NCBI RefSeq assembly: GCF_023555385.1
Contig: NZ_JAJSED010000001.1
Coordinates: forward strand, 1,426,001 to 1,490,000
DNA length: 64,000 bases
Reading direction: 5' to 3'
DNA from: Guyparkeria hydrothermalis
GTDB taxonomy: Bacteria > Pseudomonadota > Gammaproteobacteria > Halothiobacillales > Halothiobacillaceae
The first letter of the stretch is position 1, and every line of letters starts with the position of its first letter. Both the position numbers and the translations under genes were made by a program. Positions 1-64,000 of this stretch are shown in pieces. The notes under the pieces were generated by a model, which was not told the origin of the DNA, searched no databases, and worked only from the letters and a program-made list of their open reading frames with translations.

Positions 1-152
1 AGCAGTTCATCCGCGACTGGCTGGAGACACTCGACTGGGACAAGACCGCCCCCGGGCCGGCCATCCCCGACGAGATCGTCGCCCAGACCCGCGAGCGCTA
101 CCTGACCGCCTACCGCCGGCTGACCGGCGAGGACCTGCCCGGCATCGCATGA
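1..152 (+). CDS. purC: SAICAR synthase, C-terminal end (partial)
   Basis: Only the last 49 codons are present, in frame from base 3. The tail reads QFIRDWLETLDWDK, then a Pro-rich stretch and ARERYLTAYRRLTG-like residues, which matches the C-terminus of phosphoribosylaminoimidazole-succinocarboxamide synthase, the purine-pathway enzyme joining CAIR and aspartate. The stop TGA overlaps the bioD start (ATGA at 149-152), so the two genes are probably translationally coupled. The 5' part lies outside the window. Confidence 0.85.
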   Translation, partial: QFIRDWLETLDWDKTAPGPAIPDEIVAQTRERYLTAYRRLTGEDLPGIA

Positions 153-859
153 GCACACCGACTCGCGATCCGCGCGGCTGGGTGGTGCTGGCCACCGACA
201 CCGGCGTCGGCAAGACCGTGGTCTCCTGCGCGCTGGCCCGGCTCCTGCGCGAGCACAGCCTCGACGCCCGGGTGCGAAAGCCGGTGGAGACCGGCTGCGA
301 GGTCCGGGACGGCGAGCGCCTGCCCGCCGACGGCACCGCCCTGCACGAGGCCGGCGGTGGGCGCGAACCGCTGGCGACCGTCTGCCCGATCCGCTACCTC
401 ACGCCGGTCGCCGCCCCCGAGGCGGCGCGGCGCGAAGGCGAGACGCTGGAATTCGGACGCGACCTTGTCCCGATTCTCGACCAGTCGCTCAGTGATCTGG
501 CCGACGACGAGCGCGTGATCATCGAGAGCGCCGGCGGCCTGCTCTCACCGCTGGCCGAGGATGCCCTCAACACCCGTCTGGCCGAACACACCGGCCTGCC
601 GGCCCTGCTGGTCACCCCGGATCAGCTCGGCACCCTGTCGAGCACACTATCGGCGGTCGAATCCCTCCAGCATCGCGGCATTCGCGTGGCGGCGATCATC
701 CTCAACCGCCGTCCGGAGGACCCGGACGATGCCGACACGCCGGACAATCTCAGCTCGCTCGCCGAGTGGCTGCCGCGATTGGTAGCGCACCCACCTCCTG
801 TCCTGCGGTTCGACAACGACGTGCAGCGCCTCGCCCCCCTGCTCGGCCAGACCGACTGA
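149..859 (+). CDS. bioD: ATP-dependent dethiobiotin synthetase BioD
   Basis: This 236-aa cytoplasmic enzyme closes the ureido ring of dethiobiotin from 7,8-diaminopelargonate, CO2 and ATP, the penultimate step of biotin synthesis. The P-loop TDTGVGKT is near residue 17, and ESAGGLLSPL near residue 125 corresponds to the usual EGAGGLxxPL loop with Ser in place of the first Gly. Length is normal. The start overlaps the purC stop by ATGA. No other bio gene is in the window. A hairpin terminator follows 22 bases downstream. Confidence 0.92.
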   Translation: MSTPTRDPRGWVVLATDTGVGKTVVSCALARLLREHSLDARVRKPVETGCEVRDGERLPADGTALHEAGGGREPLATVCPIRYLTPVAAPEAARREGETLEFGRDLVPILDQSLSDLADDERVIIESAGGLLSPLAEDALNTRLAEHTGLPALLVTPDQLGTLSSTLSAVESLQHRGIRVAAIILNRRPEDPDDADTPDNLSSLAEWLPRLVAHPPPVLRFDNDVQRLAPLLGQTD

Positions 860-881
860 GCTCAGCGATACCCCAAACGAG

Positions 882-911
882 AAAGGCCGCGCCCAACGGC
901 GCGGCCTTCTG
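882..911. terminator. Bidirectional terminator between bioD and the UspA gene
   Basis: A perfect 9-bp stem, GGCCGCGCC (885-893) and GGCGCGGCC (898-906), has a CAAC loop, with A residues before and a short T-rich stretch after. It sits between convergent genes. Confidence 0.7.
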
Positions 912-940
912 CTTTCGCACTGCCACAGGCGTCCCGCCGC

Positions 941-1819
941 CTAGCGGACCACCAGCAGCGGCACCTTGGCCTTCATGATCATCTTGGTGGTGGTGCTGCC
1001 CAGCACCAGATAGCGGATCGGGCTGTGGCCGTAGGCGCCCATGGCCAGGAGATCGATGCCCTTCTCGTCGATGTAGCCAGAGACCGCGCGGTCGACCTTG
1101 CCCTGACGGATGGCCACCTGCGTGTCGAAACCCGCCTTCTGCAGGCGCGTGTTGGCCACTTGGAGCTTGTCCCAGTTGCCCTGCTTCTCCTCGCCGACCA
1201 TCAGGATATGCACGGGCAGGCCCTGCAGCAGCGGGGTGCGCGCGGCCATCTCGACCAGCTTGTAGGCCGTCGGGCTGCCGTCGTAGGCAATCAGGAAGCT
1301 CTCGGGGCGCTGGAACTCGAGCGGCGTGACCAGCGTCGGCTTGTGGATCATCGACAGGATGCCGGCCAGATGGCTGCCGACATGCATGGCCACGGCATCG
1401 CCTTCCTTGCCCTGCTTGCCGAGCACCAGCATCTGCATGCTCTTCTCGAGATCGAGGATCACCTGGGTGATGTCGCCGTTGCGCAGCAGTTCGTCGGGGG
1501 AGGAAAAGCCGCGGTCACGGGCGCGTGACATGACGTCGGCGAGCAGCGCCCGCCCACGCTCGCGCTCCAGGCGGCCGCGCTTTTCCTCCAGCTCGACCAT
1601 CTCCTCGAGGAGTTTCTCGCGCCCGCCCAAGGTCATGTTGCCGGACAGGTCGGTCTTGCTCGGGGCGTGCGGGTTGCTGATCGCATGCAGGAAGGTCAGT
1701 GGGGCGGACAGCGCGTCGGCAGCCCAGACGGCGTAGTCGGTGACCGCCTCGGAGGAGCGCGAACCGTCGACGCAGGCCAGTACCGGTTCCTTTTTATCGG
1801 TCATGTTCTCGATTCCCAT
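941..1819 (-). CDS. Universal stress protein, tandem UspA domains
   Basis: The 292-aa protein consists of two UspA domains of about 140 residues each. The second ends with GAYGHSPIRYLVLGS, which fits the ATP-binding pattern G-x2-G-x9-GS; the first has a similar but less exact GKQG...GS element. Such tandem proteins bind nucleotides and modulate stress or transport. The start chosen (1819) lies directly behind the stop of the SulP gene; Met6 at 1804 is an alternative. Near-zero spacing indicates co-transcription with the transporter, so a role in controlling it is plausible but inferred. Confidence 0.85.
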   Translation of the reverse strand: MGIENMTDKKEPVLACVDGSRSSEAVTDYAVWAADALSAPLTFLHAISNPHAPSKTDLSGNMTLGGREKLLEEMVELEEKRGRLERERGRALLADVMSRARDRGFSSPDELLRNGDITQVILDLEKSMQMLVLGKQGKEGDAVAMHVGSHLAGILSMIHKPTLVTPLEFQRPESFLIAYDGSPTAYKLVEMAARTPLLQGLPVHILMVGEEKQGNWDKLQVANTRLQKAGFDTQVAIRQGKVDRAVSGYIDEKGIDLLAMGAYGHSPIRYLVLGSTTTKMIMKAKVPLLVVR

Positions 1820-1820
1820 G

Positions 1821-3308
1821 TCATTGGCCCATCAGCGTGGCGGCGTCCGCCTTATCGTGGACCCCGTGCTTGTCGACGATCGTCGCGGTGGCCTGGTTCA
1901 TGCCGACCACCTCGACCTCGATGCCCTCACGACGGAAGTCGACCACGACCTTGTCCAGCGCCCGCACGGCGGTGATGTCCCAGAAGTGGGCGCGCGTCAG
2001 ATTGATGGTTACCTTATCGACGTCGTCCTTGAAATCAAACGTGTCGAGGAACTTCTCGCTGGAGGCAAAGAATACCTGACCGACCACGGCATAGATGCGG
2101 TGGCGCGGGTCGTTCGGATCCTCGGAGAGAGTCGACGAGACGTGCATGTACTGGCCGACCTTGTTGGCGAAGAACATCGCCGCCAGCAACACGCCGGTGA
2201 GCACGCCATAGGCGAGGTTATGGGTGGCAATCGTCACGATCACCGTCATCACCATCACGACGTTGGTGCTAACCGGCAGCTTCTTCAGATCACGGATCGA
2301 GCCCCAGCTGAAGGTACCGATCGACACCATGATCATCACTGCCACCAGCGCCGCCATCGGAATGAGCGTCAGCACCGGGGCAAGGAACACCACCAGGATC
2401 AGCAGGAACACGCCCGCCACCAGCGAGGACAGCCGCGTCCGGCCACCGGATTTGATGTTGATCACCGACTGACCAATCATCGCGCAGCCGGCCATGCCGC
2501 CCATCGACCCGGAGACGATGTTGGCAATGCCCTGACCCTTGCACTCGCGCGCCTTGTTCGTCCGCATGTCGGTCAGGCCGTCGATGACGTTCTGGGTCAT
2601 CAGCGACTCGAGCAGGCCGACCACGGCGATCGCCACCGAATACGGCAGGATGATCATCAGCGTCTCGAGGTTGAGCGGGATGTCCGGCAGGAAGAACACC
2701 GGCAGGGTGTCCGGCATCTCGCCCATGTCGCCGACGGTGCGCACATCGAGGTTCATGAACCAGGCGACCAGCGTCAGCACCACGATGGTCACCAGCGGCG
2801 ACGGAACCACGTTGGTGAGCTTCGGCAGGCCGTAGATGATCGCGAGACCCGCCGCGGTGAGCGCGTAGACGTGCCAGGTGACATTGGTGAGTTCCGGCAA
2901 CTGCGCCATGAAGATCAGGATCGCCAGCGCGTTGACGAACCCTGTCATTACCGAATTCGAGATGAATCGCATCAACCGGTCGAGGCGCACGTAACCGGCG
3001 GCGATCTGCAATACGCCGGCCAGTATCGAGGCGGCCAGCAGGTACTCCAGGCCGTGATCCTTGACCAGCGTGATCATCAGCAGTGCCGTCGAGGCGGTCG
3101 CCGCGGAGATCATGCCCGGCCGACCGCCGGTGAAGGCGATGACCACCGCGATGGCGAACGACGCATACAGGCCGACCTTGGGATCGACACCGGCGATGAT
3201 CGAGAAGGCGATCGCCTCCGGAATCAGTGCCAGGGCCACCACCAGCCCGGAGAGCACATCCCCGCGCATGTTGGAAAACCATTCCTGCTTGATTCGATAC
3301 CAGTTCAT
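1821..3308 (-). CDS. SulP family anion transporter with STAS domain (sulfate or bicarbonate)
   Basis: The 495-aa inner-membrane protein has about 10-12 hydrophobic helices in residues 15-400 and a C-terminal STAS domain from about 410. The N-terminal stretch [21 protein letters not shown] is the typical SulP first-helix signature. Family members move sulfate, bicarbonate or other anions with Na+ or H+. In autotrophic sulfur oxidisers several SulP proteins take up inorganic carbon (BicA-like), so bicarbonate is a serious alternative to sulfate. The start Met at 3308 was preferred to an upstream one because homologous sequence begins at [11 protein letters not shown]. It forms an operon with the UspA protein. 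Confidence 0.9.
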
Positions 3309-3392
3309 CGTGACTCTCTGTCGGGAGTTGCTTATGGGCAGGGCGCAAGGTGATGGCGTCATGCGCCGTCTCCCCGGAACGCCCGGACGAAC

Positions 3393-3428
3393 ACGCCCCG
3401 AGCCCGCGCCGCGGCGCGCTCGGGGCGT
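3393..3428. repeat. Very GC-rich perfect inverted repeat
   Basis: The arms acgccccgagc (3393-3403) and gctcggggcgt (3418-3428) are perfectly complementary, and the 14 bases between them contain a further perfect 12-base palindrome (3406-3417). It lies just upstream of the SulP start on the minus strand. No T-run follows, so this may be a leader hairpin or protein-binding site rather than a terminator. Confidence 0.6.
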
Positions 3429-3511
3429 CCCGTCGATCAGCAGTTTCAGAGGCGCGTTCGGCGAGTCGCGCGAACTCGGCCGGACTCACCGAAAGGCAGG
3501 CACAATCGCGA

Positions 3512-3535
3512 CGCGGCCCTGAAAACCGGGCCGCG
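3512..3535 (-). terminator. Hairpin downstream of the TPR/beta-barrel gene
   Basis: The 8-bp stem CGCGGCCC / GGGCCGCG has an 8-base A-rich loop and is 51 bases past the stop of the outer-membrane protein gene. There is no clear T-run, so it is a weak call. Confidence 0.4.
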
Positions 3536-3585
3536 ACTCTACCAGATCAGCATGTTGCATTCACCCGCCGGCTCGCCTGCCGCCT

Positions 3586-5433
3586 TCAGAAACGGCGCAC
3601 CAGCTCCCAGTTGATTGCGTAGGCGTCATACCGTCCGGTGGTCTGGGATCGGTCGCTGTACGACGCGCTCAACCGGCTGTACCAGTTGCGGTAGATGCCG
3701 TTGATCAGCTCGACGGAAACGTCGGTGCCGAACTTGTAGTCCGAGAGCGACTCGTCCGTGTGCCAGCCGGGACTGACACTGACACTCAGGCCATCGTCAT
3801 CGGAGAATTTCCAGTAGCCGACAGCGGTGAAGGCGAAACGTCGGTAATTCTCGGGGTCGTAGTAGCCGTTGGCGAGATCCTTGTCATAGTCCTGCCAGTG
3901 GGCGGACACCCCGAGGTCAAGGTTCAGGTGCTCGGAGCGGAGCATCGCCCGATAGGGATTGACGTAGACCTCGTTGCGCCGGTTGCCGTCGCTCAGCCGG
4001 CCATGGGCCAGTTCGGCGTTGACGAAATGCCGCAGCGTCGGCTGCCAGTGAATGCGGGCACGGTGATCCCGCATCAGTATCCCGAGCGAGGCGGACTTGG
4101 GCGAGATATCCCAGACACGCCGGGTCGCGGACAGGTCCACCCACAGGTTGTCGAGCGGTCGCAGGTCGGCATAAAGACCATACAGGCCGTGATCACCGCC
4201 CCCGCCGTCGATGCTGGCCGCACCGACCTCACCACCGATCTCGAGCAGCGGACTGACACGGTGGCGAGCGCCGACCCAACCCTGCTCGATGTCGATGCTG
4301 GTATCGCCCTCGACGCCGATGTAGGGGCTGTCAGACTTGGTGCGCAGGTCGCGGTGCTCAAGCTGACCGTAGAGATAGGTCTCAGGGGTGAGCGACCAGC
4401 GACCCTTCACGGCGAACCGCCGCAGACTGATGTCGTCGGCGTCGTCCCGCCAGCCGGCCTCGATACCGACGTTCGAGCGCAGCGGGGCATGGGTGCTCCG
4501 GATCGCATCCAGGGTGTCCTTGGACTCCGGTCGCAGGCGCTTGAGGGGCTCGAGCGCGGCGATCGCCTCGCTGTTCCGCTTCTCGCCGCGCAGGATCAGC
4601 ATGCGGGTGTACAGGTGTTCGTAGTTATCCAGGTCCGCGTCGAGCAGCTCATCGTTGAGCGGCCGTGCCTGAGTCGGCCGGTGCGCCCAGGCAAGCAGGC
4701 GCGCGCTGCGAGCGGCCCATTCGGCATCTTCGCCGCGCAGGTCGCGGTACTGGCCCAACGCCTTGGCCGCATCGGCATAGGCGCCTCGCCATGTCTGGAT
4801 GGTGGCGTAGTCCAGCAAGGCCTCGGCATCGTCGGGATGCGCCGCGAGATAGTCCTCGTAGAGCGCGACCGATTCGTCGAGTTCGCCGGCCTGGCCGAGC
4901 GCCCGGGCATAGGCCTTGAGGTCGCCCGGGTCGCCGGTGATGTGGTGAATGCGCTCGCGCATCGCGACCACGAGCAGGCTGTCGCCCACCCAATTAGCCT
5001 GCTGGGCACAGGTACGCAGCACCGAGACATCGTCCGGGCGGAGCTTGGCCGCAGCACGACAGTGCTCGAGCGCCTGCTCCGGCCGATCGGCCTGGGCCCA
5101 TGCGGCACTGGCGGCCAAACGCAACTCGGCATCGTTCGGCTCGGTCTCGACCGCCTGATCCAGGGCCTGCGCCGCGGCGACCGGCTGACCGTCACTCGCG
5201 AGCACGTCAGCGAGGCGCTTCCACAGATCGGTCCGATCAGGATCGGCCTCGAGCTCGTCCCGGTAGACCGCCGCGGCGGTCGACCAGTCCTGCTGCATTT
5301 CGGCGGCAAGGGCGGCTTCGGGAACCGCCTGGGCGAAGACAGGCGGAGCGAAGGCCACGGCGGCCATCAGCGCGAGAGCACCGAGGGGGCCGGCTGGGGT
5401 GCCGCGAAGGGGAAAACGTGTCATTTGCGCCAT
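3586..5433 (-). CDS. TPR-containing YaiO-like outer-membrane beta-barrel protein
   Basis: This 615-aa protein starts with a signal peptide (cleavage after about ...PPVFA, residue 34). TPR-type helical repeats follow to about residue 330 (AVYRDELEADPDRTDLWKR-like units). The C-terminal half is rich in alternating aromatic and hydrophobic strands ending in WELVRRF, as in outer-membrane barrels. The TPR-plus-barrel layout matches exopolysaccharide export porins (PgaA, BcsC and PelB-like; YaiO family). The reading frame continues upstream, but that part is a shadow of the glycosyltransferase gene. Start 5433 overlaps the GT2 gene; 5424 would give an ATGA junction. Role in exporting the GT2 product is inferred from the operon. 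Confidence 0.75.
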   Translation of the reverse strand: MAQMTRFPLRGTPAGPLGALALMAAVAFAPPVFAQAVPEAALAAEMQQDWSTAAAVYRDELEADPDRTDLWKRLADVLASDGQPVAAAQALDQAVETEPNDAELRLAASAAWAQADRPEQALEHCRAAAKLRPDDVSVLRTCAQQANWVGDSLLVVAMRERIHHITGDPGDLKAYARALGQAGELDESVALYEDYLAAHPDDAEALLDYATIQTWRGAYADAAKALGQYRDLRGEDAEWAARSARLLAWAHRPTQARPLNDELLDADLDNYEHLYTRMLILRGEKRNSEAIAALEPLKRLRPESKDTLDAIRSTHAPLRSNVGIEAGWRDDADDISLRRFAVKGRWSLTPETYLYGQLEHRDLRTKSDSPYIGVEGDTSIDIEQGWVGARHRVSPLLEIGGEVGAASIDGGGGDHGLYGLYADLRPLDNLWVDLSATRRVWDISPKSASLGILMRDHRARIHWQPTLRHFVNAELAHGRLSDGNRRNEVYVNPYRAMLRSEHLNLDLGVSAHWQDYDKDLANGYYDPENYRRFAFTAVGYWKFSDDDGLSVSVSPGWHTDESLSDYKFGTDVSVELINGIYRNWYSRLSASYSDRSQTTGRYDAYAINWELVRRF

Positions 5434-6815
5434 TTTCTGTTCCCCGTAATCCAAAGATCCGTGGCAAAGCGGCTGATGGTCACCAGGTCGTAGAGCAGGC
5501 TCGCATAGCGGATCGGAGTCATCAGGATGCCCTGCACGAAGGCCTTGAAGCGCCGCCCCTCGGACATGGCAGTGAGGATGCCCACCGAGACCAGCATCTC
5601 CGCGATCAGGGTGACGACCAGTGGCTCCCACAACTGCAGGATGAGCATGATCAGCAGGGCCGTCGGGAATGCGACCTTTTCGAAGGCAGCCATGAACGGA
5701 ATCCACCCCGCAGGACGTCCCTCCGTCTCGGTATGGGCTACGCCGAACGGCTGCCGATAGGCTTCCCGGATCTTGCGCCGCGCAGCCACTTCGCGCACTT
5801 CCGGGTCGTGCTTCTCCCGGTAGCGGCGCCGCATGCGGCGCAGGAACTTGAAGGGGCTGCCCATCAGGCCGTCGAAGTAGTAGCAGCTCTGCAGGAACGA
5901 AGACGACCACATATAGATCTGCCTGGGAAGGTTTCGCATCTCGGGCTCCATCGAGTGCGCGGTGACGTCCTGGAGCTGGATGTTGCGATAGCCCTCGTTC
6001 ATCAGCGCGAAGCCGATGAAGATGTCCTCCGAGTTGGTCAGGTCGTCCCCCATGACCGGTTCGTACTTGTCGAACAGGTCCTTGATGTACTTGCGCCGGT
6101 ACGCGACGGCACAGCCGACCGGGTTGGTGATGCTGCCGAAGAACCGCATCTGGCCGACATAGACGAACCGCTGCAGGAAGGTATAGAGCTGCTGACGGTA
6201 CAGGGCGGTGAGGTTGCGGTTGAGTCGGTGCCACCAGTTGCCCTGTGGCTGGTGAAGATCCACCTCGCCGTGTGCTTCCAGAAAGGCACTGATCGCCGAC
6301 TCGTTGATGCGCCGGCGCCGGTCCTTCTCGCGGGTGGGCATGATCACGCCACAGGCGCTGGCAATCCCTGCCCCCTGGTAGAGCTCCTCGACCGCGCGGG
6401 CAATGTACTCGTCCGAATCGAGATAGGTGTCGGCGTCGAGTATGAACTCGACATCGGCATCGTACTCGCGCGACTGGCGCTTGATCGTCGGCGTCTTGCC
6501 GATCGGATGCTCCCGCTTGATCACGGTCAGGGGCATGTCGTGATGCTCGGCAAAGGCACGAGCGTACTCGATGGTCCGGTCGCTGCTGCCGTCGTCGACG
6601 AGAATGATGTTGCGAGGTTGCTTCGACTGTCGCCGTACCGACTCCAGTGCCAGCACCACATTCGCCTGCTCGTTGAGCGCCGGGATGACGACATCGACGA
6701 CGGCATCGTGCCAGTCCTCGGCCGGGTTGGGGTCGGTCTTGTCCGGGCCGTGCATCAAGCCGATGATGCTGAGCACGGCGCTCGGACTCAGAACGAAATA
6801 GGGGGTGGTTGCCAT
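5421..6815 (-). CDS. Membrane-anchored family 2 glycosyltransferase
   Basis: The 464-aa GT2 enzyme has nucleotide-sugar motifs DDGSSD (residues 74-79) and DADT (127-130), a distal acidic pair in NSED (261-264), and C-terminal hydrophobic segments around residues 375-445. The position of the QxxRW motif of processive synthases reads QIYMW (299-303), with Met instead of Arg. It probably polymerises or adds sugars at the inner membrane. A good ribosome site (GGAGG) precedes the start. It lies 9 bases after the epimerase gene and overlaps the outer-membrane gene, forming one operon. Substrate is unknown. Confidence 0.85.
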   Translation of the reverse strand: MATTPYFVLSPSAVLSIIGLMHGPDKTDPNPAEDWHDAVVDVVIPALNEQANVVLALESVRRQSKQPRNIILVDDGSSDRTIEYARAFAEHHDMPLTVIKREHPIGKTPTIKRQSREYDADVEFILDADTYLDSDEYIARAVEELYQGAGIASACGVIMPTREKDRRRRINESAISAFLEAHGEVDLHQPQGNWWHRLNRNLTALYRQQLYTFLQRFVYVGQMRFFGSITNPVGCAVAYRRKYIKDLFDKYEPVMGDDLTNSEDIFIGFALMNEGYRNIQLQDVTAHSMEPEMRNLPRQIYMWSSSFLQSCYYFDGLMGSPFKFLRRMRRRYREKHDPEVREVAARRKIREAYRQPFGVAHTETEGRPAGWIPFMAAFEKVAFPTALLIMLILQLWEPLVVTLIAEMLVSVGILTAMSEGRRFKAFVQGILMTPIRYASLLYDLVTISRFATDLWITGNRKWRK

Positions 6816-6824
6816 GCGCCCTCC

Positions 6825-7805
6825 TCAGGAGGCTCCTTCGCTATGCCGGGCCCGGGCGATCAGATCGTCCAGGGTAGTGTCCAGTGTCCATCGTGGACGA
6901 TGCTCAATCAGCTGGTGCAACCGCGTCAGGTCCGGGCAACGATGCGGTATGTCCACGTACTCCTGGCCGTACGCGACCTCGTAGGGAATGCGCTCGACCT
7001 GCGACTTGGAACCGGTGCGCTCGATCACCCGCAGGGCCAAGTCGTTCATGGAAAGCTCGTGGCCGCTGCCCACGTTGACGATCACCCCGTCGGTGGTCGA
7101 CTGCTCGGCCAGCTGATCGAGCATCACCACCGTGTCGCGCACATCGGTGAACGCGCGGCTCTGGGTGCCGTCACCGAACACCGTCAAGGGCTCGCCATCC
7201 ACCGCCTGACGCACGAAGCGCGGCACCACCATGCCGTAGCGCCCGGTCTGACGAGGGCCGACCGTATTGAACAGCCGCACGACCGTCACCGGGATTTCCT
7301 TGGTGCGCGCATAGGAGAGAGCGAAGGCCTCGTCGGCCAGCTTGCTGATGGCGTAATTCCAACGCGGCGGGGCTTCCGGCTGGATGATCAGATCCATGTC
7401 CTCTCGCAGGTAGTCGTCGGTGCGAGGTCCGTAGACCTCGGAACTGGACGCGAGCAAGACCTGAGGTCGCCAGCCACAGTCATTGACGGCGCGCAGCAGG
7501 CGCTCACAACCGGCAATATTGGTGGCCATGACGCTGATGGGACGTTCGAGGACGCGGAACACCCCCACCACCGCGGCGAGGTGATAGACGCGATCGGCCC
7601 ATCCGACCGCCTCTTGCAGCCCGGACCAGGTGACGATATCAGCCTCGGAGAATCGGAAATCGGGACGGTCGAGATGAGCGGCGAGGTTGTCCCGCGAGCC
7701 GGTGCTGAGATCGTCGACCACATGCACCTTGTCGCCCCGATCGAGGTGAAGATCAACCAGATGGGAGCCAATGAAACCGGCACCGCCAGTGATCAGGACA
7801 TGCAT
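6825..7805 (-). CDS. NAD-dependent epimerase/dehydratase (extended SDR)
   Basis: The 326-aa nucleotide-sugar enzyme has the NAD-binding GGAGFIGSHLV at residues 7-17, a DDLSTGSRDNL acidic-loop region, SSSEVYGP and the catalytic YAISK (Tyr-x3-Lys). The later VGPRQTGRYGMVVPRF segment is typical of UDP-sugar epimerases, UDP-glucuronate decarboxylases and dTDP-glucose dehydratases, and sequence alone does not separate these. The start Met at 7805 follows TAAGGAGG; an earlier in-frame start lacks support. It is the first gene of the three-gene polysaccharide operon and presumably supplies the sugar donor. Confidence 0.87.
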   Translation of the reverse strand: MHVLITGGAGFIGSHLVDLHLDRGDKVHVVDDLSTGSRDNLAAHLDRPDFRFSEADIVTWSGLQEAVGWADRVYHLAAVVGVFRVLERPISVMATNIAGCERLLRAVNDCGWRPQVLLASSSEVYGPRTDDYLREDMDLIIQPEAPPRWNYAISKLADEAFALSYARTKEIPVTVVRLFNTVGPRQTGRYGMVVPRFVRQAVDGEPLTVFGDGTQSRAFTDVRDTVVMLDQLAEQSTTDGVIVNVGSGHELSMNDLALRVIERTGSKSQVERIPYEVAYGQEYVDIPHRCPDLTRLHQLIEHRPRWTLDTTLDDLIARARHSEGAS

Positions 7806-7989
7806 GTCGAGCCTCCTTACGGCCTTCCCCGGCCGCCGTGGCACCCCTTGCCACTCTCGAAGCCGAGTATAGACGAGCAACCGACAAACCGTATGTTGTC
7901 GCCACGCCACACCGGCAGGCGCCCGATCGAGACCGACCGCCGCCTGCTATTGTTCAGCGTAGATACCGAGATGCGAGGAGGCCTGTCGC

Positions 7990-8451
7990 ATGACCGAACC
8001 TACCGTCAACCGTTCGGCCCTGGTGCTGTGGATGCCCGCCAGCCTGCTGGTCGCGGCGCTGCTGCTGTGGCTCGGGGCCGACCTCCATCCACCGGGGGCC
8101 GCGAGCGCCCGCACCCTGCCTGCCTCGCCGTTGACCGGTGCAATGGGATTTGCCTTCCTGCTGGCCTTTGCCGCCTTTGCCTACGCCGCTTCGATCACCA
8201 CGCCCCATAGCCGAAGCGAACGGACCGGGTTGTGGGCTGGTCTCGCCCTGCCGCTGGGCGTGGTGCTGTTGCTGCAGGCCGAGTGGTCGATAGTCGCACT
8301 GCTCGTTGCACTTGCCTGGCTCGCCATCCTGATCTGGACAGCTTGGCAACTGGCGCGGCGCCAGCCTCTGTCTGGCCTGATGATGCTGCCGGTCATCGGC
8401 AGCGCGATCGCCAGCTTCCTGCTATCCGCGACCCTGTGGGCGTTGCCCTGA
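7990..8451 (+). CDS. Small membrane protein, possibly TspO-related
   Basis: The 153-aa protein has four or five hydrophobic segments (about residues 10-30, 48-68, 80-96, 100-120, 128-150). The C-terminal part, a Trp-containing helix, RRQPLSG and then LPVIGSAIASFLL..LWAL, resembles the last helices of TspO/MBR-type proteins. The N-terminal tryptophan-rich features of that family are not evident, so the assignment is tentative. A clear ribosome site (AGGAGG) lies 9 bases before the ATG. It is divergent from the polysaccharide operon and followed by a terminator. Confidence 0.6.
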   Translation: MTEPTVNRSALVLWMPASLLVAALLLWLGADLHPPGAASARTLPASPLTGAMGFAFLLAFAAFAYAASITTPHSRSERTGLWAGLALPLGVVLLLQAEWSIVALLVALAWLAILIWTAWQLARRQPLSGLMMLPVIGSAIASFLLSATLWALP

Positions 8452-8474
8452 TACGGACACAGCGACAAAAAACG

Positions 8475-8506
8475 AAGGCCGCCAATCGAATGATCGGCGG
8501 CCTTTT
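8475..8506. terminator. Terminator after the TspO-like gene
   Basis: A GGCCGCC/GGCGGCC stem is followed by TTTTT, with A-rich sequence on the other side, so it can work for both the plus-strand gene and the convergent minus-strand gene. Confidence 0.75.
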
Positions 8507-8534
8507 TGCAACCGGGAAACAGGGACGGGTCAAG

Positions 8535-8744
8535 TCACCCTTCGCGCCAGTGCAGATCCAGCCAGCAACGCGGCAGTGATTCGCCGGAAGGGAACTCGAG
8601 CTCGGCCTTCTCGAAGCTTTCCTCGTCCTGCATCTCCTCACCGGCATGCTGCCGTCCCATGACGCTTGGCAGCGCCGGGTCGGCCAGGGTCTCCACGTCG
8701 ATGATCTCGATCATGTTGTCGTTGTCCTTGCGCTTGAGAAACAT
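8535..8744 (-). CDS. Conserved-looking small hypothetical protein
   Basis: The 69-aa soluble, acidic protein begins MFLKRKDNDNMIEIIDV and ends with CWLDLHWREG. It contains a central GRQHAGEEMQD segment and FPSGESLPRCW. I do not recognise a characterised family. It is likely real, because an exact AAAGGAGGT ribosome site lies 7-8 bases before the ATG and codon use matches its neighbours. It is 54 bases downstream of the eRF1-like gene on the same strand, so the two may be co-transcribed. Confidence 0.6.
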   Translation of the reverse strand: MFLKRKDNDNMIEIIDVETLADPALPSVMGRQHAGEEMQDEESFEKAELEFPSGESLPRCWLDLHWREG

Positions 8745-8798
8745 GCGCTGACCTCCTTTGTTTGACGGTGCTCCGAACGAAAACCGACAACGATCCGG

Positions 8799-9284
8799 TT
8801 ACAACCGCTCCGGTAGTGCCGCTCGAATGTCCTCGGCCGATCGCCCGGAGAGATCCTTCGCCTGGTCGGCCACCAGCGCCTCCTGTAGCGATTTTCCCAT
8901 GGACTCACGCAACAACCCGAGAAAATCGGGCGCCGCCAGCAGGTAGAACCGGTCCACCTTTCCGGCTTGGCGGGCCTGATCAAGCTCACCCACCACCTCG
9001 CGCGCGAATCGCTTGGCCTCAACATCTCGCACGCTGTTGGGCGGCTCGTAGGCATGCATGGCATCACCCTTGCGGTCCGCCGTGGCGCCGGGACGATCGG
9101 TTTCCAGGTCCGCATCCGCCAGCCGCGCGGCCGGGTTGGACAACGACGTGATTTCCTCAAGCTCACCCTTAGGAGCCGGCTGGCTGGACGGAAACGCCTC
9201 GCTGCCCCGGTAGGCCCCGCTATTGTCTCGAACGGCAAGAAAACGCGCGCGCGCCGCGTCGGCAACGACTACCCAAGTCTTCAT
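8799..9284 (-). CDS. Host-attachment (baeRF-like) family protein
   Basis: The 161-aa protein begins MKTWVVVADAARARFLAV, the hallmark of the so-called host attachment protein family, an eRF1/archaeal-release-factor-like fold. A central polar region ends near HAYEPP, and the C-terminal half (FYLLAAPDFLGLLRE..) matches the family's second conserved block. The biochemical role is not established for most members. The ribosome site GCAAGGAGG is well placed. Length is normal for the short form. Confidence 0.78.
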   Translation of the reverse strand: MKTWVVVADAARARFLAVRDNSGAYRGSEAFPSSQPAPKGELEEITSLSNPAARLADADLETDRPGATADRKGDAMHAYEPPNSVRDVEAKRFAREVVGELDQARQAGKVDRFYLLAAPDFLGLLRESMGKSLQEALVADQAKDLSGRSAEDIRAALPERL

Positions 9285-9378
9285 GAATAGGACCTCCTTG
9301 CGATATCACGTTAGCCCTGCTCGGAGTGTATACGGTCGAATCGCTGCGTGCCGGGCCGTTACCCTGCCGAGGTCGGCA

Positions 9379-9406
9379 CAAAAAAACCCCGCCGATCGGC
9401 GGGGTT
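9379..9406 (-). terminator. Intrinsic terminator of the sulfur cluster (after the rhodanese gene)
   Basis: The perfect palindrome aaccccgccgatcggcggggtt (9385-9406) is followed on the minus strand by a run of T residues. It is 31 bases beyond the rhodanese stop codon. Confidence 0.85.
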
Positions 9407-9436
9407 CCTGCTTCATGGTTCCGTGAAGGGGGCAGA

Positions 9437-10432
9437 TCAGTAGATCTGGGCCGGATTAACCGAGCTTGCACCCTCGTCCACGTACATGCCGTACTCCTTC
9501 ATCGAGCCGTCATACAGCTGGACGTCGTCGTTGCCGACGATCTCGCTGGCAACGAACCACAGACCGGACGCAAGGTTGCCCGAGTTGCAGTAGGTGATGA
9601 TCTCGCCATCCGGGTCGATACCCTTGAACTGCATGATCGAGCGATAGCTGGCTTCCGGCAGGAAGTTGGCGGCAGCGCCGTCAGCGCGAACCAGGGCCTC
9701 GGTCGGCACGTTGAACGCGCCCTTCAGGTGACCCGGCACGGTCTTCGACTTGCTGAACACGCCCAGGTACTGGTTGACCGGACGCGCATCGAGCAGCTGC
9801 ACGTCACCGTCGCTGTCCACGGCCTCACGCACCTCGGCGTAGGTCGCCAGAATCTCGTCGCGCTGGTCACTGGCCTTCCAGTCACCCGCATCGACCTTGC
9901 CCGGCTTGCCGGTCTCGGCGTCGAAGCCGGCGGCGAGCCAGCTGGCCAGGCCACCGTCGAGGATGGCCATGTCGTCGTGGCCGTAGTACTTCATCTGCCA
10001 GTACAGGCGAGTGGCCTTGGTGAAGTCGGAGCCCGACAGGCCCAGCGGCACGATCACGACGGTGTCATCCGAATCGACGCCCAGCGCCCGAACGAACGTC
10101 TCGAAATCCGCCTTTTCCGGAATCAGCTTGCCGACTTCCTTACCGTTCTCCATGCGCTTGACGCGCACGCTGCCCCAATCGACGAATTGAGCGCCCGGGA
10201 CATGGCCGGCAACCACGGAAACCACCTTCTTGCCATCCACGGTTTCGTACTTCGGCGCCATCGCGAACGCCTTCTCCGACCCCGTGATCTGCAGAACGGT
10301 GACCTCTTCGAGATTGTCGTTCAGCCACTGGGCATCGACGACCGGCCCGGGCGCGTCCAGTGCCCAGGCCCCTTGCGCGACGGCCAGCGCGGCCGCCCCG
10401 GCGGGGACAACAAGAAACCGCTTGAAATTCAT
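9437..10432 (-). CDS. Periplasmic tandem-rhodanese sulfurtransferase
   Basis: The 331-aa protein has a signal peptide (residues 1 to about 25, ending GAWA) and two rhodanese domains. The C-terminal domain carries the active-site loop C-NSGNLASG with Cys282, and the N-terminal domain lacks a cysteine at the equivalent place (PLGLSGS). This is the usual layout of thiosulfate or 3-mercaptopyruvate sulfurtransferases. It probably moves sulfane sulfur in the periplasm. The ATG at 10432 follows AAGGAG; an upstream TTG in the same frame is less likely. It is the last gene of the minus-strand sulfur cluster and is followed by a strong terminator. Confidence 0.85.
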   Translation of the reverse strand: MNFKRFLVVPAGAAALAVAQGAWALDAPGPVVDAQWLNDNLEEVTVLQITGSEKAFAMAPKYETVDGKKVVSVVAGHVPGAQFVDWGSVRVKRMENGKEVGKLIPEKADFETFVRALGVDSDDTVVIVPLGLSGSDFTKATRLYWQMKYYGHDDMAILDGGLASWLAAGFDAETGKPGKVDAGDWKASDQRDEILATYAEVREAVDSDGDVQLLDARPVNQYLGVFSKSKTVPGHLKGAFNVPTEALVRADGAAANFLPEASYRSIMQFKGIDPDGEIITYCNSGNLASGLWFVASEIVGNDDVQLYDGSMKEYGMYVDEGASSVNPAQIY

Positions 10433-10493
10433 ATGACTCAACTCCTTCTTCGTGCATCAAAAACGGCGCGCATCCGGCGCCGGAAAATCCGCC

Positions 10494-11174
10494 CTATCCA
10501 GGCGGGGAAAGCAGTTCGGCTTCGGCCTGCAGGGAGTCCACCCGTTGAGACCAGCGGGCCAACACGGCCTGCATGTCCAGCGGGCACTCGCTCAATACAT
10601 GTCGCTCACGGTCCTCGACGGTGGCCGGATCGGGCCGGTGCCCACCTGCCCCGGTGACGGCCTCGTCCCGCGCGACCAGCAGCTGCTGCACCTCGGGCAT
10701 CAGCAACGCCACCAGCGCGGTAAGCCAGCGTCCGACCAGCCACGAGGGGCGTGACCGATTGATCTCGAACCCCTCTGGCAGCCGGGACAGCAACTCCTCA
10801 GCGGGACGCATGACCTCTCCCGTCACCCAGCCGTTGGTGGTGAAAAGCCGCCGCGGCTGCCCCTTGGCATCCATCGAGACTCCGACCACATGGGAAAACC
10901 CCGGGCCGTCCGGCTCGCCGACGAAGAGATGAAAATGGCCGTGCTCCTGTAGAGACCACTCCGACGGATCGTGGGCGTGGTAGTAGAACCGCGCACCGGT
11001 AACCGGGTCCCGGGCATCGTCTTCCGGGAAATGCGCCCAGTAGTCGAAGCCGGAGTCGATGTGGTCACGGAACAGCTCGGTCAGGATCGTCTGCTGATCG
11101 GCCGCCAGCGCGGACTGGATCGAGTGCCATTCGTCCAGCGCCGCCAGACCGGCCTCGAGCCAATTGGGTTCCAT
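10494..11174 (-). CDS. DUF6969-type hypothetical protein with His-rich centre
   Basis: The 226-aa soluble protein is most like the uncharacterised DUF6969 group. It has a conspicuous histidine cluster, HAH (residues 66-68) and EHGHFH (77-82), which could bind a metal ion. Further on are FTTNGWVTGE and a Trp-containing helix (RPSWLVGRWLTALVALL). An upstream in-frame GTG (11198) would add eight residues; neither start has a strong ribosome site. It lies between the NPCAP-repeat gene and the rhodanese gene, all on the minus strand. Function unknown. Confidence 0.65.
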   Translation of the reverse strand: MEPNWLEAGLAALDEWHSIQSALAADQQTILTELFRDHIDSGFDYWAHFPEDDARDPVTGARFYYHAHDPSEWSLQEHGHFHLFVGEPDGPGFSHVVGVSMDAKGQPRRLFTTNGWVTGEVMRPAEELLSRLPEGFEINRSRPSWLVGRWLTALVALLMPEVQQLLVARDEAVTGAGGHRPDPATVEDRERHVLSECPLDMQAVLARWSQRVDSLQAEAELLSPPG

Positions 11175-11242
11175 CTCGCTTTCGGGCGACTTCACCACGC
11201 TGCGCTTCGCAACCGGCGGTTACCGCTCCAAGCGGCCCCGGC

Positions 11243-11623
11243 TTACTGACCGCCCGGCGCGCACGGGTTGCCCCCGCGACCCGACGGAGCGCAAGGGTTG
11301 CCGCCACGCGCAGACGGGGCGCAGGGGTTACCGCCACGTGCCGACGGAGCGCAGGGGTTGCCACCACGTGCCGACGGGGCACAGGGATTGCCACCACGCG
11401 CAGACGGGGCACAGGGATTACCGCCACGTGCCGACGGGGCGCAGGGATTGCCACCGCGCGCCGACGGGGCACAAGGGTTCCCGCCACGCGTCTGCGCTGC
11501 CGCGGTCGCCGGCATCATGGTCGCTGCCGCCAGTGACGCACTGACGGTCAGCGCCATGGCGGGAAGCGACGATCTCAGCGCACGGCGGGCGCGCACCTTT
11601 TGAGCAATTTTCTTGGATTCCAT
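11243..11623 (-). CDS. Secreted protein of eight Cys-containing GGNPCAP decapeptide repeats
   Basis: The 126-aa precursor has a basic N-terminus and a hydrophobic stretch ending ATAAA (signal peptide, cleavage near residue 43). It is then almost entirely eight copies of a ten-residue unit RGGNPCAPSA (residues 46-126), with the last two units ending SG and GGQ. The mature part has one cysteine every ten residues and almost no hydrophobic residues. Units differ at third codon positions (AAC/AAT, TGC/TGT, GGC/GGT) while the protein is kept, which points to selection. GTAGGAG lies upstream of the ATG. It sits between the YeeE/YedE pair and the DUF6969 gene. I know no characterised homologue; sulfur carrying, metal binding or cross-linking are guesses. 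Confidence 0.8.
   Translation of the reverse strand: MESKKIAQKVRARRALRSSLPAMALTVSASLAAATMMPATAAAQTRGGNPCAPSARGGNPCAPSARGGNPCAPSARGGNPCAPSARGGNPCAPSARGGNPCAPSARGGNPCAPSGRGGNPCAPGGQ
11249..11488. repeat. Eight 30-bp tandem repeats encoding the NPCAP units
   Basis: The 240-base array has a 30-base period and no spacers. It lies wholly within the secreted repeat protein gene. Variation between units is concentrated at third codon positions. Confidence 0.9.
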
Positions 11624-11692
11624 GGGTATCAGCTCCTACGGGATATATGGCGGGCGAATGGCCGCCCGCGAATTCAGATGATTAACGGCTTC

Positions 11693-12358
11693 TTAGGTCG
11701 CGTCCTGCTGTCGCGAGGCGCTGGCTTCCCGGCCCAGATCGCGCCCGAGCTCGTCGGAGTCACTGGGATCACGTCCCTCGGTGATGTCCTCGGCCGAGTA
11801 GACACCATGACTGCGCCGCTCGAGGGCGCGGCCGGCCGCATAGCCCGCGATCGCCATCCCAACCATCGCGGCAATGATCACCCAGGGCGAGACGCCCAGC
11901 AGTTCCGGCACGGTGCGTGCCGATGCCTTGGCGCCAGTCACCACGCTCTGGATGAAGCTGGTGTCATACATCCCGGCAAACGCCCAGATGCCGATCACCA
12001 TGCCGAGCATGAAGATCAGGCCATCGATCCGGCCACTTCCCAGCCCGACGACCGAGGTGCCCGGGCAGTAGCCACCGATGGCAAAACCCGCGCCGATCAG
12101 CACGCCGCCGAGCACGGTGCCCCAGAGGTACATCTCCGCGACGTAGAAGCCCTGCGAGCCGAACGTGTTGTTGACCTGCAGCAGCAGGATGCCGGCAGCC
12201 GCGACGATGATCGCCGTAAACATGACCTTGAACACCGACCAGTCCGTGAGACGAAACTGGGCGGTGAGCTTGCAGGGAGAACCGAAGCCTGCTTGTTCGA
12301 GCACGAAGCCGAACAGCAGGCCGGTCGCCAGTGCGGTACCCGCGGTTCCGTAATCCAT
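11693..12358 (-). CDS. YeeE/YedE family transporter, second half
   Basis: The 221-aa membrane protein has five or six helices and two signature cysteine motifs, GSPCKL (Cys29) and GGYCPGTS (Cys98). These recall the conserved cysteines of TsuA (YeeE), the thiosulfate importer, where they relay the substrate. The C-terminal 40 residues are hydrophilic. It overlaps the preceding half-gene at TAATG, so the two are translationally coupled and presumably form one transporter. Transport of thiosulfate or another sulfur compound is inferred from family and neighbours. Confidence 0.82.
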   Translation of the reverse strand: MDYGTAGTALATGLLFGFVLEQAGFGSPCKLTAQFRLTDWSVFKVMFTAIIVAAAGILLLQVNNTFGSQGFYVAEMYLWGTVLGGVLIGAGFAIGGYCPGTSVVGLGSGRIDGLIFMLGMVIGIWAFAGMYDTSFIQSVVTGAKASARTVPELLGVSPWVIIAAMVGMAIAGYAAGRALERRSHGVYSAEDITEGRDPSDSDELGRDLGREASASRQQDAT

Positions 12359-12870
12359 TACCAGACCCTCCGCATGAACAGACTGACCAGAAGACCCACC
12401 ACGAAGAACGCGATCAGGAAGACGAAGCCGGCAACGCCGAGCATGGCGGTGTTCGACAGGCCGACACCACTGGTGCAGCCCGCCGCCAGCCGGGACCCGA
12501 AGCCGGCGAGCAGACCGCCGCCGAGAGCCAGCGCCAGACGAGTCCCGACACCGATTCGGCCCGAGCCACGGTCAACCTTCACCCGGAACCGGCCGGAGGA
12601 AATCGACGCCAGGATGGCGCCAACCAGGGTGCCCACGGCGGCGAGCACGATCCAGGCCGCCAGCGGGTTGCCCTGTGCCATACCGCCGAGATAGCCGTTC
12701 GCGCGCGTCGCCTCGGGGGCAACCTGAAGACCAACCTCAGTGGCCACGCGGGCGAAGGCGCCCGACGAGCCCATGCCGTTACCCACCAGGACGAAGGTGA
12801 GCAGCAAAACCAGGCCGAGCACGATCCCGGCAACGAAAGGGGGCCACAATGGCCGAACTTGGCAAGACAT
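12358..12870 (-). CDS. YeeE/YedE family transporter, first half
   Basis: The 170-aa membrane protein has four or five helices and the motif AAGCTSGVGLSN (Cys132), the counterpart of the cysteine motifs in full-length YeeE/YedE transporters. Split versions encoded by two adjacent genes are common in this family. An AGGAGG ribosome site precedes the ATG. It is expected at the inner membrane with the partner encoded immediately downstream (one-base overlap). It follows the MBL-fold gene by 84 bases. Confidence 0.82.
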   Translation of the reverse strand: MSCQVRPLWPPFVAGIVLGLVLLLTFVLVGNGMGSSGAFARVATEVGLQVAPEATRANGYLGGMAQGNPLAAWIVLAAVGTLVGAILASISSGRFRVKVDRGSGRIGVGTRLALALGGGLLAGFGSRLAAGCTSGVGLSNTAMLGVAGFVFLIAFFVVGLLVSLFMRRVW

Positions 12871-12954
12871 TCCCTGATAAACCTCCTGGAAAAAACGTAC
12901 GAAAAATCCCTTAGCGGCCCGACGCAGCGCCGGGCCCTGTTCTCAATAGGTTCG

Positions 12955-13980
12955 CTAGAACGCGGCCGCTTCGGCCTCGAGGTAAGCGAGCGAGGCGTAC
13001 TTGCCGATGTTTTCCTCGAACCCGTTGGTCACCGGCGCGTAGTGCTGGACGCGCTCGTCGGCGAGCACGTACTTCTTGACCTCGGAGGGGCTGGCCATCT
13101 CCTTGACCGCCTTCTCGGCGCCCTCGTAGATGCCGAGGAAGAGGATGCGGTTGTTCTCGATCAGATCCTCGGACGGAAAACCATGGGCCGGAATCCAGTA
13201 GCCGTCGGGTACGGCAGCCTCAAGCGCGTCGTAGACCTTGAACGTCCCGAGGAAACTGCCGTCGTCCATGAACGCGATGCGGTTGTTCATGGCCACATCG
13301 CCCACGTGAACGATCTTCTTCTCGACCAGTTCCAGGCAAATATCCGAGGGGGTATGCGCCGTGCCGTAGAAGTGCACGCGGATGGTGAGGTCGCCGAAAT
13401 CGAACTCGTCGCCGTGACCGACCTCGTGATTCGGCGGGGTGACCACGGTGCCGGCAATCGCGTTGCCGGTGGAACGCTCCATCAGACTCTTCCAGAAATC
13501 ACCCTGATTGGTCCGGATGGCCGAGGCGGTCTTCTCGTGCGCGTAGATCGGCACGTCCGGGTTCTCGCGAACAAAGGCGTGGTTTCCGAGCCAGTGATCG
13601 CCGTGGTAGTGCGTGTTGAATACCGCCACCACCGGCTTGTCGGTGATCTTGCGAATCTGGCGCAACGCCATCTGGCCGATCTGCAGCGAGGCCCCACTGT
13701 CGAGGATCACCACCCCTTTTTCGGTGATCACGAAGGTGATGTTGCTCATCATTCCCTGGTTCGCCTCGGACGGGAAACCCCAGGGCGAAACGATCACGTA
13801 GACGTTATCGGCAATCCAGGTGGCCGGGAGGTCGGGCATCGGCGGCCCCTCGACCACCATCGATTCCTCGGCGAAGACGCGGGACGACCACGCAAGAGGG
13901 GCTGCGGCCAGCCCGGCTGTTGCCCCCAGGTTGCGCAGAAAGCGACGACGGGTTGCCAGGAACTGCTTCTCGAATTCCAT
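12955..13980 (-). CDS. Tat-exported metallo-beta-lactamase-fold hydrolase (SoxH-like)
   Basis: The 341-aa protein begins with a Tat signal (TRRRFLRNLG near residues 10-19, then an Ala-rich segment). The mature protein has the zinc motif THYHGDH (123-129), later ligands HTPSD and GDVAMN, and a distal PAHGFPSED. It is most like SoxH and the quinoprotein-associated zinc hydrolases found beside sulfur or quinoprotein genes. The substrate is unknown; a sulfur-containing metabolite is plausible from the neighbours. It is the first gene of the minus-strand cluster that ends with the rhodanese. GGAGAA lies upstream of the ATG. Confidence 0.83.
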   Translation of the reverse strand: MEFEKQFLATRRRFLRNLGATAGLAAAPLAWSSRVFAEESMVVEGPPMPDLPATWIADNVYVIVSPWGFPSEANQGMMSNITFVITEKGVVILDSGASLQIGQMALRQIRKITDKPVVAVFNTHYHGDHWLGNHAFVRENPDVPIYAHEKTASAIRTNQGDFWKSLMERSTGNAIAGTVVTPPNHEVGHGDEFDFGDLTIRVHFYGTAHTPSDICLELVEKKIVHVGDVAMNNRIAFMDDGSFLGTFKVYDALEAAVPDGYWIPAHGFPSEDLIENNRILFLGIYEGAEKAVKEMASPSEVKKYVLADERVQHYAPVTNGFEENIGKYASLAYLEAEAAAF

Positions 13981-14231
13981 CGTGTTCTCCTCGAATGCGC
14001 CCCCGCTCGACCCCGCTTCTTGTAATTTTCTGGGCGGGAATCCGTTTAGCGTCCGTACCGGCTGGACTGGCGGGTCGCGTGTATTAGTTATCTCTAAATA
14101 ATGATCGCCGTGTCTAGAAATTTCAACGTCACGGTGATCGACATTGTTGATTCCGAGTCAAGTTTTCTTCTGCCCTCGACCTCGGCCAACTGCGCTATCA
14201 TGCCTGACTCCAGCCGGATTGCAGACAAGCC

Positions 14232-14693
14232 ATGGCCTGTGCCGACCACCACCAGTGCATCGACGATGCCCTCGCCCGCGCCGAGGCAATCTGCGCGCGC
14301 TCCGGCGCCCGCCTAACGCCGATTCGGCGTGACGTGCTGCGCGAGGTCTGGTCCAGTCACGAGGCCACCAAGGCCTATGACCTGATCGAGCGGCTGTCCC
14401 GAGACGGCGAGCAAATCAAGCCACCAACGGTCTACCGCGCGCTGGACTTCCTGCTTGAACATGGCCTGATCCACCGCATCGAGAGTCTCAACGCCTTCGT
14501 CGGCTGCGAGCATCCGCAGGAAGCGCACCAGGCGATCCTGATGATCTGCGACCGTTGCGGCGACATCCGCGAGGACGACAACTCGGAGGTCCAGGCAGCC
14601 CTGAAAAAACTCGCCAGCGAGACGGGTTTCGTGCCACGGTCGGCCGTGATCGAGCTGCGTGGCCTCTGCCGCAACTGCCGCGCGACCCACTGA
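14232..14693 (+). CDS. zur: Fur-family regulator, probable zinc uptake regulator Zur
   Basis: The 153-aa DNA-binding protein has an N-terminal winged helix (PTVYRALDFLLEHGLIHRIESLNAF) and the structural zinc pairs CDRCGD and CRNC at the C-terminus. The GCEHPQEAHQ segment is typical of Zur rather than Fur, which would have an HHHDH-like stretch. In zinc sufficiency Zur represses zinc uptake genes. It is divergent from the zinc-dependent MBL-fold gene across a 251-base gap, but no zinc importer genes are adjacent. Confidence 0.82.
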   Translation: MACADHHQCIDDALARAEAICARSGARLTPIRRDVLREVWSSHEATKAYDLIERLSRDGEQIKPPTVYRALDFLLEHGLIHRIESLNAFVGCEHPQEAHQAILMICDRCGDIREDDNSEVQAALKKLASETGFVPRSAVIELRGLCRNCRATH

Positions 14694-14746
14694 CTCTCTC
14701 GCCCGCCGCGTCTTTCCGAACCACCAGCCAATAGCGTCATTCCCCC

Positions 14747-15346
14747 ATGAAGCATCCCATCGATCCGCAAGCCATCGCCGCGTTGCGGCACGACCAGGTG
14801 ATCCAGTGCGAACTGCTGGGCCAGCCCCTGACGCTGCATTCGACTTGGGGGCTGTTCTCCCCCCGCGAAATCGATGCCGGCACGCGATTACTGCTCGAGC
14901 ACACCCCCGTCCCGCCGGCCGGCAGCACCATCGTCGACCTGGGATGCGGCTACGGCCCGATCGGCGCGTCCATGGCGAAGGCCTGCCCCGACAGCCGCGT
15001 GGTCCTGCTGGACAAGGATTTCGTCGCGGTCGACTACGCGCAGGGGAACCTCGGACGCAACCGGCTGGAGAATGCCGAGGCACGGCTGTCCAACGGACTG
15101 TCGGCAGTCGACGGCGAGGGCTTCGACCGGCTCTACTCGAACGTGCCGGCCAAGGTTGGCAAGGAAATGTGGCAGATCATGCTGTTCGACACCTGGCAGG
15201 GACTGAAGCCGGGCGGCGAGGTCTGGTTCGTGTCGATCAACGGCCTGCGCGAGTACTTCAAGCGGACGATGAAGGAGCGTTTCGGCAACTACGACAAGGT
15301 CAAGCAGGGCAAGACCTACACCGTCCACCGGGCCGTGAAGGAATAG
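14747..15346 (+). CDS. RsmC/MTS-like class I methyltransferase
   Basis: The 199-aa protein has the SAM-binding motif VDLGCGYGPIG (residues 63-73), an acidic strand end LLDKD and a Leu/Val-rich Rossmann pattern. GLFSPREIDAGTRLLLEH near residue 40 is characteristic of the small-domain RsmC group that methylates guanines in rRNA. The catalytic NPPF/Y motif is replaced by SNVPAKVG, so the target may differ from 16S G1207. It is 54 bases downstream of zur on the same strand. Confidence 0.75.
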   Translation: MKHPIDPQAIAALRHDQVIQCELLGQPLTLHSTWGLFSPREIDAGTRLLLEHTPVPPAGSTIVDLGCGYGPIGASMAKACPDSRVVLLDKDFVAVDYAQGNLGRNRLENAEARLSNGLSAVDGEGFDRLYSNVPAKVGKEMWQIMLFDTWQGLKPGGEVWFVSINGLREYFKRTMKERFGNYDKVKQGKTYTVHRAVKE

Positions 15347-15382
15347 CCCCACCCCACCGGAAGCGAGGCGCGGCGAGCGGAA

Positions 15383-15988
15383 TCAGGGTACGCGTTTGCG
15401 GATGCGGTAGATGGCGTGCTCGCCGAACCAGTTGGGCATCGCGCGCAGCAGCGGCGAACTTTGACGGTTCTGGTCGACCACCGCCCGATCGAGAATCTCG
15501 ATACCCAGCCCCTCGCAGAGCGACTCGAAGTCGCGCAGGGTGCAGAGATGAATGTTAGGCGTGTTGTACCAGGGGTTCGGCAGGGCCTTGGTGGTCGGCA
15601 TCATGCCCTGCACGCCCAGCTGCCAACGATTGCGCCAGTAGCCCATGTTGGGGAAGGTAACGATGCCCTCGGAGGCAACGTCGAGCATCTCGCCGAGGAG
15701 TCGCTCCGGGTGGCGAATCGCCTGAATGGTCTGGCTGACCACCACATAGTCGAACGAGTTCGCGCCGAACCACGTCCGAATGCCGTCGTCGAGATCGGCC
15801 TGGACGATATTCAGATCGGCGGCCACCCCGCGCGCAACCCGCTCGTCATCCACTTCCATCCCCACGCCGCGCACGCCGCGCTTGGCGATCAGATGACGCA
15901 GCAACGCACCGTCGCCGCAGCCCAGGTCAAGCACCCGCGCGTTCTCACGGATCCAGCCGGTGACGATTTCCCAGTCAGGGCGGTTCAT
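15383..15988 (-). CDS. metW: Methionine biosynthesis protein MetW
   Basis: The 201-aa methyltransferase-fold protein has [12 protein letters not shown] (motif I), [13 protein letters not shown] and [13 protein letters not shown], all diagnostic of MetW. In proteobacteria MetW acts with MetX in the homoserine acylation step of methionine synthesis. The start overlaps the metX stop by four bases, so the pair is co-translated. Length is normal. Confidence 0.93.
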
Positions 15989-17181
15989 GCGTCAGCCTCC
16001 TTGGCGCCAGTCTCCTCGGTCAGATCACGGGCGATGTTGTCGAAGTAGCCGCGCAGTACCTTGTGGTAGTAGGGAATCGGCATCAGGAACGCGTCGTGCC
16101 CCTGGTGGGCCTCGACCTCGGCGTAGGACACCGACTTGCCGGTCGCCAGCAACGCACGGACGATCTCACGCGAGCGGGCCGGGGAGAAGCGCCAGTCAGA
16201 GGTGAAGGAGACCACCAGGAAACGGGCCGTGGCCGGCGCCAGTGCCGTGGCGAGATCGTCGTCGGCCTCGGCGGCCGGATCGAAGTAATCCAGCGCCTTG
16301 GTCATCAGCAGGTAGGTGTTGGCATCGAAACGGTCGACGAAACTGGTGCCCTGGTAACGCAGGTAGGACTCCACCTGAAACTCGACGTCGAAGCCGTACT
16401 GCACCTTGCCCGAACGCAGCTCACGACCGAACTTGGCACGCATGGCGTCATCCGACAGGTAGGTGATGTGGCCCAGCATGCGCGCAAGCATCAGCCCGCG
16501 CCGCGGAATGACGCCCTGCTCGGCATAGCGGCCGTCGTGGAAATCCGGGTCGGTGATGATCGCCTGACGCGCCACCTCGTTGAAGGCGATGTTCTGCGCC
16601 GAGAGCTTCGGCGCGGCGGCGATCACCACCGCATGCGCCACCGCCTCGGGGTAGCTGATCGCCCATTGCATCACCTGCATGCCGCCGAGACTGCCGCCGG
16701 TGACCGCCGCCCAGCGCGAGATGCCCAGCTGACGCATCAGCGCGTGCTGGCTGTTGACCCAGTCGCGCACGGTAAGGACCGGGAAGTCAGGGCCATAGGG
16801 GCGACCGGTCTCGGGATTCTCGGATAGCGGTCCCGTCGAGCCCTTGCAGCCACCGAGGTTGTTGACGCAGACGACGAAGAAGCGGTCGGTATCGATCGGC
16901 TTGCCGGGCCCGATGGCCGTATCCCACCAGCCTGGCTTGCGGTCCTCGGGGCGGTGCCGGCCGGCCGCGTGATGATCACCGGAGAGCGCATGGCAGATCA
17001 GCACCGCATTGTCGGCGCGCTCGTTGAGCTCGCCGTAAGTCTCGTAGACCAGTTCGTAGTGCTCGATGCGCCGGCCGCAGTCGAGCAGCAGGGGCGTGTC
17101 GATCCGTGCGGTCTGGGGCTCGACCAGACCTACCGAGCCGGGCTGGTGTGTCGGGTTGTTCGCTTGGGCGGACTCGCTCAT
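15985..17181 (-). CDS. metX: Homoserine O-acyltransferase (MetX, probably succinyl-specific)
   Basis: The 398-aa alpha/beta-hydrolase enzyme has the nucleophile elbow GGSLGGMQ, the [13 protein letters not shown] loop and the C-terminal GHDAFL with the catalytic His. It makes O-succinyl- or O-acetyl-homoserine for methionine synthesis. Proteobacterial MetX proteins paired with MetW are generally succinyltransferases (MetXS), but the acyl preference is not proven here. It is part of the minus-strand run yggS-proC-yggT-metX-metW. Confidence 0.92.
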
Positions 17182-17197
17182 CGGACTCCTCGTTGGC

Positions 17198-17749
17198 TCA
17201 GCCCATCAGCAGGTTGCCGACGACCATCTGCGCTACCTGGATGATCAGCAAGACGGCCAGCGGCGAGAGATCGATGCCGCCAATCGGAGGCAGCACGCGG
17301 CGAACGGGGGCGACGACCGGGTCAGTCAGATCGTCGAGGAAGGCCACGCCCGGAGAGCGCTCATTGCCCAGCCAGGACGCCACGGCGCGCAGCAGCACCG
17401 TCCAGAAGAACAGGTTGGTCACCGTGAGGAAGGCGAAGTAGAGCGTGCCAAGGAACAGGCCGGTGCCGCTCATGCCGACACCCTGCATCGCGGTGATCGC
17501 CCAGACCATCAACGCGACCATCACCAGCGCGAACACCAGTGACGCCAGGTCGTGACGACCAACCGGCTTAAGCACCGCACGAATCGGGTTGAGCACCGGG
17601 TCGGTGATCTTGACCACCGCCTGGGTGACCGGGTTGTAGAAGTTCGCCCGGAACAGTTGCAGGAAGTAACGAGCGAAGGCGATGAAAATCACCAGCTCGA
17701 ACAGCATCCGTACCAGGAAGACGCTCGGATCCCCGAAGCTACCGCTCAT
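17198..17749 (-). CDS. yggT: YggT family membrane protein
   Basis: The 183-aa inner-membrane protein contains two YggT repeats, each with hydrophobic helices around a conserved motif ([22 protein letters not shown] and [25 protein letters not shown]). Homologues have been linked to osmotic tolerance or septum-associated roles, and the precise function is unclear. The start at 17749 (MSGSFGDPS) was chosen because the longer frame upstream is not protein-like and runs into proC. It lies 37 bases after proC. Confidence 0.88.
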
Positions 17750-17786
17750 CTGTACATCTCGACACGTGGGTTGGGATTGGGACGAC

Positions 17787-18626
17787 TCACTCGGCGGAGC
17801 CGTCATCGATCGCGGCGGCCAGCTCGCGACTGCGGTCACGCGAGGCTCGAACCGCACGCGCGAAGGCCTCGCGCACGCCGGACTCCTCGAGCTGGGCGAT
17901 GGCCCGCTCGGTGGTCCCGCCCGGGGAACTGACCCGCCGGCGCAATTCGGCCGGCGGTTCGTCGGCAGCCAAGGCAAGCTTCGCCGCCCCGTAGACCGTT
18001 TCCAGCGTCAACAGCCGGGCCACGTCCGGGGACATGCCGAGCTCCTCGGCAGCCGCCTGCATGGATTCCATCAGGTAAAAGGCGTAGGCCGGCCCGCTGC
18101 CGGACAGTGCGGTGACCTCGTCGATCTGCGACTCCTCGTCGAGCCACTGAACCACGCCCACCGCGCGCATCAGCGACTCGGCGTCGCTCTGCTGCTCCCG
18201 GCTGACCGCCTCGGCGGCGAACAGCCCGGTCGCGCCGCAACCGACCATCGACGGCGTGTTCGGCATGGCGCGCACCACGGCCGCATGGCCGTCTAGCCAG
18301 CGCTGCAACGCGGCCACCGGGATGCCGGCCGCAATGGACACCACCAACTGCCCCGGCGCCAGGTCCGGTGCCAGGTCTTCGGCCACCGATCGCATCACCT
18401 GCGGCTTGACCGCCAGCACGACCATTTGGGCCCCATCGACGGCAGCGTGATTGTCGGCGGTGACCTCGACCCCGAGCTGGTCGGCCAGCGAGCGCCGGCG
18501 CTCGTCGTCCGGATCGGCGACCACGATCGACGGTCGGGCACCCTCGGGCGCGTCCTTGACCATGCCGCCGATCAGCGCGGCAGCCATGTTGCCGCCTCCG
18601 ATGAAGGCTATCCGCGAGGCATTCAT
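17787..18626 (-). CDS. proC: Pyrroline-5-carboxylate reductase
   Basis: The 279-aa enzyme catalyses the last step of proline synthesis, NAD(P)H reduction of pyrroline-5-carboxylate. It has the dinucleotide-binding FIGGGNMAAALIGG at the N-terminus, AVKPQ, the MPNTP motif and the C-terminal signature (ALSGSGPAYAF and SSPGGTT). Length and order (after yggS, before yggT) are standard for gammaproteobacteria. Confidence 0.95.
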   Translation of the reverse strand: MNASRIAFIGGGNMAAALIGGMVKDAPEGARPSIVVADPDDERRRSLADQLGVEVTADNHAAVDGAQMVVLAVKPQVMRSVAEDLAPDLAPGQLVVSIAAGIPVAALQRWLDGHAAVVRAMPNTPSMVGCGATGLFAAEAVSREQQSDAESLMRAVGVVQWLDEESQIDEVTALSGSGPAYAFYLMESMQAAAEELGMSPDVARLLTLETVYGAAKLALAADEPPAELRRRVSSPGGTTERAIAQLEESGVREAFARAVRASRDRSRELAAAIDDGSAE

Positions 18627-18702
18627 TCTCTCACCTGCCAGCTGTACGTGAACGAAGGCCTAGAAAATAACACGAATGGCAACCGAGCGCGGCGCCGTGC
18701 CG

Positions 18703-19371
18703 TCAGTCGCGCGGGCCGAACAGGGCCGTTCCGACACGCACGATGGTCGCTCCCTCGGCGATCGCCACCTCGAAGTCGCCGCTCATCCCCATCGACAGGT
18801 CCGGCAGCGGCTCCGGCAGGCCGGCATTGAGTTCGGCCAGCTGGCTAAAAGCCTCCGTGTTGCCGGGGCGCGGGATGCACATCAGCCCGCGCAGGCGCAG
18901 GGTCGGGTGCTCGCCGCAGGCCGCCGCGATCGCCGGCACCTCATCCGGCGAGGCACCCGACTTGCTGGCCTCGTCGTCGATGTTCACCTGAATCAGCACG
19001 TTGAGCGGACCGCGCGCCGGGTCACGCTGCTCGCCGAGCCGACGCACCAGCTTGACCCGGTCGACGCTGTGCACCCAGTCGAAGTGCGCCGCAATCAACC
19101 GGGTCTTGTTCGACTGGATCGGCCCGATGAAATGCCAGGTCAGCGGCAAGTCACCCAGCGCTTCCTGCTTGTCGAGCGCCTCCTGAAGGTAGTTCTCGCC
19201 GAAATCCCGCTGACCAAGCTCGGCCAGCGCCCGGATGGCCTCGACCGGCTGGCGCTTGCTGACCGCCACCAGTCGCACGGGGCGCGATTCGCCGCCGTGC
19301 TGCTCCCGCTCGGCCATCGCGGCGTCGATCCGCTTGCGGATGCCCCGGTACGCGCTTTCTCTGTTTTCCAT
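18703..19371 (-). CDS. yggS: PLP homeostasis protein YggS/PROSC
   Basis: The 222-aa single-domain TIM-barrel PLP-binding protein has the lysine motif LVAVSKRQP, FGENYLQEA, WHFIGPIQSNK and the C-terminal MGMSGDFEVAIAEGATIVRVGTALFG. It buffers pyridoxal phosphate. The reading frame continues far upstream, but that portion is antisense to pilT/pilU; the start at 19371 gives the family's normal length. It is divergent from pilT, an arrangement shared with Pseudomonas. Confidence 0.95.
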   Translation of the reverse strand: MENRESAYRGIRKRIDAAMAEREQHGGESRPVRLVAVSKRQPVEAIRALAELGQRDFGENYLQEALDKQEALGDLPLTWHFIGPIQSNKTRLIAAHFDWVHSVDRVKLVRRLGEQRDPARGPLNVLIQVNIDDEASKSGASPDEVPAIAAACGEHPTLRLRGLMCIPRPGNTEAFSQLAELNAGLPEPLPDLSMGMSGDFEVAIAEGATIVRVGTALFGPRD

Positions 19372-19503
19372 CTTGCACCTTGTGCGTGTTCGTTTTACCT
19401 TGTCGTCAACGAAGGCCCAGCCCCGCCACTGCGGGCATCCCGGCCTTCGACAGGCACCACCAATGGACTTGAGACGGGGCCTTCTCCCCGAAAGGACGAT
19501 CGC

Positions 19504-20553
19504 ATGGCCGAAACCCGAGATATCGACTCCCTGCTGATGTTCACCGTCAAAAACGGTGCATCGGACCTGCACCTGTCGGCCGGCGAGCAGCCCCGCGTGC
19601 GCATCGACGGCGACATCCGCAAGGTCAACGTGCCGGTCATGGAACACAAGGATGTCCACGGCATGGTGTACGACATCATGAACGACCGGCAACGCAAGGA
19701 GTACGAGGACAACCTCGAGGTCGACTTCTCCTTCGAACTGCGCGGCCATGCCCGCTTTCGTGTCAACGCCTTCAACCAGAATCGCGGCGCGAGTGCGGTG
19801 TTCCGCACCATCCCGAGCAAGGTGCTCACCCTCGAACAGCTCGATGCGCCGAAGGTCTTCCAGGATCTCTGCGACTACCCGAACGGCATCGTGCTGGTCA
19901 CCGGCCCGACCGGCTCGGGCAAGTCGACCACGCTCGCGGCGATGATCGACTACATCAACGACCATCGCAACGACCACATCCTGACAGTCGAGGATCCGAT
20001 CGAATTCGTTCACGAATCGAAGAAGTGCCTGATCAACCAGCGCGAGGTGCACCGCGACACGCACAGCTTCAACGCCGCGCTGCGCTCCGCCCTGCGTGAG
20101 GATCCCGACGTCGTGCTGGTCGGCGAACTGCGTGACCTCGAGACCATCCGCCTGGCCCTGACCGCGGCCGAGACCGGTCACCTGGTGTTCGGCACGCTGC
20201 ACACCAACTCGGCGGCCAAGACCATCGACCGGATCATCGACGTCTTCCCCTCGGCCGAGAAGGACATGGTCCGGGCCATGCTCTCGGAATCCCTGCGTGC
20301 GGTCATCTCGCAGACGCTGCTGAAGAAGATCAGCGGCGGGCGCGCTGCGGCGCACGAGATCATGCTGGGCACGCCGGCGATCCGCAACCTGATCCGCGAG
20401 AACAAGGTCGCCCAGATGTACTCGGCCATCCAGACGGGCCACGCGCAGGGCATGCAGACGCTCGACCAGAACCTGAAGAACCTGGTCTCCCGCGGCATGA
20501 TCTCCAAGGAGCTTGCCCGCGCGCGGGCGGCCAACAAGAACGACTTCATGTAA
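19504..20553 (+). CDS. pilT: Type IV pilus retraction ATPase PilT
   Basis: The 349-aa hexameric ATPase powers pilus retraction and twitching. It has N-terminal ASDLHLSAG, Walker A GPTGSGKST (near residue 138), Asp box VEDPIEF, Walker B VLVGELRD and the His box TGHLVFGTLHTNSA. It ends with an AIRNLIRE-containing C-terminal domain. The start at 19504 (GAAAGGA upstream) gives the standard length; the frame is open further upstream without protein-like sequence. It is the first of three tandem retraction ATPases. Confidence 0.96.
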   Translation: MAETRDIDSLLMFTVKNGASDLHLSAGEQPRVRIDGDIRKVNVPVMEHKDVHGMVYDIMNDRQRKEYEDNLEVDFSFELRGHARFRVNAFNQNRGASAVFRTIPSKVLTLEQLDAPKVFQDLCDYPNGIVLVTGPTGSGKSTTLAAMIDYINDHRNDHILTVEDPIEFVHESKKCLINQREVHRDTHSFNAALRSALREDPDVVLVGELRDLETIRLALTAAETGHLVFGTLHTNSAAKTIDRIIDVFPSAEKDMVRAMLSESLRAVISQTLLKKISGGRAAAHEIMLGTPAIRNLIRENKVAQMYSAIQTGHAQGMQTLDQNLKNLVSRGMISKELARARAANKNDFM

Positions 20554-20610
20554 CCCACCACGCCCTCCGGCCCGGATGGCCGGGCGGGCGGCATCAGCCG
20601 GGACGCCTCG

Positions 20611-21756
20611 ATGGATCGCCAGCAAGCAGCCAACTACGTACAGGCCCTCCTCAAGCGGGCCGTCGACCGCAACGCCTCCGACCTGTTCGTCACGGTCGGG
20701 GCCCCGCCGTCGGCCAAGGTCGACGGCAAGGTCGTCCACCTGACCGACCAGAAGCTCTCGGTCGAGAACACCCAGATGCTGGTGCGCTCGATCATGACCG
20801 ACAAGCAGGTCGCGCACTTCGAGGAGAGCCACGAGGCGAACTTCGCTATTTCGCTCCCCGGCGTCGCCCGCTTCCGCGTCAATGCCTTCATGCAGCGCGG
20901 CAGCGAGGGCATGGTGCTGCGGATGATCCGCTCGGACATCCCGGACTTCGGCGAACTCAAGCTGCCGGACGTGCTCGGCGACATCGCCATGACGGCCCGC
21001 GGCCTGGTGATCTTCGTCGGCGCGACCAGTTCGGGCAAGTCGACCTCGCTCGCGGCGATGCTCGACTACCGCAACGAGAACTCGCGCGGCCACATCGTCA
21101 CGATCGAGGACCCGATCGAGTTCGTCCACAAGCACAAGGGCTGCCTCGTCACCCAGCGCGAGGTGGGCATGGACACCGATTCCTTCGGCGCGGCCCTGAA
21201 GAACACCCTGCGCCAGGCGCCGGACGTGATCCTGATCGGCGAGATCCGCGACCGCGAGACCATGGATCACGCCATCGCCTTCGCCGAGACCGGCCACCTC
21301 TGCCTGTCGACCCTGCACGCGAACAACACCAACCAGGCGCTCGACCGAATCATCAACTTCTTCCCGGAAGATCGCCGCCAGCAGCTGCTGATGGACCTGT
21401 CACTCAACCTCAAGGCAGTGGTCTCGCAGCGCCTGCTGCGCAAGACCGACGGCGAGGGCCGGGTGCCCGCGGTCGAGGTGCTGATCAACACCCCGCTGAT
21501 CGGCGATCTGATCTTCAAGGGCGACGTGTCGGAGATCAAGGAGGTCATGAAGCGCTCGCGCGAGCTGGGCATGCAGACCTTCGACCAGGCCCTGTTCGAC
21601 CTGTACGACGCCTACCAGGTCGACTACGACGAGGCACTCAGCAAGGCCGACTCGGTCAACGACCTGCGTCTGCGCATCAAGCTCGAGAGCCAGCGCGGCC
21701 TGCCCAAGAGCCGCGATGACGACGCGGAAGACGAACTCAAGGTCGAATCCGACTAA
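20611..21756 (+). CDS. pilU: PilT-like ATPase PilU (first copy)
   Basis: The 381-aa PilT/PilU family ATPase has ASDLFVTVG, Walker A GATSSGKST (Ser in place of the usual second Gly, still fitting GxxxxGKS), VEDPIEF-like IEDPIEFVHKHKG, Walker B ILIGEIRD and TGHLCLSTLHANN. The longer acidic C-terminus (about 40 residues past the core) is typical of PilU, an accessory retraction ATPase that works with PilT. It is 57 bases after pilT and 32 before the third ATPase. Confidence 0.9.
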   Translation: MDRQQAANYVQALLKRAVDRNASDLFVTVGAPPSAKVDGKVVHLTDQKLSVENTQMLVRSIMTDKQVAHFEESHEANFAISLPGVARFRVNAFMQRGSEGMVLRMIRSDIPDFGELKLPDVLGDIAMTARGLVIFVGATSSGKSTSLAAMLDYRNENSRGHIVTIEDPIEFVHKHKGCLVTQREVGMDTDSFGAALKNTLRQAPDVILIGEIRDRETMDHAIAFAETGHLCLSTLHANNTNQALDRIINFFPEDRRQQLLMDLSLNLKAVVSQRLLRKTDGEGRVPAVEVLINTPLIGDLIFKGDVSEIKEVMKRSRELGMQTFDQALFDLYDAYQVDYDEALSKADSVNDLRLRIKLESQRGLPKSRDDDAEDELKVESD

Positions 21757-21788
21757 GCCGGCCGACCACCTGACCAGGACGCTGCAAC

Positions 21789-22943
21789 ATGAGCCAACTG
21801 AGCCTCGAACCGTACCTGAAACTACTCGCCGAGAAGGAAGGCTCGGACCTGTACTTTTCCAGCGGCACCACCCCCGCGGTCAAGATCCAGGGGGAAATGC
21901 GCTTCATCGGCAAGGACCGACTGCGCAGCGGTCAGGTCGAGGAACTGGCCCGCTCGGTGCTAAACCAGCACCAGATCGACGAATTTCTCGAGACCCTCGA
22001 ACTCAACGTCGCGCTGTCACGACCTGGCATCGGCCGCTTCCGGATGAATGTCTTTCAGCAGCGGGGCGAATGGTCGCTGGTGATCCGTTACATCCAGGCG
22101 GAAATTCCGCGTGCGGCCGACCTCAACCTGCCGCTGGTGGTCGAAGAGCTGATCACCGAGCGCCGCGGGCTGATCCTGGTGGTCGGGGCAACCGGTTCGG
22201 GCAAATCGACCACGCTCGCGTCGATGATCGACTACCGGGCAGAGGCGCGGCCGGGGCACATCCTGACGGTCGAGGACCCGATGGAATACGCCTTCCGCCA
22301 CCGCAACTCGGTGGTCAACCAGCGCGAGGTCGGCGTCGATACCCGTTCCTACGCAGCAGCCCTCAAGGAGGCACTACGGGAGGCCCCGGACGTCATCATG
22401 ATCGGCGAGGTGCGTGACCGAGCGACCATGGAGCATGCCCTCGCCTACGCCGACACCGGTCACCTGTGCATCAGCACGCTGCACGCCACCAATGCCAACC
22501 AGGCACTCGACCGCATCATCCGCTTCTTCCCGTCCGAGTCGCGCGACCAGCTGCTGATGGACCTGTCGCTCAACCTCAAGGCGATCATCTCCCAGCGGCT
22601 GATCATCGGCAGTGGCGGCAAGCGGCTGCCGGCCGTCGAGATCCTGATCAACACGCCACTGGTCTCCGACCTGATCAAGCGCGGCGAGATCGATGCGATC
22701 AAGGAGTCGATGCAGAAGAACACCTCGAGCGGTGCGATGACCTTCGACATGTCGATTCTGGAACTGCACAAGAAGGGCCTGATCACGCGCGAGGAAGCGC
22801 TGGCGAACGCGGACAGCCGCAGCAACATGGAATGGCTGATCAGCTTCGGCAGCGGCCAGGACGAACTCAAGGCCGCCGCCGCCGACTCCAGCGGCATCAA
22901 GAGCGACAGCTCGGACAGCAACGAACTGCCGCCACTGGAGTGA
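21789..22943 (+). CDS. PilT/PilU-like ATPase (second PilU copy)
   Basis: The 384-aa protein has a full set of motifs: GSDLYFSSG, Walker A GATGSGKST, VEDPMEYAFRHRNS, Walker B IMIGEVRD and TGHLCISTLHATN. It ends in a Ser/Asp-rich low-complexity tail. It differs from the preceding PilU along the whole length, so it is an old paralogue rather than a fresh duplication. It lies in the same plus-strand run as pilT and pilU, suggesting a three-component retraction motor set. Confidence 0.88.
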   Translation: MSQLSLEPYLKLLAEKEGSDLYFSSGTTPAVKIQGEMRFIGKDRLRSGQVEELARSVLNQHQIDEFLETLELNVALSRPGIGRFRMNVFQQRGEWSLVIRYIQAEIPRAADLNLPLVVEELITERRGLILVVGATGSGKSTTLASMIDYRAEARPGHILTVEDPMEYAFRHRNSVVNQREVGVDTRSYAAALKEALREAPDVIMIGEVRDRATMEHALAYADTGHLCISTLHATNANQALDRIIRFFPSESRDQLLMDLSLNLKAIISQRLIIGSGGKRLPAVEILINTPLVSDLIKRGEIDAIKESMQKNTSSGAMTFDMSILELHKKGLITREEALANADSRSNMEWLISFGSGQDELKAAAADSSGIKSDSSDSNELPPLE

Positions 22944-22967
22944 TCCTCGCAACCGTCGCGGCCGGCT

Positions 22968-22995
22968 TGCGTTTGTGCCGGCAGGCCACGATAAT
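22968..22995 (+). promoter_or_regulatory. Probable sigma-70 promoter of tRNA-Gly
   Basis: A -35-like TTGCGT (22968-22973) and a -10-like GATAAT (22990-22995) are 16 bases apart, and the -10 ends 11 bases before the tRNA 5' end. Confidence 0.5.
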
Positions 22996-23006
22996 CCCCG
23001 TCTCTC

Positions 23007-23080
23007 GCGGGTGTAGCTCAATGGTAGAGCAGAAGCTTCCCAAGCTTAAGACGAGGGTTCGATTCCCTTCACCCGCTCCA
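23007..23080 (+). tRNA. tRNA-Gly (anticodon CCC)
   Basis: This 74-base tRNA has a perfect 7-bp acceptor stem (gcgggtg / cacccgc), a D-arm with agctcaatggtagagc, anticodon loop TTCCCAA giving CCC, and the T-arm GGTTCGATTCC. The CCA end is encoded. It lies between the second pilU-like gene and thiO and reads GGG codons. Confidence 0.93.
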
Positions 23081-23215
23081 GTTTTCCCGGACGCCTCCTC
23101 GGGCCGACAGCCGTCTGAGTGCGGCATGGAAATCCCCGCCCGCTCCTGATTCGTCGCCGGCCGCGGGGTAATCCCGAGTCCGTCCGGATCTGCCGCCTGG
23201 TGGCCTTACCTCCCC

Positions 23216-24292
23216 GTGACCTCGACCCGCTTCGACATCATCGTCATCGGCGCCGGCATCTCCGGCCTGACTAGTGCGCTCGCACTGCGGGAGAGCGGCG
23301 CGTCGGTAGCGCTACTCGATCGCGGCCCACCCGGAACCGAAGCCTCCTGGGCGGGTGGCGGCATCCTCTGCCCGCTGTACGCCTGGCGCTACCCTACACC
23401 GGTGCTCGCCATGGCCGCCGAGGGCATGCGGCGCTACCCCGCGCTAATCGACTCGCTCGACTCGCGCATCGACCCGGAGCGGATCGTCTCGGGGATGCGG
23501 ATTCTCGACCCCGTGGGGCCGGGCGAGACACGGGACGGCATCACCACCACGCTCGCGCAGGCCGGCATCCAGCACGAATGGCAGCCGGGTGACGATCAGC
23601 CCGCCCTGTGGCTGCCCGAGGTGGCCAACGTGCGCAACCCGAGGCTGCTCGAAGCCCTGGTCGACACCGTGCGCGCTCGCGGCATCGAACTGTTCGCACA
23701 TCGAGCCGGACAGGAAGTGCTTGCCCGATCGGGGCGGGTCGAGGGGGTGAGAACGCCGGCGAGTGACCTCGCCGCCGAGCGGGTGGTGGTCGCCGCCGGT
23801 GCCTGGAGCAAGACGCTGGTGCCGGGCATGCGCGAGGACAGCCTCTTCCCGGTGCGCGGACAGATGCTCCGACTCGAACCGCGCGCTCAAAACGGCCTCG
23901 ACCACATCCTGATGGACGAAGGGGTCTACCTGATCCCGCGCGTCGACGGTTCGGTGGTGATCGGCTCGACCGTCGAGCATGCCGGATTCGACAAGACGGT
24001 CGACGACACCGCCCAGGCCCGGCTGCATGCCGCAGCCTGCCGACTCTGGCCGTCACTGGCCGGGGCGCGCATCACCCATCGCTGGGCCGGACTGCGACCG
24101 GGATCGGTCGACGAGCTGCCGGTACTGGGCGAGCACCCGGCGATCGAGGGGCTGTGGGTGAACACGGGCGGCTTCCGCAATGGCCTGGCGATGGCCCCGG
24201 CCACCGCCGACCTGCTGGCCGGCATGATGACCGGGAAGCCCACCACGCTGGACCCCGCGCCCTACCGGGTCGAGCGTCTGCTCGACACCTGA
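23216..24292 (+). CDS. thiO: Glycine oxidase ThiO (FAD-dependent)
   Basis: The 358-aa FAD enzyme of the DAO family has the N-terminal dinucleotide motif VIGAGISGLTSALAL, EASWAGGGILCPL and a C-terminal GLRPGSVDELPVLGEHP..LWVNTGGFRNGLAMAP, characteristic of ThiO. It oxidises glycine to iminoglycine for the thiazole ring of thiamine. The start is GTG at 23216. No other thiamine gene is adjacent. It is convergent with glnB, with six bases between the stops. Confidence 0.87.
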   Translation: MTSTRFDIIVIGAGISGLTSALALRESGASVALLDRGPPGTEASWAGGGILCPLYAWRYPTPVLAMAAEGMRRYPALIDSLDSRIDPERIVSGMRILDPVGPGETRDGITTTLAQAGIQHEWQPGDDQPALWLPEVANVRNPRLLEALVDTVRARGIELFAHRAGQEVLARSGRVEGVRTPASDLAAERVVVAAGAWSKTLVPGMREDSLFPVRGQMLRLEPRAQNGLDHILMDEGVYLIPRVDGSVVIGSTVEHAGFDKTVDDTAQARLHAAACRLWPSLAGARITHRWAGLRPGSVDELPVLGEHPAIEGLWVNTGGFRNGLAMAPATADLLAGMMTGKPTTLDPAPYRVERLLDT

Positions 24293-24298
24293 TCGGCC

Positions 24299-24721
<423 letters not shown>

Positions 24722-26932
24722 TCAGGCGAGATCGATCGGGTCGACGTCGACCGACCAGCGCAGCCCCTGACCGGGGCGACGACTGCCGACCGACTCGTCC
24801 ACCTGCCAGAGCGCCTGATGCAGCACACTGCGCACCCGGGCAAGCAGCAACAGCTGGAAACGGTATCGCCCGGCGCGACGAGCCAGCGGGGCCGACACCG
24901 GTCCCCAGACGGCCAGCTCGTCACCTTGGCGCTCCCGCAGGTCGTCGGCGACCCGGGTGAGAAACGCCCGGGCGGCCGCCCCATTCGGCGCATCCGCACG
25001 CACCAGCGCGGCGAAGCGCGTCGGCGGCAGCTCGGCCTGCTCGCGCTCGGCCAACTCGGCTGCCATCACCGCCTCGTAGTCCTCGCTCAACAATCGACGC
25101 AGCACGGGGTGCTCGGGATCGTGGGTCTGGACCAGCACCTCGCCCGGCCGCTCGGCGCGCCCTGCTCGCCCGGCCACCTGGAGCAGCGACTGGGCGAACC
25201 GCTCCGGGCCGCGGAAATCAGAGGCAAACAGGGCCTGATCGGCATTGACCACCCCGACGAGGCTCACGCCCGGAAAGTCGTGTCCCTTGACCAGCATCTG
25301 CGTCCCGACCACCAGGCGCGCCTCGCCGCGCGCGACGCGCGCCAGGCTCTCGGCCATTACCCCCTTCCCGGCAGTCGCATCCCGGTCGAGCCGGACAATG
25401 CCGAATCCCGGGAATCGAGCGGCGAGCACGTCCTCGAGCTGCTCTGTGCCCATGCCTCGCACCGACAGGGGAGCCTGGCAGGATGGGCAATCCGCCGGCA
25501 CGCCCTGCTCGAAACCGCAGTGATGGCAACGCAGCCGGCCGGCCTGCCGGTGCCAAGTGAGAAACGCATCGCAATGGGGGCAGCCGGCCACCCAACCGCA
25601 GGCATGACAGACAAGGCTCGAGGCATAGCCACGACGGTTGAGATAGAGCATTACCTGCCCGCCGGCGAGCAGGTGACGTTCGATGGCGCGCATCAGCGCC
25701 GGCGACAGCCCCCCTTCCATCGGTTGCGCACGGATGTCGAGGCAGTGGATGTTCGGCATGGGAGCGCCCGTCGCCCGCTCGGTCAGGTGCAGATGATGAT
25801 ACCGACCATCCCAGGCATGCCGCAGGGTTTCCAGGGACGGGGTGGCCGACCCGAGCAGGATCGGCACATCCAGCTGCCGCGCCCGCCAGACGAGCACGTC
25901 GCGCGCGTGATAGAGGAAGCCTTCCTGCTGCTTGAGCGCGGCATCATGCTCCTCGTCGACCACGATCAGGCCCGCCTTCGGCAGCGGCACGAACGCCGCC
26001 GACCGGGTGCCGATCACAAGCTGCGCCTTGCCGGCGGCAACCGCACGCCAGGCCGCCAGGCGCTCCCCGTCGGCCAGCCCCGAGTGGAGCACGGCGGGCA
26101 CAACATCCAGCCGCCGGGCAAAGCGTTGGATCAGCTGCGGGGTCAGCGAGATTTCCGGCACCACCACCAGCACCTGCCGGCCGCTTTCCAGCACCTGCTC
26201 GATCAGGGCGAGATAGACCTCGGTCTTGCCGCTCCCGGTCACCCCCTGCAGGAGCCAGGCACCGAAACGTGCCAGGCCGGCAGCCACCGCCTCCACGGCC
26301 ACCGCCTGCTCGTTCTTCAGCGCGGGGGCCGTCGTCTTGTCGTTTTCGCTCGACGATGGCCAGTCGGCCGGCGCCGTCATGGATACGATCTGCGCCCAGC
26401 CGTGCTCGATCAGCCGCCGCCGCACGGCCGCGGCGGCCAGAGCGGTCGCCGGCACGGCGTCATCCGCATCCTTCAGGGTGGCCAGGGCCTCACGCTGGCG
26501 TTCGCCACGTGCGGCGCCGTCTTCCAGCGCCTGTCGACCTGACTCGGTGAGGCTCAGGGCCTCGACCTGCAGCTCGCGCTCGCCGCGCAGCGCCTTGGGC
26601 AGCGCGGCGAAGACCACCTCGCCCAGCGGATGGTGATAGTAGGCTGCCGCCCAGCGCAGACAGGCCAGAGTCCGGTCATCCAGAAGCGGCTCCGGATCAA
26701 GCACGGCGGCGATCGGGCGGGTCTCCTGACCGTCCGGCTCGGCGGCCTCGATGACTACAGCCACTCGCTCGGACTTGCCGAACGGCACTCGCACACGCGC
26801 CCCCGGACAAGGGGGTGTCTGCCCGGCTTCCAGGTGGTAGGTGAAGCCGCCAAAGAAGGGACCCGGCACGACCACCGTCCAGCAGGTCGGTCTCGCGGCA
26901 TGGTGGGCATTGGCGGTATGATCGTGATCCAT
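24722..26932 (-). CDS. priA: Primosomal replication protein N' (PriA helicase)
   Basis: The 736-aa 3'-5' superfamily 2 helicase restarts stalled replication forks. It has an N-terminal 3'-DNA-binding region, Walker A GVTGSGKTEVYL, DEEH, the zinc-binding cysteines (CHACGWVAGCPHCDAF, CHHCG, CPSC) and helicase motifs IVGTQMLVKGHDFP and QVAGRAGR. Length is normal. It is divergent from rpsT. Confidence 0.95.
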   Translation of the reverse strand: MDHDHTANAHHAARPTCWTVVVPGPFFGGFTYHLEAGQTPPCPGARVRVPFGKSERVAVVIEAAEPDGQETRPIAAVLDPEPLLDDRTLACLRWAAAYYHHPLGEVVFAALPKALRGERELQVEALSLTESGRQALEDGAARGERQREALATLKDADDAVPATALAAAAVRRRLIEHGWAQIVSMTAPADWPSSSENDKTTAPALKNEQAVAVEAVAAGLARFGAWLLQGVTGSGKTEVYLALIEQVLESGRQVLVVVPEISLTPQLIQRFARRLDVVPAVLHSGLADGERLAAWRAVAAGKAQLVIGTRSAAFVPLPKAGLIVVDEEHDAALKQQEGFLYHARDVLVWRARQLDVPILLGSATPSLETLRHAWDGRYHHLHLTERATGAPMPNIHCLDIRAQPMEGGLSPALMRAIERHLLAGGQVMLYLNRRGYASSLVCHACGWVAGCPHCDAFLTWHRQAGRLRCHHCGFEQGVPADCPSCQAPLSVRGMGTEQLEDVLAARFPGFGIVRLDRDATAGKGVMAESLARVARGEARLVVGTQMLVKGHDFPGVSLVGVVNADQALFASDFRGPERFAQSLLQVAGRAGRAERPGEVLVQTHDPEHPVLRRLLSEDYEAVMAAELAEREQAELPPTRFAALVRADAPNGAAARAFLTRVADDLRERQGDELAVWGPVSAPLARRAGRYRFQLLLLARVRSVLHQALWQVDESVGSRRPGQGLRWSVDVDPIDLA

Positions 26933-26998
26933 GCCCGGCAGGATACCCCAGCGCCCGCTTGCGGTGGCTGCCTGCCTTCAGGCGCGACGGGATTGTTC

Positions 26999-27026
26999 TT
27001 GACTACACCCACCGGTATGGCATAAT
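26999..27026 (+). promoter_or_regulatory. sigma-70 promoter of rpsT
   Basis: TTGACT (26999-27004) and CATAAT (27021-27026) are 16 bases apart, close to consensus, about 67 bases before the rpsT start codon. Confidence 0.65.
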
Positions 27027-27093
27027 CCCGCGCCTTGAATTGATGTTTCCATCAAGCTCACCAGTTTTATAGCCGAATTCGAGGAGTTAACCC

Positions 27094-27354
27094 GTGGCCA
27101 ATACCGCTCAAGCCAAAAAGCGCGTTCGCCAGGCGGAGAAAGCCCGCCAGCACAACATGGCGATGCGCTCGCAGGTACGCACCGCCTACAAGGCCGTCAT
27201 CAAGGCCGTTAAGGACGGTGATGCGGACAAGGCGCAGCAAGCTTATCGTGAAGCCCAGCCGATCCTGGACCGGATGGTTACCAAGCGCATTCTCAAGCGC
27301 AACACGGCTGCGCGTCGCAAGTCGACTCTGGTCAACCGCATCAAGTCCATCTGA
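27094..27354 (+). CDS. rpsT: 30S ribosomal protein S20
   Basis: The 86-aa basic protein binds 16S rRNA early in 30S assembly. It begins ANTAQAKKRVRQ and ends with NTAARRKSTLVNRIK, as in S20. It starts with GTG after a GAGGAG ribosome site; a non-AUG start is also known for E. coli S20 (UUG), where it matters for autoregulation. It is monocistronic with its own promoter and terminator. Confidence 0.96.
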   Translation: MANTAQAKKRVRQAEKARQHNMAMRSQVRTAYKAVIKAVKDGDADKAQQAYREAQPILDRMVTKRILKRNTAARRKSTLVNRIKSI

Positions 27355-27397
27355 TCGCGCGCGCCGGCTTGCCGGCGCCCGACAACACGATGCACGC

Positions 27398-27429
27398 AAA
27401 AGGCCCCGCGTTACCGCGGGGCCTTTTTC
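27398..27429 (+). terminator. rpsT terminator
   Basis: A 10-bp perfect stem (aggccccgcg / cgcggggcct, TTAC loop) is followed by TTTTT, with A residues upstream. It is also usable for the convergent pyrE gene. Confidence 0.9.
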
Positions 27430-27454
27430 ATTGCCGTGAAGGAAACGGAACGAC

Positions 27455-28102
27455 TCAGTCGGCCACGCCGTATTCCTTGCGGTAGGCGGCCATCGCCTCG
27501 GCCGAGCCGGCCAGGCTGTCATCCTTGGCGCAGAACTCGATCAGGCCGTCGAGATTGGCGATCGCCACCACGTCCAGATCGTGATCGCGCTTGAGCTCAC
27601 CGATGGCCGAGAGCTCGCCCTGCCCCCGTTCCTGACGATCCATCATCACCGCCACGCCCACGGCCGTCGCGCCGTTGGCCCGGATCAACTCCAGCGACTC
27701 GCGAATGGCCGTTCCGGCGGTGATCACATCGTCGATGATCAGCACCCGCCCCGAAAGCGGCGCCCCCACCAGATTGCCGCCCTCGCCATGATCCTTGGCC
27801 TCCTTGCGGTTGAAGCACCAGGGAATCGGCTCGCCGGTGCGCTCGGCCAGCGCAATCGCGGTGGCCGCCGCCAGCGGGATGCCCTTGTAGGCCGGGCCGA
27901 ACAGCACGTCGAACTCGATGCCCGCATCCAGGATGGCATCGGCATAGAAGCCTCCCAGCGCCGACAATCCCTGGCCGTCGGCAAAGGAGCCGGCATTGAA
28001 GAAGTAGGGGCTGACACGCCCGGACTTGAGCGTGAACTCGCCGAAGCGGAGCGCCTCATGCTCCACGGCGAACTGGACGAAGGCCTGACGGAAATCCTGC
28101 AC
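27455..28102 (-). CDS. pyrE: Orotate phosphoribosyltransferase
   Basis: The 215-aa enzyme joins orotate and PRPP to form OMP in pyrimidine synthesis. It has [25 protein letters not shown], the [14 protein letters not shown] flexible loop and the PRPP motif [14 protein letters not shown]. The start codon is GTG. Length matches E. coli PyrE. It is convergent with rpsT and 52 bases downstream of the DUF389 protein gene. Confidence 0.95.
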
Positions 28103-28154
28103 GGGTCAATCTTCCTCGTGATGCGAAAAATGGATGACGGGTGTACGGGCGGCG

Positions 28155-29141
28155 CTAGTACTTGGCCAGCCAGATCAGTCCGGCCAGCACCAGCAGCGAC
28201 ACGCCCCAGAAGGCGAACGACCAGCGCACCGACCGACGGGCGCGGGTCTTCTCCGGCCAGTGCCGCGGCGAGATGCCCTTGAGCACGAACACCAGCTTGG
28301 CCGAGAGATTGATGGCCGCGATGTTGATCGCGAGCATCAATCCAGCGGCCAGCGCATTGTCCCATTGCGCCCAGCCGACGAACAGCCCCAGTGCCGTGGC
28401 CGGCGGCATCAGTGCGACGGCAACCATCACCCCGACCAGCCCCGCGGCCGCGCCGGAGGTCAGTGACAGCACGGCCGCCGCGCCCGAGGCCAGCGCCAGG
28501 ATCATGGCCGGGTAACTGACATTGGTGCGATCGAGCAGCTGGCTGTTGGTCACGGGATCCAGCACCAGCCCCATCAGCAGCGCCAGTCCCACCGACAGGC
28601 TCAGGCCGGTGAGATTCGCCGCCACCGCGCGACGGGAGAGGTCGGTATCTCCCAGCGTTGTGCCCAGGGCGAGCGCCAGGTTCGGTCCCAGTAGTGGCGC
28701 GATCACCATCGCACCGATCACCACCGCGGCACTGTCCTCGAACATTCCCATGGCGGCCACCACCGCCGACAGCCCGCAGAGCAGCAGGTAGGTGGAGGTG
28801 ATGCTGCCGCCACCGGCGACCTCCGCGTAGAGCTCCTCCCGCGAGCGGGCCGCCGTCCGTTTGCGCGTCTCCTCCTCGCCTTCCTCGTCCTGCGCTGCCG
28901 GAAGCGTCGCCTGGACGCCCCGAATCATGATGCGTGCATTCTCGCAGCGATCGAGGATGCGCTGCAGGTCGTCCAGCACCTCCTGCTGGCCCTCGGGGCG
29001 GACAACCAGTTCCGTGGAGAAGCGCTCATCCTCGAACGAGGAGGTCCGCCACCAGTCGACCACGTCGTGCGAGTCGGCGATGCGGCCGATGGCCGCCTTC
29101 TCGCTGGCCGGAGCGACGATTTCGATGATCTTGAGGGCCAC
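28155..29141 (-). CDS. DUF389 (TIGR00341) membrane protein
   Basis: The 328-aa protein has a soluble N-terminal domain of about 110 residues followed by six or seven hydrophobic helices. The membrane part includes MVIAPLLGPNLALALG and ALMPPATALGLFVG, signatures of the DUF389/TIGR00341 family, whose function is unknown. The GTG at 29141 was preferred because AAGGA lies upstream; a TTG ten codons earlier is possible. Confidence 0.8.
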   Translation of the reverse strand: MALKIIEIVAPASEKAAIGRIADSHDVVDWWRTSSFEDERFSTELVVRPEGQQEVLDDLQRILDRCENARIMIRGVQATLPAAQDEEGEEETRKRTAARSREELYAEVAGGGSITSTYLLLCGLSAVVAAMGMFEDSAAVVIGAMVIAPLLGPNLALALGTTLGDTDLSRRAVAANLTGLSLSVGLALLMGLVLDPVTNSQLLDRTNVSYPAMILALASGAAAVLSLTSGAAAGLVGVMVAVALMPPATALGLFVGWAQWDNALAAGLMLAINIAAINLSAKLVFVLKGISPRHWPEKTRARRSVRWSFAFWGVSLLVLAGLIWLAKY

Positions 29142-29180
29142 GCGGGAGTCCTTGTCTCTGGGGGCCGGCAAACCTTAACC

Positions 29181-29217
29181 GAAAAGGCCACCGGCGGCGA
29201 GTTGCCACCGGTGGCCT
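29181..29217 (-). terminator. clpB terminator
   Basis: A 10-bp stem AGGCCACCGG / CCGGTGGCCT is followed on the minus strand by TTTTC, 37 bases past the clpB stop. Confidence 0.75.
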
Positions 29218-29253
29218 GCGGGCTGTCAGCGGCTGAACAACAGCCGGCGCCGA

Positions 29254-31848
<2,595 letters not shown>

Positions 31849-31891
31849 TGAAAGCACCTCGTATGCCGTCGGAATTCGTGTAACTGCCTAG

Positions 31892-31921
31892 GAATGTAGG
31901 CACACCATCGACGGATTCAAG
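31892..31921 (-). promoter_or_regulatory. Candidate sigma-32 heat-shock promoter of clpB
   Basis: On the minus strand CTTGAAT (31921-31915) resembles the sigma-32 -35 element CTTGAAA, and CTACATTC (31899-31892) partly matches the -10 CCCCATNT, with a 15-base spacer, about 45 bases before the clpB start. Confidence 0.45.
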
Positions 31922-31935
31922 GGGCGCCGGGCGGC

Positions 31936-32763
31936 TTAGCCACCGCCGACGGCTACCGGCACCTCGGGCTCGGATTCGGGCGAGCGCTCGGCAAGCAGGG
32001 GCATCCTGTGAGCAGTCGGCCCGTCCCAGCCGATCACATCGAGAGTGCCATCCGCATGCTCGACCAGCGCGGAACAGCCCTCGACCCAGTCGCCACTATT
32101 GGCGTAGGTAATCCCGTCGCATTCCCGAAGATTGGCGTGATGAATGTGGCCACAGACGATCACATCCACACCCTCGCGGCGGGCGTGTCGCAGGGCCGCC
32201 ACCTCGAAGCGGGCGACGTGCGACATCGCCCCGGACAGCCGGGTCTTAATGCCTCGCACCAGGGCGCCGTGCCGGTGATCGCCACCGAAGCGCCGAACAA
32301 GACGGTCAAGCCTCAACAGGCAGCCGTAGCCGAGATCACCAAGCCAACGCGCCGGCAACGATGGGGCTATCTCGGCATCGAACTCGTCACCGTGCAGCAC
32401 CAGGGCCCGGCGGCCATCGGCCAGCGTGAGGTACAACTCGCGGTGTAGCGAAACCCCTGCGAATGTCTGGCCAACGAAGGTGCGAAAGCAGTCATCGTGG
32501 TTGCCCGGCACGTACGCGACCCGAGTACCCGACTCGACCAGCCGACCCAGCTGCTGGAACAGCTGGCTCTTGGCCGGCGACCAGAACCAGCGACGGCGCT
32601 GCATTTGCCAGACGTCCAGCAGATCACCGTTGAGGATCAGAGTCTCGCACCGGATCGAGTCCAGAAAGGAAAGCAGTCGTTCGGGGCGGGCATCTGGCGT
32701 GCCGAGATGCACGTCCGAGACGATAACCGTTCGATAGTGACGGGGCTGGCTGACGCGATCCAT
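31936..32763 (-). CDS. LpxH-like metallophosphoesterase (UDP-2,3-diacylglucosamine diphosphatase type)
   Basis: The 275-aa calcineurin-like enzyme has the five metal-binding motifs DVHLG, GDLLDVW, GNHDD, HGDEFD and GHIHHAN in order. Spacing and the WFWSPAK segment fit the LpxH-like group that hydrolyses UDP-diacylglucosamine in lipid A synthesis. It is longer than classic LpxH (about 240 aa), so another phosphoesterase substrate is possible. It stands alone between clpB and a DMT transporter gene. Confidence 0.72.
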   Translation of the reverse strand: MDRVSQPRHYRTVIVSDVHLGTPDARPERLLSFLDSIRCETLILNGDLLDVWQMQRRRWFWSPAKSQLFQQLGRLVESGTRVAYVPGNHDDCFRTFVGQTFAGVSLHRELYLTLADGRRALVLHGDEFDAEIAPSLPARWLGDLGYGCLLRLDRLVRRFGGDHRHGALVRGIKTRLSGAMSHVARFEVAALRHARREGVDVIVCGHIHHANLRECDGITYANSGDWVEGCSALVEHADGTLDVIGWDGPTAHRMPLLAERSPESEPEVPVAVGGG

Positions 32764-32876
32764 CCGGGCACCTCTCTAAGCGCGGTGGGAACAAGAGAAC
32801 TCCCTTATCCCGCAACCCGGTGACCGTCACGTGTCAGCCGGATCACGATTCGATAACAGACTCCGCGGCCACCCGC

Positions 32877-33743
32877 TCATGCCGGGCGCTGCCTGATGCT
32901 CAGCGCGGCGACGGTCCCCAGAATCAGGAGCATGCCGAGCCATTGCCCGAGCGCGAGTCCCTGCCCCAGCACCAACAGGGCGAAGAGAGTGGCGGTGACC
33001 GGCTCGACCGCGGCGACCAGCGAGACGGACACTGGCGGGGCCGTCCGTAGCCCGAGCACGTACAGGAAGAACGACAGACCGGCGCCGAACAGCCCCAGCA
33101 GCAGGAACAGCGGCACGTCGTCGGACAGCGGCGCGGCAACGACCTGACCGTGGTCGACGAGCGGCGCCAGGATCAGGAGAAAGACCGCGAAAGCGACACC
33201 CAGCACCACCACGGGGGAAGCGTGCCGGGTCGCGTTCTGGAAACCGAACAAGAAGAGCGCGTAGGCGATGCCGGAGAGCAGACCGGCCACCACGCCGAAC
33301 AGGGACAGCTCATCGATCGGGCTCCCGCCGATCAGCTGGGTCAGGAGCGCCACCCCGAACACCACTGCGGCGATCGCGAACACCAAGGCCGGTGTCAGTC
33401 GTGCCGCACCGATCGCCAGCAACACCAGATAGACATAGATCGGCTCCATGTACATCAGCGTCACGGCGACCGCGACGTTGGCGTGCGAGATGCTGAGGAA
33501 GTAGAAGACGAAGTTGCCGGCAACCCCGACACCAGCCAACGCGGCCCAGCCGAGTGTCTTGCGATCCGGCAGCGGGAGCGTGCCCGAACGAACCAGCCAC
33601 CAGGCGGCGAAACAGGCGAAACCGATCGCGCCGCGATAGAAGGACACGACCAGCGGGTCCCAGCCCCGCTCGATAAGCATGGCGGCAATGCCGCCGGACA
33701 CGCCCCAGAGAAAGGCGGCCAGTATGACCAGCACGACGCCCAT
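32877..33743 (-). CDS. EamA/DMT family transporter
   Basis: The 288-aa inner-membrane protein has about ten hydrophobic helices arranged as two EamA halves (first from residue 1, second from about 145). The second half ends with the typical VSLVAAVEPVTATLFALLVLGQGL. Family members export metabolites such as amino acids; the substrate is unknown. The ATG at 33743 follows GGGGAGG; an upstream in-frame ATG lacks a ribosome site. Confidence 0.85.
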   Translation of the reverse strand: MGVVLVILAAFLWGVSGGIAAMLIERGWDPLVVSFYRGAIGFACFAAWWLVRSGTLPLPDRKTLGWAALAGVGVAGNFVFYFLSISHANVAVAVTLMYMEPIYVYLVLLAIGAARLTPALVFAIAAVVFGVALLTQLIGGSPIDELSLFGVVAGLLSGIAYALFLFGFQNATRHASPVVVLGVAFAVFLLILAPLVDHGQVVAAPLSDDVPLFLLLGLFGAGLSFFLYVLGLRTAPPVSVSLVAAVEPVTATLFALLVLGQGLALGQWLGMLLILGTVAALSIRQRPA

Positions 33744-33867
33744 GGGCACCTCCCCAGGGCAAGGGTCTGACGGATGCCGCACCGACAGACGCACGAGCCA
33801 AGTGGAGGGGCCCGCGCCCCACGGAAGATAGCAGAGGGGAGCCTAGAAGGTGTTCCGGGTCAGCAGG

Positions 33868-34365
33868 TTACCGCTCGCGCAGGTCCGCGTGCCGGCTGAC
33901 CAGCCGATCGAGAAACAGGATGCCGTCGAGGTGATCGATTTCGTGCTGGGCGATGCGGGCCTCGAAGCCCTTCATCTTGAAGGTCACGGTCTGCCCCTCG
34001 ACGTTCTGCGCGGTCAGCTCGATGGTCTCGGCGCGGATCACCTTGCCGGTGTAGTCGGGGATCGACAGGCAGCCCTCGCGGCCGACGGCAAAACCCTTCC
34101 AGTTCGTGATGGCCGGATTGATCAGCACCAGCGGTCCGTGGTTGTCCACCGGACGCTTGGCGCGCGTGGCGTCGACGAGGCACAGGCGCTGCATCCGCCC
34201 GACCTGCGGCGCGGCGATGCCCACGGCGGACGGCCCCTGGTCGGCGGTGTACTGCAGGTGTTCGGCGAATTCGCGCAGTTCCGGGTCGAACTGCTCGACC
34301 GGCTCGCACTCGGTCTTCAGGCGCTCGTCCGGGTAGGTAAGTATCGGCAAGGGCTCCACACTCAC
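33868..34365 (-). CDS. def: Peptide deformylase
   Basis: The 165-aa metalloenzyme removes the formyl group from nascent proteins. All three motifs are present: GIAAPQVG (variant of GxGLAAPQ), EGCLSIP and QHEIDHLDG, giving the Cys and two His metal ligands. The GTG start at 34365 overlaps the gcvR stop (GTGA), which decides it over the longer upstream frame. It is not next to fmt, so it may be a second deformylase in the genome. Confidence 0.92.
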   Translation of the reverse strand: MSVEPLPILTYPDERLKTECEPVEQFDPELREFAEHLQYTADQGPSAVGIAAPQVGRMQRLCLVDATRAKRPVDNHGPLVLINPAITNWKGFAVGREGCLSIPDYTGKVIRAETIELTAQNVEGQTVTFKMKGFEARIAQHEIDHLDGILFLDRLVSRHADLRER

Positions 34366-34886
34366 CCCCGCATGGTCTGGAGCGGGGTGACACGCACGGT
34401 CAGCCCCTGATCGGCGAGCCGCGCGACGCACTCCTCGATCGGCTCGATACCGTCACTGCTCTCGCCGTCGATCTGCATGATGTAGATCGGCTTGTCCGCC
34501 GAGCCGCCAACGTCGGACCGCAGGTCGAGGATGTTCATGCCCGCCTCGAGCAGGGCCGCGGTGACGTCGGCCACGATACCGCTGCGATCGGCACTGTGGA
34601 CAGTCACCGACACGTCCGGCTCGCGGTGCTGGTGCAGCGCCGCGTTGATCTCGTCGACGTGCAGTTTGAGATCGAAGTCCGCCCGAGTCGACTCCAGCAG
34701 CCCCGTGACCTCCTCCGGCGTGCCGGCGCCGCGCACCATCATCATGATGGCGAACTGGTTTCCGAGGCGCATCATGGCCGTCTCGCCCAGTTCGGCACCC
34801 ACGCCGAAGAGCACGCGGGTCACCTGGGCGACGATGCCGGGCCGATCCGCCCCGACCAGGGTCAGCAGGAGCCAGGGTTTTGTCAT
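34362..34886 (-). CDS. gcvR: GcvR-like tandem ACT-domain regulator
   Basis: The 174-aa protein consists of two ACT domains (about residues 5-80 and 90-165), with LVGADRPGIVAQVT and VHSADRSGIVADVTAALLEAGMNI as the two ligand-binding loops. This layout matches GcvR, the accessory repressor of the glycine cleavage system. No gcvA or gcv genes are nearby. It overlaps def by four bases and ends the rluD-pgeF-gcvR-def series. Confidence 0.82.
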   Translation of the reverse strand: MTKPWLLLTLVGADRPGIVAQVTRVLFGVGAELGETAMMRLGNQFAIMMMVRGAGTPEEVTGLLESTRADFDLKLHVDEINAALHQHREPDVSVTVHSADRSGIVADVTAALLEAGMNILDLRSDVGGSADKPIYIMQIDGESSDGIEPIEECVARLADQGLTVRVTPLQTMRG

Positions 34887-34902
34887 CTCGGGATTCCTCT
34901 CG

Positions 34903-35676
34903 TCAGTCTTGTTCGCGCCAGATCAGGGTGGCCATGCGGCCGGTCTCGCCCCGATCGCGGCGGTAGGAGTAGAACAGGTCGGCCTGGGCGAAGGTGTCGC
35001 GCTCGCCGCCATAGACCCGCGTGATGCCCTGCCGGCGCAGCCGCGCCCGGGCCAGGGCGAACAGGTCCGCGTGATACTTGCCTGACTCAGCCGCGGTACG
35101 GAAGGCCGAGGCATCCGCCGGATGCTCGCGCATGAAGGCCTCGCGCACCTCCTCGCCGACCTCGAAATGGGCCGGACCGATCGCCGGACCGAGCCAGGCC
35201 ATCAACTCGTCGCCGGCCACCGAGAAGCGATCCACCGTGCGCTCGATCACGCCGGCCGCCAGCCCCCGCCATCCGGCATGGGCGACGGCCACCTCGCGGC
35301 CATCGTGACTGGCCAGCGTGATCGACAGGCAGTCGGCCGTCAGCACTGCCAGCACCTCGCCCGGCTGGTCGGTATAGGCGGCATCGCCTTTCGGCTGGTC
35401 GCCGGGCACATTGGGGCCGACCACCGTAGTGCCGTGCACCTGACTGAGCCAGCGGGGCGCCTCGGGCAGGTCGAGCATGTCGATGAGCTCGTCGCGATTC
35501 GCCGCCACGACCTGGTCGTCGTCGCCGACGTGCCGGGCCAGATTGAAGGCGTCGAACGGCGGTCGGCTGTGGCCACCGAGCCGGGTGGTCACACCGGCAC
35601 GCACCCCGCCCGGCGCCGGCCAGGTGGCTTCGATAAAACGACTGCCTTGCGGGGTGTCAGTCGGGATCCGGGACAT
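34903..35676 (-). CDS. pgeF: Peptidoglycan editing factor PgeF (laccase-domain)
   Basis: The 257-aa cytosolic enzyme corrects peptidoglycan precursors carrying L-Ser instead of L-Ala. Conserved elements are LSQVHGTTV, LTADCLSITL and AHAGWRGLAAGVIE, with the Cys/His metal residues, and WLGPAIGPAHFEVGEEV. The start at 35676 has GAGG upstream and overlaps rluD by 20 bases; rluD-pgeF adjacency is standard. Confidence 0.92.
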   Translation of the reverse strand: MSRIPTDTPQGSRFIEATWPAPGGVRAGVTTRLGGHSRPPFDAFNLARHVGDDDQVVAANRDELIDMLDLPEAPRWLSQVHGTTVVGPNVPGDQPKGDAAYTDQPGEVLAVLTADCLSITLASHDGREVAVAHAGWRGLAAGVIERTVDRFSVAGDELMAWLGPAIGPAHFEVGEEVREAFMREHPADASAFRTAAESGKYHADLFALARARLRRQGITRVYGGERDTFAQADLFYSYRRDRGETGRMATLIWREQD

Positions 35677-36670
35677 AGATAACCTCGGCCTCTCCTTCGT
35701 CATGGCCATCGCGGTAATCGCGCAACAGCTCGATCAGTTCGTCCATATCATCGGGCATCGGCGCCTCGAACGAGAGCGTCTCGCCACTCTCGGGGTGGCG
35801 CAACGTCAATCGCCGGGCGTGCAGTGCCTGCCGGCCAAAATGGCGCAGCACGTCCACCAGCATGTCTTCGGCGCCGGGCGGCAGCCGCGGCCGGCCACCG
35901 TAGACGGGGTCGCCCACGATCGGGTGGCGAATATGCGCCATGTGCACGCGAATCTGGTGGGTCCGCCCCGTCTCCAGCTTCACGCGCAACCAGGTGTGTT
36001 CGCCGAACTGCTCCACGACCCGGTAGTGGCTGACCGCCGGCCTGCCCTGCGGCACCACGGCCTGGCGCTGTCGATCGCGGGCGTGGCGGCCGATGGGGGC
36101 ATCGACCGTTCCACCGGCGATCACGTGCCCGACCACCACCGCGTCATATTCACGTCCGATGCGCCGTTCGGCAAGCTCGGCCACCAGCGTCTGGTACGCG
36201 GCCTGGGTCTTGCCCACGACCAGCAGGCCGCTGGTCTGCTTGTCCAGTCGGTGCACGACCCCGGCGCGCGGCAGCAGCGCCAGGTCGGGATCGTGATGGA
36301 GCAGCGCATTGACCAGCGTACCATCGGGGTTGCCGGCCCCGGGGTGGACCACCAGATCCACCGGTTTGTTCACCACCAGCAGGTGTTCGTCCTCGAAGAC
36401 GATGTCGAGCGGGATCTCCTGCGGCTGATCCTCGCTCTGCTGCTCGAGCTCGGCCGATAGCGACAACGTCTCGCCACCGAGGACGGTATCGCGCGGGCGC
36501 GCCTTTTTCCCGTCGAGCGTCAGCTCACCCGCCTTGATCCACGCCTGCAGACGGCTGCGTGAGAAATCGGTCCACAGTTGGGCCGCCACCTGATCGAGTC
36601 GCATGCCGGCGAACTCGGTGGGTATCGGCAAGGTACGCTCTACGTCCATCAATATCGTTACATCCGCCAT
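35657..36670 (-). CDS. rluD: 23S rRNA pseudouridine synthase RluD
   Basis: The 337-aa enzyme makes pseudouridines 1911/1915/1917 of 23S rRNA. It has an N-terminal S4 domain (GMRLDQVAAQLWTDFSRSRLQAWIKAG) and the catalytic VHRLDKQTSGLLV with Asp, followed by HQIRVHMAHI. The longer upstream frame is discarded since homology begins at MADVTILMD; Met8 (36649) is an alternative start. It is divergent from bamD, the usual arrangement. Confidence 0.93.
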   Translation of the reverse strand: MADVTILMDVERTLPIPTEFAGMRLDQVAAQLWTDFSRSRLQAWIKAGELTLDGKKARPRDTVLGGETLSLSAELEQQSEDQPQEIPLDIVFEDEHLLVVNKPVDLVVHPGAGNPDGTLVNALLHHDPDLALLPRAGVVHRLDKQTSGLLVVGKTQAAYQTLVAELAERRIGREYDAVVVGHVIAGGTVDAPIGRHARDRQRQAVVPQGRPAVSHYRVVEQFGEHTWLRVKLETGRTHQIRVHMAHIRHPIVGDPVYGGRPRLPPGAEDMLVDVLRHFGRQALHARRLTLRHPESGETLSFEAPMPDDMDELIELLRDYRDGHDEGEAEVIYVPDPD

Positions 36671-36872
36671 CGAGTGGCGACGAAAGCGCGTTATAGCGCG
36701 GTTCGTCGAGACATGAAAAAGACGGGTAAACACCCGCCCGGCAACTGGTTGGTTTTTGCTAGATGATCTGCGAAGATTAGCCGTTAACGCCCGCCCCATC
36801 AACGCGCCGCACGGCGCGGTCGGCAGGGGCAGGCGGCCACTCACCAACGGCAAGCGGCCCTACATCCAGATC

Positions 36873-37694
36873 ATGATCGAGCATCGCGACCGTCCCCGCC
36901 CGGCAACCCGCCGATCCCTCCCCCGGCAACTTGCCCGAGCGGCTCTGATCGCCGGCATGGTCACCTTCGCCAGCGGCTGCTCCTGGTTCTCCAAGAACGA
37001 CGAGGAGCGGGTCGATCTGTCCGACCCGACCGCCTCGGCGGCGCAGCTCTACCAGGAAGCGAACGACGCGATGCGTCGCGCCGACTACGAGACCGCTATC
37101 AAGAAGTACGAGACCCTCGAAGGCCGTTACCCGTTTGGCGCGTATACCGAGCAGGCACAGCTGGAAGTCGCCTACGCCTACTACAAGTACGACGAGCCGG
37201 ACTCCGCGATCGCCGCGGCGGATCGCTACATCCAGCTGCATCCTCGAGGAGATCATGTGGCCTACGCCCTGTATCTCAAGGGCCTGGCGAACATGAGCCG
37301 CGGCGACTCGCTGATCAACAAGATCGCCCCGCCGGACCTCTCCAAGCGTGACCAGTCGGTACTCGAGGATGCATACCGCGCATTTTCCCGGCTGGTACAG
37401 CAGTACCCGGAAAGCCAGTACGTCACCGACGCCAGCCGCCGGCTGATCGACGTGCGCAACGCGCTGGCGCGCCACGAAGTCCAGGTCGCCCAGTACTACA
37501 TGCGCCGCAAGGCCTGGCTCGCCGCGGCCAACCGCGCACAGGCCGCTCTCGAGAAGTACAACGGCTCGACCTCGACCATCCCGGCACTCGAACTGCTGAT
37601 CGAGGCCTACGGCAAGCTGGGGCTGGAAAAGGAGAAGGCGGACGCCGAGCAGGTGCTCGAGGCCACACTCGAGGCGAACGCCGAGGAGTCCTGA
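36873..37694 (+). CDS. bamD: Outer membrane assembly lipoprotein BamD
   Basis: The 273-aa lipoprotein of the BAM complex has a basic N-terminus and a lipobox FASGC with Cys36. TPR-type repeats follow (KKYETLEGRYPFGAYTEQAQLEVAYAYYKYDEPDSAI is diagnostic), and a later MRRKAWLAAANRA segment. The start MIEHRDRP at 36873 is used; the upstream extension has no homology. It is divergent from rluD and followed by a very strong terminator. Confidence 0.95.
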   Translation: MIEHRDRPRPATRRSLPRQLARAALIAGMVTFASGCSWFSKNDEERVDLSDPTASAAQLYQEANDAMRRADYETAIKKYETLEGRYPFGAYTEQAQLEVAYAYYKYDEPDSAIAAADRYIQLHPRGDHVAYALYLKGLANMSRGDSLINKIAPPDLSKRDQSVLEDAYRAFSRLVQQYPESQYVTDASRRLIDVRNALARHEVQVAQYYMRRKAWLAAANRAQAALEKYNGSTSTIPALELLIEAYGKLGLEKEKADAEQVLEATLEANAEES

Positions 37695-37733
37695 ACCGGC
37701 TGACCAACCGCTGCCGACATCCGGCACGACGGG

Positions 37734-37775
37734 AAAAGATAAGGGCCGACGGCATGCCGTCGGCCCTTATCTTTT
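37734..37775. terminator. 42-bp perfect palindrome, bidirectional terminator
   Basis: A perfect 21-bp inverted repeat centred between 37754 and 37755 carries AAAA at one end and TTTT at the other. The GC core gggccgacggc makes a very stable hairpin directly behind bamD. Confidence 0.9.
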
Positions 37776-37989
37776 GTCCAGTTCCCAGACCCCGAAGCGC
37801 GGCGACATCACGCCCCGCACCCATGCGAAGCCGACACCACCCCCACTGGACCACGCATCCAACCGCCCCTGCTGCTAGGCTCGGGTAGCAACATGCCAAT
37901 GGCTTTCCTGCAGCAGAACCCCCGCACACCCGCCTTCCCAGCCGGCACCCGGATGTTGCGAACGACACCTGTCCACTGGAGGGATAACC

Positions 37990-39300
37990 GTGATCATGAA
38001 GAAGCTCGCACTCAGCCTTGTCCTGCTCTTCGGCGCCGTCGGACCAGCCAGCGCCAATTATGCCGAGGGCATGAACTACTACGAGCAGCAGGAATACCAT
38101 CAAGCACTGCAGGAATTCCGCGAGGCCGCCGCCAGAGGCGATGCCGACGCCCAGTACATGCTGGGCCGCCTGAGTGAGGCCGGCAACGGCACCACCCAGG
38201 ACTTCGTTGAGGCCCACAAGTGGTACAACCTGGCCGCCGCGCGCGGTCACCGGCACGCGGCCGACGCACGGGATGCGCTGGCCGAGCGCATGACCGATCG
38301 ACAGGTGGCCGCGGCGCAACAGGCAGCTCGCGACTGGCAGCCGCAAGAAACGTCTTCTTCTCGAGACACATCGCAAGCGCAACCGGACGTCGAGACCCTG
38401 ACCTACCGGGAACGCGTGGCCGAGATTCAGCTGGAACTCAATCGACTCGGCTACGACGCCGGCCCAACCGACGGCCTGATGGGCGATCGAACCCGCAGCG
38501 CCATCTACGAGTACCAGGCCGACATGGGCGTTGCCCGGGATGGCCAGGCCTCCGCCGAACTGCTGAGGCACTTGCGCCGGACCGGGACGGACGAAGTGGC
38601 CGCTGGCTCGGGATCGCACCCAGACGACTCGCCACAAGTCGTCCTCCAGGAAGACTTCAGCGACGGCGATTACCGTCGCAATCCGACCTGGACGGTGATC
38701 AGCGGCGACTTCGAGGTCGACCGGAACGGGTTGCGCAGCACCGTCGAGACAGAACGGGCAACCGATCGCACAGCGCGCGGCCTCAACTCCGACCGACCGG
38801 AGGAGATCGGTCTGGCGGTGCTGGGCATGATCCTCCAACAGAGGACGGGAACGCCGCAGCGTGAGGAGGCAGCCCCTGCACAGCCAGCCAAAATCTTCGT
38901 CGATGCGCCCACCGACAACGCGTTCAGAATGGAACTGGACCTCGGCTCCCACGAGCCGGCCGGCCACGTTGAATTGGGGCTTTTCCAGGGCTCCCACCCC
39001 GCTGGAACCGGCTACCGTCTGGTTTACTCCCCCGGCACGGAACCAACCCTTCGCCTGATCCGGCTGATTTTCGGAAACACCGAGACCATCGCTCACCACG
39101 ACGGGAGACTCGACCTCGAAGACGGCCGGTTCCACCGCATCGTCTGGACCCGCGACGAAAGCGGACAGATGCAGGTTCGCGTGGACGACCGCCGCCTGCT
39201 GCGCGTGAAGGACAACGGCCTGCGCGATCCATTCCAGGGCTTCGTCCTGGAAAACCAGGGGGGCGACTACAGCCTGGGCCGGATCCGGATCGAGGACTAG
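37990..39300 (+). CDS. Secreted Sel1 repeat / peptidoglycan-binding protein with LamG-like C-terminus
   Basis: The 436-aa protein has a signal peptide (cleavage near ASA|N, residue 23) and two Sel1-like repeats (about 24-95; GDADAQYMLGRLSEAGNG). A PG_binding_1 domain lies at about 135-190 (IQLELNRLGYDAGPTDGLMGDRTRSAIYEYQ). The long C-terminal region (210-436) looks like a beta-rich concanavalin/LamG-type fold (EDFSDGD..., FRMELDLGS, LVYSPGTEP, VWTRDESGQMQVRVDDRRL). GGAGG is 7 bases before the GTG start; ATG at 37996 is an alternative. It probably acts in the periplasm on cell wall or surface glycan; the exact role is unknown. Confidence 0.72.
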   Translation: MIMKKLALSLVLLFGAVGPASANYAEGMNYYEQQEYHQALQEFREAAARGDADAQYMLGRLSEAGNGTTQDFVEAHKWYNLAAARGHRHAADARDALAERMTDRQVAAAQQAARDWQPQETSSSRDTSQAQPDVETLTYRERVAEIQLELNRLGYDAGPTDGLMGDRTRSAIYEYQADMGVARDGQASAELLRHLRRTGTDEVAAGSGSHPDDSPQVVLQEDFSDGDYRRNPTWTVISGDFEVDRNGLRSTVETERATDRTARGLNSDRPEEIGLAVLGMILQQRTGTPQREEAAPAQPAKIFVDAPTDNAFRMELDLGSHEPAGHVELGLFQGSHPAGTGYRLVYSPGTEPTLRLIRLIFGNTETIAHHDGRLDLEDGRFHRIVWTRDESGQMQVRVDDRRLLRVKDNGLRDPFQGFVLENQGGDYSLGRIRIED

Positions 39301-39444
39301 GCGCCTCGACGCGCATCATCGCGACGCCACGCCCGACAACGTATCGGAGCATTGCCGGGCAACGAGAGGCGGGCCTGGCCGGCCGCGACGACCCAAGCGC
39401 GCACCCCGACGAAAGCGTCGGAAAGATAAAGTGGCAGACAAAAC

Positions 39445-39475
39445 AAAAGCCCCGCACAAAGGCGGGGCTTTTGGG
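39445..39475 (-). terminator. rplM-rpsI terminator
   Basis: An 11-bp stem aaaagccccgc / gcggggctttt is followed on the minus strand by TTTTGTTT-type sequence, 34 bases past the rpsI stop. Confidence 0.88.
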
Positions 39476-39508
39476 GATAACCGGCCGAAGCCGGTGACGG
39501 CGTTCGGA

Positions 39509-39901
39509 TCAGCGCTTGGAGAACTGGACCGAACGACGGGCCTTGCGCAGGCCGACCTTCTTACGCTCGACCTGACGAGCGTCACGCGTGACGAAGCCGG
39601 CTTCGCGCAGCTTCGGACGATGCGCCTCGTCGTAGTCCATCAGCGCGCGGGTCAGGCCGTGACGAACGGCACCAGCCTGGCCGGACGGACCACCGCCAGC
39701 GACAGTGGCCACTACGTCGAACTTGTCCGTCAGCTCGAGCAGTTCGAGCGGCTGGCGAACGACCATCTGGGCAGTCTCGCGACCGAAGAAGTCTTCGAGG
39801 CTCTTGCCGTTGACGGTGATGTTGCCGGTGCCCGGACGCAGGAATACCCGTGCGGAGGATGTCTTACGACGACCGGTTCCGTAATTCTGAGTCATTGCCA
39901 T
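39509..39901 (-). CDS. rpsI: 30S ribosomal protein S9
   Basis: The 130-aa ribosomal protein begins [21 protein letters not shown] and ends with the [11 protein letters not shown] tail that reaches the P-site tRNA. Length is standard. It follows rplM by 12 bases in the universal rplM-rpsI operon. Confidence 0.97.
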
Positions 39902-39913
39902 GGGTAGTCTCTC

Positions 39914-40342
39914 TTAGATCTCGAGCGGCTGGGGCTGTTGCGCCTGATGTTTGTGCTCGGCGTCCGCGTAGACCTTGAGCTTGGTGTACATCTGACGGCC
40001 GAGTGCGTTCTTCGGCAGCATGCCCTTCACGGCCAGCTCGATGACGCGCTCCGGGGAACGCTCCATCAGCTTCTCGAAGGTGAAGTGCTTCATGTTGCCG
40101 ATGAACCCGGTGTGGAAGTGGTACATCTTGTTGCCGGCCTTCTTGCCGGTGACCTTGATGTCCTTCGCGTTGACGACAACGATGTAGTCACCGGTATCGA
40201 CGTGCGGGGTGTACTCGGCCTTGTGCTTGCCACGCAGGCGACGGGCGACCTCGGTAGCCAGGCGACCCAGCGTCTTGCCGGATGCATCGATGACGTACCA
40301 GTCGCGTTTGACCTCGGCCGGCTTGGCGGAATAGGTTTTCAT
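39914..40342 (-). CDS. rplM: 50S ribosomal protein L13
   Basis: The 142-aa protein starts [20 protein letters not shown] and contains [18 protein letters not shown] and the signature [21 protein letters not shown]. The upstream in-frame extension is not used. In E. coli L13 represses its own operon through the mRNA leader; here a leader of about 115 nt and an upstream terminated transcript are visible. Confidence 0.97.
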
Positions 40343-40462
40343 GGATCGACAGCTCCCAAACCAGAAGCGATACATTGATTTCAAGAGGGCGCGAAGTCTA
40401 CCCGAAGGCAACGCGCCCCGCAAGACCGATTTCGCAACCGGCCTGAACGTGGAGAACCGCGG

Positions 40463-40492
40463 AGTATAAAACGGGTCGACGCCAAATGCGAA
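40463..40492 (-). promoter_or_regulatory. Proximal promoter of rplM
   Basis: On the minus strand a -10 TATACT (40468-40463) and a weaker -35 TTCGCA (40492-40487) are 18 bases apart. Transcription would start near 40456. Confidence 0.45.
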
Positions 40493-40542
40493 GCCCTTTC
40501 TGGGCCAGTAGCGGGAAACCGGCCCGACACCTTCAGGCGGAC

Positions 40543-40568
40543 AAAAAAAATGCCGGCAGACGCCGGCA
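40543..40568 (-). terminator. Intrinsic terminator upstream of rplM
   Basis: The stem TGCCGGC/GCCGGCA has a 4-base loop and is followed on the minus strand by eight T residues (complement of 40543-40550). It is about 200 bases before rplM and behind a good promoter. Confidence 0.75.
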
Positions 40569-40604
40569 ACAACAAGAACCACCAAAGGAGGATAAGCAAT
40601 TCAC
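40545..40604 (-). ncRNA. Candidate ~60-nt small RNA with anti-Shine-Dalgarno motif
   Basis: A near-consensus promoter (40611-40639) and an intrinsic terminator (40543-40568) bracket about 60 nt on the minus strand. The predicted RNA has an open 5' part containing UCCUCCUUU (complement of 40584-40592), complementary to Shine-Dalgarno sites, then a U/G-rich linker and the terminator hairpin. No start codon follows the plus-strand AAAGGAGG at a usable distance, so the motif is not a ribosome site of a plus-strand gene. It could instead be an attenuated leader of rplM-rpsI. Not experimentally known. Confidence 0.45.
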
Positions 40605-40610
40605 AAGATC

Positions 40611-40639
40611 AGTATATTCTAATTCCGCCAGGTGTGCAA
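40611..40639 (-). promoter_or_regulatory. sigma-70 promoter of the candidate small RNA / distal rplM promoter
   Basis: On the minus strand, -35 TTGCAC (40639-40634) and -10 TATACT (40616-40611) are separated by exactly 17 bases. Confidence 0.65.
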
Positions 40640-40726
40640 CCCCAGTAATGCACTGGGTTATTTGCGGGCCCACACGCCTGCCTCCCGGGCTTGACCACCC
40701 CGTTAGGCCGCTGCAATCTGCTCGAC

Positions 40727-41983
40727 ATGACCCCGCAACCCCCGACCACGCCAGCCGTCAACGAGTCGCCCGCGCCTCTCTCGCTCGACGAGGCGATTCA
40801 GCGCGATGCCCTCGACTGCGTGATGTGCGGCATCTGCGTACCGCACTGCCCCACCTTCTCCCTCTCCGGCAACGAGGCCGACGGCCCGCGCGGCCGGATC
40901 AGCCTGATGCTGGGCATCAGCCAGGGCGATCTCCTTCCGGATGCCGACGTGCGTCGCCATCTGGACACCTGCCTGACCTGCCGCGCCTGCGAGACGGTCT
41001 GCCCGTCCGGGGTCCAGTACGGACGGCTGATCGACAATGGCCGCGCCCGCCTGGCGCAGGCGCAGACAAGCGCCGCGCAACCGCGAGCCCTGGCACGACA
41101 CTGGCGCCTGCTGCGCGACCAGCTGCTCACGCGCCGACGGCGCATGGGCGCCGCCTCCGGTCTGTACCGCGCAGCCACGCGCCTCGGGCTAGGCGGATTG
41201 GTCCGGCGACTGACCGGGCCGCTTGGCCGCGCACTCCCCCGCCATCCCGCGACCCCGTCGTCACAACCGGGCAGCACCGACACACCGACCCGCGGCACCG
41301 TGGGGCTGTTCGTCGGCTGCACGGGAAGCGCCATGAACGCCCCGGCGGGGGCGGCAGCAAGACAGGTCATGCGCGCGATGGGCTACCGCGTGGTCACCCC
41401 CGCGGCACAGGCCTGCTGCGGTGCCATGCATGCCCACGGCGGCGAGCCAGCAGCCGCCCGCGAGCTTCGCGCGCGCAACGCGCGCGTGTTTTCAGGTGCC
41501 GAGGTTGAAACGATCGTGGTGGTCGGTACCGCCTGCCGCGCCGAACTCGGGGCACTGGAGACGGAACACGGGATCGCGGTACGGGAAATCACCGAGTGGT
41601 TGCTCGAACGCGCCAGTGAGGAGTGGCCCGCGCTCGGGACGCTCGATCAACAGGTCGCCGTCCACACGCCCTGCAGCCAGCGCAACCATCTGCGGGCACC
41701 CGGCGCAACGCGAGAACTGCTCAGCCGTATCCCCGGCCTCGAACTGGTTGAACTCGACGGCAACGAACGCTGCTGCGGGGCCGCCGGCCTGCAGGCCCTG
41801 CTCTACCCTGACGAGGCCGAGCGCCTGCGCGAACCGAAGCTCGAATCGATCGACCGTATCCAACCGGATGTCGTGGTCAGCGCCAATGTCGGCTGTGCCA
41901 CCCACCTTGCCGCCGGCGCCGATCTCGAGGTCAGGCAACCGGTGGAACTGATCGCCAAGGCGCTCGCCGCAACGAAGCCCTAG
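40727..41983 (+). CDS. GlcF-like Fe-S oxidoreductase subunit (two 4Fe-4S, two CCG domains)
   Basis: The 418-aa protein has two 4Fe-4S motifs ([14 protein letters not shown] and [14 protein letters not shown]) and two CCG-type motifs ([21 protein letters not shown]). This is the layout of GlcF, the iron-sulfur subunit of glycolate oxidase, and of related lactate or heterodisulfide reductase subunits. glcD and glcE are not in the window, so the redox partner is unknown. ATG at 40727 is used. A ribosome site is not obvious. The 3' end overlaps the convergent speD stop by four bases. Confidence 0.82.
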
Positions 41984-42816
41984 CTGCTCGGGACGTCGGC
42001 GTCGGCGAGATTCCGCCCGTAGAAGATCTCGTACATCTCCTTCTTGAGCGCCTTCTCGATCCGGGTGCAAGTCTCGGGTCCGTACTCGTCAACGCCGTGG
42101 CCGAACAGGTAGTTGTCCAGATCGAAGTCCTTCAGGAGCATCTTGGTGTGGAAGATGTTCTCCTGATAGACGTTCACGTCGATCATCTGGTAGCGCTCGC
42201 GGGTGTCCTCGGCGAGGTAGTTCTGGATCGAGTTGATCTCGTGATCGATGAAGTGCTTCTTGCCGTGCACGTCGCGGGTGAAGCCGCGCACCCGGTAGTC
42301 GAGCGTGACAATGTCCGAATCGAAGCTGTGGATCAGGTAGTTCAGGGCGCGTAGCGGCGAGATCCGCCCGCAGGTCGACACGTCGATATCGACACGGAAC
42401 GTCGAGATGCCGTTCTCCGGGTGGCTCTCCGGGTAGGTGTGCACCGTGATGTGGCTCTTGTCGAGGTGCGCCACTACCGAGTCGCGCGCCGGCTCGCCGT
42501 CGCCCGGCAGTGGCCCCGGCTCCTCGTGGTAGTCGATCCCCTCGGCGATCACCGGCTCCTCGGAGATCAGGATGGTGACCGACGCGCCCTGCGGCTCGTA
42601 GTCCTGCCGGGCGACATTAAGGATGTTCGCCCCGATCATCTCGGTCACGTCGGTCAGGATCTGGGTCAGCCGGTCGGCATCGTAGACCTCATCGATGTAC
42701 GCGATGTACTCGTTGACCTGCGCCCGGGTCTTGGCATAACAGATGTCGAAGATCGACATGCTCAGCGTCTTGCTGAGGTTGTTGAACCCGTGCAAGGTGA
42801 CCGACGGCTCACCCAT
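41980..42816 (-). CDS. speD: S-adenosylmethionine decarboxylase proenzyme
   Basis: The 278-aa proenzyme has the self-cleavage site in [14 protein letters not shown]. Ser121 becomes the pyruvoyl group. [34 protein letters not shown] is typical of the E. coli-type (class 1A) enzyme. It supplies decarboxylated SAM for spermidine synthesis. No speE is adjacent. Length is near normal. Confidence 0.94.
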
Positions 42817-43005
42817 GACTACCCCCTGACAGAAACCAAAGCGCCCGACCTCAGCGGGCCGGGCGTGGGAAGGTGGTCGACCGCCTGGCGGCCGACGCTT
42901 GTTGATTGCGGCGAAGTGTAAACCGCCATCCGCGCATTTACCACGCCTCGCTCGACGCTCGAAGAGCGCACCGGCGGCGACTGTGGCGCCATGACCACGG
43001 CCGCG

Positions 43006-43428
43006 TCACTCCGGAGAACGGACCTCGAAATCGTGGGTCAGTTCCACCGAGTCGCGCAGCATCGCCGAGACCGAGCAGTACTTCTCGGCCGACAGGTTCA
43101 CCGCACGCTCGACCTTCTTCGGATCCAGCCCCTCACCGACCACCACGTAGCGGGTGTGGATGCGGGTGAACACCTTCGGCGCCTTGACCTCGGCGCGGTC
43201 CGCCGACAGCTCGATCCAGCAGTCCTGGACCGGCTGGCGCTGCTTGCCGAGGATCATCATCACGTCGATGGCCGTGCAGCCACCCAGGCCCATCAGCACC
43301 ATTTCCATCGGTCGCGCGCCGGCATTGCGGCCGCCGATCTCGGGCGCGCCGTCCATCACGATGCCGTGACCACTGTCGGCCTCGGCCATGAAGGCCATGC
43401 CGTCGACCCATTTCACTCGTGCTTTCAT
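43006..43428 (-). CDS. OsmC family protein
   Basis: The 140-aa protein of the OsmC/YhfA type has two conserved cysteines, [14 protein letters not shown] and [11 protein letters not shown], which would form the peroxidatic pair in OsmC-type peroxidases. The start [12 protein letters not shown] region is standard for the YhfA-like subgroup, whose substrate is uncertain. ATGA overlap with trpC indicates co-translation, although there is no metabolic link to tryptophan. Confidence 0.87.
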
Positions 43429-44237
43429 GCCTTTTCTCCCAGTTCGAACAGTTCCGCCAGTGCCTCGCCCGGGTCCTCGGCCCGCATGAACACCTCGCCC
43501 ACCAGGAACGCATGCACATCGTGCTCGCGCATGCGACGCACGTCCTCGACACCGAGAATGCCGCTCTCGGTGACCACGATCCGGTCATCCGGAATGTCGT
43601 GCAGCAACTCGAGGGTGACATCGAGACTGACGTCGAAGCTGCGCAGGTCGCGGTTGTTGATGCCGATCAGGCGGGTATCCAGCTGCAGGGCACGCAGCAA
43701 CTCGTCGTGGTCGTGCACCTCGACCAGCACGTCCATGCCCCAGTTGCGGGCGCGGTCGTGCAGGGCTCGCATCTTCTCGTCGTCGAGCGCGGCGGCGATC
43801 AGCAGGATGCAGTCGGCACCCATCGCCCGCGCCTCGTCGACCTGGTAGAGGTCGATCATGAAGTCCTTGCGCAGCACCGGCAGACGGCAGGCGGCCCGGG
43901 CGGCCTTGAGGTACTCGGCATCGCCCTGGAAGAAGTCGCGGTCGGTGAGCACCGACAGGCACGCCGCCCCGCCCTTCTGATAGCTCTTGGCGATGGCCAC
44001 CGGGTCGAACGGGTCGCGCAGCACACCACGACTCGGCGAGGCCTTCTTGATCTCGGCGATCACCGCCGGACGCTTGTCTTCGACGCGCGAGACGATTGCC
44101 CGCTCGAAGCCCCGCGGCGTCTCCGCGGAGCGGGCGTGGTCTTCCATCACGCTCGCCGGAATCACCTGCCGGGCCGCGGCCACCTCGAGGCGCTTGCGGG
44201 CGATGATCTTCTTGAGGATATCGGGAGTGTCGCTCAT
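43425..44237 (-). CDS. trpC: Indole-3-glycerol phosphate synthase
   Basis: The 270-aa TIM-barrel enzyme has [47 protein letters not shown] and VTESGI, with all catalytic residues in place. The start at 44237 gives the normal length. It is monofunctional (no TrpF fused). It follows trpD by 58 bases, as in a trpGDC operon whose trpG part is not in the window. Confidence 0.96.
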
Positions 44238-44295
44238 AGACTTGTGCAGCTTGCGGGAGACCCGGCCGGGTCTCGTTTCGGGAAAGCGGTCGGAA

Positions 44296-45315
44296 TCAGT
44301 CGCAGGCGCGGGTCTTGGCAACCAGCTGCTCGAGCTTGTCGAGTGCCCGCCCCTCGGCCAGCAGGCGCTGGGCCGTGGCAACGCCGGCGACCAGGTCCTC
44401 GGCGAGATCCGCGGCGTAGATCGCCGCGCCGGCATTCAGCGCGATCATGTCGGCCACCGGGCCGCGCTCGCCACCAAGGGCGGCCCGCACGCAGGCCACG
44501 CTCTGCTCGGGACCGTCGACGATCAGGCGATCGAGCGGCTGGCGCGTCATGCCGAAATCCTCGGGCTCGATGCGGTAGCGGCGAATCGTGTCGTCTTTCA
44601 GCTCGGCCACCTCGGTCGCCTCGGCCAGCGAGATCTCGTCGAGTCCGTCGTGGCTGTGCACCACCAGCACATGGCGCGCGCCGAGGCGCTGCATCACCTC
44701 GGCCAGCGGCTCAAGCCAGTCTGAGCTGTAGACGCCCAGCAACATCGCCGGCGCGCCGGCCGGGTTGGTCAACGGGCCGAGGACATTGAACAGGGTGCGC
44801 ACCCCCAGCTCCTTGCGCGGCACGGCGGCATGGCGCATCGAGCCGTGATGGCGCGGGGCGAACATGAAGCCGATGCCCAGCTCGCGCACGCAGCGCGCGA
44901 CGCAATCGGTGTCGACCTCGAGGTTCACGCCGGCGGTCTCTAGCATGTCGGCGCTGCCCGAACGGCTGGTGACCGAGCGGTTGCCGTGCTTGGCGACGTG
45001 ACCACCGGCCGCGGCGACCACGAAGCTCGAGGCGGTCGAGACATTGAACAGCGCCGAGCCGTCACCGCCGGTGCCGACGATATCGACCAGGTGCGGCACA
45101 TCCACCTGCACGCCCACCGCCAGCTCGCGCATCACCTCGGCGGCCGCCGTGATCTCGTCGATGGTCTCGCCCTTCATGCGCAGCGCGACCATCAGGCCGG
45201 CGACCTGTACCGGCGTGGCCTCGCCGGCCATGATCTGGTGCATGACCGCGTACATCTGTTCGCGGCTCAGGTCATGGCGGTCGATGGTGCGGGCAATGGC
45301 TTCGCGAATGTCCAT
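44296..45315 (-). CDS. trpD: Anthranilate phosphoribosyltransferase
   Basis: The 339-aa enzyme transfers phosphoribose from PRPP to anthranilate. It has [46 protein letters not shown] and FMFAPRHH, all diagnostic. No trpG is found upstream; the next 1.2 kb contain only remnants, which suggests the island inserted next to the trp operon or that trpE/G are elsewhere. Confidence 0.96.
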
Positions 45316-45496
45316 GGCGTGTTGGGGTTCCGGCGTGGGTCAGGCGGGAAACGGTAGCACGGGTGGGGGATGGTGCGCAGCTAGGGGTATTAACCGAAAA
45401 CCCAGTCCGCTGCCGTTTTACTCTGTGCGCTCGTCGAGACAACCACGCCACGGTCGTCCAGCAACTCCAACCACAGGGTCATTGAAAGGAGCAGCG

Positions 45497-45643
45497 GTGG
45501 GCACGGACAAACCGGAACACCACCGAGACGACCTCTCCGGTCTCTGGTCCAGACGCCTGTCCCGACGGGTCCGGATCATCTATACGTTCGACGACAAATC
45601 CATCCACACCTTTGCCCTCGGCGGGAACTACGATGGGGCCTGA
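45497..45643 (+). pseudogene. Remnant of a YoeB/Txe-type toxin gene
   Basis: The last 48 codons of a YoeB-like mRNA interferase remain (GTDKPEHHRDDLSGLWSRRLSRRVRIIYTFDD..IHTFALGGNYDGA). The N-terminal half and any antitoxin are missing. GAAAGGAG lies six bases before the GTG at 45497, so a short product might still be made. Family toxins are about 85 aa. It marks the left edge of the AT-rich island. Confidence 0.6.
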
Positions 45644-46162
45644 TTCGCCCGTCCCAACTGCTGATGGCGCAACGAAGTAAAGCCCACGTGACCGTCAGAT
45701 TTGTTTCGCAAAAAACCCGTTCGATCTGCCAGGCCCTTCACCGCACGCCCAAGCCTCAGCCGAAGAAAACCGCATCGCGGTTCTTTGGTCGGATGGAGCG
45801 CCTGGTTAGGTGCTTTTTATGAAGGAGCACCTTCATTCGCCCAATGCTCTTCAGTGATGATTATAAGGGGCACACCTTATTCGCGACATTGCATCGCTTT
45901 TCCATTTTTCTTCCATATTTTGCATGCGTCCAGCCGTCGGCTGGCATAAGCACCCGGCACTAGATAATCAAGTTTATTTGTTACCCGTTTTTCATTTACT
46001 CCGCCAGAACACTCTATTGCCGCCTGACATTGTTTTATCGCTCCATACGCACAAGCACCTGAATAAATCTATCAGCATCCCTGCGAATTTACTTGCGTCT
46101 AACACCACAAATCAGCCGTGCGGTTTTTTGCGTCGGCTGAATTTTTTTGGCTGGCCATCATG
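45644..46162. other. AT-rich stretch without a convincing gene
   Basis: The region has markedly lower GC than its neighbours. A perfect 7-base inverted repeat, aggtgct (45808-45814) and agcacct (45826-45832), and two related T-rich direct repeats sharing ttgcgtcggc (near 46127 and 46181, the second inside the 3' end of the next gene) are visible. Short open frames here lack ribosome sites. Confidence 0.6.
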
Positions 46163-46834
46163 TTATGCCACGCGAGTTTTTGCGTCGGCCGACTTTGTTT
46201 TCTTGGCCGCCTTGTCATACCTAATCACGGTTATCGAATCGGTCTGCCCCGCAAGGAGTTGCGCGACGGCCCTGTGATTCCCGTCTTCGATATACGCTTC
46301 GCCCTCTTCGAGTCGTTCTACGGTACATTCTGCTCCAGTATTTCCGGGACCAGAACAATGATTCTTTCGAGCTGACCTCTGGCCGGAGGACGGGGCAACC
46401 ACCAACGAAGGAAGCTCGAGAATGAATGGGAGTTTACTTAATCGATGCACTTTGTCATAGAAATAAGGCGCGACGCTTCGATTGTCAGGGTTTCGGACGA
46501 GAGAAACAATATCTGCCAGAGTACCGTGCGTAATCTCATGCGGGAGGTCGCCGACCCAGAGCACCGTGACTATTGACGACATGTCAACAGTCCACCAAGA
46601 AATTTGATCCCGTGGCAACTTCTTGAGTGATTTGGATAAACCCATTCTCGAACTGAGAAAATCTGTGAGTTTCTCCTCAGGAAGCACTTCAGCCAACTTG
46701 TGAAGCTGACTAACGATATTCGCCAACTGAGCGTCCGTGAAATCGGCATAGCGACCGCCGGTAATATCCTTGAGTTTCTTCTGAACGAAGTTTGCACGCA
46801 AATAAGCGGTCAACGGATGCACTTCCTGGGACAT
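46163..46834 (-). CDS. Hypothetical protein with ParB/sulfiredoxin-like DGNHR motif
   Basis: The 223-aa protein is not recognised as a whole. Near the C-terminus, EEGEAYIEDGNHRAVAQLLAG (DGNHR at 184-188) matches the conserved DGNHR motif of ParB-like/sulfiredoxin-fold domains found in many mobile-element and phage proteins. The N-terminal 130 residues are helical and polar with several Trp residues. AAGGAGG is seven bases before the ATG, so it is likely expressed. Base composition is AT-richer than the flanking core genes, which suggests transfer. It ends in a Lys-rich tail. Confidence 0.6.
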   Translation of the reverse strand: MSQEVHPLTAYLRANFVQKKLKDITGGRYADFTDAQLANIVSQLHKLAEVLPEEKLTDFLSSRMGLSKSLKKLPRDQISWWTVDMSSIVTVLWVGDLPHEITHGTLADIVSLVRNPDNRSVAPYFYDKVHRLSKLPFILELPSLVVAPSSGQRSARKNHCSGPGNTGAECTVERLEEGEAYIEDGNHRAVAQLLAGQTDSITVIRYDKAAKKTKSADAKTRVA

Positions 46835-47645
46835 TAACTATTTCCTCCTTACTACAAAAAAGCCCCGCGGCGACGACTTCATTAGATGCATAACTATATA
46901 CGGATATCCCAACCGCGGCTTAACACCCGGCCTCTTTCGGCGTTCCAGGCAGAACAAAGTTCAATATCAATCACGATCTGTTGTTGACATCACACAAGCC
47001 CCTTAAGAAAAAGGCCAAAAAGAGAGCATTCCTACCGTTTTTGTATAAAGCCGCCATACTCCGGTGTTAGATAGTCATGTTTTCACAGGGCGTCACCGGC
47101 CACGCCCCTGAACCAGGGGGATATATTCATTTGCAACAATACATTGCACGTCGTCGCAATCGGCGGCCGGCCACACCATTACGCCATGAGCAATACGCGA
47201 CGATCGGGCAAGCGCAGTAGTAGACAGCGACCAACAGGAATTAGTTCACCGCTCTGGGGGACCAAAACCGATCGTAATTTCCTACTAAATTCATGAGGTT
47301 TTTCAGCCACTTCGAACTAGAGCCTTAACCAGCCGCGGCAGACGGACTTATGCCTTAATGCACATACGCATTACCAGCGAAGCCAATCGGATGGGTTACG
47401 ACGAGTGTCCGTGGGAAAAAAGTAGCTCCCCGGAGCAGAACAAGGCGACATTGAGATGTGCTAGCGACCCGGCCGCCAACAGGGAAACCGGCGGGAGGGT
47501 CTTACCTCACCGCAGGTAGACGTCGAAGCGCAGTCGACCCGAGCGATAATCGATGCTTGGGGTAGCCGCGTCAGTTTCGCAGTCCTCCACCTACGTACTC
47601 GTGGCCACCAAGCGCCAGAACGCCCATCCCTTCGACGGGCACTGC
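46835..47645. other. Long gene-free stretch of the island
   Basis: No supported gene is seen. Notable elements are a long-range inverted repeat TAACACCCGG (46921-46930) and CCGGTGTTA (47061-47069), and a short hairpin cccctgaaccagggg (47105-47119). Several frames are interrupted, consistent with decayed DNA. Confidence 0.6.
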
Positions 47646-47845
47646 CCCGTGCAGACCTACCGCCCATCGGTATACACAGGCCGCCTTGCGTTCGGCCCTA
47701 CTCGGGGGCGAGTCCAGGCACGCCCCCTACAAGGATTCCCATGGGTCAGCCTTTCCTCGAAACATGCATAGACCTACAGACCTTCCAGGGCCTGACCCTC
47801 GCCTTGCAGAGATTCTGATCTGAGCAGACCTGTGCGGTCCTCTAG
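47646..47845 (+). repeat. Decayed 200-bp copy of the glyQ promoter and 5' end (copy A)
   Basis: It is collinear with 48611-48810 at a constant offset of 965 bases; by hand count about 160 of 200 positions agree. The blocks ccgcccatcggtatac and ttgcgttcgg upstream of the start codon are fully kept. Confidence 0.85.
47741..47845 (+). pseudogene. Truncated, mutated glyQ 5' fragment
   Basis: The ATG at 47741 begins MGQPFLETCIDLQTFQGLTLALQRF, clearly related to the GlyQ start [17 protein letters not shown]. Translation hits TGA at codon 26 (47816-47818), then continues SEQTCAVL to a TAG. Similarity stops there. It cannot encode a synthetase subunit. Confidence 0.85.
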
Positions 47846-47914
47846 CGCGGGATATCTGAAGTTGGCACCGGCGCGATCCACCGGCTAGCAAAGAACATTG
47901 GCGGGAAATCTACG

Positions 47915-47955
47915 AAAAGAAAATGCCGGCGCCTTGGAGAACCCAAAGCACCGGC
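47915..47955 (-). terminator. Terminator of the SHOCT-protein gene
   Basis: An imperfect 13-bp GC-rich stem (47942-47955 with 47925-47937) is followed on the minus strand by ATTTTCTTTT, 25 bases past the stop. Confidence 0.6.
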
Positions 47956-47980
47956 CAGATTTTTCTGCCTAGCGGGAGAA

Positions 47981-48379
47981 TTACTCCAAGCGTGTAATCG
48001 CCGCTTTCTTTTCCTCGTATTCTTCCTTATCGATCTCCCCCTTGGCGTAGCGCTTATCGAGTATGTCCAGGGCGGACTCAGATCGCTCGCCTGCCGACCG
48101 TGTCGTAACGTCACGACGATCCGGCCCGTCCATCCAGCGGTTGCACCACATACAACCCCGCCCCCCTCTTCTCATCATGAAAATCATCATGACCACCATG
48201 AAGATCAGAAAGATGAGCGGGAAGATCCACCAGAAGCCGTGCCCATGCGAATGCCACCATGGCCATGGGTAGGCTGGCGCCGGTGCCGGCACTTGTTCAG
48301 CAGCCCACAAGACTGACGAGCAGACCATCGCCAGCAAGGTGAAAGGAAGAAAAATCAACGTGCGCATCGTCATGTACAT
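47981..48379 (-). CDS. SHOCT-domain small membrane protein
   Basis: The 132-aa protein has a signal peptide or first helix (residues 1-26), an aromatic/His-rich segment (PWPWWHSHGHGFWW), a strong transmembrane helix with many Met/Ile residues (about 50-70), a CMWC motif and a C-terminal SHOCT domain (LDILDKRYAKGEIDKEEYEEKK). SHOCT domains are short oligomerisation modules of unknown purpose. AAGGAGG precedes the ATG at 48379. It lies between the two copies of the glyQ 5' region, so it appears to be cargo of the inserted segment. The His/Cys content hints at metal binding, not shown. Confidence 0.75.
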   Translation of the reverse strand: MYMTMRTLIFLPFTLLAMVCSSVLWAAEQVPAPAPAYPWPWWHSHGHGFWWIFPLIFLIFMVVMMIFMMRRGGRGCMWCNRWMDGPDRRDVTTRSAGERSESALDILDKRYAKGEIDKEEYEEKKAAITRLE

Positions 48380-48610
48380 CGCCCCCTCCTTAAGCACGAG
48401 TTGTGCTTAAACACACGACCGTATTCGCAACCGAATATAGACGGGTGGTCCGAACGACGCTTGGCATCCCGACGTCGGAGTCGTGCCATCAGGAAGCGCA
48501 CCGGGAGTCGAGGCGTTGCACACAGGATCGAGCATCGTGGAGCGGGCATTACCTTGCAGAGGGATCGACACCTTATAGAAGGGAGGCGAATCGCACCGAC
48601 ATAGGCTTCA

Positions 48611-48810
48611 CCCGTGCAGAGCAACCGCCCATCGGTATACTATGGCCGCTTTGCGTTCGGCTCGGTGCCGAGCCGCGTCCAGACACGATCTACACAAGAA
48701 TTCCCATGAGTCAGCCTTCCATCGAAACGCGCTTCGACCTGTCGACCTTCCAGGGCCTGATCCTCGCCTTGCAGAGCTTCTGGGCCGAGCAGGGCTGCGC
48801 GGTCCTCCAG
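48611..48810 (+). repeat. glyQ promoter and 5' end (copy B, functional)
   Basis: This is the intact partner of the copy at 47646-47845. It includes a -10-like TATACT (48636-48641) upstream of the glyQ start. The rest of the 48380-48610 gap shows no gene. Confidence 0.85.
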
Positions 48811-49632
48811 CCGCTGGACATCGAGGTCGGCGCCGGCACGTTCCACCCGGCCACCTTCCTGCGCTCGATCGGCCCGGAGCCGTGGCGTGCCGCCTACGTG
48901 CAGCCCTCGCGCCGGCCGACCGACGGTCGCTACGGCGACAACCCCAACCGACTGCAGCACTACTACCAGTTCCAGGTGCTGTTGAAGCCCTCGCCGGACA
49001 ACATCCAGGAGCTCTACCTCGAGTCCCTGACCCGGCTGGGCTTCGACCCGCTGACCCATGACATCCGCTTCGTCGAGGACAACTGGGAATCGCCGACGCT
49101 GGGCGCCTGGGGCCTGGGCTGGGAGGTATGGCTCAACGGCATGGAGGTGACCCAGTTCACCTACTTCCAGCAGGTCGGCGGGCTCAACTGCCATCCGGTC
49201 TCCGGCGAGATCACCTACGGTCTCGAACGCCTGGCGATGTACCTGCAAGGGGTGGAGAACGTCTACGACCTGGTCTGGTCGCGCTCGGATGCCGGCGTCA
49301 TCACCTACGGCGACGTCTACCACCAGAACGAGGTCGAGCAGTCGGCCTACAACTTCGAGCAGGCGGACACCGCGTTCCTGTTCCAGCACTTCGACCACGC
49401 CGAGGGCGAGTGCCAGCGCCTGGTGGAGGCCGACCTGCCGCTGCCGGCCTACGAGCAGGTGCTCAAGGCCTCGCACGCCTTCAACCTGCTCGACGCCCGC
49501 CGCGCGATCTCGGTGACCGAGCGCCAGCGCTTCATCCTGCGGGTGCGCGGCATGGCCCGCGCCGTGGCCGAGCGCTACTACGCCGCCCGCGAGGCGCTGG
49601 GCTTCCCGATGGCGGCCGGCAAGACCGACTAA
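48706..49632 (+). CDS. glyQ: Glycyl-tRNA synthetase alpha subunit
   Basis: The 308-aa catalytic-core subunit of the bacterial alpha2beta2 enzyme charges tRNA-Gly. It has [67 protein letters not shown] and [18 protein letters not shown], all typical. The frame is open upstream, but the start at 48706 gives the standard length. It is followed 78 bases later by glyS. A broken copy of its start lies 965 bases upstream. Confidence 0.97.
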
Positions 49633-49710
49633 GCCTCACCTACTAGGGCCACGAGACAGCTACGGGGCCGGACGGGCCACGAAGACTACGCATAACAGGT
49701 ACGGACTTTC

Positions 49711-51789
49711 ATGACTGACACGGCGGACTTTCTTTTCGAACTGGGCACCGAGGAACTCCCGCCCAAGGCACTGACCACCCTGCGCGACGCCCTTGAAGAC
49801 GGCATCCGCGAGGGACTGGACGAGGCCGGCCTGGCGCACGGCAAGCTCACGGCCTACGCCGCCCCGCGCCGGCTTGCCGTGCTGGTCGACGACCTCGCCC
49901 GTGCCACCGAACCCAAGCCGGTCGAGCGTCGCGGCCCGGCGGTCAAGGCCGCCTTTGACGCCGACGGCAACCCCACCAAGGCGCTGACCGGCTTTGCCAG
50001 CGGCTGCGGTGTCGAACCCGACCAGCTCGAGACCATGAAGACCGACAAGGGCGAATGGCTGGTCCACCGCTACACCGAGCCGGGCCAGTCCGCCGCCGAC
50101 CTGCTGCCCGGCATCGTCGAGCGCGCGCTGGACAAGCTGCCGGCGCCGAAGCGCATGCGCTGGGGCAGCTCGAAGGCCGAATTCATCCGCCCGGTGCACT
50201 GGGCACTCGCCCTGCACGGCAGCGACGTCGTCGACATGACCCTGTTCGACCACGCCGCCAGCAACCAAACCTTTGGTCACCGCTTCCACCACCCGGAGGC
50301 GCTGACCGTCAGCGCCCCGGCCGACTACGCCGCCACCCTGCAGAAACAGGGCCATGTGCTGGCCGACTTCGCCAAGCGCCGCGCCCACATCGAGGCGCAG
50401 GTCAAGGCGAAGGCCGACGAGATCGGCGGCCGGGCGCACATCGATACGGATCTCCTCGACGAAGTCACCGCGCTGGTCGAGTGGCCGGTGGCCGTCGCCG
50501 GCGAGTTCGAGGCCCGCTTCCTCGAGGTGCCGCACGAGGCGCTGATGTACACCATGCAGGACGACCAGAAGTACTTCCCGGTCCTGAATGGCGAGGGCGA
50601 CCTGATGCCCTGGTTCATCACCGTCGCGAACATCGAGAGCCGCGACATGGAGGCGGTGCGCCACGGCAACGAGCGGGTCATCCGTCCGCGCTTCGCCGAT
50701 GCGATGTTCTTCTGGGAGGGCGACCTCAAGACCCCGCTGGAATCACACCTCGAATCGCTCAAGCACCTGGTGTTCCAGAAGCGCCTGGGCAGCGTGTTCG
50801 ACAAGGTGGTCCGCATCGAGCGCCTCGCTGAGAAGATCGCCGAGGAGATCGACGCCGAGCCGCAGGCCGCCCGCCGCGCCGCACGCCTGTCGAAGTGCGA
50901 CCTGCAGACCCAGATGGTAGGCGAGTTCGCCGGCCTGCAGGGCACCATCGGCTACCACCTCGCCCGCCACGAGGGCATCGAGAAGGACGTCGCGATCGCG
51001 CTGGACGACCACTACCGCCCACGCCGCGCCGGCGACGACCTGCCGCGCAACAAGGTCGCCCAGACCGTGGCGCTGGCCGACCGGCTCGACACGCTGATGG
51101 GCATCTTCGCCATCGGCCAGGCACCCACCGGCGCCAAGGACCCGTTCGCCCTGCGCCGTGCTGCGCTGGGCGTGCTGCGCATCCTGGTCGAGCAGGAACT
51201 GGACCTCGACCTGGTCAACCTGCTGCTCGATGCCGCCGAAGGCCTCAAGGACAAGGTGCCGGAGGCCGAGGACCACGTCATGGGCGTGTTCGAGTTCGTC
51301 ACCGAGCGCCAGCACCGCTACAGCCTCGACCGCGGCATCCGCAGCGACGTCTTCCAGGCCGTCTCCATGACCGGCACCCGCCGGCCGCTGGACTTCGAGC
51401 AGCGCATGCGGGCGGTCAATGCCTTCATCGAGCTGCCCGAGGCCGAGGCACTGGCCGCGGCCAACAAGCGCATCGGCAACATCCTCAAGAAGCACGACGG
51501 CCCGGCGCCGGAGAACGTCGACGAGACACGTCTGGTCGAGCCGGCCGAGCAGCGCCTGTCGGAGGCGGTCGACGCGATCGGCCCGCGCCTGGAGGGCTTT
51601 CTGGCCGAGGGCGACTACACCGCCGCGCTTACCACGCTGGCCGCCCTGCGCGAGCCGGTCGACGCGTTCTTCGACTCGGTGATGGTGATGGCCGACGACA
51701 CGGCCCTGCGCGATAACCGCCTCGCGCTGCTGGCGCGGATCAATGCGCTGTTCCTCGCCATCGCCGACGTCTCCCAGCTGCAGGCCTGA
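49711..51789 (+). CDS. glyS: Glycyl-tRNA synthetase beta subunit
   Basis: The 692-aa partner subunit binds the tRNA. It starts TDTADFLFELGTEELPPKAL and contains FIRPVHWALALHG, EVPHEALMYTMQDDQKYFPV and ADRLDTLMGIFAIGQAPTGAKDPFALRRAALGVLRI, followed by a C-terminal anticodon-binding region. Length is standard. The ribosome site is weak. Confidence 0.97.
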   Translation: MTDTADFLFELGTEELPPKALTTLRDALEDGIREGLDEAGLAHGKLTAYAAPRRLAVLVDDLARATEPKPVERRGPAVKAAFDADGNPTKALTGFASGCGVEPDQLETMKTDKGEWLVHRYTEPGQSAADLLPGIVERALDKLPAPKRMRWGSSKAEFIRPVHWALALHGSDVVDMTLFDHAASNQTFGHRFHHPEALTVSAPADYAATLQKQGHVLADFAKRRAHIEAQVKAKADEIGGRAHIDTDLLDEVTALVEWPVAVAGEFEARFLEVPHEALMYTMQDDQKYFPVLNGEGDLMPWFITVANIESRDMEAVRHGNERVIRPRFADAMFFWEGDLKTPLESHLESLKHLVFQKRLGSVFDKVVRIERLAEKIAEEIDAEPQAARRAARLSKCDLQTQMVGEFAGLQGTIGYHLARHEGIEKDVAIALDDHYRPRRAGDDLPRNKVAQTVALADRLDTLMGIFAIGQAPTGAKDPFALRRAALGVLRILVEQELDLDLVNLLLDAAEGLKDKVPEAEDHVMGVFEFVTERQHRYSLDRGIRSDVFQAVSMTGTRRPLDFEQRMRAVNAFIELPEAEALAAANKRIGNILKKHDGPAPENVDETRLVEPAEQRLSEAVDAIGPRLEGFLAEGDYTAALTTLAALREPVDAFFDSVMVMADDTALRDNRLALLARINALFLAIADVSQLQA

Positions 51790-51799
51790 GGCCGACGCG

Positions 51800-52549
51800 A
51801 TGCTCACCTGGCTACGGACGGCCCTGTTCGCCCTGCTGGCCACGTGCTCGCTGGTGCTGCACACGCCGATCCTGCTCACCGGGCGCTTCCTGCCGTTCGA
51901 GCGGCGCTATCACCTGCTGTACTCGTTCGGCCGCTCGCTGGTGTGGCTGGCGCGGGTGATCACCGGCATCCGCTACGAGGTCGAGGGGCTCGAGCATCTC
52001 GACCCGGCTGGTGGCAACCTGGTCCTGGCCAAGCACCAGTCCACCTGGGAGACCATGTTCCTGCCCAGCGTGCTGCGACTGCCCGCCTTCGTCCTCAAGC
52101 GCGAATTGCTGCGCATCCCGGTGTTCGGCCAGGGACTCAAGGCCGTCGGCCCGGTCGCGATCGACCGCTCTGCCGGACGCAAAGCACTGGCGCAGATACT
52201 GACCCAGGGCAAGGCCGCGCTGGCCGACCGCCGCGATGTGGTGGTCTTCCCGGAAGGCACCCGCCGACTGCCGGGGGCGGCGCCCCACTACCGCATCGGC
52301 GGCGCCATGCTGGCCGAGCGCAGCAACGCCCGAGTCGTACCGGTCGCGATCGACTCGGGTTGCCTGTGGCCCAAGACGGGCTTTCGCATGCGCGCCGGTA
52401 CCATTCACGTGGTCTTCGGCCCGCCGATCGAGACGGAGGGCCGGACGGCCGGAGAGATCAACCGCGCCACCCAGGAGTGGATCGAGGCAACACAGGAGGC
52501 TCTTTATACCCGCCATGGCTGCCCCAACCACATATCAGACTCTGCTTGA
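51800..52549 (+). CDS. 1-acylglycerol-3-phosphate O-acyltransferase (PlsC family)
   Basis: The 249-aa membrane-bound acyltransferase has an N-terminal hydrophobic helix (LRTALFALLATCSLVLH), the catalytic KHQSTWET (HX4E form of HX4D), a second block GPVAIDR and the FPEGTRR motif. It makes phosphatidic acid from lysophosphatidic acid. It starts 10 bases after glyS and overlaps the next gene by 35 bases. Confidence 0.88.
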   Translation: MLTWLRTALFALLATCSLVLHTPILLTGRFLPFERRYHLLYSFGRSLVWLARVITGIRYEVEGLEHLDPAGGNLVLAKHQSTWETMFLPSVLRLPAFVLKRELLRIPVFGQGLKAVGPVAIDRSAGRKALAQILTQGKAALADRRDVVVFPEGTRRLPGAAPHYRIGGAMLAERSNARVVPVAIDSGCLWPKTGFRMRAGTIHVVFGPPIETEGRTAGEINRATQEWIEATQEALYTRHGCPNHISDSA

Positions 52550-53441
52550 CGACGCCCTCGCCCGCATCCATCGCGGCGAAACCCCCGAAAACGATCTCAC
52601 CGCGCGTCTGGCCAATACGACGTCACTCGGGCTGACCGACCAGCGCGGCATCGGTGGCGGCTGCATTGCCGATGCCACCCGATTGGAAACCTCCGCCGGG
52701 CCGCTATTCCTCAAGACCCACCCCGACCGCAACGACGGCATGTTCCCCGCCGAAGGGCGTGGACTCGAGGCATTGGGCACGCGCATCCGCACCCCGCAGG
52801 TAGTCGCCGCGGGGAGCATCGACGGCACCGCCTACCTGCTGCTGGAATGGCTCGATCTCGGTTCGGTGGACGGCGCGGCGCTGGGCGAGGCAATGGCCGA
52901 GCTGCATGCCGAGCCTCAGACGGCTTTCGGCTGGCACGAGGACAACTTCATCGGCGCGATGCCGCAGCTGGGTGGCGAGGACGACGACTGGGCCCGCTTC
53001 TACGGCCAGCGACGCCTCGCGCCCCAACTCGACTGGGCAACCGAGCGCGGTCTGTCGGGCAACACCATCGATGCCGGTCACAAGCTGGTCGACGCCCTGC
53101 CCGCCTTCTTCAGCGACTACCAGCCGTACCCGGCGCTGATCCACGGTGACATGTGGGGGGCGAATCACGGCGCGCTCACCGACGGCACCCCGGTACTGTT
53201 TGATCCGGCCACCTACCGGGCCGACCGCGAGGCCGAGATCGCCATGACCGAACTGTTCGGCGGCTTTGCGCCAAGATTCTACCGCGCCTACGAGGCGCAC
53301 CTGCCGCTGGACGCCGGCTACCGGGTGCGCAAGACGCTCTACAACCTCTATCACGTCCTCAACCACTTCAACCTGTTCGGCGGCGGTTACGGCAGCCGCG
53401 CCGACGGCATGATCCGCCAGCTACTCGCCGAGATTCGCTGA
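52515..53441 (+). CDS. Fructosamine kinase family protein
   Basis: The 308-aa kinase of the fructosamine/ketosamine-3-kinase family has GIGGGCIADATRLETSAGPLFLK (nucleotide loop and Lys), LLLEWLDLG, WHEDNFIGAMPQ, the catalytic LIHGDMWGANHG and DPATYRADREAEIAM. Such enzymes repair glycated proteins or phosphorylate small ketosamines. The start at 52515 lies inside the plsC end; the longer upstream frame is a shadow. Confidence 0.9.
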   Translation: MAAPTTYQTLLDDALARIHRGETPENDLTARLANTTSLGLTDQRGIGGGCIADATRLETSAGPLFLKTHPDRNDGMFPAEGRGLEALGTRIRTPQVVAAGSIDGTAYLLLEWLDLGSVDGAALGEAMAELHAEPQTAFGWHEDNFIGAMPQLGGEDDDWARFYGQRRLAPQLDWATERGLSGNTIDAGHKLVDALPAFFSDYQPYPALIHGDMWGANHGALTDGTPVLFDPATYRADREAEIAMTELFGGFAPRFYRAYEAHLPLDAGYRVRKTLYNLYHVLNHFNLFGGGYGSRADGMIRQLLAEIR

Positions 53442-53452
53442 AGGAGGATTCC

Positions 53453-54223
53453 ATGAGCAACGAGTCACCCCGTGCGCTGATCACCGGCAACAGCAGTGGC
53501 CTCGGGCTGGGCCTGAGCCACGCCCTGCTCGACCGCGGCTATCAGGTCCACGGCTGCAGCCGCCGAGGCTGTGCCGCGCTGGCCGACCGGGTCGTGGACG
53601 TCCACTGTGACCTGTCCGACTTCGACACCATCGGCCCAGCACTGGACCAGCTGCTGGCCGGGGTCGAGCGGCTCGATCTGGTGGCACTGAACGCCGGCAT
53701 CCTGGGCGAGATCGAGGACATGAGCCGGATGTCGGTCGCGCGACTGGCCGAGATCATGGACATCAACGTCTGGTCGAACAAGGTGATCCTCGACTGGCTG
53801 CTCGACTCCGGCATCGCCATCGACCAGATCGTGGCCATTTCCTCGGGGGCGGCGGTGCTGGGCAACCGTGGCTGGGGCGGCTACGCGCTCTCCAAGGCGA
53901 CCCTGAACATGCTCTGCCGGCTGTACGCCCATGAGTTCCCGGACACCCATGTGGCCGCGATCGCTCCGGGGCTGATTGACACCCGCATCATCGACACCCT
54001 GTGCGACCTGAAGGACACCGAGCGCTTCCCGGCGCTGGCGCGCATCCACGCCGCGCGCGGTACCGAAGCCTTGCTGTCGCCGGCAGCCGCCGCCGAACGC
54101 CTTCTCGAGGCACTGCCGGCCCTGAAGGATTTCGAGAGCGGCAGCTTCGTCGACGTCCGCCAGATCCTTGCTCCCGAGGAATACGAGGAACTGATGGCCG
54201 CCCGCAATCGGCCGGGCCGCTGA
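53453..54223 (+). CDS. Short-chain dehydrogenase/reductase
   Basis: The 256-aa SDR has an N-terminal ITGNSSGLGLGLSHALLDRG (TGxxxGxG), LNAGILG (NAG motif), a Ser in AISSGAAV and the catalytic YALSK. The substrate is unknown. AAGGAGG is eight bases before the ATG, and it lies 11 bases after the kinase gene, so plsC, kinase and SDR form a single operon. Confidence 0.87.
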   Translation: MSNESPRALITGNSSGLGLGLSHALLDRGYQVHGCSRRGCAALADRVVDVHCDLSDFDTIGPALDQLLAGVERLDLVALNAGILGEIEDMSRMSVARLAEIMDINVWSNKVILDWLLDSGIAIDQIVAISSGAAVLGNRGWGGYALSKATLNMLCRLYAHEFPDTHVAAIAPGLIDTRIIDTLCDLKDTERFPALARIHAARGTEALLSPAAAAERLLEALPALKDFESGSFVDVRQILAPEEYEELMAARNRPGR

Positions 54224-54249
54224 CCCGCCCGCCCAATCGAACAGACAGC

Positions 54250-54282
54250 AAAAAGCCCCGCCGGTAATGCCGACGGGGCTTT
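54250..54282. terminator. Terminator after the SDR gene
   Basis: The stem aaagccccgccgg / ccgacggggcttt has one mismatch, with flanking A and T runs. It separates the SDR gene from the convergent tRNA-Ser. Confidence 0.85.
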
Positions 54283-54290
54283 CTCGTTTA

Positions 54291-54383
54291 TGGCGGAGAG
54301 AGAGGGATTCGAACCCTCGAAGGGGCTATAAACCCCTTACTCCCTTAGCAGGGGAGCGCCTTCAGCCACTCGGCCACCTCTCC
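54291..54383 (-). tRNA. tRNA-Ser (anticodon GCT)
   Basis: This 93-base class II tRNA has acceptor stem ggagagg, D-arm tggccgagtggctgaaggcg, anticodon stem ctccc with loop containing GCT, a long variable arm and the T-arm GGGTTCGAATCCC. CCA is encoded. It reads AGC/AGT. The csrA-tRNA-Ser neighbourhood is conserved in gammaproteobacteria. Confidence 0.96.
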
Positions 54384-54500
54384 TTTCAAGAGCGCCGCAT
54401 GGTAGCGGCTTTGACAGCAAGAATCAACGGCCCGACAGGACCTGACCACCCGCCTTTGCGGCGGGCGGGGAAGAGCAGGATTCAACCGTTATCCCCGGGA

Positions 54501-54514
54501 GGGGGGGGGGGGGG
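54501..54514. repeat. Homopolymer of 14 G
   Basis: An uninterrupted run of 14 G residues lies between tRNA-Ser and the 3' end of csrA. On the sense strand of csrA it would be poly-C in the transcript past the stop codon. Confidence 0.9.
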
Positions 54515-54543
54515 CGGTCAAAACCGACACGGCTCCGAACCGA

Positions 54544-54741
54544 TCAGCTCGAGGCGCTACCCTCGTCGCCTTCATCGGTCTCGCTCTTGATGCGCTGATA
54601 GATCTCCTCGCGATGCACGGCGACATCCTTGGGCGCATCAATACCGATTCGGACCTGGTTTCCCTTAATGCCGAGCACCGTGATGGCGACGTCGTCACCG
54701 ATGCGCAGCACCTCACCAATTCGGCGGGTCAAAATCAACAT
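54544..54741 (-). CDS. csrA: Carbon storage regulator CsrA
   Basis: The 65-aa dimeric RNA-binding protein starts [24 protein letters not shown] and contains [22 protein letters not shown] with the RNA-contacting arginines. It controls translation of many mRNAs by binding GGA motifs at ribosome sites. It is 79 bases after lysC and upstream of tRNA-Ser. Confidence 0.97.
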
Positions 54742-54820
54742 ATCTGGTCAGCCTCTGTGTTTTACGCCCCCGCATGTTTCCGTTGGGGGCCTTGCCGGAT
54801 ATTAGCCTGTGAGCTGGCAA

Positions 54821-56053
54821 TCAGCTCAGAGACACCTCGGGGGTGTCCAGCTCGAAGGCATCGTGCAGGGCACGCACCGCGAGTTCCAGGTACTTGTCGT
54901 CGATCACCACGGAGATTTTGATCTCGGAGGTGGCGATCATGCGGATATTGATCTTCTCCTCGGCCAGCACCCGGAACATCTTCGACGCAATGCCGGCGTG
55001 CGAGCGCATGCCCACGCCCACCAGCGAGATCTTGACGATGTTGTGGTTGCCGGAAACCTCGCGCGCGCCAAGCTCGTCGGCGGTGGCACGCATCAGTTCG
55101 AGGGCCTTGTCGAAGTCGTTGCGATGAACCGTGAAGGTGAAATCGGTGGTCTCGTCGGCACCGATGTTCTGCAGGATCATGTCGACTTCGATGTTGGCGT
55201 CACCGATCGGGCCGAGGATCTTGTAGGCGATCCCCGGGCTGTCCGGCACGCCCTTGATAGTGAGCTGGGCCTCGTCCTTGTGGAACGCGATCCCGGAAAT
55301 TACTGGTTCTTCCACGCCGTCTTCCTCCAGGGTAATCAGGGTGCCGGGGCCATCCTGGAACGAGGACAGCACCCGCATAGGCACGTTGTACTTGCCGGCG
55401 AACTCCACCGAGCGGATCTGCAGGACCTTCGAGCCCAGGCTGGCCATTTCCAGCATTTCCTCGAAAGTGATCCGGTCGAGACGGCGCGCCTTGGGCACGA
55501 CCCGCGGGTCGGTAGTGTAGACGCCGTCGACGTCGGTGTAGATCTGGCACTCGTCGGCCTTGAGCGCCGCAGCCAGGGCCACCGCGGAGGTGTCGGAACC
55601 ACCCCGACCGAGGGTGGTGATCTGGCCGTGCTCGTCCACGCCCTGGAAGCCGGCGACCACCACGACGCGACCAGCATCGAGATCGCCACGAATGGTGTCG
55701 GTGTCGATCGACTGGATACGCGCCTTGGTGTGCGTGCTGTCGGTGAGGATCCGCACCTGCGCGCCGGTGTATGACCGGGCATCCTGACCGCGCGCCTGCA
55801 GGGCCATGGACAGCAGCGCGATCGTCACTTGCTCGCCGGTCGCGACCAGCGTGTCCAGCTCGCGCGGGGTCGGATCGGCCTGGATCTCGTTGGCCATGCC
55901 GATCAGACGGTTGGTCTCGCCGCTCATCGCCGAGACCACCACGACGACCGAGTCGCCTTTTTCGGCGGCCCGCTGCACTCGCTCGGCAACCGCCTGGATA
56001 CGTTCGACGCTACCGACCGAGGTACCGCCGTATTTCTGAACGATTAACGCCAT
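54821..56053 (-). CDS. lysC: Aspartate kinase
   Basis: The 410-aa kinase of the Lys/Thr/Met pathway starts ALIVQKYGGTSVGSVERI and has VVSAMSGETNRLI, FQGVDEHGQITTLGRGGSDTSAVALA and VYTTDPR. Two C-terminal ACT domains (from about 265) mediate feedback by lysine and threonine. It is monofunctional. Position between alaS and csrA is conserved in relatives. Confidence 0.96.
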   Translation of the reverse strand: MALIVQKYGGTSVGSVERIQAVAERVQRAAEKGDSVVVVVSAMSGETNRLIGMANEIQADPTPRELDTLVATGEQVTIALLSMALQARGQDARSYTGAQVRILTDSTHTKARIQSIDTDTIRGDLDAGRVVVVAGFQGVDEHGQITTLGRGGSDTSAVALAAALKADECQIYTDVDGVYTTDPRVVPKARRLDRITFEEMLEMASLGSKVLQIRSVEFAGKYNVPMRVLSSFQDGPGTLITLEEDGVEEPVISGIAFHKDEAQLTIKGVPDSPGIAYKILGPIGDANIEVDMILQNIGADETTDFTFTVHRNDFDKALELMRATADELGAREVSGNHNIVKISLVGVGMRSHAGIASKMFRVLAEEKINIRMIATSEIKISVVIDDKYLELAVRALHDAFELDTPEVSLS

Positions 56054-56199
56054 ATGGTTTCCTTAGCACCCGAATGCCGGTGCCAGCTCCTTGTCGCTGA
56101 CGTGATTAAAGTCAAAGCAGCCGGGCAGTATAAACGGCCGGAAAAACTTTTTCACCCGTCAACCGGCCCTATCCCTTGACACGCGGGCGGCCGCCGGGT

Positions 56200-58815
<2,616 letters not shown>

Positions 58816-58911
58816 GCACGAACCATCTCGGAAAACGGGAGGACAAAGCGCGGATTGTAGCGCAGTCCGACGCCATTTCCGATGTGCAAAAACGAGAGCC
58901 AAACCCACCGG

Positions 58912-59397
58912 CTAGAGGGAGCCGTGATCCCCTTCTTCCGGCGCGGGCCACCAGCCGGCCAGTTCGTGGGAAAGATCGGGCGGAAAGCCGCGCCGGACGA
59001 GATGGCGGTGGCGCCGGGCCCGGTCGGGGAAATCCTCCGGTGGCTCGCGGTATCGAGACACCAGCTGGTCACGCGCCAGCGCCTCCCAATCGCGGGGCTC
59101 GGCAGCAAAGGCCTCGGCCACCACCGCCTCGTCGACACCCTGTCGGGCAAGCTCGTCGGCGATTCGATCAGGACCGTAGCGACGCGCCGAGCGCGCCCGG
59201 ATCAGGCTCTCGGCGTAACGGCGATCCGACTGCCAGCCTTCCTCGACCAGCCGTTCGAGTACCGGCTCTATCTCATCGGCAGAAAAGCCGCGGTCAGCCA
59301 GCTTGCGCGACAGCTCCAACTGGCTGTGCTCGCGCCGGGCCAGCAGCCCCACCGCGCGCTTCTCGCAGTCGAGCTGGCGACGCTCCTCCTCGTCCAC
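58912..59397 (-). CDS. recX: Regulatory protein RecX
   Basis: The 161-aa helical protein binds and inhibits RecA filaments. Typical elements are AVGLLARREHSQLELSRKLADRGF, RYAESLIRARSARRYGPDRIADEL and RHRHLVRRGFPPDLS at the C-terminus. It is 15 bases after recA. Confidence 0.94.
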   Translation of the reverse strand: MDEEERRQLDCEKRAVGLLARREHSQLELSRKLADRGFSADEIEPVLERLVEEGWQSDRRYAESLIRARSARRYGPDRIADELARQGVDEAVVAEAFAAEPRDWEALARDQLVSRYREPPEDFPDRARRHRHLVRRGFPPDLSHELAGWWPAPEEGDHGSL

Positions 59398-59412
59398 GGG
59401 ACGTGGGCGGCC

Positions 59413-60459
<1,047 letters not shown>

Positions 60460-60502
60460 CAATCAACTCCCACCCCTTCGGGCTTGATATGCAGGCAACA
60501 GG

Positions 60503-60529
60503 GCATGGCCGACCTCCTGTCAGCCATGC
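60503..60529. promoter_or_regulatory. Inverted repeat upstream of recA
   Basis: The arms GCATGGC (60503-60509) and GCCATGC (60523-60529) are separated by 13 bases, in the short gap between the aminotransferase and recA. It may be an operator or mRNA hairpin; assignment is uncertain. Confidence 0.4.
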
Positions 60530-60546
60530 GAAAAACGTCGATGTGA

Positions 60547-61728
60547 TCAGGCCGCCGGCAGGACCGCCTCGATCCGGCCGATGGCCTCGCGCAGCGCATC
60601 CAGGCTGGTCGCGTAACTCAGGCGGACATGTCCCGGGGCGCCAAAGGCCGAGCCCGGCACCACCGCTACGCCGGCCTTCTCGAGCAGGTGCTCCGAGAAA
60701 GCGACGTCGTCGTCGATACCCAGCGCCGCCATCGCCGCCGAGACATCCGGGAAGCTGTAGAAGGCACCCTGGCCCGGCAGACAAGTGACACCTGGCAGCT
60801 CGTTGAGGGCCTCGACCACAAAGTCGTGGCGCTTGCGGAAAGCCGCCACCATGGCCTCGATTTCTGACTGGTCGCCGGCGATCGCCTCGCAGGCCGCCTT
60901 CTGGGCAACCGAGCAGGCACCCGAGGTGCTCTGCGACTGGATCACCTTCATCGCCTTGATCAGCTCGGCGGGACCGGCCGCGTAGCCGATCCGCCAACCG
61001 GTCATGGCGTAGGCCTTGCTCACCCCGTTGAGCACCACGGTACGCGGTGCGAGGTCCGGCGCCACCATGGCAATGTTCGAGAACGGCTCGTCGGCCCAGA
61101 GGATCTTCTCGTACATGTCATCAGTGGCGATGACGATCTCGGGATGATCGCGCAGGACGTCCGCGAGTTGCGCCCAGTCCTCGCGGGTGTAGGCCACGCC
61201 GGTCGGGTTGGACGGGCTGTTGAGCATCACCAGGCGAGTCTTGTCGGTGATCGCGGCGGCCAGCTGGCGCGGCGTCATCTTGAAGCCCTGGTCCTGGCCG
61301 GCGGAGACGATTACCGGCTCGCCACCGGCCAGGCGGACCATGTCCGGGTACGAAACCCAGTACGGCGCGGAAATGATGGCCTCGTCGCCCGGATTGAGCA
61401 GCGCCTGACAGAGATTGAAGATGCTCTGCTTGCCGCCGGTGGAGACAATGATCTGGTCGAGACCGTACTCGAGCCCCTGGTCGTTCTTGAGCTTGTCGGC
61501 AATCGCCTGACGCAGCTCGACAATCCCCTCGACCGCGGTGTAGCGGGTGAAACCGTCGCGGATCGCCTGAATGCCCGCCTCACCGATGTGCTTCGGCGTG
61601 TCGAAGTCCGGTTCGCCGGCACCGAGGCTGATGATGTCGCGCCCGGCGGCACGCAGTTCCGCCGCCTTGGCGGTGACGGCGAGTGTCGGCGAGGGACGGA
61701 CCCGGCGGACCCGGTCGGAAAGGTTCAT
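60547..61728 (-). CDS. Class I/II aminotransferase (aspartate aminotransferase type)
   Basis: The 393-aa PLP enzyme of the Ib aspartate aminotransferase group has LGAGEPDFDTPKHI, SAPYWVSYPDM, NSPSNPTG, the PLP-lysine motif NGVSKAYAMTGWRIGY and a C-terminal RLSYATS with the substrate-binding Arg. It interconverts aspartate and oxaloacetate or similar pairs. The start at 61728 (MNLSDRV) follows AGGGAG; the upstream frame is discarded. Confidence 0.92.
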   Translation of the reverse strand: MNLSDRVRRVRPSPTLAVTAKAAELRAAGRDIISLGAGEPDFDTPKHIGEAGIQAIRDGFTRYTAVEGIVELRQAIADKLKNDQGLEYGLDQIIVSTGGKQSIFNLCQALLNPGDEAIISAPYWVSYPDMVRLAGGEPVIVSAGQDQGFKMTPRQLAAAITDKTRLVMLNSPSNPTGVAYTREDWAQLADVLRDHPEIVIATDDMYEKILWADEPFSNIAMVAPDLAPRTVVLNGVSKAYAMTGWRIGYAAGPAELIKAMKVIQSQSTSGACSVAQKAACEAIAGDQSEIEAMVAAFRKRHDFVVEALNELPGVTCLPGQGAFYSFPDVSAAMAALGIDDDVAFSEHLLEKAGVAVVPGSAFGAPGHVRLSYATSLDALREAIGRIEAVLPAA

Positions 61729-61867
61729 GTCGGCAATTGACTCCCTGGCAGGCGCTCGCGTGAGAGGCGAAAACACCGCACCACGTTGAATTGGTTTGGC
61801 CGGCATTTTACCGGAAACGCGGAACGGTTTCGAAGGGAGATGCGGGCAGCGCGGGGCCGGAATGGCC

Positions 61868-62641
61868 TCAATCCGCGGCGGCCAGCCGCTGACGACGGAA
61901 CTCGAACAGGCAGACGGCCGTGGCCACCGAGACGTTCAGGCTTTCGACGCCGGGCGCCATCGGGATGTGGATCAACTGGTCGCAGCGTTCGCGGGTCAGG
62001 CGCCGCAGGCCGCCGCCCTCGGCGCCCATCACCAGCGCGACCGGCTCACGGGCGAAGTCGCTCTCGTACAGGGACACCGGCCCCTCGCCCGCCGCACCCA
62101 CGATCCACAGGCCGCGGGCCTTGAGGTCGGCGAGTGTGCGGGCGAGATTGGTGACCTGGATGAAAGGCAGTCGTTCGGCCGATCCGGCCGAGGTCTTGCG
62201 GGCCGCCGCGGTGAGTCCGCAGGCGCGATCCTTGGGCGCGACCACCGCCAGCACGCCGGCCGCCTCGGCACCGCGCAGGCAAGCACCGAGGTTGTGCGGG
62301 TCGGTCACACCGTCGAGCACCAGCAGCAACGGCGACTCGGTCGCCTCGTCGAGCAAGGCGATCAGGTCGTTTTCGTCACCGGCCTGGCTGAGCGCGACCC
62401 GCGCGGCCACGCCCTGGTGGCGCAAGGGCTTGCCATCGCTGCGCAGCTTGTCGAACCAGGCGGGGTCACGGTTCTCCACCGGCACGCCGGATCGGTTGGC
62501 CAGCGACTGCAGCCGGCGGGCACGCTTGTCGTCACGCGACGAGAGGACTACCTGTTCGACTCGCTCGGGGTGGTCGCGCAGGGCGGCCTCGATGGCGTGA
62601 AAGCCGCCGATCCAGGTCAGCTCACCGGAGGGACGAGCCAT
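61868..62641 (-). CDS. rlmB: 23S rRNA (guanosine-2'-O-)-methyltransferase RlmB
   Basis: The 257-aa SPOUT enzyme methylates G2251. It has an N-terminal substrate-binding domain (IGGFHAIEAALRDHPERVEQVVLS), then LLVLDGVTDPHNLGACLRGAEAAGV, LVMGAEGGGLRRLTRE and the knot motif PMAPGVESLNVSVATAVCLFE. It lies 11 bases after rnr, the conserved rnr-rlmB pair. Confidence 0.95.
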   Translation of the reverse strand: MARPSGELTWIGGFHAIEAALRDHPERVEQVVLSSRDDKRARRLQSLANRSGVPVENRDPAWFDKLRSDGKPLRHQGVAARVALSQAGDENDLIALLDEATESPLLLVLDGVTDPHNLGACLRGAEAAGVLAVVAPKDRACGLTAAARKTSAGSAERLPFIQVTNLARTLADLKARGLWIVGAAGEGPVSLYESDFAREPVALVMGAEGGGLRRLTRERCDQLIHIPMAPGVESLNVSVATAVCLFEFRRQRLAAAD

Positions 62642-62652
62642 CGTCGGGCCGA

Positions 62653-64000
62653 TCAGTCGGACGAGTCGCCGGAGGACTCGCCACCCTGATCCGCGCCCTG
62701 GTCGCCGCCCTCATTGCCGCCGCTCTGCGGCTTGCGGCGACGGCGACGGCGCGGACGGCGCTTCTTGCCACCGCCCTCGCCGGAACCGGACTTGTCTTCG
62801 CCGCCACGCGACTCCTCGCCTCGGGAGACGTCACCCGACTCCCCTTCGTCGTCCGACGGCTCCTCGTCATCCGGCAGCATGAAGTCGATCTTGCGCTCGT
62901 CGAGGTCGACGCGCGCGACCCGCACCCGGATGGTGTCGTTGAGCGAGTAGGTCTTGCCGCTGCGCTCGCCCTTGAGCGAGACGGTCACCGGGTCGAAGTG
63001 ATAGAAGTCGCGCTTGAGTGCGGTGATGTGCAACAGGCCCTCGACGAAGAAGTCCTTGAGCTCGACGAACAGGCCGAAGCCCAGCACCGAGGCCACCCGC
63101 CCTTCGTAGACGTTGCCGACCTTGTCGAGCATGAACTCGCACTTGAGCCAGTCGGTGGCCGCCCGCGTCGCCTCGTCGGCACGTCGCTCGTTGTTCGAGC
63201 AATGCTCGCCGACCAGCAGCATTTCCTCGTGGCTGTACGGGAAGTTCTCGGCCGCACCGGTACGCAACACGTGCCGGATGGCGCGATGCACCATCAGGTC
63301 CGGGTAGCGACGGATCGGAGAGGTGAAGTGCGCGTAATGCTCGTGGGCGAGACCGAAGTGGCCCAGGTTATCCGGCGCGTAGACCGCCTGCTGCAGCGAG
63401 CGCAGCAGCAGCGTCTGGATGGTGGCGAAGTCCGGACGCCCCTGCGCCTCGGCGATCAGGGCGTTGAAGTCCGCCGGGGTCGGCTTGTCGCCGCCACCGA
63501 GGGTCAGGCCCTTCTCCTTGAGCGAGGCACGCAGGTCGTCGATCTTCTCCGCGCCCGGACGGTCGTGCACCCGGTAGAGCGACGGGATCTTGCGCCGGGC
63601 GAGGAAGCGACCGGCGGCGACGTTCGCCGCGATCATGCACTCCTCGATGATCTTGTGGGCATCGTTGCGCTCGTAGGGCACGATCGCCTCGATCTTGCGG
63701 TTCTCGCCGAAGACGATCTTGGTCTCGATGGTGTCGAAGTCGATCGCCCCGCGCGATTCGCGCTCGGCACGCAGTACCTTGTAGAGCGAGTGCAGCGCCT
63801 CGAGCGGCTTGATCACGTGGCTGTGCTTGTCGCGCTCTTCCTGGTCGTCGTCGAGCAGCATGGCCGCGACGTTGTCGTAGGTCAGGCGCGCGTGGCTGCG
63901 CATCACGCCCTCGAAGAAACGCGAGCGGATGATCTGCCCCTGGCTGTTGATCAGCATCTCGGCACACAGGCAGAGGCGATCGACGTCCGGGTTCACCGAG
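62653..64000 (-). CDS. rnr: Ribonuclease R (3' part, partial)
   Basis: The C-terminal 448 residues or so are present; the N-terminus lies past the window end. Seen are the end of the RNB catalytic domain (IIEECMIAANVAAGRFLARR, HYAHFTSPIRRYPDLMVHRAI), an S1 RNA-binding domain (VYEGRVASVLGFGLFVEL, about 140 residues from the end) and a long low-complexity tail, first acidic/Gly-rich, then [12 protein letters not shown], then acidic again. RNase R degrades structured RNA and acts in trans-translation. Confidence 0.95.
   Translation of the reverse strand, partial: SVNPDVDRLCLCAEMLINSQGQIIRSRFFEGVMRSHARLTYDNVAAMLLDDDQEERDKHSHVIKPLEALHSLYKVLRAERESRGAIDFDTIETKIVFGENRKIEAIVPYERNDAHKIIEECMIAANVAAGRFLARRKIPSLYRVHDRPGAEKIDDLRASLKEKGLTLGGGDKPTPADFNALIAEAQGRPDFATIQTLLLRSLQQAVYAPDNLGHFGLAHEHYAHFTSPIRRYPDLMVHRAIRHVLRTGAAENFPYSHEEMLLVGEHCSNNERRADEATRAATDWLKCEFMLDKVGNVYEGRVASVLGFGLFVELKDFFVEGLLHITALKRDFYHFDPVTVSLKGERSGKTYSLNDTIRVRVARVDLDERKIDFMLPDDEEPSDDEGESGDVSRGEESRGGEDKSGSGEGGGKKRRPRRRRRRKPQSGGNEGGDQGADQGGESSGDSSD

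Follow-up and report, generated by a model that had tools for sequence, protein, structure and literature searches.

What function is shared by six adjacent genes of the sulfur-oxidising bacterium Guyparkeria hydrothermalis that place a secreted, cysteine-rich repeat protein among an importer, a rhodanese, an MBL-fold protein and a member of the DUF6969 family? The genes occupy positions 9437-13980 of the window, the whole stretch of 64,000 nucleotides that was analysed (contig NZ_JAJSED010000001.1, positions 1,426,001 to 1,490,000), and all lie on its minus strand, in the order MBL, PmpA, PmpB, repeat, DUF6969 and rhodanese.

Organization of the gene cluster

12955..13980, minus strand: Tat-type exported MBL-fold protein (PF00753, E 2e-24)
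12358..12870, minus strand: YeeE/YedE C-terminal half, PmpA-like (PF04143, profile 176-307)
11693..12358, minus strand: YeeE/YedE N-terminal half, PmpB-like (PF04143, profile 3-150)
11243..11623, minus strand: secreted Cys-repeat protein, 126 aa, eight RGGNPCAP units (tandem array 11255-11490)
10494..11174, minus strand: DUF6969 protein (PF22308, E 3e-56; possible GTG start at 11198)
9437..10432, minus strand: two-domain periplasmic-type rhodanese with a single Cys (PF00581, E 1e-19)
9383..9407 (about), minus strand: hairpin and U run, likely cluster terminator (folding energy)
14232..14693, plus strand: divergent Fur-family (Zur-like) gene (PF01475, E 5e-13)

Open reading frames and Pfam/NCBIfam matches confirm the six genes, their common strand and the place that the initial annotation had given for them. 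It had also described the cluster as closed by a strong terminator, a view that is borne out by the hairpin with its U run (GAACCCCGCC-GATC-GGCGGGGTTT, -21.8 kcal/mol; z -3.84 with 45 nt folded) but not by folding of 67 nt (z -1.94) or by a consensus terminator scan of the window, from which the hairpin (9407-9383) is absent. A putative internal terminator between the DUF6969 and rhodanese genes (10482-10464), which that scan does include, scored no better than shuffled sequences (z 0.60) and was discarded.

A repeat array conserved at the protein level

The repeat protein has a Sec-type start, as judged by eye, and yields zero Pfam or NCBIfam matches at E values up to 1. The eight GGNPCAP units originally read in it are present as an array of eight RGGNPCAP units whose core differs only synonymously. 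When units were delimited by position alone (one per 10 codons, residues 46-125), the 28 unit pairs displayed 131 synonymous versus 19 non-synonymous codon differences, with all of the latter falling into the final two positions of the linker (SA, SG or GG). For the eight-residue core, counted in units located by that peptide, beyond which the array contains no further unit, there were 112 synonymous and no non-synonymous differences. Because synonymous differences between units far exceed non-synonymous ones, the array is under selection as a protein, and the preservation of its core at this level rules out a chance low-complexity reading frame. Six relatives carry 11 to 14 units, compared with 8 in the window protein. 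A plasmid search with the repeat protein returned zero matches, and a match in genome G016 (5e-4) was dropped, as it sits in a CRISPR-like array. Among the literature matches listed, no title or abstract start describes a Cys-repeat protein of this kind.

SoxY bears its cysteine on a Gly-rich flexible arm, a feature shared by the Cys-repeat proteins. However, the latter lack a SoxY domain and bear tandem arms with between 3 and 28 cysteine motifs, and the absence of a SoxY match in Pfam or NCBIfam excludes the window protein from the SoxYZ carriers. A further link is provided by fusions: in all seven such proteins scanned (L058, L060, L062, L063, L081, L128 and L129), Cys repeats are joined to SoxA/TsdA-type domains that score above the cut-off. 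The cysteine outside the CXXCH motif falls into one alignment column in 11 of 11 sequences, including the SoxA protein of the window genome. Some Cys-repeat proteins are fused to a domain of the SoxAX/TsdA cytochromes that keeps this extra cysteine, whereas the window repeat protein itself has no cytochrome domain.

DUF6969 as the closest partner of Cys-repeat proteins

The neighbouring gene product matches DUF6969 (PF22308) with 190.7 bits against a cut-off of 27 and has no signal peptide that could be seen by eye. An alignment of 30 sequences revealed the invariant residues H66, H68, E77, H80, H82 and H95, among them five histidines. Searches for relatives of solved structure, based on a predicted model (pLDDT 83.9), the VIA-align comparison or a sequence profile, gave best values of E 0.93 (Foldseek), Z 3.4 (850 chains) and E 0.92, respectively; such poor matches are no proof of a new fold. 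A full-text literature search retrieved no paper on this family.

A Cys-repeat reading frame with varying motifs neighbours DUF6969 at 16 of 20 loci, as opposed to 0 of 38 control windows, under a criterion fixed after the loci had been read. These 20 loci include three genomes each of families f46, f101 and f73 as well as two loci of G419, so that their independence is overstated; one locus (L061) begins 175 bases from a contig end, and another (L073) failed the criterion and was counted as a miss, although an SPCGLS/NPCGLS-type stretch was read there. A different cut placed 14 loci near and 3 far, with some matches in the wrong frame. Of 27 genomes of the host family, 18 carry the repeat gene, and these same 18 carry DUF6969. 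The Cys-repeat proteins are tied more tightly to DUF6969 than to any other partner, the transporter included. In G335, G191 and G412, DUF6969 was found in 0 of 3 genomes, a weak result, since control genomes gave none in the same search, though the same family had given matches in another one.

Importer, rhodanese and MBL-fold protein

The genes for the PmpA-like half (63.4 bits to PF04143, cut-off 27) and the PmpB-like half (64.7 bits, same cut-off) overlap by one base. The cysteines in GGYCPG (N half) and LAAGCTSGV (C half) are conserved without exception in the eight split or fused relatives that were aligned. Their columns fit the description given in PMC11582611 and may correspond to Cys91 and Cys293 of TsuA; phmmer gave no PDB match for either half. 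According to that 2024 SoxT paper, PmpB corresponds to the N half and PmpA to the C half, with one conserved cysteine each and a length of about 130 aa. The window proteins share this division and the single cysteines, but they are longer (170 and 221 aa). Because the length does not agree, they are classed as PmpA/PmpB-like and not as PmpA/PmpB proper. Their likeness to TsuA/TsuB, SoxT1A/SoxT1B and PmpA/PmpB lies in the two PF04143 halves, the invariant cysteine in each and the sulfur-type neighbours. Passages of that paper name TusA-like, DsbA-like, SoxS and rhodanese proteins as partners of YeeE/YedE importers, whereas neither a Cys-repeat protein nor DUF6969 is among the partners named there. 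The paper also places the pmpAB genes of Hyphomicrobium near a SoxYZ fusion and SoxH, yet assigns them to an alcohol-oxidation gene set; this assignment, outside sulfur oxidation, counts against a sulfur relay.

The rhodanese matches PF00581 in two stretches (71 bits), and its alignment with bovine rhodanese covers both domains. It has the two folds of TST/MST rhodaneses, with the catalytic cysteine in the second. The single active cysteine proposed for this periplasmic-type enzyme is borne out: the only Cys lies within the YCNSGNLAS loop, and each of the nine rhodaneses compared has one Cys. Although ExtH and 3-mercaptopyruvate sulfurtransferase likewise possess two rhodanese domains with the active cysteine in the second, the window protein scores below both NCBIfam cut-offs and differs from them by its signal-type N-terminus and by having one Cys in the whole protein.

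The MBL-fold protein, whose gene opens the cluster in the host family, starts with a Tat-type sequence (RRRFLRNLG, by eye). Its scores against the SoxH-type families TIGR04558 and TIGR04559 (130 and 140 bits) stay below the cut-offs of 300 and 280, suggesting that it is a distant relative of the SoxH-type quinoprotein relay metallohydrolases. Three f46 clusters contain no MBL match, so that membership of this gene in the cluster is confined to the host family. The divergent Zur-like gene (PRK11639, 149 bits, below the cut-off of 167) keeps its position in relatives and is thus a conserved neighbour with a putative part in the system.

Distribution of the cluster and of a shorter module

The full cluster is conserved in Guyparkeria and Halothiobacillus relatives. 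It was found at 6 of 11 loci (L001-L006), the remaining loci being cut or distant, and in five further genomes (L121-L125); L126 represents the same contig as L006 and was not counted again. Other lineages, whose occurrences rule out a cluster private to the genus, contain a shorter module composed of a single-Cys periplasmic-type rhodanese, a YeeE/YedE protein and a small secreted Cys protein. In three genomes of another family, the rhodanese and YeeE genes are accompanied by a Cys-repeat gene (with 20-28 PC motifs in two cases), with DUF6969 located elsewhere in the genome, and in G436, G335 and G191 by a gene for a mini CAPCGAPC protein. The module includes DUF6969 in S. meliloti, G297 and three f46 genomes, and a Rhodoblastus MAG combines PmpA, PmpB, repeat protein and DUF6969 without a rhodanese. 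In the two f46 clusters that were read downstream, an ArsR regulator and a small membrane protein follow. At one of these loci (L070), the regulator reaches 110.5 bits against BigR (NF040642; cut-off 155) and the membrane protein matches a YgaP-like transmembrane family; the cytochrome encoded upstream scores above the cut-off for the SoxA/TsdA domain (PF21342, 57.1 versus 27) and below that for the SoxA equivalog (TIGR04484, 58.4 versus 110).

Ten of the 20 sampled DUF6969 genomes had no YeeE gene within 5 kb of a DUF6969 or Cys-repeat gene, and four of these ten (G135, G216, G433 and G449) gave no YeeE match in the whole genome; the match in G386 is only a fragment. No YeeE match was detected at nine of nine lower-scoring rhodanese loci (L169-L177). 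Two Cys reading frames that a lax criterion retrieved among these (L172 and L174), and further ones at L163, L165, L166 and L167, were rejected after inspection by eye because they appeared to be in the wrong frame. The NPC proteins of one other family have genes for ArsM-like, radical SAM and multihaem cytochrome proteins as neighbours and no DUF6969. Profile counts of Cys-repeat proteins cover at most 10 candidates per genome and miss some, such as the NPC protein of G157; a cut at 15 matches applied in one count was set once the scores were known, and many counted loci stem from related genomes.

A neighbourhood search for the co-occurrence of these genes had been recommended from the outset, and its outcome is largely favourable, with related and unrelated genomes sharing the pairings. 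The accompanying idea that the cluster handles a sulfur compound is partly supported, by this co-occurrence and by the sulfur-type parts, but weakened by the lack of a nearby YeeE gene in half of the sampled DUF6969 genomes. It had overlooked DUF6969 as the tightest partner and the restriction of the MBL gene to one family.

A possible periplasmic sulfur relay and its alternatives

It is the gene context that supports a role of the cluster in sulfur handling: across genomes, the neighbourhoods comprise PmpAB/YeeE proteins, single-Cys rhodaneses, SoxA/TsdA-type repeat fusions and, in one lineage, a BigR-like regulator. We give about even chances to a periplasmic relay for sulfane sulfur that consists of a Cys-repeat carrier, a rhodanese, a YeeE-type importer and DUF6969 as a maturation factor. 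The repeat protein would be exported by Sec and carry or store sulfur on a flexible scaffold of several thiols, each of its eight cysteines being held in a Gly-Asn-Pro-Cys arm; the sulfur would be supplied by thiosulfate, polysulfide or sulfide oxidation. Exchange of sulfane sulfur between the repeat thiols and small donor molecules could be the task of the single-Cys rhodanese. Sulfur may enter the cell through PmpA and PmpB, each with its one conserved cysteine, and the substrate of the exported MBL-fold protein is probably a sulfur ester, a thioester or a persulfide. DUF6969 would remain in the cytoplasm and act on the repeat protein prior to its export; its likeliest role is that of a metal-dependent enzyme by which the repeat cysteines are modified or protected. 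Export, the direction of sulfur flow, the carrier role, the modification, the metal of DUF6969 and the MBL substrate are all features that we infer.

Metal binding would fit the cysteine repeats equally well. In the main alternative, cytoplasmic DUF6969 would convert the repeat cysteines of the Sec-exported precursor into metal ligands, yielding a product that buffers periplasmic copper, zinc or arsenic. The same logic underlies the MNIO-modified bufferins, which, according to PMC12452194, combine a Sec signal and Cys motifs with an adjoining enzyme gene; the window protein resembles them in its putative Sec-type signal (by eye), its Cys motifs and the adjacent gene for a signal-less protein. 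The invariant His block of DUF6969, the adjoining Zur-like gene, a DUF6969/Cys-repeat pair among annotated arsenosugar genes in B. glumae and, in G419, an MNIO gene some 2 kb away from the second of its DUF6969 genes point in the same direction. However, the neighbour in the window is DUF6969 instead of an MNIO, the sole MNIO match (PF05114) of this genome lies about 416 kb away, which excludes membership in the MNIO/bufferin group, and a modification is only proposed. In addition, the presence of a rhodanese, of PmpAB and of SoxA/TsdA-type fusions favours sulfur and the surroundings are not copper-type, so that we regard a metal buffer as rather unlikely.

Lower still is the probability we assign to a sulfur-stress sink, in which the repeat protein soaks up sulfane sulfur, with the MBL-fold protein and rhodanese clearing excess persulfide or sulfide outside the membrane and import not being the purpose. 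It would agree with the BigR-like regulator and YgaP-like protein at L070 and with the elemental sulfur that, as reported in PMC9032823, coats Guyparkeria cells grown on thiosulfate, but it would make PmpAB superfluous, and the MBL-fold protein is nearest to SoxH-type families in NCBIfam, albeit below cut-offs. The same chemistry applied to selenium or tellurium oxyanions appears very improbable: the rhodaneses resemble ExtH, a component of selenite/tellurite reduction operons, and the fused YeeE proteins resemble YedE/FdhT, in each case below cut-off, yet these matches are weak and sulfur families score similarly. Scarcely credible, finally, is a structural or surface low-complexity protein that resides in the operon by accident; low complexity and a copy number of 8 to 14 among relatives are compatible with it, but the protein-level conservation of the unit core and the association of Cys-repeat genes with DUF6969 speak against it.

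Since similar pairings recur in unrelated bacteria, they suggest a mode of sulfur handling beyond the cell membrane that has yet to be described. The SoxT paper (PMC11582611) models, but does not settle, how YeeE-type importers receive their sulfur on the periplasmic side, and a multi-cysteine protein encoded beside such importers represents a concrete candidate for this task. The DUF6969/Cys-repeat pairing, in turn, gives the first clue to the function of PF22308 and offers an example, open to experiment, in which a protein that is not exported is matched with secreted Cys-repeat proteins. It is tempting to speculate, with more doubt than confidence, that DUF6969 is the founding member of an enzyme class so far unrecognised, cytoplasmic and metal-dependent, which modifies cysteines in Cys-repeat proteins destined for Sec export. 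This RiPP-like system would parallel the MNIO/bufferin pathway and, in many hosts, serve periplasmic sulfur traffic, with the modified arms in some bacteria fused to a SoxA/TsdA-type haem domain so that one polypeptide might be both a sulfur-conjugating enzyme and its own carrier. A single scan of viral contigs with DUF6969 recovered one partial locus.

Gene order and conservation of the cluster

The genome (2.39 Mb, Guyparkeria/Halothiobacillus group) carries six consecutive genes on the minus strand. The first encodes an exported protein of the MBL fold and the next two the YeeE/YedE halves; after them come the genes of a secreted Cys-repeat protein with eight RGGNPCAP units, of a DUF6969 protein and of a periplasmic-type rhodanese (signal peptides were called by eye). 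This bears out the one-strand set described in the initial annotation. The rhodanese gene is followed by a hairpin with a U run, the likely terminator. Within the transporter pair, the C half comes first and overlaps the N half by one base. The flanking genes also keep their places in relatives:

14232-14693, plus strand: gene of the Fur family, Zur-like and running divergently to the cluster; place kept in Guyparkeria and Halothiobacillus relatives
8799-9284, minus strand: Host_attach/baeRF-type gene, downstream of the terminator; place kept in Guyparkeria relatives (loci L001-L006)

Elsewhere, the same genome contains a second, distant PmpA/PmpB-like pair near 302 kb (locus L132, 1562-2113); a full-length YeeE is also encoded, at about 838 kb.

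An identical order of the six genes, with the Fur-family gene divergent, is found at L001-L006 and in five more genomes (L121-L125; L126 is not counted as a further genome, its contig being identical to that of L006), so that the proposed co-occurrence holds among related genomes. Within the family, the repeat protein is present in 18 of 27 genomes and DUF6969 in 19, including all 18; a 19th repeat-protein match, in G016, was discarded because it falls in a CRISPR-like array. A cytochrome with Cys repeats of GCAPK units lies no more than a few genes from DUF6969 in genome G014, where the repeat protein was not found, and from the second DUF6969 copy of genome G010 (loci L128 and L129). A Rhodoblastus MAG (L008) shows the order PmpA-PmpB-repeat protein-DUF6969 at the start of a contig, with no rhodanese match over 9.7 kb, and no MBL gene was seen in the clusters of family f46.

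The repeat array is conserved at the protein level. When the units are compared by position, 131 synonymous codon differences stand against 19 non-synonymous ones, all of which fall in two linker residues, while the RGGNPCAP core shows 112 and 0, respectively. The number of units ranges from 11 to 14 in six relatives. The protein has no family match in Pfam or NCBIfam.

Pairing of DUF6969 with Cys-repeat proteins

In an evenly drawn phylum sample of 398 genomes, DUF6969 was detected in 20 (21 loci) and NPC-profile proteins in 48. Both occur together in 14 genomes, corresponding to 14 of the 20 DUF6969 genomes versus 34 of the 378 others (Fisher p 5e-10); 31 of these 34 belong to family f67, which is absent from the DUF6969 matches in this search. 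Within 2 kb of the centre, an ORF with Cys repeats and a signal-like stretch is present in 16 of 20 DUF6969 loci (from 19 genomes, excluding that of the window) versus 0 of 38 control windows of the same loci (p 6e-11), a comparison whose criterion was fixed after the loci were read and whose loci are partly related. A seventeenth locus (L073) has Cys repeats by reading alone; among the others, L061 is truncated at a contig end and L054 and L064 have no Cys-repeat ORF near DUF6969.

The Cys motif varies by lineage (NPCA, KPCAAK, CCAAEG, CAAGCAAC, AKCGAKCG, SPCGLS), and the pairing extends to plasmids. In Sinorhizobium meliloti (L108, about 7625-7999, plus strand), an unannotated PCAAGAPC-type ORF is flanked by YeeE/YedE and DUF6969 genes, and in Burkholderia glumae (L109, 1653-16519), an 89-aa KCAPK-repeat protein is immediately followed by DUF6969. 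By contrast, at two Azospirillum plasmid loci, DUF6969 adjoins lipid-transport genes and no Cys-repeat gene was seen, which counts against the pairing.

Several neighbourhoods show additional features. The B. glumae pair lies among genes annotated for arsenosugar biosynthesis, together with a DUF692 (MNIO) gene. At the f67 loci L113, L114 and L120, the genes close to NPC-repeat proteins and NPC-SoxA/TsdA-type cytochrome fusions include one for an ArsM-like methyltransferase, one of radical SAM type and one for a multihaem cytochrome (identified by reading; methyltransferase and one cytochrome by Pfam). The NPC-repeat protein adjoining DUF6969 at L055 (6744-7838, minus strand) has a C-terminal stretch weakly resembling cytochrome P460 (22.3 bits, cut-off 27), and a deltaproteobacterial one (L011, 7908-8453, plus strand) has a different C-terminal part without a Pfam match and adjoins a beta-propeller-type protein.

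Evidence for a link to sulfur

Each YeeE half of the window matches PF04143, with one shared Cys column per half in 8/8 split and fused relatives. They resemble PmpA/PmpB, for which one conserved Cys per half has been described (PMC11582611), but are longer. The window rhodanese contains one cysteine in the whole protein; across such clusters, 9/9 rhodaneses have exactly one, within a YCN or FCN loop. A rhodanese profile search of the phylum yielded 15 matches with E values no higher than 2e-77 (6 of the 15 genomes had contributed rows to the profile), with YeeE in the cluster in 12 of these 15 and a secreted Cys protein in 11 of those 12, the exception being G412. Among the six newly examined genomes, YeeE is adjacent in three (G335, G191, G412), in none of which DUF6969 was found, and a CAPCGAPC protein is present in two; G323 has weak YeeE-like matches 2.4 kb from the rhodanese. 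At nine further, lower-scoring rhodanese matches no YeeE was seen. In G300, G410 and G414, rhodanese, YeeE/YedE and a Cys-repeat protein are clustered, with DUF6969 genes elsewhere in the genome. Part of the co-occurrence anticipated in the initial annotation, the grouping of rhodanese, YeeE and a secreted Cys protein, is thus seen in other lineages too.

SoxA and TsdA possess an extra Cys outside CXXCH that ligates haem. Seven scanned proteins (L058, L060, L062, L063, L081, L128, L129) fuse Cys repeats to a SoxA/TsdA-type cytochrome domain above the Pfam cut-off, and the Cys outside CXXCH occupies one alignment column in 11/11 sequences, among them the SoxA of the window genome and a SoxA/TsdA-family cytochrome from f46. 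In two closely examined f46 clusters, at L070 and L072, two genes follow that of the rhodanese, one for an ArsR regulator and one for a small membrane protein; at L070, these match BigR (below cut-off) and a YgaP-like domain, respectively, and a SoxA/TsdA-family cytochrome lies upstream.

Taken together, the conserved YeeE cysteines, single-Cys rhodaneses, rhodanese-YeeE-Cys module, SoxA/TsdA fusions and f46 gene neighbours make sulfur the best reading, and the window cluster probably has a sulfur function. The earlier proposal of a sulfur-handling cluster is supported in part by these sulfur-type neighbours. Across DUF6969 genomes, however, the link is not universal, since in 10 of 20 neither DUF6969 nor a Cys-repeat gene has a YeeE gene within 5 kb, and four of these have no YeeE at all (the positive ten include G386, whose match is a fragment).

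Known and new components, and a possible mechanism

The transporter, the rhodanese and the MBL superfamily are known kinds. The literature searched yielded no paper on DUF6969 and, judged by titles and abstract starts, no description of the gene set, in line with the initial annotation, which knew of none; the words YeeE, rhodanese and SoxH are absent from the main text of a pangenome paper on Guyparkeria. On this basis, the cluster is probably a YeeE-centred sulfur module whose candidate carrier (the repeat protein) and its partner (DUF6969) are undescribed in the literature searched.

Gene context, together with the periplasmic donor for YeeE-type importers being unsettled according to the Discussion of PMC11582611, suggests a model that we consider about evenly balanced between right and wrong. 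The repeat protein would leave the cell by Sec as a multi-thiol sulfur carrier, the single-Cys rhodanese would help to load sulfane sulfur onto it, and the loaded protein would hand sulfur to the PmpA/PmpB-like importer.

DUF6969, in turn, may ready the repeat cysteines in the cytoplasm before export. This is suggested by its pairing with Cys-repeat genes, by its N-terminus, in which no signal peptide was evident by eye, by its His block and by an analogy to bufferins, Sec-exported Cys-motif precursors that are modified by an enzyme (PMC12452194). The repeat protein and DUF6969 could correspond to such a precursor and its modifying enzyme, although we regard this enzymatic role as tentative and somewhat doubtful. 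Invariant across 30 DUF6969 sequences are P50, H66, H68, E77, G79, H80, H82, H95, F111, N114, V117, R169 and D170. The fairly confident structural model (pLDDT 83.9, pTM 0.84, ten sequences) places four of the five invariant His in predicted strands 62-67, 79-86 and 93-101; comparison with solved structures gave no convincing match (best Foldseek E 0.93, VIA-align Z 3.4, sequence-profile E 0.92). We infer that DUF6969 is a metal-dependent enzyme or a metal-binding chaperone.
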